NCBI GenBank assembly: GCA_019247775.1
Contig: JAFBAN010000188.1
Span: 1-32,491, forward strand
Length of the DNA stretch: 32,491 bases
Source: Chitinophagaceae bacterium
Lineage (GTDB): Bacteria > Bacteroidota > Bacteroidia > Chitinophagales > Chitinophagaceae
Direction of reading: 5' to 3'
Below the pieces are notes generated by a model. That model made no database searches. It was given only the letters and a program-made list of their open reading frames with translations, and was not told the origin of the DNA. Made by a program: the position numbers and the translations under genes. Positions 1 through 32,491 of this stretch are shown here, piece after piece. Position 1 is the stretch's first letter. Every line of letters begins with the position of its first letter.

Positions 1-2
1 AC

Positions 3-2090
3 CGGTTCTCGGATCAGCTTGCACTATCCGGGTGTTATGTTAACACCAGTTATATCGATGCTATTGCGTCTCTGGGTATCCGTGCATTCCGTTTCCCGGT
101 ACTCTGGGAACAACACCAGCGTGAAAAAAATCAGGAGATAGATTTTAGCTGGGCCCGGGCGCAGCTTGAACAGATCCGGTTGCACGGCATTCAACCGATT
201 GTTGGATTGGTGCACCATGGCAGCGGACCCGCTTTTACCGCGCTGCATCGCAAAGATTTTGCGGTGCAACTGGCCGGGTACGCCCGTAAAGTTGCGGAGC
301 AGTTCCCGTGGATAGAATATTATACGCCGGTGAATGAGCCGCTGACAACCGCGAGGTTCAGCGGTCTTTATGGCTTATGGTATCCGCACCGGCGTAATGC
401 CAAAGCATTCCTGACCATGCTGCTGCACCAGCTGAAAGGAGTAGTGCTCAGCATGGAGGCGATCCGCGAGATCAATCCCAGGGCAAAACTGGTGCAGACC
501 GAAGACCTGGCCAAGGTGCACAGCACTCCCTTATTGCGTTACCAGCGCGATTTCGAGAACCGGCGTCGCTGGCTCACTTACGATATACTTTGCGGGAACC
601 TCAACAGCCGGCATCCACTCTGGAAATACATGCGTAAGGCCGGGATCAGTAAAGAAGAGTTGCAATTCTTTCAGCAGCATCCCTGTCCGCCCGATATCGT
701 TGGTCTGAACTACTATATTACTTCGGAGCGGTACCTCGACGAGAACCGGGATCTATACCCCGCGTATACCCATGGCGGCAATGGTCTCCATCGCTATGCA
801 GATGTGGAAGCAGTGCGGGTAACCGCGCGCACCGGCATCCGGCGCCTGTTGGGCGAAGCCTGGGACCGTTACAAACTTCCCATTGCACTAACAGAAGTGC
901 ATCTGAACTGTACCCGGGAGGAACAACTGCGCTGGCTGGCAGAAATCTGGGATGAGGCCCGGGCCGCTATCCGCGATGGTGTGAACCTGAAAGCAGTAAC
1001 GGCCTGGTCGATGCTGGGAGCTTACAACTGGAACAGTTTGCTCACGCGCGACGAGGGGCACTATGAGCCGGGCGTATTCGACCATCGTGATAAAATGCTG
1101 CGTAAGACCGCGCTGGCCAAAATGGTGCGATCGCTCGCCACCGGAAAAAGCTATGAGCATCCGTTGCTGCAGGAAAAAGGATGGTGGCATCACGACCAGC
1201 GCCTCTTGTACAAACCTGCTGTTACTGCCGCGGCATTGCGCAATATCAAAACCCCGCCCTTGCTGATCATGGGAAAAAGCGGTACACTGGGATCTGCTTT
1301 TGCGCGGATCTGCGAAAAACGACGGATACCTTATGTGACTGTATCGAGACAGGACGCGGATATGCTGAACGATCAGGACCTGGAAAGGGTCATCAACCTA
1401 TGGAAGCCATGGGCGGTTGTGAATGCAACGGGTTATGTGCGGGTGGATGAAGCGGAATCTGACAGCAGGACTTGTTTCGACGTAAATGCTATTGCACCTT
1501 CCCTGATGGCTTGGCTATGCAGGGAGCACAGCATTCCATTCATGAGTTTTTCTTCCGACCTCGTGTTCGACGGCAATAAGCACCTGCCTTATGTGGAAAC
1601 GGATGATATGTATCCCCTGAACGTATACGGAAAAAGCAAGGCAGAAGGCGAGCGGCTGATCCGTGAAGCCTATCCGGCAGCGCTGATCATTCGTACCAGC
1701 GCATTTTTCGGACCATGGGATCGCTACAACTTTGCACATCTTTTGCAGCAGGCACTGCAGGCCGGGAATCCCTTTGAAGTGGTGGAAGGTATGAAGGTGT
1801 CGCCAACCTATGTGCCTGACCTGGTAAATGCCTCGCTGGACCTGCTGATCGATGAAGAAAAAGGCATCTGGCATCTGAGCAATGATGGAGATATCAGTTG
1901 GGTTGATTTTGCGAATGAGATCGCTTCGAGAGCGAAGCTGCCAAAAAGAACATTGCAGATCAAACCGGCGGAAGAAATGCCCTGGAAAGCGCAGCGGCCG
2001 GTTTACAGTGTATTGCAAAGCGGGAAGGGAATGAAACTGCCCGTTTTTCACAATGCACTCGATCGGTATTTCCACGAAAAAGTTGCTTAA
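3..2090 (+). CDS. GH1-like glycosidase fused to RmlD-like (dTDP-4-dehydrorhamnose reductase family) domain, 5' partial
   Basis: The reading frame is open from the first bases of the window (frame 3, reading LGIRAFRFPVLWE before the tracked Met), so the gene begins outside it and 695 codons are visible. Using ORF-track numbering, residues 1 to about 340 look like a family 1 glycoside hydrolase TIM barrel: TPVNEP carries the presumed acid/base Glu53, and LTEVH carries the presumed nucleophile Glu239. From about residue 359 a second domain begins with a Rossmann glycine motif (GKSGTLG), followed by FSSDLVFDG and YGKSKAEGE, the signatures of RmlD-type SDR sugar-nucleotide reductases. A role in processing or making a deoxysugar-containing glycan is inference. 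No signal peptide can be judged because the N-terminus is missing. It lies 9 bp upstream of a second GH1-like gene on the same strand, so the two are probably co-transcribed. Confidence 0.9.
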   Translation, partial: RFSDQLALSGCYVNTSYIDAIASLGIRAFRFPVLWEQHQREKNQEIDFSWARAQLEQIRLHGIQPIVGLVHHGSGPAFTALHRKDFAVQLAGYARKVAEQFPWIEYYTPVNEPLTTARFSGLYGLWYPHRRNAKAFLTMLLHQLKGVVLSMEAIREINPRAKLVQTEDLAKVHSTPLLRYQRDFENRRRWLTYDILCGNLNSRHPLWKYMRKAGISKEELQFFQQHPCPPDIVGLNYYITSERYLDENRDLYPAYTHGGNGLHRYADVEAVRVTARTGIRRLLGEAWDRYKLPIALTEVHLNCTREEQLRWLAEIWDEARAAIRDGVNLKAVTAWSMLGAYNWNSLLTRDEGHYEPGVFDHRDKMLRKTALAKMVRSLATGKSYEHPLLQEKGWWHHDQRLLYKPAVTAAALRNIKTPPLLIMGKSGTLGSAFARICEKRRIPYVTVSRQDADMLNDQDLERVINLWKPWAVVNATGYVRVDEAESDSRTCFDVNAIAPSLMAWLCREHSIPFMSFSSDLVFDGNKHLPYVETDDMYPLNVYGKSKAEGERLIREAYPAALIIRTSAFFGPWDRYNFAHLLQQALQAGNPFEVVEGMKVSPTYVPDLVNASLDLLIDEEKGIWHLSNDGDISWVDFANEIASRAKLPKRTLQIKPAEEMPWKAQRPVYSVLQSGKGMKLPVFHNALDRYFHEKVA

Positions 2091-2099
2091 ATCTTAATT

Positions 2100-3308
2100 A
2101 TGCCAGGTACGAAGTTCATGTTCACCACAGGAATAGAAAACAGTTATCCCAATATCATATTGCCGGATGGAACCATCAAACGGGTAGATGAGATGGAGAA
2201 GACCGGTCATTATAAACACTGGCGCACGGATTTCGGTTTGCTGGACGAGATGGGTATCGAGTTCCTGCGCTACGGGCCGCCCTATTTCAGCACGCATACC
2301 GGACCAGGCCAGTACAACTGGGATTTTACCGATGATACCTTCCATGCACTGCAGGAATTGAATATCACGCCTATCGTAGACCTCTGTCATTTTGGGGTTC
2401 CGGACTGGATGGGAGATTTCCAGAACCCGGATTTTCCCTATTACTTCGCAGAATATGCACGGGCATTCGCGCAGCGTTTTCCCTACCTGCAGCTGTATAC
2501 TCCGGTGAATGAAATATTCATCGCTGCCATGTTCTCTGCACAGTATGGCTGGTGGAATGAGCGGCTGCAATCCGACAGGGCGTTTGTAACTGCTTTGAAA
2601 CATATCGCCAAAGCCAATGTGATGGCGATGCACGCCATTCTTTCAGTGCGGCCCGATGCAACTTTTATCCAGAGCGAATCATCGGAGTATTTTCACGCTA
2701 CCGACCCGGAGGCGGTGCCGCTGGCCAGGTTCCTTAACCAGAAACGTTTTTTATCGCTGGACCTCACTTATGGTTATCCGCTTACGGTGGCCATGTATGA
2801 ATACCTGCTCTCGAACGGCATGACGAAAGAGGAATACCAATGGTTCCACGAAAACCAGATCAAGGCCCGCTGCGTGATGGGCAATGATTATTATGTAACC
2901 AATGAACACCTCGTACATCCCGACGGGTCTACACAGGCTTCCGGCGAGATATTCGGGTATTATGTGATCACCAACCAGTACTACAAACGGTACAAGCTGC
3001 CGATCATGCATACGGAAACGAATATCAAAATGCCCGCATGCAAAGAATGGCTGATCAAACAATGGGCGAATGTGCACCGGCTGAAACACGACGGGGTACC
3101 GGTGATCGGGTTTACCTGGTATAGCCTGCTGCACCAGGTAGACTGGGACTCAGCCCTCCGCAACGACGCCGGCAATGTGAACGAACTTGGCCTGTATGAT
3201 CTGGACCGGAAAATAACGCCGGTGGGAGAAGCATATAAACAACTGATCAGATCCTGGAAAGATATTATCGTGGAAGAAAGTTATGGACTCATCTTCCATA
3301 ACTGGTAA
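2100..3308 (+). CDS. GH1-like family glycosyl hydrolase
   Basis: This 402-aa protein resembles the glycosidase half of the upstream gene but ends without a reductase domain. TPVNEI holds the presumed acid/base Glu138 (the usual NEP proline is replaced by Ile), and HTETN holds the presumed nucleophile Glu306. The N-terminal part reads LDEMGIEFLRYGPPYF, then YNWDF and ITPIVDLCHFGVPDWM, matching the first barrel strands of GH1. There is no signal peptide, so it is probably cytoplasmic. It starts 9 bp after the fused gene and is followed by a strong intrinsic terminator, so it should be the last gene of that operon. Substrate is unknown. The catalytic residues are assigned by motif only, because the family diverges from classical beta-glucosidases. 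Confidence 0.9.
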   Translation: MPGTKFMFTTGIENSYPNIILPDGTIKRVDEMEKTGHYKHWRTDFGLLDEMGIEFLRYGPPYFSTHTGPGQYNWDFTDDTFHALQELNITPIVDLCHFGVPDWMGDFQNPDFPYYFAEYARAFAQRFPYLQLYTPVNEIFIAAMFSAQYGWWNERLQSDRAFVTALKHIAKANVMAMHAILSVRPDATFIQSESSEYFHATDPEAVPLARFLNQKRFLSLDLTYGYPLTVAMYEYLLSNGMTKEEYQWFHENQIKARCVMGNDYYVTNEHLVHPDGSTQASGEIFGYYVITNQYYKRYKLPIMHTETNIKMPACKEWLIKQWANVHRLKHDGVPVIGFTWYSLLHQVDWDSALRNDAGNVNELGLYDLDRKITPVGEAYKQLIRSWKDIIVEESYGLIFHNW

Positions 3309-3310
3309 TA

Positions 3311-3352
3311 AAAAAGCCGGTCGCGTATTGCTGATACCGGCCGGCTTTTTTG
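3311..3352. terminator. Intrinsic terminator, probably bidirectional
   Basis: A 10-bp perfect stem (AAAAAGCCGG pairing with CCGGCTTTTT) with a 20-nt loop ends in a T run. It starts 3 nt after the stop of the GH1 gene. On the other strand it lies about 14 nt beyond the stop of the small minus-strand gene, so it can serve both convergent transcripts. Confidence 0.85.
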
Positions 3353-3365
3353 TTAGTTGAACTGA

Positions 3366-3581
3366 CTATCTCACAAAAACCTGTGGGTCTTTGATGATAT
3401 CAGCAGTGAATGTGGAGAACAGGTCGTGTGCCCCGATCCTTTCTTCAGTATTTTCCCGGGCTTCCATATGGGCGTCGGATGGATGTTCAGGGAATACAGT
3501 GAATGCTGCCCTGAATTTGCCCAAACGTGAATTTTTTTCCACAAGTCGGATCATTTTCCTCGAAATTTTACGTAAAGCCAT
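3366..3581 (-). CDS. Small hypothetical protein (71 aa)
   Basis: The product is a 71-aa soluble protein starting MALRKISRKMIRLVEKNSR, with a basic N-terminal third and a mixed, protein-like composition afterwards (FTVFPEHPSDAHMEAR). I do not recognise a domain. The ATG is preceded by an A-rich stretch (aaatcaaaaatc) rather than a Shine-Dalgarno site, which is normal for Bacteroidota. The overlapping plus-strand ORF at 3391-3630 is less convincing. The 3' end is placed neatly against the shared terminator, which supports this strand. No function is proposed. Confidence 0.6.
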   Translation of the reverse strand: MALRKISRKMIRLVEKNSRLGKFRAAFTVFPEHPSDAHMEARENTEERIGAHDLFSTFTADIIKDPQVFVR

Positions 3582-3704
3582 GATTTTTGATTTATTGGTA
3601 ACGGTAATACGGTATAAGGTGAGAAAATGATGCCAAAAATCAGTTCCCCATTTTAGTGTCGTTTTCTGCTGTTGAAATTTGTAAGCCGTTCGGGTCGCGA
3701 AGTT
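3582..3704. other. Intergenic leader region without recognised gene
   Basis: This stretch lies upstream of the 71-aa gene and before the repeat array. It should hold that gene's promoter, but I could not identify clean -33/-7 boxes. Confidence 0.4.
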
Positions 3705-4128
3705 GTTTCGCTAAGAGTGGATAAGAGCAAAGGAGTGGACAGTAGAGATCTCTCCTTGGCTCTTTCACTCCTTTGACCTCTTAGCGAAACCCTGCTTTGA
3801 ATTTCGGAATGTTGCATTGCGTGAGCGTTTCGCTAAAAGAGGAACGAAGTGAAGAAGGAAAGAAGGATCATGCTCAATCCCTCCTTATCTTTTTTGCTTC
3901 TTTAACCTCTTACCGAAACCCTGTTTTGAATTTCGGACTTTTGTAGTGCGCGAGCGTTTCGCTAAAAGAGGAACGAAGTGAAGAAGGAAAGAAGGATCAT
4001 GCTTAATCCCTTCTTATCTTTTTTACTTCTTTAACCTCTTAGCGAAACCGTGCTCTGAATTTGGGACTGTTGTACTTCGGGAGAGTTTCGCTAAAAGAAG
4101 AACGAAGCGAAGAAGGAAAGAAGGATCA
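3705..4128. repeat. Tandem array of about 3.3 palindromic units (122-129 bp)
   Basis: The decamer GTTTCGCTAA recurs at 3705, 3827, 3956 and 4085, giving periods of 122, 129 and 129 bp. Within the first three units it is matched by its complement (TTAGCGAAAC, or a one-base variant in unit 2) about 80-90 bp later. Each unit is therefore a long imperfect hairpin with a purine-rich arm (GAAGAAGGAAAGAAGG) and a pyrimidine-rich arm, followed by a spacer of about 35 bp. Units 2 and 3 are nearly identical; unit 1 is diverged. The fourth unit has only its left arm, and its final tca is the TGA stop of ligD on the minus strand. There are no unique spacers of CRISPR type, and I see no ORF in the array that looks real. 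Confidence 0.85.
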
Positions 4129-6207
4129 GAGGGCGTTTAATTTTTTCAGGGCTTTGGTCATATCGATGCCTTTGCCGAGTACGGGTTTGAAAAGGTCGCC
4201 TTCGGACTTAAGTCTTTCCACTGCGTTGTGGATATTAAAATCTGTCATGCGCAATCCCTTTTTCAGTTCTTCCCAGTGCAGCGGCATAGACACTGTTGCA
4301 CCGGGTTTGGGACGGAGTGAATACGCCGTAGCCAAGGTCGCCTGCGGACGGTTCTGCAGAAAGTCTATATACAATCCACCCTTGCGATTGGCTTTGATTC
4401 GTTCGATACTGGTAAACCGCGGCAATCGCTGATGCACCAGTTTGGCAATGACGCGACCGAACTCTTTTGATTGTTCGTAAGTATATTTTCTGCCGAGGGG
4501 AATGTAGATGTGAATGCCCGTAGAGCCCGAAGTTTTGCAGCAGGCTTGCACGCCGGCTGCATCCAGGATCTGTTTGGTCACCTGCGCGGCTTCGATCACT
4601 TTGTCGAAGCCGTGTTTATCCGGGTCGAGATCGATGATGCACCAGTCGGGATGGTCCGGCGTCTGAACGGTGCTGCTCCATGGATTCATTTCAATACAGC
4701 CGAGCGATGCGATGTACAGCAGACTCGATTCATCGGTACATACCATGAACTCCTTATCGCGCGCCTCGGCTTCACTGCGGTAGGGGAAAGTGGCTATCCA
4801 GCCCGGCGCTTTTCCTTTTACGTCCTTCTGGTAAAAACTTTCACCATTGATACCGTTGGGATGCCTGTTCAGCGATTGCGGCCTGTCTTTCATATATGGC
4901 AGCATAAAAGGGGCCACCTGGTAATAATAATTGAGCATATCGCGCTTGGTGATCTTCTCTTTCGGCCAGTAGAGCTTGCTCAGGTTGGTAAATTTCAGTT
5001 CGTGGCCATTGATGCTTCTCACCTGGGTTTCATCTGTTGGGTTCAGCAGGGTTTTCCGCTCTTTTTTCGATGATGCGCTGATGATCTTTTTTCTGTGCAG
5101 GGCCGAGCTTCGCTGCACGACCTCTGTTACCGGCTTTTCCTCTTCCAGTACCACCTGTTTGGCCTGCTTATCATCGCGCATGCCCTCGAAGGAGGGGTGG
5201 CGCATGATGCCTTCGGTTGTGAGTTCGCGGTAAGAGACTTCGCAGACCAGTTTCGGTTTCAGCCAGGTGGCTTCTGCTTTTGGCGGATCCGGTCTGAACC
5301 GCGACGGTTTATTGATATCGGGAATCGATTCAAAAGGGGAGCGGCCGGTGATAAGCGGTTCGAACTGCTTCATCATCTGCTGCTGCATCGATACCGTGAA
5401 GCCGGTCCCTATCTTACCGGTATAAACAAGTTTACCTCCGCGGCGCACGCCTACGAGCAGCGAACTGAAAAGTTTTGAACTGCCTTCGTTGCGCGTGAAT
5501 CCGCCGATCACCATTTCCTGGCGCTTGGCAGTTTTGATCTTCAGCCATTCTTTGGAACGCAGTCCGGGTGTATATACCGAATCCGCTTTTTTGGCGATAA
5601 TGCCTTCGAGTCCCATTTTCTCCGCGATATGAAAGAATTCGGTACCGGTAGCATCGAAGTTTTCGCTGAGCAGGATCGTTTGGTTGGGTCTGATGGTCTT
5701 GCGCAGGATCGCCCTTCTTTTAGTGAGCGGCAGATCCAGCAGTGAGCGTCCATCCAGCCAGAGTATATCGAACAGGTAATATTTCAGATCGCCATCCGCT
5801 TCGCTGCGCCATCCCTGCAGGCCGCTGAAATCTGCCAGGCCGTTCCGGTCGGTCACAACGATCTCTCCGTCTACTACTGCCTGCACATTCAGCTGTTTTA
5901 AGGCCGCATGAACAGGATAGAACTTTTCGTCGAAAGATTTATTGTTGCGCGATGCGATCGTGACCTTGTTGCCCTGCAGATAAGCCAGTGCACGGTATCC
6001 ATCCCATTTTACCTCGTACACCCAGCCCGGTTCGTCGAAAGGTTGGTCGACCAGTGTAGCCAGCATGGGCTGCAGATTGACAGGCTGTTTGGATCGCCGG
6101 CCTGGGGGAGCCGTTGCGGTTTTCTCCACAGCCCGTTTGCGTTTTTTTGCCGGACTGCTGCGGTCTTTCCGGCCATCGGCCGTTTTTTTAACTGTGCTGC
6201 TTGCCAT
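4126..6207 (-). CDS. ligD: ATP-dependent DNA ligase LigD, ligase-polymerase form
   Basis: The product is a 693-aa repair ligase of the bacterial NHEJ type. A Lys/Arg/Ser-rich N-terminal tail of about 40 residues precedes the adenylation domain: EVKWDGYR with catalytic Lys67, ASRNN, VVDGEIV, EGIIAKK and EWLKIK. An OB-fold follows. From about residue 405 comes the primase-like polymerase domain, with DLDPD at 526-530 and the SGSTGIHIYIP motif. The 3'-phosphoesterase domain of larger LigDs is absent, so the order is ligase then polymerase, as in Bacillus LigD. I chose the ATG at 6207 (MASSTVKK) over the upstream TTG used by the ORF track, because the extra nine residues add nothing recognisable. 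Ku, the normal partner, is not in the window. The stop codon lies in a repeat unit. Confidence 0.93.
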   Translation of the reverse strand: MASSTVKKTADGRKDRSSPAKKRKRAVEKTATAPPGRRSKQPVNLQPMLATLVDQPFDEPGWVYEVKWDGYRALAYLQGNKVTIASRNNKSFDEKFYPVHAALKQLNVQAVVDGEIVVTDRNGLADFSGLQGWRSEADGDLKYYLFDILWLDGRSLLDLPLTKRRAILRKTIRPNQTILLSENFDATGTEFFHIAEKMGLEGIIAKKADSVYTPGLRSKEWLKIKTAKRQEMVIGGFTRNEGSSKLFSSLLVGVRRGGKLVYTGKIGTGFTVSMQQQMMKQFEPLITGRSPFESIPDINKPSRFRPDPPKAEATWLKPKLVCEVSYRELTTEGIMRHPSFEGMRDDKQAKQVVLEEEKPVTEVVQRSSALHRKKIISASSKKERKTLLNPTDETQVRSINGHELKFTNLSKLYWPKEKITKRDMLNYYYQVAPFMLPYMKDRPQSLNRHPNGINGESFYQKDVKGKAPGWIATFPYRSEAEARDKEFMVCTDESSLLYIASLGCIEMNPWSSTVQTPDHPDWCIIDLDPDKHGFDKVIEAAQVTKQILDAAGVQACCKTSGSTGIHIYIPLGRKYTYEQSKEFGRVIAKLVHQRLPRFTSIERIKANRKGGLYIDFLQNRPQATLATAYSLRPKPGATVSMPLHWEELKKGLRMTDFNIHNAVERLKSEGDLFKPVLGKGIDMTKALKKLNAL

Positions 6208-6300
6208 ATCATGCGTTAAAATCTGCCGCTGCAACGATGAAAAAACTGTACCATGAATGGCATAAAGTTTTAAGTCGTATCAGTAGTTTAGTAATGCAAT

Positions 6301-6861
6301 ATGAGAGCTAATCGCAAAGGCAGTTTACCGCCCCCTGAACTGGAATTCAACGATAGCCGACTGATCCGTTTCTACCGCGGACTTGAAAAAGATCCTGCGG
6401 GCAGAATGATCGAAGACATCTGGCAGATGACGACGCCGGAACTGGAACGGAACCATGACTATATCCAGTGGTTGTTCCCGCTTCCGCAGCGCAGCAATTA
6501 CAGTCCAGGAGCGCCGGTATTAACACAGCAGGATATCGATAGTTTTATCCGCGATGAAAATCTGCGGGAGCGGGTACTTATTTCCTATGGATTAATGCTG
6601 CGTTTTTACGGTCTCGAGCAGCGACAGTTGCATGGTCAGCCGGTATTGGTTCCCGCCGCCGATTTTGCCCAGCGGGCCGCTGAATGGTTGCAGCCGGGCA
6701 ATCACAATTACCTTCGTATTTCTCGGATCCTGAATTTCCTGATGCTGGTGCAGATGAAAGCTGAAGCGCGCATCCTGTTTTCCGCACTGGAAGAATTGAA
6801 CCTGCTTCACCATAAAAAGGTCGGAAGCGCATTTTCTTACTGGCGGGCGGCCGTTACCTGA
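6301..6861 (+). CDS. OGFr-domain (opioid growth factor receptor-like) protein
   Basis: This 186-aa protein matches the conserved N-terminal region of the opioid growth factor receptor family, which is also found in bacteria. Residues around 50-70 read HDYIQWLFPLPQRS, the family hallmark, followed by PVLTQQDIDSF and a helical stretch ISYGLMLRFYGL. The biochemical role of bacterial members is not established, and the eukaryotic name should not be read as function. It is predicted to be soluble and cytoplasmic. It is divergent from ligD, with a 93-bp gap holding both promoters. TAGTTTAG, one base off the TAnnTTTG consensus, lies about 15 nt before the ATG. Confidence 0.85.
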   Translation: MRANRKGSLPPPELEFNDSRLIRFYRGLEKDPAGRMIEDIWQMTTPELERNHDYIQWLFPLPQRSNYSPGAPVLTQQDIDSFIRDENLRERVLISYGLMLRFYGLEQRQLHGQPVLVPAADFAQRAAEWLQPGNHNYLRISRILNFLMLVQMKAEARILFSALEELNLLHHKKVGSAFSYWRAAVT

Positions 6862-6901
6862 TGCGGCATAATTTTTTTGCGGCTGATCCAAACCGTCGGA
6901 T

Positions 6902-7114
6902 ATGCATGCAATGGATCCGGGCTGGTACGAGCAGTTCCACCAGGAGCTGGAAGCCCTCGACAAGGAAACGATAGAAGTGGACGGCAAACAACTGAAACCG
7001 AGTCAGTGTTACCATATCGGTGTCGATCCCACACATATACTTTTCAACACGAACTGCCCATCCGGGCTGCGCGACAAGATCAACGAGATCCTCGAGCGAT
7101 ATCACTTTAAATAG
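6902..7114 (+). CDS. Small hypothetical protein (70 aa)
   Basis: The product is a 70-aa soluble protein (MHAMDPGWYEQFHQELEALDK) with an amphipathic N-terminal helix, a central Cys-Tyr-His segment (QCYHIGVDPTHILF) and a C-terminal helix (LRDKINEILERYHF). It looks like a genuine compact domain. I do not recognise it. It follows the OGFr gene by 40 bp on the same strand and may share its transcript. A start at the second Met (6911) is equally possible. The overlapping ORFs in other frames have low-complexity, Arg/Ser-rich composition and were rejected. Confidence 0.7.
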   Translation: MHAMDPGWYEQFHQELEALDKETIEVDGKQLKPSQCYHIGVDPTHILFNTNCPSGLRDKINEILERYHFK

Positions 7115-7133
7115 TCAGCGGGATATAGAATGT

Positions 7134-7667
7134 CTAGTTGCTGGCGGGCAGCTGTTGCGCCCTGCGGCTCACCATGGCATTGGCGATCACTACCGAAAGC
7201 ACGCCGATGGCTGCGCCGGCCAGTACGTCTGAAAGCCAGTGCTTTTTATTGTATACCCGCATCGCTGCCGTGGCAACTGCAACTCCATAGCCGGCATAAG
7301 CGATCAGGGGCGATTTGTCTTTGGTAGCCCTCCGCAACAGTTCGGCGCCCATGAATGCGGTAGCTGTATGACCCGAAGGAAATGAGTCGCGGTCGAGCCG
7401 GGAGCCCGGACGGTTCCTCGGTACCAGTTTTTTCAGCGGTTCGATGATCCCATTCATCACCGCTTCCGATGCTGCGATCATTTTGGCATGGTACATCAAA
7501 CTCGAACCCGTACCCGATCTGTCTTTGTTGAACACCAGGGAAGATACGATCGGCGTCCATTTCAGGACAGTGTCGATGGCCGGCGAAACGATCAGCCTGT
7601 CGCCGGTAAGGTTCTTGGTCACAAAATCGTCTACCGATTGTACTGTTTTCAGAGGTTGGGTTGCCAT
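7134..7667 (-). CDS. PAP2 family lipid phosphatase
   Basis: This 177-aa member of the type 2 phosphatidic acid phosphatase superfamily carries all three catalytic motifs: K79-x6-RP (KKLVPRNRP), PSGH at 97-100, and R137-x5-H143-x3-D147 (RVYNKKHWLSD). His100 and His143 would be the phosphoryl-transfer residues. The protein is hydrophobic after residue 100 (LIAYAGYGVAVATAAMRV and GVLSVVIANAMV) and is expected in the inner membrane, acting on lipid phosphates such as undecaprenyl or phosphatidyl species. The substrate cannot be told. It lies 35 bp downstream of the MmgE/PrpD gene on the same strand and is probably co-transcribed. Confidence 0.9.
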   Translation of the reverse strand: MATQPLKTVQSVDDFVTKNLTGDRLIVSPAIDTVLKWTPIVSSLVFNKDRSGTGSSLMYHAKMIAASEAVMNGIIEPLKKLVPRNRPGSRLDRDSFPSGHTATAFMGAELLRRATKDKSPLIAYAGYGVAVATAAMRVYNKKHWLSDVLAGAAIGVLSVVIANAMVSRRAQQLPASN

Positions 7668-7702
7668 GTCCTTTTTTCAGGAAAAACGAAAAAATTATGC
7701 CA

Positions 7703-9112
7703 TCAGTTCCCTATCCTGGCCAGCAGGCCGGTAAGTTGGGAAGCCGGCAGTTTATCCAGGTTTTGAACAATCTCAACGGCTTCGTCCTGCCATGACTCAC
7801 TCACAATACCATCGCACAGACGGCGGAATTTCCCGATGGTCTGTTCCCAACCGAAAGGACGGGAAAAAAATCCTTCGTAGTCCTCCTTCTCGCAGGCACA
7901 GGTACTGCCCCCTTTGAGATGAACTTCCACCTTGGTTTTCATCTTGTCGGGATAAGCCCGGGTATACGGATCCAGCACGCCTGCCAGGGTCACCGGTTTA
8001 TGGATGGGGGAAACCGTACCCACATTTACCTTCTGCAAAAGTTCCTGCACATCGCGGCTGCGGATGCGCCCGGGTTCGAACTGCGCCGGATACACCTCGC
8101 CATCCAGCAACGCTACTGCCGCGAGATAAGGTAAACTATGATCGGCCTGTTCCTTCGTGTCTACCGATTTCCTGTCGCCGTAAGCGCCGCCGCCGATGAT
8201 ATGGTAGGCAGTGAGAAAAGTGCTGATCTCTATTTTTTCGATATCTGCCGCACTGAATCCCTCCGAACGCTGCAGATCGAGCAGAGCTTCCAGCGTTGCC
8301 TGGGAATGCACTTCCGCATTGTAACGTTTGAGCACGCATTTGTGCACGAGTTCGAAGTTCTCCTGCTGCCAGTCGTAATCCAGTTTCATACCGAATATCT
8401 CCCCGAAGCCTTTGGGCCCTTCGAAAATGGCCACCGGGCCGGTCATGCCCTGCTTGGCAAGTAAGATAACGTTAACGCAATCGAGGGCGTCCATTGATGA
8501 CGCGAATCCTTTCCATTCGTAGGTATAGGATGCGCGGCTGGTGACCATTGCCGCCAGAGAACAGCCGGCGATGCCGAGTGCATGGGCTGTCTGTTCAACC
8601 GTGAGATCAAATAACCTGGCCGCAGATGCTGTCATCGAATAGCAGACCAGCAGGGTATGATCGATGCCTTCTTTCATTACGGGGATCTCTTCCACCAGCC
8701 TGCACTGGATCTGATAGGCTACGGCCATCGCCGTCAGCAGGTCCCGGCCGCTGGCATCCCGAAAATGACTGGCCGCAAGCAGGGGTCCCAGATTATCGCT
8801 GGGATGGCAGGTCGCTTCCTTGCCCATATAGTTGTCCATAAAATCAGGATAGCGGACCAGCGCGGTATAGAGTTGTGCGGCCCGGTCGTAGGGCAGTTTG
8901 CCCGCGAGGGTTTCGCAGGCGCCACCTTCCGCCAATATGTTGAGCTGGTTCAACAGTTTTTTGATGGGAGCGCGGGTGCTGGCGTATACCATGGAACCGA
9001 TGGCGTCGAGCAGATGTCTTTTCAGCTGGTCGATATTCGACTCGCCGACATTTTCATACCGCGCACCCAGCGCAAACTCAGCGATCTTGAAATTCTGCAG
9101 GTTCTTATCCAT
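7703..9112 (-). CDS. MmgE/PrpD family protein
   Basis: The 469-aa product matches the MmgE/PrpD (2-methylcitrate dehydratase-like) family in length and layout: an all-helical N-terminal domain (LLDAIGSMVYAS, then YPDFMDNYMGKEATCHPSDNLGPLLAA) and a smaller C-terminal alpha/beta domain (HSQATLEALLDL). The HPSDN segment is the family's recognisable active-site loop. PrpD proper dehydrates 2-methylcitrate in propionate catabolism. Here no prpB or prpC neighbour is present, so the substrate is uncertain and I give no symbol. The start at 9112 is an ATG with no competing upstream start. The 106-bp gap upstream carries a CTCCAGACT repeat cluster. Confidence 0.88.
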   Translation of the reverse strand: MDKNLQNFKIAEFALGARYENVGESNIDQLKRHLLDAIGSMVYASTRAPIKKLLNQLNILAEGGACETLAGKLPYDRAAQLYTALVRYPDFMDNYMGKEATCHPSDNLGPLLAASHFRDASGRDLLTAMAVAYQIQCRLVEEIPVMKEGIDHTLLVCYSMTASAARLFDLTVEQTAHALGIAGCSLAAMVTSRASYTYEWKGFASSMDALDCVNVILLAKQGMTGPVAIFEGPKGFGEIFGMKLDYDWQQENFELVHKCVLKRYNAEVHSQATLEALLDLQRSEGFSAADIEKIEISTFLTAYHIIGGGAYGDRKSVDTKEQADHSLPYLAAVALLDGEVYPAQFEPGRIRSRDVQELLQKVNVGTVSPIHKPVTLAGVLDPYTRAYPDKMKTKVEVHLKGGSTCACEKEDYEGFFSRPFGWEQTIGKFRRLCDGIVSESWQDEAVEIVQNLDKLPASQLTGLLARIGN

Positions 9113-9183
9113 GGAACTTACCGGGAAAAAACCATGCCTGCGGATAGGACCGTGGGAAGAACAAGGAACAAGGATCGATGAAG

Positions 9184-9217
9184 GACTCCAGACTCCAAAC
9201 TCCAGACTCCAGACTCA
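9184..9217. repeat. CTCCAGACT/CTCCAAACT short repeat cluster
   Basis: Four consecutive near-copies of a 7- to 8-nt word (actccag, actccaa) fill the gap between the channel homologue and the MmgE/PrpD gene. The same word cluster recurs at 21231-21262 (inverted), 21295-21326 and inside tsaD at 30460-30490. Confidence 0.8.
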
Positions 9218-9218
9218 C

Positions 9219-10172
9219 TCACATTTGCCGCTGCGCTTTAAGTATAAACCAGCTATTCAGCAGCGCATACACGATCAGGACGATCAGTGCGGCGGTCTTA
9301 TCGAATTTCTTCGAGGCCCCGGGCTTCCCGTTCTTCAATAGTTTCAGCGAGAACACCGAAGCGGTCACTATTACGAAAATAAAGAACAGGGTAATACCGT
9401 GCAGGGTATCCACCAACGTGAAGGACGTGGATTCGGGTAAGGTGGAATCGATGATATACTTATTGCCGATCACCGCAAACAACGCGCCCACACCCAGGCT
9501 GAACCTCGAATCGATATAGTCGGAATGAATATAGAAGCAGATAAAAGCGATCAGGAAAGCCACGTACATACCAAGGAAGATCTTTGCGAACAGATCGGCG
9601 GCTTCGCGTGAAATAACGATCCTGACCCTCATGGTCCCATATTCCGTATGCGGTTTCGGATAGGACGAGTCGCCAAAAGCCGTTTCGTAGGGCCTGATAC
9701 CCGAACTCATCGAAAAACTGTCGATGGCCCAGCCGCGCAGTGTAAAACGCGGGTCGAAATTATTGCCCAGGGTATCCACGGCAAACACCAGCGACCTGGA
9801 ATCATACTGCGAATTCTCGATCCCCAGCCGTAACCGTTGTTTATCGAAGGGGAAATTATTGATCCGCCAGGAATCCTTCATCACGCACTGCAGTTTCATC
9901 AGCATATAAATGCCGTTAGAAGAATCGATGGTGGTATACAGTTTGGAAAAGCTTTTGGCCTGCGGGATCTCCAGGTTCTGATCGAAATTGAACGACTTGT
10001 TCCTGTACCGGAGCCAGAGCCAGAATGTGATCGTGTATTCGTTCTGCTTGAAATCGATGTCATGGATGCTGGTGATATAAATGCCGGTGCGCACCGTATC
10101 CGGCTTTGGTGACTGAGCCTGGATCGCATTTATGATCAGACAGCAAAAACTGCAAAGCAGTATCTTCTTCAT
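9219..10172 (-). CDS. Pentameric ligand-gated ion channel homologue (Cys-loop receptor family)
   Basis: This 317-aa protein has a signal peptide (MKKILLCSFCCLIINAIQAQ) and an extracellular beta-rich domain of about 170 residues containing WRINNFPFDKQ. This is the FPFD loop equivalent to the Cys-loop, without the cysteines, as in other prokaryotic members. Four membrane helices follow at about 193-214, 222-241, 252-276 and 291-313. Helix 2 (SLGVGALFAVIGNKYII) is followed by the short TLP turn typical after pore helix M2. With the N-terminus outside and four helices, it would form a pentameric channel in the inner membrane. Ligand and ion selectivity are unknown. I chose the ATG at 10172 because the upstream TTG start only adds seven residues before a normal signal peptide. 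Confidence 0.85.
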   Translation of the reverse strand: MKKILLCSFCCLIINAIQAQSPKPDTVRTGIYITSIHDIDFKQNEYTITFWLWLRYRNKSFNFDQNLEIPQAKSFSKLYTTIDSSNGIYMLMKLQCVMKDSWRINNFPFDKQRLRLGIENSQYDSRSLVFAVDTLGNNFDPRFTLRGWAIDSFSMSSGIRPYETAFGDSSYPKPHTEYGTMRVRIVISREAADLFAKIFLGMYVAFLIAFICFYIHSDYIDSRFSLGVGALFAVIGNKYIIDSTLPESTSFTLVDTLHGITLFFIFVIVTASVFSLKLLKNGKPGASKKFDKTAALIVLIVYALLNSWFILKAQRQM

Positions 10173-10201
10173 GCAGGTGTTTTGGAAACCCAAGATAATA
10201 G

Positions 10202-10276
10202 TTTTTTACCGCAGAGGCGCAGAGACGCGGAGGCAAAGGATCATCTTGCTTAACTCTGCGCCTTTGCGGTAAAAAA
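10202..10276. repeat. Long inverted repeat of the CCGCAGAGGCGCAGAG family
   Basis: Two 23-nt arms (TTTTTTACCGCAGAGGCGCA... and its complement, one G-T wobble) are separated by 29 nt. The arms start with T6 and end with A6, so on neither strand is there a T tract after the hairpin, and it is not a standard intrinsic terminator. A 28-nt piece (10208-10235) is repeated exactly at 20627-20654, and a diverged copy lies at 18236-18267. Confidence 0.85.
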
Positions 10277-10290
10277 GAGAAGTCGGGGGC

Positions 10291-10869
10291 CTACTGGTAC
10301 CCAAGTAAAGCTCTTTGAGAAATATCAAACGCGATCATCTTTTCATAAAGTTCCAGTCTCGATAAACCTGCCGCCACGGCAAGCGCTTCATGCGTATGCA
10401 CGAGCGGCAAATGTTTTTCGATCTGTTCTTTCTGGCCTAGCAGCGTCTGCCGCAGTTCCATCAGCAGTTTGCCGAGGTTGTTTTCGCCCGCTCCATTGCA
10501 TACACCCCAGAATGTATCGTTCCAGTCATTGCCTTCTATCAGTTCGGCGTCGCCGGTGGCAAGCAGCGCTCGTGTCAGCAATGGCTCGCGGCCCCCGAAT
10601 TTGAGGGCCAGCAATGCTTTCATTACGCCCAGTTTTTTGTCGCGCGTCCAGCCGGGATCAGTAGCCAGATCATGTGCGGCCATATATTCTTTTGCCTCGC
10701 CTGGAGTGGGGCAGGATCGTATTTTCCTTTTGATCTCATCGTCTGCTGTTTTGGATGCGGCGTATGCATGTTCGAGTGTCGGAAAAAGCAAGCCATCCCA
10801 CTCGATGGAACAGGGCCAGAAATTGGAGAGGAACCTGTGGGTGTTCTGGAAAGTCAGGATCGGTTGCAT
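10291..10869 (-). CDS. NADAR family protein (YbiA-like N-glycosidase)
   Basis: The 192-aa product fits the NADAR family: FQNTHRFLSNFWPCSIEWDG near the start, then FPTLEHAYAASKT, AHDLATDPGWTRDKKLGVMKALLALKF and, towards the end, GNDWNDTFWGVCNGAGENNLGKLLMELR. Family members cleave N-glycosidic bonds, for example in riboflavin-pathway intermediates (YbiA/RibX) or in ADP-ribosylated substrates; which applies here is unknown. I moved the start from 10914 to the ATG at 10869 because the first 15 residues of the longer ORF (MGTYKIRNRKLEIPN) come from an intergenic GAAATC-rich repeat and the domain starts right after residue 16. The gene precedes the channel gene on the same strand. Confidence 0.9.
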   Translation of the reverse strand: MQPILTFQNTHRFLSNFWPCSIEWDGLLFPTLEHAYAASKTADDEIKRKIRSCPTPGEAKEYMAAHDLATDPGWTRDKKLGVMKALLALKFGGREPLLTRALLATGDAELIEGNDWNDTFWGVCNGAGENNLGKLLMELRQTLLGQKEQIEKHLPLVHTHEALAVAAGLSRLELYEKMIAFDISQRALLGYQ

Positions 10870-10976
10870 GTTTGGGATTTCCAATTTACGATTTCTGATT
10901 TTGTAAGTTCCCATTTTCGATTGCTAATTCCTGGTGGAAGGCTGTTTATCGAATCGGAAATCGGAAATCAGAATTA

Positions 10977-13136
10977 TCACAATTTGATCTTAACGCCGGC
11001 ATTGATAACCATCCCATCCAGCGGCGCATAAATATCCCTGAAAACCGGATTGGAGATACTTCCGGTGTAAATCGCATCCCATCTTGTCTGCCTCCTGTCT
11101 GTAATGTTTTCGCCGTTGACAAAAACATCGAAATGGCGATACATTTTCTGCACCAGCAGCCCGAATGTGACAAACGATCTGCCGGTTGTTCCGTCAGACA
11201 GTAACTGTTCGCCGGTGTAGAATGCTTCGAGTCCGGCACGCAAACTGCCCTCAACCTCGTAGGTAAGATCGGCATTTATCCTGTGCTTTGCTGTAAGCGG
11301 AGATCGCTTATTCAATCCATTGAAATGCTCTCTGGCATCCACATAGGTATAGCCCAAATTGAGTGCAAGTTCATCAAAACTCAGTCTGAGGTTAGTTTCG
11401 ACTCCCGCCACGTCAATAGTCCCGGAGGCGTTTACATAGTCCTGGCCCTGCAATAGCACCGGGTGATTTAGTTTTGTGTAAAAAAAGAACTGATTAAAAC
11501 TTATGGTTGTTTCGTCTATTCTTTTTCTGTAGCTGATATCGGCATTGATGCCGTAACTTCTTTCGGCACGTATGGTGGAAAAATCGATCGGGTGGAGGTT
11601 CTGAAAAGCGATCTTCTCCGCATCTTCGATGAATGGGGTTGGCATTTTATAGCCGAGTCCGCCGCCTATCCGGCTGGAAAGCACGTCAGAGATCTTGAAA
11701 AGGAGATTGAGCCGCGGCAGCACGAATAATCCCGCCGATTTTTCATTGGTAGCCGGGTTGTTATTGTCGATGCGTAATCCGCTTTCCACCGTTACCAAAT
11801 GGGATAACCTGAACGTATTCTGTAAAAAGAATCCCAGCGTAGATAATCGGTAAGTGAGTTGGGTGGCTGTCCGTGGTGTAAATTTTTCCGTCCATTCATT
11901 CAAGCCCACAACCCATTCGTTCTTTTTTTGCCTGTATACATAATTGAGTTCGCTAAAACTGGAAACCTGGCTGCCGCTGAACGCGGAGGAAGCCAGGCTG
12001 AGTTCCCTGTCGAAAACCCCAACCGAACTTTTCAGGTGGATGCTGCTGACCCCGTTGATCGTATGCGTCAGCGAGAACTGGCCGGAGATCCGTTTGGTAA
12101 GATTATGCTCGAAATATTGATGCAGGCCGCCGGCATTTCCTCTCACTACCTCGAGGTCTCCGCCAAGCCTGTCCTCGAAAGTAGTATTGAGTCCTATCCA
12201 CGCATTGGTGCGGCTGTTGAAATACAGGAATAATTTGGGGTTCAGTACAAACCGGTCCAGTTTGGGATTGGCCGTAATGCCTGTGCCGCCCGGATCATAC
12301 GGACCGTTGTGATCATAACTGCCAAAAACCGTAATGCCTGCTGAACCGGATCTCCGGGAATAAAAGCCGCTGGCGTCGAATCCTTTTGCTGAATTAGCAT
12401 TGATCAGGAAATTAGCTTCGCGTTTCTCGCCCGGCGTTTTTGTGATCAGGTTGATCAGTCCCGAAATAGCGCCGCCTCCATATAGGGTAGAGGATGATCC
12501 CTTGATATATTCCACCTGTTTTAGATCGAGGGGCGGGATCTGCATAATGCTTAATCCTCCTGAAAACCCGCTGTATAACGGCATTCCATCTTTCAGCAAC
12601 TGCGTATACCGGCCGTCGAGACCCTGGATGCGGATATTGGCGGTGCCGCTTACCGCCGATGTCTGTTGCGTATTGATACCGGTACTTTCATTTAACAGCA
12701 TCCTGATATCGCCCGGTTTCATCGTACTTTTTTCATCCAGCTCATCCGCGGCAATGGCTTCTATCCTCGTTGGGATATCGGCCAGGTTCCTGTTGGTTCT
12801 TGTAGACTGGACCACAACATCCTCAATGATGGCCTCGATAGGGCTCATCTCAACCAATACCGGGCCTGGTGCAGTCAATGGCAGAACAACTGCAAGTTCC
12901 CTGGATTGAAAACCGATATGGCTGATCAAAAATGTATAGCTGCCGGCAGAAAGATCGGTTACCTTCAATAAGCCAAAACTATCCGCAACCATACTTCTGT
13001 TTGCAGGTTTGATAAACACGGTGGCGGCCAGCGGAGATCTGTCCCTGGCATTCTTGACTGAAATACTGAAACTGGATTGCGCCAGCAGGTTAAAAACATG
13101 TAACGACAGCAGCATGCATAAGATAAATCTGTTCAT
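10977..13136 (-). CDS. TonB-dependent receptor
   Basis: The 719-aa outer-membrane receptor has a signal peptide (MNRFILCMLLSLHVFNLLAQ), a carboxypeptidase-regulatory-like beta-sandwich at about 21-105 (ending YTFLISHIGFQSRELAVVL), a plug domain with NIRIQGLDGRYTQLLKDG and VEYIKGSSSTLYGGGAISG, and a C-terminal beta-barrel of about 480 residues. It should import a ligand through TonB/ExbBD. The plug and barrel give no substrate, and there is no SusD partner, so it is not a classical SusC. I chose the ATG at 13136, since the ORF track's TTG lies upstream of the signal peptide and within the promoter described separately. It is divergent from a sodium/sugar symporter, which hints at but does not prove carbohydrate uptake. 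Confidence 0.92.
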   Translation of the reverse strand: MNRFILCMLLSLHVFNLLAQSSFSISVKNARDRSPLAATVFIKPANRSMVADSFGLLKVTDLSAGSYTFLISHIGFQSRELAVVLPLTAPGPVLVEMSPIEAIIEDVVVQSTRTNRNLADIPTRIEAIAADELDEKSTMKPGDIRMLLNESTGINTQQTSAVSGTANIRIQGLDGRYTQLLKDGMPLYSGFSGGLSIMQIPPLDLKQVEYIKGSSSTLYGGGAISGLINLITKTPGEKREANFLINANSAKGFDASGFYSRRSGSAGITVFGSYDHNGPYDPGGTGITANPKLDRFVLNPKLFLYFNSRTNAWIGLNTTFEDRLGGDLEVVRGNAGGLHQYFEHNLTKRISGQFSLTHTINGVSSIHLKSSVGVFDRELSLASSAFSGSQVSSFSELNYVYRQKKNEWVVGLNEWTEKFTPRTATQLTYRLSTLGFFLQNTFRLSHLVTVESGLRIDNNNPATNEKSAGLFVLPRLNLLFKISDVLSSRIGGGLGYKMPTPFIEDAEKIAFQNLHPIDFSTIRAERSYGINADISYRKRIDETTISFNQFFFYTKLNHPVLLQGQDYVNASGTIDVAGVETNLRLSFDELALNLGYTYVDAREHFNGLNKRSPLTAKHRINADLTYEVEGSLRAGLEAFYTGEQLLSDGTTGRSFVTFGLLVQKMYRHFDVFVNGENITDRRQTRWDAIYTGSISNPVFRDIYAPLDGMVINAGVKIKL

Positions 13137-13157
13137 CACTATAGCCGGTTCTGGCGG

Positions 13158-13186
13158 CAAATATAGCGAGAGGATTTGCTGACAAA
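13158..13186 (-). promoter_or_regulatory. Bacteroidota-type promoter (-33 TTTG, -7 TATATTTG)
   Basis: Read on the minus strand, TTTG is followed after 17 nt by TATATTTG, an exact match to the TAnnTTTG -7 consensus. Transcription would begin about 10-15 nt before the TonB receptor ATG at 13136. This is the best-formed promoter in the window, and it also argues against the TTG start at 13160, which lies inside it. Confidence 0.6.
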
Positions 13187-13245
13187 CAGACTTTGTAAAA
13201 AGAGGCTATATTTAGGATGATTCATTACCGAACCTACGCTGCTGC

Positions 13246-14877
13246 ATGAACCATCTACAAAGCCTTGACTACGCTGTTTTTTTCATCTACCTGATCGCTG
13301 TCTCCGCTTATGGGTACTGGGTATACCGGCGGAAGAAATCCAAAGAAGCGGATTCAAAGGATTTTTTCCTGGCCGAAGGTTCCCTCACCTGGTGGGCGAT
13401 CGGGGCTTCATTGATCGCTTCCAATATTTCGGCGGAGCATTTTATCGGGATGTCGGGATCCGGGTTTGCACTCGGGCTGGCGATCTCCTCTTATGAATGG
13501 ATGGCTGCTGCTACGCTCGTGCTTATCGCTATCTTCTTTATCCCGATCTACCTCAGGAACCGGATCTTCACCATGCCGCAGTTCCTGGCCAGGCGTTACA
13601 ATGAAACGGTGGCAACGGTGCTGGCGATATTCTGGCTGCTGGTATACGTTTTCGTGAACCTGACCTCGATCATCTACCTCGGCGCGCTGGCCATCAACTC
13701 TATTTCGGGCATCGGTTTCGAATGGTGTATGGTGGGGCTCAGCATATTCTCCATTGTGGTTACACTGGGCGGCATGAAAGTGATCGGGTACACTGATGTG
13801 GTGCAGGTGCTGGTGCTGATCATGGGCGGACTGGTAACCTGTTACCTCGCGCTTAACCTGGTATCTGAAAAATTCGGTTTTGGCGGCAATATACTCAAAG
13901 GACTAAGCCTGATCAGGGACAAAGCGCCCTCGCATTTTCATATGATCTTCGACAGATCGAATCCTTACTACAAAGATCTTCCCGGTTTATCGGTCGTTAT
14001 CGGGGGTATGTGGATCAACAACCTGAACTACTGGGGATGCAACCAGTATATTACCCAGCGTGCACTCGGCGCCGATCTTCCCACTGCCAGAAAAGGGATC
14101 CTGTTTGCAGCTTTCCTGAAATTACTGATCCCGCTGATCGTGGTGATCCCCGGTATTACGATGTATGTGATGTACCAGAACGGCATGTTCCATAGCGAGA
14201 TGGCAGATGCGGCAGGTGTGATCAAACCCGATCATTCCTATCCCACTTTAATGAACCTGCTTCCCGCCGGATTGAAAGGACTCGCTTTTGCAGCACTTAC
14301 CGCGGCCATCGTTGCTTCTCTGGCCGGTAAAGCAAATAGCATTTCTACGATATTTTCACTCGATATCTATAAGAAATTCTTCAACAAAACTGCAACCGAA
14401 AAAAAACTGGTCAGCACCGGCCGTATTACCGTGGTGGTGGCTATGCTGCTCGCCGGCCTGGTGGCGCCTATGCTGCGCAACCTCGACCAGGCTTACCAGT
14501 TTATCCAGGAATATGTAGGGTTTATTTCTCCCGGTGTACTGTCTATTTTCCTGCTGGGATTTTTCTGGAAAAGGACCACTTCGATGGCCGCACTGGCTTC
14601 TGCCATACTCACCATCCCGCTTTCGACGATCTTTAAATTCCTTCCATCATGGACCAGCGGCGCTTTTCCGGACCTGCCTTTTATGGACCGTATGACACTG
14701 GTGTTTATCCTGCTGGTATTGCTGATGGTAGTAATGAGTCTTTCCAGTAAGCGGAAAACAGATGAATCAAAACTGGTGGTGATCGATACCAGGATGTTCC
14801 GTTGCAGTCCGGGTTTTATTGTCGGCTCAACGATCATCATCGGTATACTGGCTGCATTGTATACCGTATTCTGGTAA
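13246..14877 (+). CDS. Sodium/sugar cotransporter, SSS family (vSGLT-like)
   Basis: The 543-aa inner-membrane symporter of the sodium:solute symporter family has about 14 hydrophobic segments. It closely follows the Vibrio SGLT pattern: FLAEGSLTWWAIGASLIASNISAEHFIG early, then NNLNYWGCNQYITQRALGADL in the sugar-site helix region, then LAFAALTAAIVASLAGKANSISTIFSLDIYKKF. The SIFS/STIFS-type serine cluster expected at the Na2 site is present (NSISTIFS). Sodium-coupled uptake of a hexose or related sugar is the likely role; the exact sugar is inference. It is divergently arranged with the TonB receptor, sharing a 109-bp promoter region. A near-consensus -7 box (TATATTTA) lies about 32 nt before the ATG. 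Confidence 0.93.
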   Translation: MNHLQSLDYAVFFIYLIAVSAYGYWVYRRKKSKEADSKDFFLAEGSLTWWAIGASLIASNISAEHFIGMSGSGFALGLAISSYEWMAAATLVLIAIFFIPIYLRNRIFTMPQFLARRYNETVATVLAIFWLLVYVFVNLTSIIYLGALAINSISGIGFEWCMVGLSIFSIVVTLGGMKVIGYTDVVQVLVLIMGGLVTCYLALNLVSEKFGFGGNILKGLSLIRDKAPSHFHMIFDRSNPYYKDLPGLSVVIGGMWINNLNYWGCNQYITQRALGADLPTARKGILFAAFLKLLIPLIVVIPGITMYVMYQNGMFHSEMADAAGVIKPDHSYPTLMNLLPAGLKGLAFAALTAAIVASLAGKANSISTIFSLDIYKKFFNKTATEKKLVSTGRITVVVAMLLAGLVAPMLRNLDQAYQFIQEYVGFISPGVLSIFLLGFFWKRTTSMAALASAILTIPLSTIFKFLPSWTSGAFPDLPFMDRMTLVFILLVLLMVVMSLSSKRKTDESKLVVIDTRMFRCSPGFIVGSTIIIGILAALYTVFW

Positions 14878-14884
14878 TTCGTAA

Positions 14885-15619
14885 TTACTGTTTCCAGTGG
14901 ATCTTCCCGAACCAGGCCGGATCGAAGATGCGTTCGTCGATATGATCATCGGGCCGGAGTTCGCTGTATTTTTCAAGCTGCCGCAGTTTGCCATCGAAAT
15001 AGAATTCTACCCTGGTTTCCGACCAGCCATTGCCCACCCTGGTCTGGCCGCTCATCCTTGCATCCATATGCGAGCCGCGGGTGATCTCCATCGTGCGCAC
15101 GAGGTACAGGTTCTCTGCATCCACCCACATCTGTTTGCTGCTGGTGTCGCCTGCCAGTGCACCGATCACATAGGTCTTGCGTCCCTGCCAGCTGGTGGTA
15201 TAGCCTTTGGAAAGGTCGTAACCATCCTGCTGCAGGTAGGCCTTCACCGTATCGAAAGGCTGCATGTACATGCCGCCAAGAATGAAAGTGAACGGGTTGG
15301 TGCCCGCTGTAACCCTGGTCAGCTGTCCGCGCTGGAAACGATAGGTGGAATCTTTTCTGTAGATAACCGCATTCCCGTTCTTAGGATCCTCCATGTCTAT
15401 CCGCAGGTCGTGCGGAAAACGGGCAGCCTCATACCACACTGCAGTGCGCTGCAGGGAATCATTGCGATAGAATTCTGTTTGCTGAACGAAAGTAAAGCCC
15501 TTGTACCATTTTCCGGTATGGGCATTATACATCCGGCGAAGCGATTCTTCGCCGGTCTGGGCAAAGGCGCCCATGGCTAAAAAGAGTAGCAGAAAAAAGA
15601 AGATCGTTTTGCGCAACAT
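14885..15619 (-). CDS. Secreted protein, LolA/lipoprotein-sorting-like fold suspected
   Basis: This 244-aa exported protein begins with a clear signal peptide (MLRKTIFFFLLLFLAMGAFAQ) and is otherwise beta-rich. Segments such as VWYEAARFPHDLRIDM, NAVIYRKDSTYRF and KQMWVDAENLYLVRTMEI resemble the strand pattern of LolA/LolB-like outer-membrane lipoprotein-sorting proteins, but I have no decisive motif. The ORF track begins 93 codons earlier. That extension has no signal peptide and covers the divergent promoter region, so I start at the ATG at 15619. It ends 7 bp from the convergent symporter stop and is divergent from an outer-membrane barrel gene, fitting an envelope role. Confidence 0.8.
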   Translation of the reverse strand: MLRKTIFFFLLLFLAMGAFAQTGEESLRRMYNAHTGKWYKGFTFVQQTEFYRNDSLQRTAVWYEAARFPHDLRIDMEDPKNGNAVIYRKDSTYRFQRGQLTRVTAGTNPFTFILGGMYMQPFDTVKAYLQQDGYDLSKGYTTSWQGRKTYVIGALAGDTSSKQMWVDAENLYLVRTMEITRGSHMDARMSGQTRVGNGWSETRVEFYFDGKLRQLEKYSELRPDDHIDERIFDPAWFGKIHWKQ

Positions 15620-15753
15620 AAGCTGATTTGAATGGGCAATGTAGCAAGCGTTTGGATGTTGGCAAGCGGCTTTCGGAAATTTTTGGAAATAAGTTCCCTT
15701 TTGCTGTAACCTTTCGTTCGAAACAGGGTTTTGGTTGGCAAACAAACGGTCCG

Positions 15754-18192
15754 ATGAGAAAATTGCCGCTGCTCTGCCTGTTAGGAATAATTGCCGTTGT
15801 GCATCTGAACGCACAGCATCCCGTCTCTGTTTCCGGGCAGGTGCAGGATGTGCAGAACAAACCGCTGGTGGGTGTATCGGTGATTTTGCTGCAGGCAAGG
15901 GACTCCGTTACGGCTGTATCGGCGATCAGCAATGAAAAAGGAGCTTTCCTGCTGCCGGGCGTGAAGCCCGGTTCTTATATCGTATCTGCTACTGCATTGC
16001 AGCACCGGACCTGGTACAGCAAACCGATCGATATCAGGCAGAACCTGGTATTGCCTGTAATAACACTGTACGATTCCAGCCGGCAGCTGGCTGCGGTAAC
16101 CGTATCTGCCACCAAACCTTTCACGGAACAGAAAATAGACAGGACGATAGTGAACGTGGACGCGCTGATTTCGAATGCGGGCGCCAATGCACTGGAAGCA
16201 CTCGAAAAGACCCCGGGCGTTCTTGTTGATGAGAATGGCGCCATCACTTTTAAAGGCAAGAGCAGTGTGCTTATCCTCATCGATGACAAGCCTACCTACC
16301 TGTCTGCCGCCGACCTGGCCGCTTACCTGCGATCATTGCCCGCATCTGCATTGGACAAAATAGAGCTAATGGATAACCCGCCCGCCAAATACGACGCGGC
16401 CGGCAATGGGGGAGTGATCAACATCAAAACAAAAAAAGCGAAGAACAAAGGATTCAACGGTTCCGTAAGTGCGAGTTACGGGCAATCGTTTTATGCCCGC
16501 ACCAGCGAAAGCCTGAACCTAAACTATTATACCGGCAAGGTCAATCTTTTTGCGAACCTCGGGTACAGTATCAACAAAGGCCACCGCGAACTGGCGGTCA
16601 GCCGCACTTATCTTGACGGAGCGGGCAATACCGCTTCGGTATTCACTCAGACTAATTATTTTTCTCCCTATGGTACCAGCCCTTCGGCTAAAATAGGGTT
16701 CGATTATTATGTTTCGCCCAAAACAACCTGGGGCATTGTGTACACCGGCTCGGCATTCAACAGGTCGGATTATCGTCCTACTTTCAGTTACCTGTATAAT
16801 AAGACAGGATCGCTGGATTCATCCATTACAGCCAATAACCGAAATACCAGCCGCTTCGATAAGTCGGGCATCAATCTCAACTTCACGCATTCCATCGATA
16901 CGGCCGGCAGATCGATCAGTTTCGATATGGACTATATCAACTATCGCTCCAACAGCGACCAGTCTTTCCTGAACACCATCTACACTGCTGCGGGCAGCGC
17001 CAAAAGCCAGCAGCAGATCAGTGCCGAAGTGCCTTCTGTTATCGATATCTACGCAGCCAAAGCCGACTACACACAGATGCTGGGCAAAACAAAAATGGAA
17101 ACAGGGATCAAAAGCAGTTTTGTGACCAGCGATAATGAAGCGGATTATTTCAATGTGAACGGCGGCCTGAGAACGGTCGACTACAATAATACCAACCGTT
17201 TCATCTATAAGGAAAATATCAATGCTGCTTACCTGAGCCTGAACCGCACTTTGAAACGTATCACACTGCAGGCCGGACTGCGACTGGAGAACACCAATGG
17301 CAGCGGTCACCAGCTGGGGAACCTGTACAGGCCTGACTCGGCTTTTACCAAGCATTATACCAGTCTGTTCCCCACCGCTTATCTTTCGTATAAACTGGAC
17401 AGCGCCGGCAATGACCTGCTGAATCTTTCGATGGGCAGAAGGATCGATCGGCCCAATTACCAGGATCTCAATCCATTTGTATTCATACTCGACAAGTTCA
17501 CGTATTTCTCTGGTAATCCATTCCTGAAACCGCAGTACTCCACCGAACTCAAGCTGGCCTGGTCGCACAGGAACAAGATCACGCTGTCGGCACAATACAA
17601 CCGGATCACCGATGTGCAGATCGAGACGATCGAGCAGAACGGAACTGCATTCATCAGCCGTAACGGCAATATAGGTGCGTGGGATTACCTGGCACTAAGT
17701 GTGGATATGAACCTGCGGTTTACGAAATGGTGGACAGCCAATCTCTATTCGGATTTCCTGAACTATATGGAATACCACGGTGTACTGTACACAGGACGCA
17801 TCGATATTTCTTCCCTGTATTTTTATGGTACCATGAACAACCAGTTCACCATCGGCAAAGGCTGGAGCGCTGAACTGAGCGGGTTCTATCTTTCGCATCG
17901 CACCAACGGGCAATTCGACAAGATCCCGTTCGGCCAGGTGAATACGGGCCTGCAGAAAAAGATCCTGAACAATAACGGTTCCATCCGTTTCAATGTCAGG
18001 GACATCTTCAATACGAATACGTCCACCGGCAATATCACCAATGTGCCCGGTGTGATCGCCAGTTACCGCAACAATTTCTACGGCCAGACCTTCACGCTGA
18101 GCTTCAGTTACAATTTCGGCCGCCAGGCCAATACCGCGCAAAAAAGAAAGACCGGCAGCGCTGATACGGAAGCGGGCAGAGCGGGGAATTAG
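15754..18192 (+). CDS. TonB-dependent receptor-like outer membrane beta-barrel protein
   Basis: The 812-aa protein has a signal peptide (MRKLPLLCLLGIIAVVHLNAQ), a carboxypeptidase-regulatory-like domain at about 22-110 (VSVSGQVQDVQNKPLVGVSV), a plug-like segment (TVSATKPFTEQKIDRTIVNVD, later LILIDDKPTYLSAADL and NPPAKYDAAGNGGVINIKTKK) and a long barrel of the outer-membrane beta-barrel family common in Bacteroidota. It probably imports or binds an unknown ligand. The ORF track's first 42 residues precede the signal peptide and are untranslated leader. TTGG followed after 20 nt by TAACCTTT upstream could be the promoter. It is divergent from the LolA-like gene. Confidence 0.92.
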   Translation: MRKLPLLCLLGIIAVVHLNAQHPVSVSGQVQDVQNKPLVGVSVILLQARDSVTAVSAISNEKGAFLLPGVKPGSYIVSATALQHRTWYSKPIDIRQNLVLPVITLYDSSRQLAAVTVSATKPFTEQKIDRTIVNVDALISNAGANALEALEKTPGVLVDENGAITFKGKSSVLILIDDKPTYLSAADLAAYLRSLPASALDKIELMDNPPAKYDAAGNGGVINIKTKKAKNKGFNGSVSASYGQSFYARTSESLNLNYYTGKVNLFANLGYSINKGHRELAVSRTYLDGAGNTASVFTQTNYFSPYGTSPSAKIGFDYYVSPKTTWGIVYTGSAFNRSDYRPTFSYLYNKTGSLDSSITANNRNTSRFDKSGINLNFTHSIDTAGRSISFDMDYINYRSNSDQSFLNTIYTAAGSAKSQQQISAEVPSVIDIYAAKADYTQMLGKTKMETGIKSSFVTSDNEADYFNVNGGLRTVDYNNTNRFIYKENINAAYLSLNRTLKRITLQAGLRLENTNGSGHQLGNLYRPDSAFTKHYTSLFPTAYLSYKLDSAGNDLLNLSMGRRIDRPNYQDLNPFVFILDKFTYFSGNPFLKPQYSTELKLAWSHRNKITLSAQYNRITDVQIETIEQNGTAFISRNGNIGAWDYLALSVDMNLRFTKWWTANLYSDFLNYMEYHGVLYTGRIDISSLYFYGTMNNQFTIGKGWSAELSGFYLSHRTNGQFDKIPFGQVNTGLQKKILNNNGSIRFNVRDIFNTNTSTGNITNVPGVIASYRNNFYGQTFTLSFSYNFGRQANTAQKRKTGSADTEAGRAGN

Positions 18193-18235
18193 CGGAAAGG
18201 GACGAATTACGAAGGGCGAAGTAGGTACCACATAA

Positions 18236-18267
18236 CTCCGCGCCTCTGCGCCTCCGCGGTAAAAGAG
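18236..18267. repeat. Diverged copy of the CCGCAGAGGCGCAGAG dispersed repeat
   Basis: CTCCGCGCCTCTGCGCCTCC followed by GCGGTAAAAGAG is the reverse complement of a variant of the repeats at 10202-10276 and 20626-20654. It lies in the gap after the outer-membrane barrel gene. Only one arm is present here. Confidence 0.75.
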
Positions 18268-18295
18268 TCCCAAACCGGCGAGCCGTTTCACCGCA

Positions 18296-18315
18296 CCTGC
18301 CTGTCGGCAGGCAGG
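18296..18315. repeat. Short palindrome CCTGCCTG-TCGG-CAGGCAGG
   Basis: An 8-bp perfect stem is closed by a TCGG loop. Translated in one frame, this kind of element gives the PACRQAG peptide seen in the antisense ORF here, a sequence I recognise as a recurrent artefact of ORF calls in environmental and Bacteroidota genomes. It looks like an REP-style intergenic palindrome. Confidence 0.65.
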
Positions 18316-18452
18316 AAGAACATGAGAAGCAGAGTTCACGCAGAGCGTACCCCCGAATTGCGGTACCTTTTTTTGGCCGTAACCCCTCATTGCCCTAATA
18401 TTGCACCCCTACGCAATTACTAATTATTCATTATTAATTACTAATTGTCCTC

Positions 18453-18536
18453 GCCCAGATGGCGGAACTGGTAGACGCGCTAGACTCAAAATCTGGTTAT
18501 CGCAAGGTAGTGCAGGTTCGATTCCTGTTCTGGGCA
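18453..18536 (+). tRNA. tRNA-Leu (anticodon CAA)
   Basis: An 84-nt cloverleaf has a 7-bp acceptor stem (GCCCAGA with TCTGGGC), a D arm with GGTAGACGCG, an anticodon stem CTAGA/TCTGG around the loop CTCAAAA (anticodon CAA, reading UUG), a long class II variable arm, a T arm with GGTTCGATTCC, and discriminator A. No CCA is encoded (the genomic sequence continues caaa). The long variable arm confirms Leu. It is followed by a terminator and then by an accessory-looking region. Confidence 0.95.
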
Positions 18537-18560
18537 CAAAAGCTAAAAAACAGCTTTTCT

Positions 18561-18597
18561 AAACCGTTTAAACTCAATGTTTAAGCGGTTTTTTTGT
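18561..18597 (+). terminator. Intrinsic terminator after tRNA-Leu
   Basis: A 13-bp stem (AAACCGTTTAAAC with GTTTAAGCGGTTT, one G-T wobble) and a 5-nt loop are followed by a T run. It lies 24 nt beyond the tRNA. The right arm's GTTTAAGCGGTT recurs as its exact complement at 19850-19861. Confidence 0.85.
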
Positions 18598-18605
18598 TTG
18601 GAAGA

Positions 18606-18626
18606 GGTGTCAAAAAAGGTGTCAAT
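18606..18626. repeat. Short direct repeat GGTGTCAA...GGTGTCAA next to tRNA-Leu
   Basis: GGTGTCAAAAAAGGTGTCAA contains the same octamer twice, 12 nt apart. It is placed just beyond the tRNA terminator, where an integrated element would begin. This may be an integrase-binding or leftover element boundary, but no second copy of the tRNA 3' end was found by eye. Confidence 0.35.
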
Positions 18627-18667
18627 ACATGCATAATTCAATATTACAACTTTCGGCTCATTTCTAT

Positions 18668-19669
18668 TTATTTGTTGGAATTTCTATAGTTCAGTTGAAA
18701 ACCTTTTTGTTGAGCAAAAAAGACTATTGTGCCAAAATTAATGCCATTCAATCGCCTATGGATATAGCAATATTGAAGCATACTAACGCTACCCTCTTCA
18801 TCATGATTTTCTAAATCCAACCTACATAAATCTAAAAAGTATTTTACCCCGACATCATAGGTAAAGGAATTAGCTATAGCCAAGGCAATTCTATACCATT
18901 CTTCGTAAGTAGAAGTAATCGAAATTCTTCTGCGTTTTAAAAAGTTCAATATTGAATGCATTGTCAACCTGTCGGCACTTGAATTTCTTCCTTTGGGATC
19001 ATTTAAAAGCAACTTTTCAGAGATTGTCAACGCCTGCTGATCTATGTGAACTACCGTGCCGATTTGCGAAACAGGTATATCCTTATTTACATCTACTAAA
19101 AGATCCTCAGAAAAAGAACTAAACGTTTCTTTCAAAAGCATTTTTTCATCAAAAGAGGAAAAGCAAAGTCGTGTTATGTCAGACCCGCTAACATCTACAA
19201 CGACATCATGCTTAACCTTGAATAGCTCGACAAAATAATTAAATACATACTTATGATATTCCATGGGTGTGCCAGTTGAGATTAAAGCTTTTAATCCCAC
19301 ACCAGAAGGTGAAATCCAAACAGCACAAACATGGTCGTGAATAAATAACTGTTCTTTTATTGTATTTATATCGACATTATTCGCCAAGTTATCAATGTCT
19401 AAAACTAAAAAGCCAGAATAAAATTGCAGGTCTGGAATAAGTCTGCGTGTTTTAAATTCAGCACTAAACGTGACAGCCGGTAACTTTTTCTTTAATTGAT
19501 TGTAGCGAACTTTGTCTTTTTTATAATAAAACCTAGCTTCAAGAATTTTGTCCTGATAGCCGCCAGTTCGAATTAAGTCTAATTCGTCAAGAATATTAGT
19601 TCGCGCTGACGAATCAAGTAGCGTTTGGAACCTGCTTACATTAATATTTTTTAATTCAGTTTGTTGCAT
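18668..19669 (-). CDS. BT4734/VirE-N-like primase-fold protein with PriCT-2-like C-terminus
   Basis: This 333-aa protein resembles the BT4734/BF3469 family common on Bacteroidota mobile elements. The N-terminal two thirds read FYSGFLVLDIDNLAN, CAVWISPSGVGLKALI and VDVSGSDITRLCFSS, the pattern of an archaeo-eukaryotic primase-like domain with an acidic DIDNL motif. The last 90 residues (YEEWYRIALAIANSF, then GINFGTIVFFAQQKGF) resemble the PriCT-2 domain. In mobile elements such proteins are usually followed by a VirE-type helicase, which is missing here. The gene is visibly AT-richer than its neighbours (many aaa/tta/att codons) and points at tRNA-Leu, so it is probably an island remnant. No integrase accompanies it. 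Confidence 0.82.
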   Translation of the reverse strand: MQQTELKNINVSRFQTLLDSSARTNILDELDLIRTGGYQDKILEARFYYKKDKVRYNQLKKKLPAVTFSAEFKTRRLIPDLQFYSGFLVLDIDNLANNVDINTIKEQLFIHDHVCAVWISPSGVGLKALISTGTPMEYHKYVFNYFVELFKVKHDVVVDVSGSDITRLCFSSFDEKMLLKETFSSFSEDLLVDVNKDIPVSQIGTVVHIDQQALTISEKLLLNDPKGRNSSADRLTMHSILNFLKRRRISITSTYEEWYRIALAIANSFTYDVGVKYFLDLCRLDLENHDEEGSVSMLQYCYIHRRLNGINFGTIVFFAQQKGFQLNYRNSNK

Positions 19670-20076
19670 TATAATTTATATCTATATTTAGACTTAGAGC
19701 GATGAAGGTTTGGCGTTGAAAAACGTCAAGCAAGTTTAAGCGGGCTTTGATGATCGCCTCAATCTCCGCAAGTTAATGGGGCAACGTACGTTTATTTTGG
19801 TATTCAAAATTCCATCGCTCGAATTTTCCTTCTCCGCAGAGTGTCCGCTAACCGCTTAAACTGGAGCGTTCTCCGCAGATGTCTCTCGAAGAGGACTCTG
19901 CGGTGCACTCGCGGCGAGCATGCAACAACAATAAATGCCACTACTGAAGATGTGCGGCAACTGACCGCAGAAGTCTTTTTGGGAGACATCTGCGTAGACC
20001 ATGCATAAAATGGGATAAGCGATAGAATTTTCGGTAGTTTTCAAACAGGCCTTACCAGCCGGCCGCAAATTCAGGA
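19670..20076. other. Non-coding stretch with nested inverted repeats
   Basis: No convincing gene lies in these 407 bp; the short ORFs here are Arg/Ser/Cys-rich. CCGCAGA-type words recur in both orientations between 19834 and 19994, including a perfect 12-bp pair CGCAGATGTCTC (19874-19885) with GAGACATCTGCG (19983-19994), and CCGCAGAGT (19834-19842) with ACTCTGCGG (19895-19903). This could be a structured RNA, a decayed dispersed repeat, or an element end. Confidence 0.6.
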
Positions 20077-20577
20077 ATGATGAACTCAAAAAAATACCTC
20101 GAAATCTTCACCCACGCATTCCAATACCTGGACTCCAACCGCCTCCAGCAAATGCAACTCCAGGTCGCCGTCGGAGAAATTCTTGACAGCGTCTACCTTA
20201 AAATCTTCAAAACATCCTGGTGTCATCCAGCCGAAGATCCTTTGACTGCCAGGACAAGGATCTTCTTCTCCGTCTGGCTCAATGACGAGGCGCTCAGCGG
20301 ACAAAAACTGTTTTACAATATCCATGCTTTCAAACTAAGAGAACTTCCCGGGCATAAGATTGAGAGCAGAAAATTTGCGGTGCTATTCAGGAAAAACTTT
20401 GGGCCTTATACGTCAAGTTGGAAAAATGTGAGTGTTGCATTCGGCCCGCTAACGCTGATGGAAGGCTGGGTGCCAATAGACCCAGGCCATTTTCAACATG
20501 AGGTTGCCGGACTTGCAAATAAATTCTTAGAGATCGCGCCGCTGATAGATGATACGCTTGGCGCATTTAAGAAATAG
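20077..20577 (+). CDS. Hypothetical protein (166 aa)
   Basis: This is a soluble protein without signal peptide or membrane segment. It begins MMNSKKYLEIFTHAFQYLDSNRLQQ, has a beta-rich middle (TRIFFSVWLNDEALSGQKLFYNIHAFKLREL) and a C-terminal helix (HEVAGLANKFLEIAPLIDDTLGAF). The composition is that of a real protein, and AGGA precedes the first ATG at a reasonable distance. I do not recognise the family. It sits between the island-like primase gene and hscB, and may belong to the accessory segment. Confidence 0.72.
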   Translation: MMNSKKYLEIFTHAFQYLDSNRLQQMQLQVAVGEILDSVYLKIFKTSWCHPAEDPLTARTRIFFSVWLNDEALSGQKLFYNIHAFKLRELPGHKIESRKFAVLFRKNFGPYTSSWKNVSVAFGPLTLMEGWVPIDPGHFQHEVAGLANKFLEIAPLIDDTLGAFKK

Positions 20578-20625
20578 CGGGGAATGCTTTTATTGACTGG
20601 CCCGCCTCAGTCGCAAATTTTTTTT

Positions 20626-20654
20626 AACCGCAGAGGCGCAGAGACGCGGAGGCA
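20626..20654. repeat. Copy of the CCGCAGAGGCGCAGAGACGC dispersed repeat
   Basis: Twenty-eight nucleotides (20627-20654) are identical to 10208-10235. The copy lies in the gap between the 166-aa gene and hscB and directly precedes two period-7 tandem tracts. Confidence 0.9.
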
Positions 20655-20664
20655 GCCGCACAGT

Positions 20665-20727
20665 ATTCACCATTCACCATTCACCATTCACCATTCACGC
20701 CTCACGTCTCACGTCTCACGCCTCACG
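20665..20727. repeat. Two adjoining period-7 tandem tracts (ATTCACC)n and (G[T/C]CTCAC)n
   Basis: ATTCACC is repeated nearly five times (20665-20698), then GCCTCAC/GTCTCAC four times (20699-20726). The second tract contains the hscB stop codon (tca at 20723-20725). Related words occur at the sdhC-sdhA junction (27815-27873). Confidence 0.9.
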
Positions 20728-21223
20728 AAACCCCAGCCAATATCCGGTCAAGGTATTTCTTCCGATAATAATACTCCTTCACTTGCAGCAATTCTTCTTC
20801 GGAAGTAACACCTTCCTGATAATTCTTAATAATCGCTTCCACAGGTTCATAGATCTCGAGTTTAATATGGGCAATATCGTTTTGCAGCCGGGTGCGTTCT
20901 TCCGGCGTGGTGGCTTCGAGGGCCTGGTCGTTCAGGTCTAACATCTCCATCAGGAATTCCGGCGCAAGCTGATACTTTTCCTCTTCCTCCAGCAGTCCTT
21001 TCATTTTCAGCAGATACTTGATCGTTTCATCCGGGCTCTGAAAAACCTTGTACGCCATATTCAGCTGCGAAGCCTGCTCCAACGCCCGCAACTGTTCATC
21101 CTCCGAAGCCCGGCTATGAAAATCCGGATGGAACTGGCGGCTCAGCGCATAGAATTTCTGCCTTACCAGATCCTGGTCGGGTTGAAGGGTGGGGGGGATG
21201 TTGAATAATTCAAAATGATTCAT
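20723..21223 (-). CDS. hscB: Fe-S protein assembly co-chaperone HscB
   Basis: This 166-aa protein has the J-type co-chaperone layout of HscB. An N-terminal J domain (MNHFELFNIPPTLQPDQDLVRQ, with FHPDFH giving the HPD motif that activates the Hsp70 partner) is followed by a helical C-terminal domain for binding the IscU-type scaffold (PEFLMEMLDLNDQALE, IKLEIYEPVEAIIKNY). It acts in the cytosol in iron-sulfur cluster transfer. The length is normal for the family. Neither hscA nor isc genes are nearby. The stop codon lies in a period-7 repeat tract, so the last residues (AGVS) may have been changed by repeat expansion. Confidence 0.93.
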   Translation of the reverse strand: MNHFELFNIPPTLQPDQDLVRQKFYALSRQFHPDFHSRASEDEQLRALEQASQLNMAYKVFQSPDETIKYLLKMKGLLEEEEKYQLAPEFLMEMLDLNDQALEATTPEERTRLQNDIAHIKLEIYEPVEAIIKNYQEGVTSEEELLQVKEYYYRKKYLDRILAGVS

Positions 21224-21230
21224 GAGGCTA

Positions 21231-21326
21231 AGTCTGGAGTTAGGAGTTAGGAGTCTGGAGTAGAGTTCAGGGTTAAGAGTTTTCGTTGAAAAAGTACTCC
21301 AGACTCCAGACTCCTAACTCCAGACT
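21231..21326. repeat. Inverted pair of CTCCAGACT/TAACTCC repeats
   Basis: The arm at 21231-21262 (AGTCTGGAGTTAGGAGTTAG...) and the arm at 21295-21326 are near-perfect reverse complements over about 32 nt, with a 32-nt loop. They lie between the divergent starts of hscB and the LYS1-like gene. They use the same words as the clusters at 9184-9217 and inside tsaD. Confidence 0.85.
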
Positions 21327-21343
21327 CGCCACTCATTCTGTCC

Positions 21344-21351
21344 TATATTTG
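21344..21351 (+). promoter_or_regulatory. Candidate -7 box TATATTTG
   Basis: TATATTTG matches TAnnTTTG exactly and lies 14 nt before the ATG of the LYS1-like gene. No TTTG was found at the right distance upstream, where the inverted repeat arm sits instead. Confidence 0.4.
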
Positions 21352-21365
21352 GCGAAATTACAGCA

Positions 21366-22565
21366 ATGCTAATCATTGGGCTTATCAGAGAAGGAAAAAC
21401 TCCGGCGGATAACCGGGTGGCGCTGGCGCCTTCGCAGTGCCAGTGGCTGCAGCAGCATGTGCCGGGTGCCAAGATCATCGTACAGCCATCCGAAGTGCGC
21501 TGTTTTACCGACGAGGAGTACCGGCAGGCGGGCATAGAAGTATCCGATCGTCTCGAGGCCTGCGATCTATTACTAGGCATCAAGGAAGTTCCCGTGCCGC
21601 AGCTGATCCCCAATAAAAAATATATGTTCTTCTCCCATACCCGTAAAAAGCAGGCGCATAACCGCGAGATGATGCATGCAATGATGGACCAGGGCATCAC
21701 GCTGATCGACTACGAATGTCTCGAACATAAAGACGGGCAGCGCATCATCGGCTTCGGTTTTTTTGCCGGCATTGTCGGCGCGCACAATGGCATCATGGCC
21801 TATGGAACCCGCACCGGCGCTTATCATCTGGGCAGGGTAGGGGAAGTGAATGATTACCGCGAACTCATCCATACTTATTTTGGTATGAAACTGCCGGTGA
21901 TCAAGATCGCGGTTACGGGCACGGGCCGCGTGGCGCATGGCATACTCGAGATCATGAACCTGCTCGATATCCAGGAAGTGGAGCCCGAAGAATATACCGG
22001 CCGCTCATTCGATTATCCCGTGTATGTGCATCTCAAAGGCAGCGACCTGTACAGGCATGCGCAAAGCGGCCAGTACAACCGCGATGAATTTCATGCCCAT
22101 CCCGAACAATACCGCTGCGAGTTCGAAAAATATATTCCGCATACAGATATCCTCATGAACGGCATTTTCTGGGATCATGGCATTCCGCGTTTATTTTCTA
22201 TGGAGGCATTGAAGCGGACCGATTTCCGGATCCAGACCATCGCCGATATCACCGATGATAAGAATGGGAGCGTTCCCTGCAATCTCGGCGATGCAACCAT
22301 CGACGATCCGGTGTATGGGATCGATAAACTAACCGGCCGGAAGACAGCACCCTATTTACCAGGCAGCGTAGACATTATGGCCGTCGGTAATCTTCCCAAT
22401 GAATTGCCGCGGGATGCGAGCCGTTATTTCGGCGAACAACTCATGAAATATGTGCTGGACGATATCCGCAAAGGCAATACGGCAGCCATCGAAAGAGCAA
22501 CGATACTCGATGCAGGAAAGCTGACGGCGACATTCAGCTATCTCTCCGATTATGCGAAGCACTGA
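21366..22565 (+). CDS. NAD(P)-dependent oxidoreductase, saccharopine/alanine dehydrogenase-like
   Basis: The 399-aa protein begins MLIIGLIREGKTPADNRVAL, the substrate-domain start of the alanine dehydrogenase/PNT-N and lysine-forming saccharopine dehydrogenase (LYS1) group. FFSHTRKKQAHN resembles the LYS1 region holding the basic active-site residues. Around residue 180 IKIAVTGTGRVAHGILEIM gives the nucleotide-binding glycine motif, and DITDDKNGSVPCNL follows. It could interconvert saccharopine and lysine or act on a related amino acid. The family assignment is strong, the exact reaction is not. The gene ends directly against the convergent trmN6 stop. Confidence 0.85.
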   Translation: MLIIGLIREGKTPADNRVALAPSQCQWLQQHVPGAKIIVQPSEVRCFTDEEYRQAGIEVSDRLEACDLLLGIKEVPVPQLIPNKKYMFFSHTRKKQAHNREMMHAMMDQGITLIDYECLEHKDGQRIIGFGFFAGIVGAHNGIMAYGTRTGAYHLGRVGEVNDYRELIHTYFGMKLPVIKIAVTGTGRVAHGILEIMNLLDIQEVEPEEYTGRSFDYPVYVHLKGSDLYRHAQSGQYNRDEFHAHPEQYRCEFEKYIPHTDILMNGIFWDHGIPRLFSMEALKRTDFRIQTIADITDDKNGSVPCNLGDATIDDPVYGIDKLTGRKTAPYLPGSVDIMAVGNLPNELPRDASRYFGEQLMKYVLDDIRKGNTAAIERATILDAGKLTATFSYLSDYAKH

Positions 22566-23285
22566 TCAGAGATTGAGATAGTAATCCCCCAGCAAATTCT
22601 TGAAATCAGCTGAGTAATCTTCGCCCTCGCGGATGCTGATGGAGCTATGCACTGTCGGGCCGGCTTCATCGCTGAACCATAACATCACCCGGAAAAAACC
22701 GTGGCTGGTGCTTTGCTTCACAGATACCATTTCTTTAGGGTATAAACCCGCCGCAGCTGCGCTGAGTATGCAATTTTCTTTTCGTTCATAAGGAAGTAAC
22801 ACTGCGAATACGCCGTCAGGCAATAAGTGGCGACTGGCTACGGCGATCAGTTCTTCCAGTTCCAGCATCTCACTGTGCAGGGCAAGATTGCGTTTGCTGT
22901 CGGGGCTGCGCAGGCTGTTCCCGAAAAAAGGCGGATTGGAAATGATCAGCTCGTATTGGCGGCCGAGATGGATCTTACGGATATCGCCCTGCAATACCTG
23001 CAACCTGTTCTTCCAGGGCGAGAGCTCGAAATTATCAGCAGCCTGTTCGGCCGCTGCCTCATCCAGTTCAACTGCATCGATGTGCAGGTTCGACTGCTGG
23101 GCCAGCATAAGGCTGAGCAGTCCTGTTCCGGCGCCGATATCGAGACAGTTTCGGAATTGATGCCCTTCCGTTTTCGATTTTGCCGCCACCCATGCGCCGA
23201 ACAAACAGGCATCGGTACACACTTTCATCGCACAATGATCCTGGTGTACCGTGAATTGCTTGAACTGGAAATAAGTGTTCGACAT
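22566..23285 (-). CDS. trmN6: tRNA1(Val) (adenine(37)-N6)-methyltransferase
   Basis: This 239-aa SAM-dependent methyltransferase is of the YfiC/TrmN6 type. FTVHQDHCAMKVCTDACLFGAW is the typical N-terminal segment, CLDIGAGTGLLSLML is the SAM-binding motif I, and IISNPPFFGNSLRS provides the NPPF catalytic motif for exocyclic adenine methylation. It would modify A37 of tRNA-Val in the cytosol. The gene lies 26 bp downstream of the VOC-protein gene on the same strand, so the two are likely co-transcribed, and it abuts the convergent dehydrogenase gene with no gap. Confidence 0.9.
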   Translation of the reverse strand: MSNTYFQFKQFTVHQDHCAMKVCTDACLFGAWVAAKSKTEGHQFRNCLDIGAGTGLLSLMLAQQSNLHIDAVELDEAAAEQAADNFELSPWKNRLQVLQGDIRKIHLGRQYELIISNPPFFGNSLRSPDSKRNLALHSEMLELEELIAVASRHLLPDGVFAVLLPYERKENCILSAAAAGLYPKEMVSVKQSTSHGFFRVMLWFSDEAGPTVHSSISIREGEDYSADFKNLLGDYYLNL

Positions 23286-23311
23286 GCGGCACTGTTCTTC
23301 CCCGCAGGGAG

Positions 23312-23800
23312 TTAACGATTCAATTCGTTGAGCAGATCTTCAAGATCCAGCTGCTCCGTTACCATTTGCAGGTTGCCGGCAGCATCGTATGGCCACTGCT
23401 CTTTGGGTTTGTCCCAATACAATTCCACTCCATTCTGGTCCGGATCGTTCAGGTACAGCGCCTCAGAAACCCCGTGGTCTGAAGCACCGGTCAGCGGGTA
23501 CCGGGCATCTGCCAGTCTTTTCAGGATCGTAGCCAGGTCTTTGCGGGTAGGATAGAGGATGGCCGTATGGAACAGGCCGGCAGCGTGCACCGGCGCCGGT
23601 TTGGCATCTTTGCTGTACCAGGTGTTCAGACCGATATGGTGATGATAGCCACCGGCAGAAATAAAAGCCGCCTGAGTTCCATAGAGTTGCATCAGTTCGA
23701 AGCCCAGCAGACCCTGGTAAAAATCCAAGGCCCGCTGCAGGTCGGCCACTTTCAGGTGAATATGCCCGATACGGGTTTGGGCAGGCACTTTATATTCCAT
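23312..23800 (-). CDS. VOC (glyoxalase/extradiol dioxygenase superfamily) protein
   Basis: This 162-aa protein has the paired beta-alpha-beta-beta-beta modules of the vicinal oxygen chelate fold. IGHIHLKVADLQRALDFYQGLLGFEL has the first metal-ligand His, HHHIGLNTW follows, then the second module with GLFHTAILYPTRKDL and NDPDQNGVELYWDKP, whose Glu is the expected last ligand. It resembles the N-terminal half of catechol 2,3-dioxygenase-type proteins such as CatE, but the substrate is unknown. It is the first gene of a two-gene minus-strand unit with trmN6. Confidence 0.88.
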   Translation of the reverse strand: MEYKVPAQTRIGHIHLKVADLQRALDFYQGLLGFELMQLYGTQAAFISAGGYHHHIGLNTWYSKDAKPAPVHAAGLFHTAILYPTRKDLATILKRLADARYPLTGASDHGVSEALYLNDPDQNGVELYWDKPKEQWPYDAAGNLQMVTEQLDLEDLLNELNR

Positions 23801-23861
23801 TGTGCAAAGTTCGGGGAATTTATACGTTAAAATAGTTAACGTTTTTAATGTTTTTTTAAGG

Positions 23862-23889
23862 TTGCATAAACGATTGGATTATATCTTCG
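23862..23889 (+). promoter_or_regulatory. Possible promoter of the T9SS-domain gene
   Basis: TTG at 23862 and TATCTTCG at 23882 (close to TAnnTTTG) are separated by 17 nt. If used, it would leave an unusually long leader of about 160 nt before the ATG at 24056, in which I see no ORF or clear hairpin. Confidence 0.3.
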
Positions 23890-24055
23890 TAGTGTGTTCT
23901 TTACAGACTGTAGTCATTAGTCGGGCGAAAGTTTTGTAAAGTAACAGTATCCACCACAATCCATCCAATATCATCCTGACGGCATCCCCTGCCTGTCTCT
24001 TTAAAAGCCATACAGATCTTGAATTGCCGCCAGTCTATTGCTGAGCGGAAACCTA

Positions 24056-24493
24056 ATGGAGAACCGCATGCGTATTTCTACATTCAAAATTTACCGTTGC
24101 CTGCCGGCACTGCTTGTTATCGGGTTGATGCCTGCAGTACATGTAAACGGCCAAACAGCCAGCCAACCGGTTAACGCAGTTACCGCCAAGACGGCTGCAG
24201 TGAATACGATAGCGGATGCTGCTGCCGCCACTGCTATTAAGGTCCGCAGTTTTCCCAATCCTTTTATCGATAAGATTACTTTCACTGTTACTTCGCCCGT
24301 TTCCGGAAAAGGCGTACTGGAATTATACGATCTCACCGGAAGAAGGCTGGATCTGGTTTACCAGGGAGAATTTCAGGCAGGTGTTCCCAAGAACATCGAA
24401 TACAAAGTAAATCTCGCACCCCGCACCCCGATACTTTATAAATTCGGTATCGGCCTGAAGACCGTTACCAATATGATAATACGTTATAACTGA
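24056..24493 (+). CDS. Small exported protein with T9SS C-terminal sorting domain
   Basis: The 145-aa product consists of a signal peptide (RCLPALLVIGLMPAVHVNGQ), a short Ala/Thr/Val-rich linker, and a domain of about 80 residues resembling the type IX secretion C-terminal sorting domain (VRSFPNPFIDKITFTV, then GVLELYDLTGRRLDLVYQGEF, ending NMIIRY). Such domains normally terminate much larger secreted proteins and guide them through the type IX system to the cell surface. Here there is almost no cargo. The TTG at 24038 in the ORF track is less likely than the ATG at 24056; ATG 24068 is another candidate. A strong terminator follows. It may be a remnant of a larger protein or a stand-alone surface module. 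Confidence 0.78.
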   Translation: MENRMRISTFKIYRCLPALLVIGLMPAVHVNGQTASQPVNAVTAKTAAVNTIADAAAATAIKVRSFPNPFIDKITFTVTSPVSGKGVLELYDLTGRRLDLVYQGEFQAGVPKNIEYKVNLAPRTPILYKFGIGLKTVTNMIIRYN

Positions 24494-24510
24494 TCGTCGC
24501 CTCTGTAAAT

Positions 24511-24548
24511 AAAAAAGATGCGGTCCTGCAGGGCCGCATCTTTTTTTT
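24511..24548. terminator. Bidirectional intrinsic terminator
   Basis: A 16-bp stem (AAAAAAGATGCGGTCC with GGGCCGCATCTTTTTT, one wobble) is closed by a TGCA loop and flanked by an A run and a T run. It separates the convergent T9SS-domain gene and the sdhB end of the sdh operon and fits both. Confidence 0.92.
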
Positions 24549-24562
24549 GATATCCTATAACG

Positions 24563-25327
24563 CTATTTATTATCAACAAACGAAGCCGCCAGGTACTCTT
24601 TGTTCAGGCGGGCGATATTGCTGAGCGAGATCTCTTTCGGACATGCAGCTTCGCAGGCGCCGGTATTGGTGCAGGCGCCGAAACCTTCTTTGTCCATCTG
24701 CGCCAGCATATTCACCACCCGGCTGCCGCGTTCCGGATCGCCCTGCGGCAGTAAAGCCAGGTGCGATACTTTAGCGCCAACGAACAACATGGCGCTGCTG
24801 TTCTTACAGGCGGCCACGCAGGCGCCACAGCCGATACACATGGCGGCAGCGAAAGCTTCATCGGCATTATTTTTCGGGATGGGGATCGCATTGCCATCAA
24901 CCGCATTGCCGGTATTCACGCTCACATAGCCGCCGGCCTGGATGATGCGGTCGAAAGCAGACCGGTCTACCATCAGGTCTTTTATCACCGGGAACGCATT
25001 GGCGCGCCAGGGTTCTACCACGATGGTATCACCATCCTTGAAGGCGCGCATATGCAGCTGGCAGGTGGTATTCGCATACCAGGGGCCATGGGGCTTGCCA
25101 TTGATATGCATGGAGCAGGCGCCGCAGATGCCTTCGCGGCAATCATGGTCGAAAGTGATCGGATCCTCGCCCGCGTGTACCAGCTGCTCGTTGAGCACAT
25201 CAAACATTTCCAGAAAGCTCATTTCACTCGAAATGTTCTCCACCCGGTATAGTTTGAACCCGCCTTTGGCTGCAGCGTTCTGCTGTCTCCACACTTTCAG
25301 GTTCAGGTTCATGCTGTAATGTTCCAT
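24563..25327 (-). CDS. sdhB: Succinate dehydrogenase/fumarate reductase iron-sulfur subunit
   Basis: This 254-aa electron-transfer subunit carries all three cluster motifs. The N-terminal ferredoxin domain has Cys63, Cys68, Cys71 and Cys89 ([17 protein letters not shown]) for [2Fe-2S]. The C-terminal domain has [11 protein letters not shown] (164-174) and [13 protein letters not shown] (219-229) for the [4Fe-4S] and [3Fe-4S] clusters. It passes electrons from the SdhA flavin to the quinone site in the membrane. It is the last gene of the minus-strand operon, 21 bp after a lipoprotein gene that separates it from sdhA. I keep the ATG at 25327; Met6 is an alternative. Confidence 0.95.
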
Positions 25328-25348
25328 AATATTGATTTAATACAACTC

Positions 25349-25801
25349 CTAATTCCTTTTGCAATAGATCTGCACTTCATACACATTACCCCGTTCTTTC
25401 TCCGGTCTCACATTGGTAAAGTACAATGAATCCCTGTCGAGGTAATGAATATGATAAGCCATTGTGTTGCCTGATTCCGTATTCCTCACATTCAGCAGGG
25501 TATCGTTTACTTTGCTGTAAGTGTACCGCCTTGTCTTCTGGTCACTTGCCTGCCAATCGAAAATACTGTCCCTGGTGAACCGCAACCTGTCGCCACCCCC
25601 ATCTTCCACAAACGGCCCTTTCAACAGATCGTGATCATCGATACCATACATCGCATCCGAAAATCGTATGATCTTCCATTCACCCAGGAACGAAACAGGC
25701 AGCGCCTGCTTATTCTCCGTGCCGGCCTTTGCCGTGCCATTATTGTTGCAACCGGAGGCGATCGCAAGCAAACAGGCGCAACAAAGCAGCAGTCTGGGCA
25801 T
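25349..25801 (-). CDS. Lipoprotein of unknown function inside the sdh operon
   Basis: The 150-aa product has a lipoprotein signal peptide with a lipobox-like IASGC at Cys18, then a Thr/Lys/Asn-rich linker. The compact domain begins FLGEWKIIRFSDAMYGIDDHD and contains short beta segments (RLRFTRDSIFDW, RRYTYSKVNDTLLNVR, RDSLYFTNV). This resembles the lipocalin-like small lipoproteins of Bacteroidota, but I do not recognise a specific family. Its ATG overlaps the sdhA stop (TAATG), implying translational coupling, and it ends 21 bp before sdhB. The tight packing suggests stable co-expression with the complex. A function in the complex is not shown by the sequence. Confidence 0.85.
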   Translation of the reverse strand: MPRLLLCCACLLAIASGCNNNGTAKAGTENKQALPVSFLGEWKIIRFSDAMYGIDDHDLLKGPFVEDGGGDRLRFTRDSIFDWQASDQKTRRYTYSKVNDTLLNVRNTESGNTMAYHIHYLDRDSLYFTNVRPEKERGNVYEVQIYCKRN

Positions 25802-27774
25802 TATTTATAGTTACGTTGTGTTGGCTTGATCACATCGTATTTCAATTCCTCTTTGTGCAGGGTCCAGTTGTTGTCGCCGGTCATTTCCCACGCGGCCACA
25901 TACATATAGCCCGCATCATCGCGCAGCGCTTCACCTTCCTCGGTCTGGAACTCCTCGCGAAAATGCCCGCCGCAGCTCTCATTCCTGTTCAGGGCATCGA
26001 TGCACATCAGTTCACCCAGCTCAATGAAATCCGCTACCCGGTTGGCTTTATCCAGTTCCGGATTCATTTCATTGATACCGCCGGGGATCCGCACATCGCT
26101 CCAGAACTCTTTCTTCAGCGACTGGATCTCGGTGATGGCCTGTTTCAATCCTTCGGCATTTCGGGCCATACCGCATTTTTCCCACATGATCTTACCGAGC
26201 CGCTTATGGAAACTCTCTACACTCTGTTTGCCTTTGATGTTCATCAGGGTATTGATCCTGTCCGATACTGATTGCTCGGCCGCAGCAAAAGCAGGATGCG
26301 AAGTATCGATGGCCTTTGCATAGATCTCATCGGCGAGATGATTACCGATGGTGTAAGGGATCACGAAATATCCATCGGCCAGTCCCTGCATCAGCGCAGA
26401 AGCGCCGAGACGATTGGCGCCATGGTCGCTGAAATTGGCTTCGCCCAGTGAATATAATCCGGCAATATTGGTCTGCAGTTCATAGTCCACCCATAATCCG
26501 CCCATGGTATAGTGAACGGCGGGGTAGATGCGCATCGGCACTTCATACGGGTTTTCGCCGGTGATCTTTTCGTACATGTCGAACAGGTTCCCGTATTTCT
26601 CTTTCACCACTTCCTTGCCGAGTACGATGATCTCGGCTTCGCTCAGATCGCTGCGGCCTTCTTTGCCCGCTTCTATTTTTCCGTAACGGATGATCGCCGC
26701 GCTGAAATCGAGGTATACCGCCTGCTTGCTGCTGCCCACGCCATAACCTTCATCACATCTTTCTTTGGCCGCCCGCGACGCCACATCTCGCGGCACCAGG
26801 TTACCGAATGCGGGGTACCTTCTTTCGAGATAGTAATCCCTTTCATCTTCGGGGATCTCATTCGGCCTGCGGGTATCGCCTTTCTGTTTTGGTACCCAGA
26901 TCCGGCCATCGTTGCGCAGCGATTCAGACATGAGCGTCAGCTTCGACTGGTGATCACCGCTTACGGGGATACAGGTAGGGTGGATTTGTGTGAAACATGG
27001 ATTGGCAAAATACGCGCCCTGCTTATGCGCTTTCCAGGCAGCCGTTACATTACTGCCCATGGCGTTGGTGGACAAGTAGAATACATTGCCATAACCGCCA
27101 CTGCACAACAGTACGGCATGACCGAAATGCCTTTCCAGTTTTCCATTCACCAGGTCGCGGGCGATGATGCCCCGCACTTTGCCATCGATCTTAACGAGCT
27201 CGAGCATTTCATGGCGACTGTACATTTTCACATTGCCCAGCGCCACCTGCCGCTCAAGGGCCTGGTAAGCGCCTATCAGCAATTGCTGACCGGTCTGTCC
27301 GGCTGCATAAAAAGTTCTCTGTACCTGTGTGCCGCCGAAGGAGCGGTTACTGAGCAGGCCGCCGTATTCGCGCGCAAAAGGAACGCCCTGTGCCACGCAC
27401 TGGTCTATGATATTGGCGCTTACCTCAGCCAGCCGATGCACATTGGCTTCGCGTGAACGGTAGTCGCCGCCTTTGATGGTATCGTAAAACAAACGGAAAA
27501 CGCTGTCGCCATCGTTCTGGTAATTCTTGGCCGCATTGATGCCGCCCTGCGCCGCAATGGAATGCGCGCGGCGTGGTGAATCCTGGAAGCAGAATGCTTT
27601 CACCTTATACCCCAGTTCGCCGAGCGAAGCCGCAGCCGAAGCGCCTGCCAGTCCGGTACCGATCACGATCACTTCCAGCTTACGCTTATTGGCGGGGTTC
27701 ACCAGTTTGCAGTGCCCCTTATAATCGGTCCATTTTTCTTCTAAGCGGCCGGAAGGAATTTTCGCATCTAACAT
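25801..27774 (-). CDS. sdhA: Succinate dehydrogenase/fumarate reductase flavoprotein subunit
   Basis: The 657-aa catalytic subunit has the dinucleotide-binding motif [21 protein letters not shown] and [12 protein letters not shown], whose His71 is the expected covalent FAD attachment site. It also has [26 protein letters not shown] in the substrate/capping region, and [11 protein letters not shown] and [18 protein letters not shown] near the C-terminal part. It oxidises succinate to fumarate, or the reverse, on the cytoplasmic side of the inner membrane. I chose the ATG at 27774 ([15 protein letters not shown]). The 31 extra residues in the ORF track (with [10 protein letters not shown]) translate an intergenic repeat hairpin. 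The stop overlaps the next ATG. Confidence 0.95.
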
Positions 27775-27814
27775 ATAGGACGGTTTGTCGTTTGATAGTT
27801 TTGGAATTGTGGAT

Positions 27815-27868
27815 CGTGAATCGTGAGACGTCAGTCGTGAGAAGAGATGGTTTGTCTCACGTTTCACG
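27815..27868. repeat. Hairpin of CGTGAGA/TCTCACG repeats between sdhC and sdhA
   Basis: CGTGAATCGTGAGAC (27815-27829) pairs with GTCTCACGTTTCACG (27854-27868), one mismatch, with a 24-nt loop. It starts within a few bases of the sdhC stop, in the 96-bp gap before sdhA, and could act as an mRNA processing or stability element inside the operon. Confidence 0.75.
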
Positions 27869-27870
27869 GC

Positions 27871-28539
27871 TCATACCCAACCCAGGTAAAAACTCACAGG
27901 CATCATGGCAAAAGCCAGCGGTACGATGATGGCGAATGCATAGCCTATGGTGCTGAGCAGGGTATTGTATTTTTTGTTGTGCACGCCGATGGTGCGGAAT
28001 GCGCTCTGGAAACCATGGGCGAGATGGTAGCCTAACGAAAGGCAGCCCAGCACATACAGGATCACCACCCAGAGCTCGCTGAATTCCACCCTCATTTTAT
28101 CGAACAGGTTGATCTCCGGTCCCAGCAGAAAACCCTGGCTCACCCGGTTGGGCAGCCAGAAATCGGAGATATGCACTACGAGAAATAACAGGATGATGGT
28201 GCCCAGCAGGCCCATGCTGCGGCTGTACCATTTACTGCCCCTGTTGCCGAAATCCACCGCATAGCCCTGCGATCTTTTGCTTTGATTGGAAAAACTGAGC
28301 ATATAGCCCTGGATAATATGCAGCAGCAGGCCTGCAAACAACCCGATCTCCAACACCCTCGGCACCCAGTTGCCACCCATGAAATGCGCGGCCTGCGTAA
28401 ACATTACCCCGTTATCGCCGGCCCAGATACAAGCGTTCAAACCAACATGGATGATCAGGAAAAGAATGAGAAAGATACCTGTAAAACCCATCACCAGTTT
28501 CTTTCCGACAGAGGATGTAAAGACTTGTTTCCAGGTCAT
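27871..28539 (-). CDS. sdhC: Succinate dehydrogenase cytochrome b subunit (b558 family)
   Basis: This 222-aa integral membrane subunit has five predicted helices (LVMGFTGIFLILFLIIHVGLN; VLEIGLFAGLLLHIIQGYML; SMGLLGTIILLFLVVHISDFW; LWVVILYVLGCLSLGYHLAHGF; IGYAFAIIVPLAFAMMPVSFYLGW). It has His in helices 1 to 4, as expected for a di-heme single-subunit anchor of the Bacteroidota/Bacillus type, so no sdhD is needed. It anchors SdhAB and reduces or oxidises quinone. It is the first gene of the operon. The stop codon lies in a repeat related to the period-7 tract after hscB. Confidence 0.94.
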   Translation of the reverse strand: MTWKQVFTSSVGKKLVMGFTGIFLILFLIIHVGLNACIWAGDNGVMFTQAAHFMGGNWVPRVLEIGLFAGLLLHIIQGYMLSFSNQSKRSQGYAVDFGNRGSKWYSRSMGLLGTIILLFLVVHISDFWLPNRVSQGFLLGPEINLFDKMRVEFSELWVVILYVLGCLSLGYHLAHGFQSAFRTIGVHNKKYNTLLSTIGYAFAIIVPLAFAMMPVSFYLGWV

Positions 28540-28568
28540 ATTGCAGTTTTAGGTTGTCAAATTCGGTG

Positions 28569-28576
28569 CAAATTTA
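28569..28576 (-). promoter_or_regulatory. Candidate -7 box of the sdh operon (TAAATTTG)
   Basis: On the minus strand TAAATTTG matches TAnnTTTG exactly and would start transcription about 20-25 nt before the sdhC ATG. A clear -33 TTTG was not found at the proper distance. Confidence 0.45.
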
Positions 28577-28625
28577 CTTCAGGAATGGATGTGGAGGGAA
28601 CTTTTTTTGGTTTGTAGTGTGTGTT

Positions 28626-28740
28626 GTTTGGAGTTTGGGGTTTGGCGTTTGGAGTTGTAATTTGATTCTCTAGCTCAAATTATAAAGGGCGAAATGGTAT
28701 AAGACGAATAACCCCAAACCCCAAACTCCAAACCCCAAAC
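28626..28740. repeat. Inverted pair of GTTTGGAGTTTGGGG repeats
   Basis: A G/T-rich arm at 28626-28657 and a C/A-rich arm at 28710-28740 are imperfect reverse complements. Each is built from a period of about 7-8 nt (TTTGGAG/TTTGGGG). They lie between the divergent sdhC and ABC permease genes. Confidence 0.8.
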
Positions 28741-28805
28741 GAGCGAGCGCATCCACTCATATAAAAAAATCCCTATTCCACCTCCCCAACCCTTACATTT
28801 GAAAC

Positions 28806-30059
28806 ATGTTCAAACTCCTCAGCATTCTGTGGAACAGTTTCCGGATGGCCATGCAGGAATTGCGGGTGAATAAACTGCGCACTTTTCTTTCCCTGTTCGG
28901 CATTACCATCGGGATCTTCTGCATTATCGGGGTGCTGGCTACAGTAGACAGCCTGGAGCGGAAAGTGCAGAACGATATTAAGGCCTTCGGCAACAATACC
29001 ATCTATATCGACAAATGGAACTATGGCGGAGGCGGCGGTGGACAATATCCCTGGTGGAAATACATCAAACGCCCGGCGATGAAGATCGAGGAAATGCATT
29101 TTATCAAGGCTAAAAGTCAGCTGGCTTCCAATGCGGCGATGTTCGTCTCCAATAATGTAACCTTCAGCTATGGCGATAACCTGCTCAGCAATGTGAACCT
29201 CTACGGCGTTTCGGAAGAGTTCAATGCCATCCAGACCATCGATATCGAATATGGACGTTACCTTAATGAGACCGAGTTCCTGCGCGGCACCACCACAGGC
29301 ATCATCGGTTATAAAGTGGCGGAGGAATTGTTCCCGCAGGTGGAAAAAGCTGTTGGCAAACAGGTTTCCTATAACGGCAAACGGGTAACCGTGGTGGGCG
29401 TGATCAAAAAGCAGGGGCAGAGTTTTGTGGGCGGATTCGATTATGACCAGGCGGTGATCGTGCCTTACCGGTATTTTGCCGGCGTATACAATCCGGATAA
29501 CAGCAACCCTTTCATCATGGTGCAGGGCAGGCCGCATATTGCGTCGTCCGCATTACAGGATGAACTGGTGGGTATCATGCGCCAGGCCAGAAGACTGAGC
29601 CCCACGGAGGAGGATAATTTTTCCTGCAACGATGTGGCGCAGTTCAGTGAGCAGGTAAAAGGATTTTTCGGCCAGGTCAGCCTGGGCGGTTGGGTGATCG
29701 GACTTTTCAGCCTGATCGTGGGCGTGTTTGGTGTGGCCAATATCATGTTCGTAACGGTTCGTGAACGCACCAGCCAGATCGGTCTGAAAAAAGCCATTGG
29801 CGCCAAACGCCGCACCATACTCACCGAGTTCTTACTAGAAAGCGCATTCCTGTGCACCATCGGCGGACTGCTGGGCCTTTTCCTGGTATGGATACTGGCG
29901 CTGGTGCTCGGCACCATACTTCCATTCCCCATCTTTATCGCCGCCAATATCATCATGATCGCCATGAGCGTGTCCATCGGCATGGGCATGATCGCCGGTA
30001 TCATTCCCGCATTTATTGCAGCGAAGATGGACCCGGTGGTGGCGATAAGGACGAAATAA
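28806..30059 (+). CDS. ABC transporter permease, MacB/FtsX type
   Basis: The 417-aa inner-membrane permease has one N-terminal helix (LRTFLSLFGITIGIFCIIGVLATV), a large periplasmic MacB-like core of about 230 residues, and three C-terminal FtsX-type helices (GWVIGLFSLIVGVFGVANIMFV, FLLESAFLCTIGGLLGLFLVWI, IIMIAMSVSIGMGMIAGIIPAF). The cytoplasmic segment VRERTSQIGLKKAIGAKRRTIL after the second helix is the usual site coupling to the ATPase, and PVVAIRTK at the end is typical. A glycine run (GGGGGG) occurs near residue 75. No ATP-binding subunit or periplasmic adaptor is adjacent, so the partner is encoded elsewhere. TACATTTG, a -7 match, lies just 5 nt before the ATG. Confidence 0.92.
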   Translation: MFKLLSILWNSFRMAMQELRVNKLRTFLSLFGITIGIFCIIGVLATVDSLERKVQNDIKAFGNNTIYIDKWNYGGGGGGQYPWWKYIKRPAMKIEEMHFIKAKSQLASNAAMFVSNNVTFSYGDNLLSNVNLYGVSEEFNAIQTIDIEYGRYLNETEFLRGTTTGIIGYKVAEELFPQVEKAVGKQVSYNGKRVTVVGVIKKQGQSFVGGFDYDQAVIVPYRYFAGVYNPDNSNPFIMVQGRPHIASSALQDELVGIMRQARRLSPTEEDNFSCNDVAQFSEQVKGFFGQVSLGGWVIGLFSLIVGVFGVANIMFVTVRERTSQIGLKKAIGAKRRTILTEFLLESAFLCTIGGLLGLFLVWILALVLGTILPFPIFIAANIIMIAMSVSIGMGMIAGIIPAFIAAKMDPVVAIRTK

Positions 30060-30067
30060 TATCCCCC

Positions 30068-30110
30068 AGCCTCAGCCCCCCAACCCCCTGAAGGGGGAGT
30101 TTATTTTTAA
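30068..30110 (+). terminator. Terminator-like hairpin made from a CCCCCTGAAGGGGG repeat
   Basis: CCCCC-TGAA-GGGGG followed by AGTTTATTTTT lies 25 nt after the permease stop and could terminate transcription. The surrounding C-rich sequence is an inverted copy of the element at 30228-30262 in front of tsaD. Confidence 0.55.
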
Positions 30111-30184
30111 TTGCCTGATGATATTCTTCGAATTATAATTTGCAGTCAGTTTTTTGTTATCGTTAAGTTTTCTTCATGTTGAGT

Positions 30185-30192
30185 TAGTTTTG
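30185..30192 (+). promoter_or_regulatory. Candidate -7 box of tsaD (TAGTTTTG)
   Basis: An exact TAnnTTTG match lies 4 nt before the ATG at 30197. Transcription from it would start at about or after that ATG, which favours an in-frame start further downstream. TTTG at 30153 is 28 nt upstream, longer than the usual spacing. Confidence 0.4.
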
Positions 30193-30196
30193 CACA

Positions 30197-31270
30197 ATGT
30201 CAGAAAAACATCCAGGTGTAGGACATTTAACTCCCCCTTTAGGGGGCTGGGAGGTGGGGGTGGTAATTCTCGCAATCGAATCCTCCTGCGATGAAACCTC
30301 CGCCGCAGTCTGCGTGGATGGCAAGATCCTCTCGAACCATATCGCCAACCAGACCGTTCACGAAAAGTATGGTGGCGTGGTTCCCGAACTCGCCAGCCGC
30401 GCCCATATGCAGAACATTGTACCCGTAGTCGACATCGCCCTCAAAAATGCTTTCCCCCAACTCCAGACTCCTGACTCCAGACTCCAGACTATAAACGCCA
30501 TAGCGTTTACCAATTCCCCCGGCCTCATAGGCAGCCTGCTGGTGGGTGCGCAGTTTGCCAAATCGCTGGCTTTGTCGCTCGGGAAGCCGCTGATCGCGGT
30601 GCACCATATGCAGGCCCATGTGCTGGCCAATCTGATCGGCGATCCGCGGCCATCATTCCCGTTCCTGTGCCTGACGGTAAGCGGCGGACATACACAGATC
30701 GTATTGGCCCGCTCGCCGCTGCAGCTGGAAGTGATCGGTGAGACCATCGACGATGCCGCCGGCGAAGCTTTTGATAAGACAGCCAAACTGCTTGGCCTGC
30801 CTTACCCGGGTGGGCCGTTGGTTGACAGGTATGCAAAAGAGGGTGATCCGCTTGCTTTCAAATTTTCGCAGCCGCAGATCCCCGGGCTGGACTTTTCATT
30901 CAGCGGACTGAAAACATCCGTGCTGTATTTTCTGCAAAAACAGCCGCAGGGATTCATTGAAGAACATCTTGCCGATCTCTGCGCTTCGGTGCAGTATACG
31001 ATCATCCAGATCCTGATCAAAAAACTGAAAAAGGCGGTGGACCAGACCGGGGTAAAAGAAGTCTGTATTGCCGGCGGCGTCAGCGCCAATAGCGGATTGA
31101 GAACGGCATTGCAGGAAACAGGGGCGCAGCTCGGATGGAGAACTTATATCCCCGCTTTTCAATATTGTACCGACAATGCCGCCATGATCGCGATCACCGC
31201 CTACTATAAATACCAGGCTGGACAGTTTGCTTCCCTGGACGCCAGTCCTACCGCCCGCGCCGAATGGTGA
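30197..31270 (+). CDS. tsaD: tRNA N6-adenosine threonylcarbamoyltransferase TsaD
   Basis: This Kae1/Qri7-type enzyme transfers the threonylcarbamoyl group to A37 of ANN-decoding tRNAs. ILAIESSCDETSAA opens the ASKHA fold, HxxxH at 137-141 (HMQAH) gives the metal ligands, SGGHTQIV and DDAAGEAFDKTAKLLGLPYPGG are family signatures, and CTDNAAMIA ends the active site. As tracked it is 357 aa. Residues 1-21 (with TPPLGGW) translate a dispersed C/G-rich repeat, and the GTG at 30260, 5 nt after GGAGG, would give a normal 336-aa protein. That start may be the real one. Residues 89-97 (LQTPDSRLQ) translate another dispersed repeat lying in frame, in a loop before INAIAFT. Confidence 0.93.
   Translation: MSEKHPGVGHLTPPLGGWEVGVVILAIESSCDETSAAVCVDGKILSNHIANQTVHEKYGGVVPELASRAHMQNIVPVVDIALKNAFPQLQTPDSRLQTINAIAFTNSPGLIGSLLVGAQFAKSLALSLGKPLIAVHHMQAHVLANLIGDPRPSFPFLCLTVSGGHTQIVLARSPLQLEVIGETIDDAAGEAFDKTAKLLGLPYPGGPLVDRYAKEGDPLAFKFSQPQIPGLDFSFSGLKTSVLYFLQKQPQGFIEEHLADLCASVQYTIIQILIKKLKKAVDQTGVKEVCIAGGVSANSGLRTALQETGAQLGWRTYIPAFQYCTDNAAMIAITAYYKYQAGQFASLDASPTARAEW
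30228..30262 (+). repeat. CCCCCTTTAGGGGG hairpin repeat at the tsaD 5' end
   Basis: CCCCC-TTTA-GGGGG (30232-30245) is followed by CTGGGAGGTGGGGGTGG, which includes a GGAGG sequence. It is an inverted homologue of 30068-30100. It may hide or present the ribosome-binding site for the GTG start of tsaD. Confidence 0.7.
30460..30490 (+). repeat. CTCCAGACT repeat cluster inside the tsaD coding sequence
   Basis: ACTCCAGACTCCTGACTCCA and further ACTCCAGACT words match the intergenic clusters at 9184-9217 and 21295-21326, but here they are read in frame as LQTPDSRLQT. The surrounding protein aligns normally with TsaD on both sides. Confidence 0.85.
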
Positions 31271-31272
31271 TC

Positions 31273-31381
31273 TCTCTGTGGAACTCCGTGCATCCTGTGC
31301 CTCTGTGGTAAAATCTCTGTCTCTCTGTTCCTCGGGACTCTGTTTCACCACAGAGGCACGGAATACACAGAATTTCACAGA
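31273..31381. repeat. Inverted CACAGAGGCAC repeat pair after tsaD
   Basis: CTCTGTGGAACTCCGTGC and CCTCTGTGGTAAAAT are answered by TTTCACCACAGAGGCACGGA and TTTCACAGAG, so the region can fold into a long imperfect hairpin just after the tsaD stop. It is a relative of the CCGCAGAGGCGCAGAG repeats in style but differs in sequence. Confidence 0.7.
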
Positions 31382-31404
31382 GTGTTACTGATAACTTTAA
31401 CACT

Positions 31405-31438
31405 TCGCTCGAAGCTCGTAGCTCAAAGCTCACAGCTT
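31405..31438. repeat. AGCTCGAAGCTCGTAGCTC-type short repeat
   Basis: GAAGCTC, GTAGCTC, AAAGCTC and CACAGCT follow each other with a period near 7-8 nt in the leader of the acidic protein gene. The ORF-track extension of that gene (KLVAQSSQLTAG) is the translation of this repeat. Confidence 0.65.
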
Positions 31439-31480
31439 ACTGCTGGCATCATTTTTTATCCTCTCCCTCTAAACGATTAT

Positions 31481-31957
31481 ATGTCAGCCAAAGACCAGCA
31501 TCCGCAAACCGATCTTGTGGATAACGAAAGAGACGAAGAACGCATGCAGCCTGAAGAAACAACGATCGACCTGCCAGATGTGGAGGATATCCCAGGCCAG
31601 GAGCATGTGCATGTTCCGAAAATGAAGTCCTATCACGATACAACGATCTCTTCTGACGACGAAGAGGGCAAGGGCGTGTTCGAAGATGATATCGACCCTG
31701 ATACCGACGTCACAGACGAAGAGCGCGAACTCCTGCGGCGCAGCAGCGAAAGCATGGCCAGTTCCGATGATGAGGATGTACGCGGCGTTGTGCTCGATAA
31801 CCAGGACTTCGACGGCGAACTGCTGAATGAAACAGTAGAACTTTCAGGCGAAGACCTGGATGTACCGGGCTCAGAAGATGACGACGACAACGAGGAAATA
31901 GGTGAGGAGGATGAGGAAAATAACAGCTACAGTCTTGGCGGTGACCGCTACGATTAA
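31481..31957 (+). CDS. Highly acidic hypothetical protein (158 aa)
   Basis: About 36% of the residues are Asp or Glu by my count, with runs such as EDDDDNEEIGEEDEEN near the C-terminus. There is no signal peptide or membrane segment, and the chain is probably largely disordered. Local patterns that look conserved rather than random are DLPDVEDIPGQEH, TDEERELLRR and LSGEDLDVPGSE, ending NNSYSLGGD. I recall this as a recurrent Bacteroidota hypothetical but know no function. I start at the ATG at 31481 because the 33 upstream residues in the ORF track translate a short-repeat leader. The next gene follows after 12 bp on the same strand. Confidence 0.82.
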   Translation: MSAKDQHPQTDLVDNERDEERMQPEETTIDLPDVEDIPGQEHVHVPKMKSYHDTTISSDDEEGKGVFEDDIDPDTDVTDEERELLRRSSESMASSDDEDVRGVVLDNQDFDGELLNETVELSGEDLDVPGSEDDDDNEEIGEEDEENNSYSLGGDRYD

Positions 31958-31969
31958 TATTTTGGAGCT

Positions 31970-32407
31970 ATGATAAACAGAAATTTGCTGTTATCCTGCT
32001 GCCTTATAGCCGGATTGGCGGTCTCATGCAGCCAGAAGAATTTTATCAGGAAAGAAAGCCTGTGCACTGCAGTCTCTACGGGAGATACGGTGGTATTCGG
32101 ATACAACCGACCGGTCAGTTTATTCCAGGCCTGCAGGGATAATATCCAGGCCTCTATCAGCCAGGTAACCGACTCGCGCTGCCCGGAAGATGTGACCTGC
32201 ATCTGGGCCGGAAAAGTAAATGCATTACTGCAGCTCAATGCTGACTTCAGTCTCAATCTCGAAAAGGATGTGGTGATAGATACCGTATACATGGGACGGC
32301 ACTATAGTTTCAGTCTGGTAGATGTAACCCCAAGAGCCAACAGCCAGAAAGCTGTTGAACCGGCCGACCGGAAAACTTTTGTGAGGATAGTACGAACGAA
32401 AAATTAG
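31970..32407 (+). CDS. Small lipoprotein with SRCPEDVTCIW motif
   Basis: This 145-aa lipoprotein has a signal peptide ending in the lipobox LAVSC at Cys20. The mature part is a single beta-rich domain with VTDSRCPEDVTCIWAGKV in the middle. The two Cys in this motif (C-x5-C) probably form a disulfide or metal site, and I recognise the motif as recurring in uncharacterised Bacteroidota lipoproteins. It is likely exported and attached to a membrane. Function is unknown. It follows the acidic protein gene by 12 bp and is probably in the same transcript. Confidence 0.85.
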   Translation: MINRNLLLSCCLIAGLAVSCSQKNFIRKESLCTAVSTGDTVVFGYNRPVSLFQACRDNIQASISQVTDSRCPEDVTCIWAGKVNALLQLNADFSLNLEKDVVIDTVYMGRHYSFSLVDVTPRANSQKAVEPADRKTFVRIVRTKN

Positions 32408-32435
32408 GCTGTTGTATAATGCTGCAGGTAAAACG

Positions 32436-32485
32436 TAAGCCGCAGATTCGCAGATTGGTTTACTCATCTGCGAATCTGCGGCTTA
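32436..32485. repeat. Perfect 20-bp inverted repeat (CCGCAGATTCGCAGAT)
   Basis: TAAGCCGCAGATTCGCAGAT pairs perfectly with its complement across a 10-nt loop, 28 nt after the lipoprotein stop. The following sequence (attttc) is only weakly T-rich, so it is a repeat first and a possible terminator second. Confidence 0.85.
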
Positions 32486-32491
32486 ATTTTC

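Follow-up and report, generated by a model that had tools for sequence, protein, structure and literature searches.

Fast synaptic signalling relies on pentameric ligand-gated ion channels (pLGICs) as its receptors. Their relatives in bacteria, which usually lack the Cys-loop cysteines, serve as standard structural models, and the natural role and the ligand are known for very few of them. GLIC, the proton-gated channel of Gloeobacter violaceus, is the best natural bacterial match in the PDB to the protein described here, while ELIC, sTeLIC and DeCLIC are further bacterial pLGICs which are Cys-less, as is this protein; DeCLIC differs from it in having a large N-terminal domain. Cytophaga hutchinsonii belongs to the same phylum, Bacteroidota, as the source of the DNA analysed here. 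Its ART-LGICs are members of the same superfamily, and one of their three versions has the same simple architecture of an extracellular domain (ECD) followed by a transmembrane domain (TMD); the other two are built differently, Cytophaga being listed among the MCP-N/Cache fusions, and the accessible part of that account mentions neither a short ECD nor the GNKY motif described below (Tasneem et al. 2004, PMC549065). For the superfamily as a whole, Jaiteh et al. 2016 (PMC4795631) listed the most conserved positions, which are used here as the standard of comparison.

The window, meaning the whole analysed stretch of 32,491 nucleotides from a Chitinophagaceae bacterium (contig JAFBAN010000188.1), carries a gene whose product is a member of this superfamily, and whose features are the following.

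9219-10172, minus strand: coding sequence of the pLGIC homologue, 317 aa (ATG-to-stop open reading frame; profile, PDB and fold matches; model)
10116-10172, minus strand: signal-peptide-like N-terminus, residues 1-19, MKKILLCSFCCLIINAIQA (read directly from the sequence)
9606-10115, minus strand: periplasmic domain of ligand-binding type, residues 20-189, with eight predicted strands (Pfam PF02931, model)
9960-10004, minus strand: shortened beta2-to-beta5 connection, residues 57-71 (alignments, model, spacing)
9843-9854, minus strand: Pro loop FPFD, residues 107-110 (sequence and alignment)
9606-9608, minus strand: pre-M1 Arg189, expected salt-bridge partner of Pro-loop Asp110 (invariant)
9531-9599, minus strand: predicted M1 helix, residues 192-214, with Gly201 at the place of the kink proline (model, alignment)
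9435-9512, minus strand: M2 pore segment from -2' to 23', residues 221-246, DSRFSLGVGALFAVIGNKYIIDSTLP (alignment register, conservation)
9333-9416, minus strand: predicted M3 helix, residues 253-280 (model)
9228-9323, minus strand: predicted M4 helix, residues 284-315, the least conserved part (model, conservation)

Homology of the product to pLGICs is far above chance. The Pfam ligand-binding model PF02931 (Neur_chan_LBD) matches at E=9.1e-8 with 32.2 bits, above its gathering cutoff of 26, and two further models match below their curated cutoffs, namely NCBIfam NF033918 (LGIC_1; 8.7e-15, 54.9 bits against a cutoff of 500) and TIGR00860 (the LIC model; 1.5e-14); Neur_chan_memb, the Pfam channel-domain model, found no match in the protein. 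A phmmer search of the PDB with the single sequence put pLGICs first, GLIC scoring about 1e-12; with a profile of the family, GLIC reached 1e-28 and a GLIC-glycine receptor chimera 6e-34, nearly the whole length being aligned. An AlphaFold2 single-chain model, computed with the protein and 81 relatives as input, has a pLDDT of 89.2 and a pTM of 0.76, and contains eight strands followed by four helices (residues 192-214, 220-244, 253-280 and 284-315). Foldseek matched this model to GLIC, GABA-A and glycine receptors over 310-330 columns (E about 1e-19, TM mostly 0.75-0.84), so that the topology of a beta-sandwich ECD and four transmembrane helices is present, with eight strands instead of ten. 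The nicotinic, GABA-A and glycine receptors are thus confirmed as relatives of this bacterial protein. The assignment to the Cys-loop receptor family made in the preliminary description holds over the full length: profile, PDB sequence and fold searches all lead to the pLGIC fold, and none assigned another one. Its open reading frame is also exact, with the minus strand, left unstated there, now added, and the signal peptide, beta-rich N-terminal domain, FPFD loop and four C-terminal helices which it listed were all found in the sequence and in the model. The protein starts with the signal-peptide-like MKKILLCSFCCLIINAIQAQ, and most relatives possess a hydrophobic leader with AQ or a similar pair at its end. 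The gene is single copy in the source genome, as expected for a homopentamer.

Several signatures of the superfamily are retained. The [F/Y]PxD motif of the Pro loop is present as FPFD, its proline and aspartate being invariant across the alignment, and the beta9 tryptophan is found as W148, aligned to GWDI of GLIC. The pre-M1 arginine, known to form a salt bridge with the Pro-loop aspartate (PMC4795631), is accompanied by the M2 arginine at 0' (R223) and the proline of the M2-M3 loop (P246), both invariant across 100 close relatives. Cysteines flanking the Pro loop are absent at the disulfide positions in the sequence and the alignment, and the protein is therefore not a Cys-loop receptor in the strict sense. 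The proline usual at M1 14' is replaced by Gly201, invariant in the same 100 relatives; in the superfamily this position is proline in 77% and glycine in 5%, and the M1 glycine is accordingly a minority variant of a residue which is not a defining requirement (PMC4795631). Phenylalanine at M2 9', where leucine is usual, occurs in 13% of the superfamily (PMC4795631).

The second departure concerns the ECD. In the alignment with the GLIC chimera, 35 residues of the query face 56 of the chain (query 65-101, chain 55-112), and the family profile, when aligned with the PDB, needs 20 inserted columns at this position of the ECD. The distance from the conserved beta1 glycine to the Pro-loop proline is 78-83 residues in all 34 proteins with the GNKY motif in M2 and 79 in relatives on Azospirillum and Streptomyces plasmids, against 99 in GLIC (single-sequence PDB alignment). 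In the AlphaFold2 model, likewise, residues 57-71 form a short connection, and there are eight strands compared with the usual ten. Judged from alignments and model, the segment missing from the ECD is predicted to be beta3, the WxP loop A and beta4. Loop A is part of the classical agonist site. The short ECD is also common to several relatives without GNKY, and hence marks a larger bacterial group; no solved structure was found which combines a GNKY M2, an M1 glycine and a short ECD.

Several differences separate the protein from GLIC, DeCLIC and the animal receptors. GLIC shares its fold, domain order, Pro loop, pre-M1 arginine and M2-M3 proline, as well as the lack of Cys-loop cysteines and of an intracellular domain, but the structural alignment gives about 18% identity, and from beta2 to beta6, in the loop A region, GLIC has 21 residues more; it also carries the M1 proline, Ile 9', His 11', Ala 13' and Ile 16' in place of M1 Gly, Phe 9', Val 11', Gly 13' and Tyr 16'. 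DeCLIC also appears to be longer around loop A, as suggested by its spacing in an alignment to a short-ECD protein, and GNKY was not seen in the one M2 alignment of DeCLIC examined. Animal glycine and GABA-A receptors share the overall fold (TM about 0.8), and the TMD of the glycine receptor aligns without gaps; unlike them, the present protein lacks both the Cys-loop cysteines and an M3-M4 intracellular domain, and its ECD is short.

The pore segment is the most conserved part of the protein, as expected if the pore matters. Its register was set by the ungapped alignment with the glycine receptor M2, with which the GLIC alignment agrees. A near-invariant motif, RF-L-VG--FA--GNKY, runs through M2 across the relatives: R0', F1', L3', V5', G6', F9', A10', G13', N14', K15', Y16' and P23' never vary in 100 close relatives, and 12 of 25 M2 positions are invariant in 82 sequences. 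Mean pairwise identity is highest in M2 (88%); the extracellular halves reach 65-71%, and M4 reaches 46%. In closely related pairs dN/dS is 0.012-0.063, and the subfamily is under strong purifying selection; a pseudogene is ruled out by the intact frames together with dN/dS values of 0.01-0.06. Acidic residues stand at both mouths of the pore, with D221 at -2' (in 95% of the 100 close relatives) and D218 at -5' (in all of them) on the inner side and D242 at 19' on the outer side. These rings suggest cation selectivity, to which Asp -2' and -5' inside and Asp 19' outside would contribute. In DeCLIC, the closed state narrows at 9' and 16', and acidic rings of the cytoplasmic pore mouth led to its being classed as cation-selective (PMC9897478); Phe 9', Tyr 16' and Asp -2' of the present protein stand at the equivalent positions.

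Anion selectivity has to be weighed against this, since the TMD resembles the glycine receptor M2 without gaps and the invariant Lys 15' could favour anions. Glycine receptors are indeed the best TMD matches in the PDB, at a non-significant E=0.07, and Arg 0' is invariant along with Lys 15', but -2' is aspartate and not proline, 19' is aspartate as well, and position 15' normally points to the neighbouring helices and not to the lumen. Moreover, 79% of the superfamily has Arg or Lys at 0' (PMC4795631), so that this residue is not diagnostic, and an anion channel is considered unlikely. A proton-gated channel acting as an acid sensor in the manner of GLIC, the closest solved natural bacterial relative, has a similarly small probability: it would need no organic ligand site, making the loss of loop A tolerable, but the proton-sensing His 11' of GLIC (H235) is replaced by valine or alanine in the subfamily, and homology to GLIC is distant (18-19% identity in the structural alignment). 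It is quite improbable that the protein is a non-conducting or mainly structural receptor of pLGIC fold, which would bind a periplasmic ligand and signal by conformation or by binding a partner with no ion flow. The lining of the pore is unusual, with pore-facing glycines at 2', 6' and 13' beside the large side chains of Phe 9' and Tyr 16'; so is the lack of the M1 proline. In a non-channel, however, nothing would keep M2 from drifting, yet it is the most conserved segment, and the residues of coupling (FPxD, pre-M1 Arg, M2-M3 Pro) are retained.

The gene therefore probably encodes a subunit of a homopentameric, Pro-loop (Cys-less) pLGIC of the inner membrane, gated by a periplasmic ligand and probably selective for cations; pentamer, conduction, gating, selectivity and type of ligand are what we infer from the features above. 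The signal peptide would export the subunit and place it in the inner membrane with the ligand-binding domain in the periplasm, where a small ligand or ion would bind at the subunit interface, while five M2 helices would line the pore. The signal would then travel across the interface of FPFD loop, Arg189 and M2-M3 proline and open the gates, for which the rings of Phe 9' and Tyr 16' are the most likely candidates. Near the expected interface lie conserved residues of aromatic or acidic type (W51, W53, Y162, E163, F166, D168 and Y178); as a speculation, a ligand that is cationic or amine-like might fit them. Among functional proposals in the accessible part of the earlier literature, the closest is that of a chemoreceptor (Tasneem et al. 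2004, PMC549065). For the GNKY proteins as a group it is tentatively proposed, as a possibility somewhat short of an even chance, that ligand binding does without the classical loop A, and that M1 and M2 move during gating unlike those of all structurally characterised pLGICs. In this proposal the ligand-binding domain would be reduced to eight strands by the loss of beta3, loop A and beta4, M1 would be hinged at its glycine, and the pore helix would be frozen, with Gly 6', Phe 9', Gly 13' and Asn 14'-Lys 15'-Tyr 16'.

Prokaryotic members had been described as few, which the present counts contradict for this subfamily alone: a scan of one genome per species with the motifs D[SP]RF[GS]L.VG and LFA..[GA]NKY returned 433 encoded relatives. 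The best 80 of the 433 belong to Chitinophaga, Mucilaginibacter, Pedobacter, Ferruginibacter, Sediminibacterium, related genera and metagenome-assembled genomes. Within the family, 55 of the 299 sampled genomes are positive (18%), most of them with relatives at 56-69% identity, and profile searches found 34 positive genomes among 395 of the class (9%) and 26 among 396 of the phylum. The subfamily is centred on Bacteroidota, being common but patchy in those of soil and water. Tandem copies occur in some genomes (L041, L042; four in G949). An Azospirillum plasmid protein (L172) possesses the same GNKY pore and M1 glycine, so that the type is not limited to Bacteroidota; relatives on plasmids were found only in Azospirillum and Streptomyces, at 24-29% identity. 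The L172 gene, at 4908-5948 of the Azospirillum B510 plasmid region, lies amid substrate-binding proteins, an alanine racemase and an MFS transporter on the same strand. A mobile or viral origin was rejected, as no encoded relative was found in viral contigs or phage records. In a tree of 55 sequences, the 34 GNKY proteins fall on one side of a branch with SH-aLRT 87, which drops to 27 when the M2 columns are removed; GNKY was for this reason rejected as a proven clade, and a single origin is compatible with the tree but goes no further. Two Bacteroidota pLGICs (L167, L168) carry a large extra N-terminal region resembling, by eye, a Cache-type sensor, like the fusions in the accessible part of Tasneem et al. 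No paper joining pLGICs with these genera was found in the openly readable literature, and an earlier description may exist outside it.

What is added to the known presence of pLGICs in bacteria is a widespread and strongly conserved subfamily without the M1 proline and loop A, two features usually held central, the one as the kink of M1 and the other as a segment of the agonist site. It extends under strong selection across Chitinophaga, Mucilaginibacter, Pedobacter and their relatives; such proteins bear on the extent to which the machinery of gating can be reduced, and, with culturable strains in Chitinophaga and Pedobacter, on the physiological role of a bacterial pLGIC.

The surroundings of the gene in the window are as follows.

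7703-9112, minus strand: MmgE/PrpD gene, downstream of the pLGIC gene after a gap of 106 bp
7134-7667, minus strand: PAP2 gene, downstream of MmgE/PrpD after a gap of 35 bp
10291-10914, minus strand: NADAR-domain protein gene, adjoining the pLGIC gene upstream
10208-10270, no strand assigned: REP-like palindrome between the NADAR and pLGIC genes (fold z=-5.35, repeated genome-wide)

As the preliminary description reported, the pLGIC stop is followed on the same strand, after 106 bp, by the MmgE/PrpD and PAP2 genes, but as pointers to function these fail. Neither these two nor the NADAR gene recurs beside relatives in 32 regions, 80 named loci and 13 further regions; the neighbours differ from genus to genus and also inside the source's own genus, and a function read from them was rejected. 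One operon with MmgE/PrpD and PAP2 for sensing propionate or lipid phosphates, which the shared strand and the gaps of 106 bp and 35 bp might suggest, is very improbable, given that other neighbours were found in further Chitinophagaceae, among them G167 (L043) of the same genus, and among the 80 named relatives. The pLGIC gene looks like a standalone gene, which the REP-like palindrome ACCGCAGAGGCGCAGAG probably separates from NADAR transcription; this has 74 matches in the genome with at most 2 mismatches, where the reversed control has 4, and the repeat is also seen in the window at 18244-18260 and 20627-20643. The NADAR protein matches the NCBIfam anti-phage NADAR model below cutoff (46.8 bits against 240). 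Elsewhere, in two genomes, more distant GNKY paralogues (L032, 5577-6563; L033, 4118-5074) lie directly downstream of a cluster which, from reading the sequences, we take to be cytochrome oxidase/SCO/DUF420-like; such a cluster was absent beside the other examined members of that subclade.

Tandem arrays in the window mostly have a period of 7 or a multiple of 7. Nine of the 13 rows reported by TRF have a period of 7 and two more a period of 14 or 21; arrays lie at 9184-9216, 18415-18446, 20665-20727, 21236-21327, 28626-28656, 28710-28740 and 30460-30490, with differing units (GACTCCA, AATTATT, ATTCACC, TCACGCC, GTTTGGA and AACCCCA), and one period-7 array is also present in the same-genus region L043. 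At 3748-4128, a unit of 129 bp is repeated three times directly beside the open reading frame 4126-6234, presumably an ATP-dependent DNA ligase D. Finally, a bacterial protein with the opioid growth factor receptor conserved region (OGFr_N, E=1e-24) is encoded at 6301-6861 on the plus strand.
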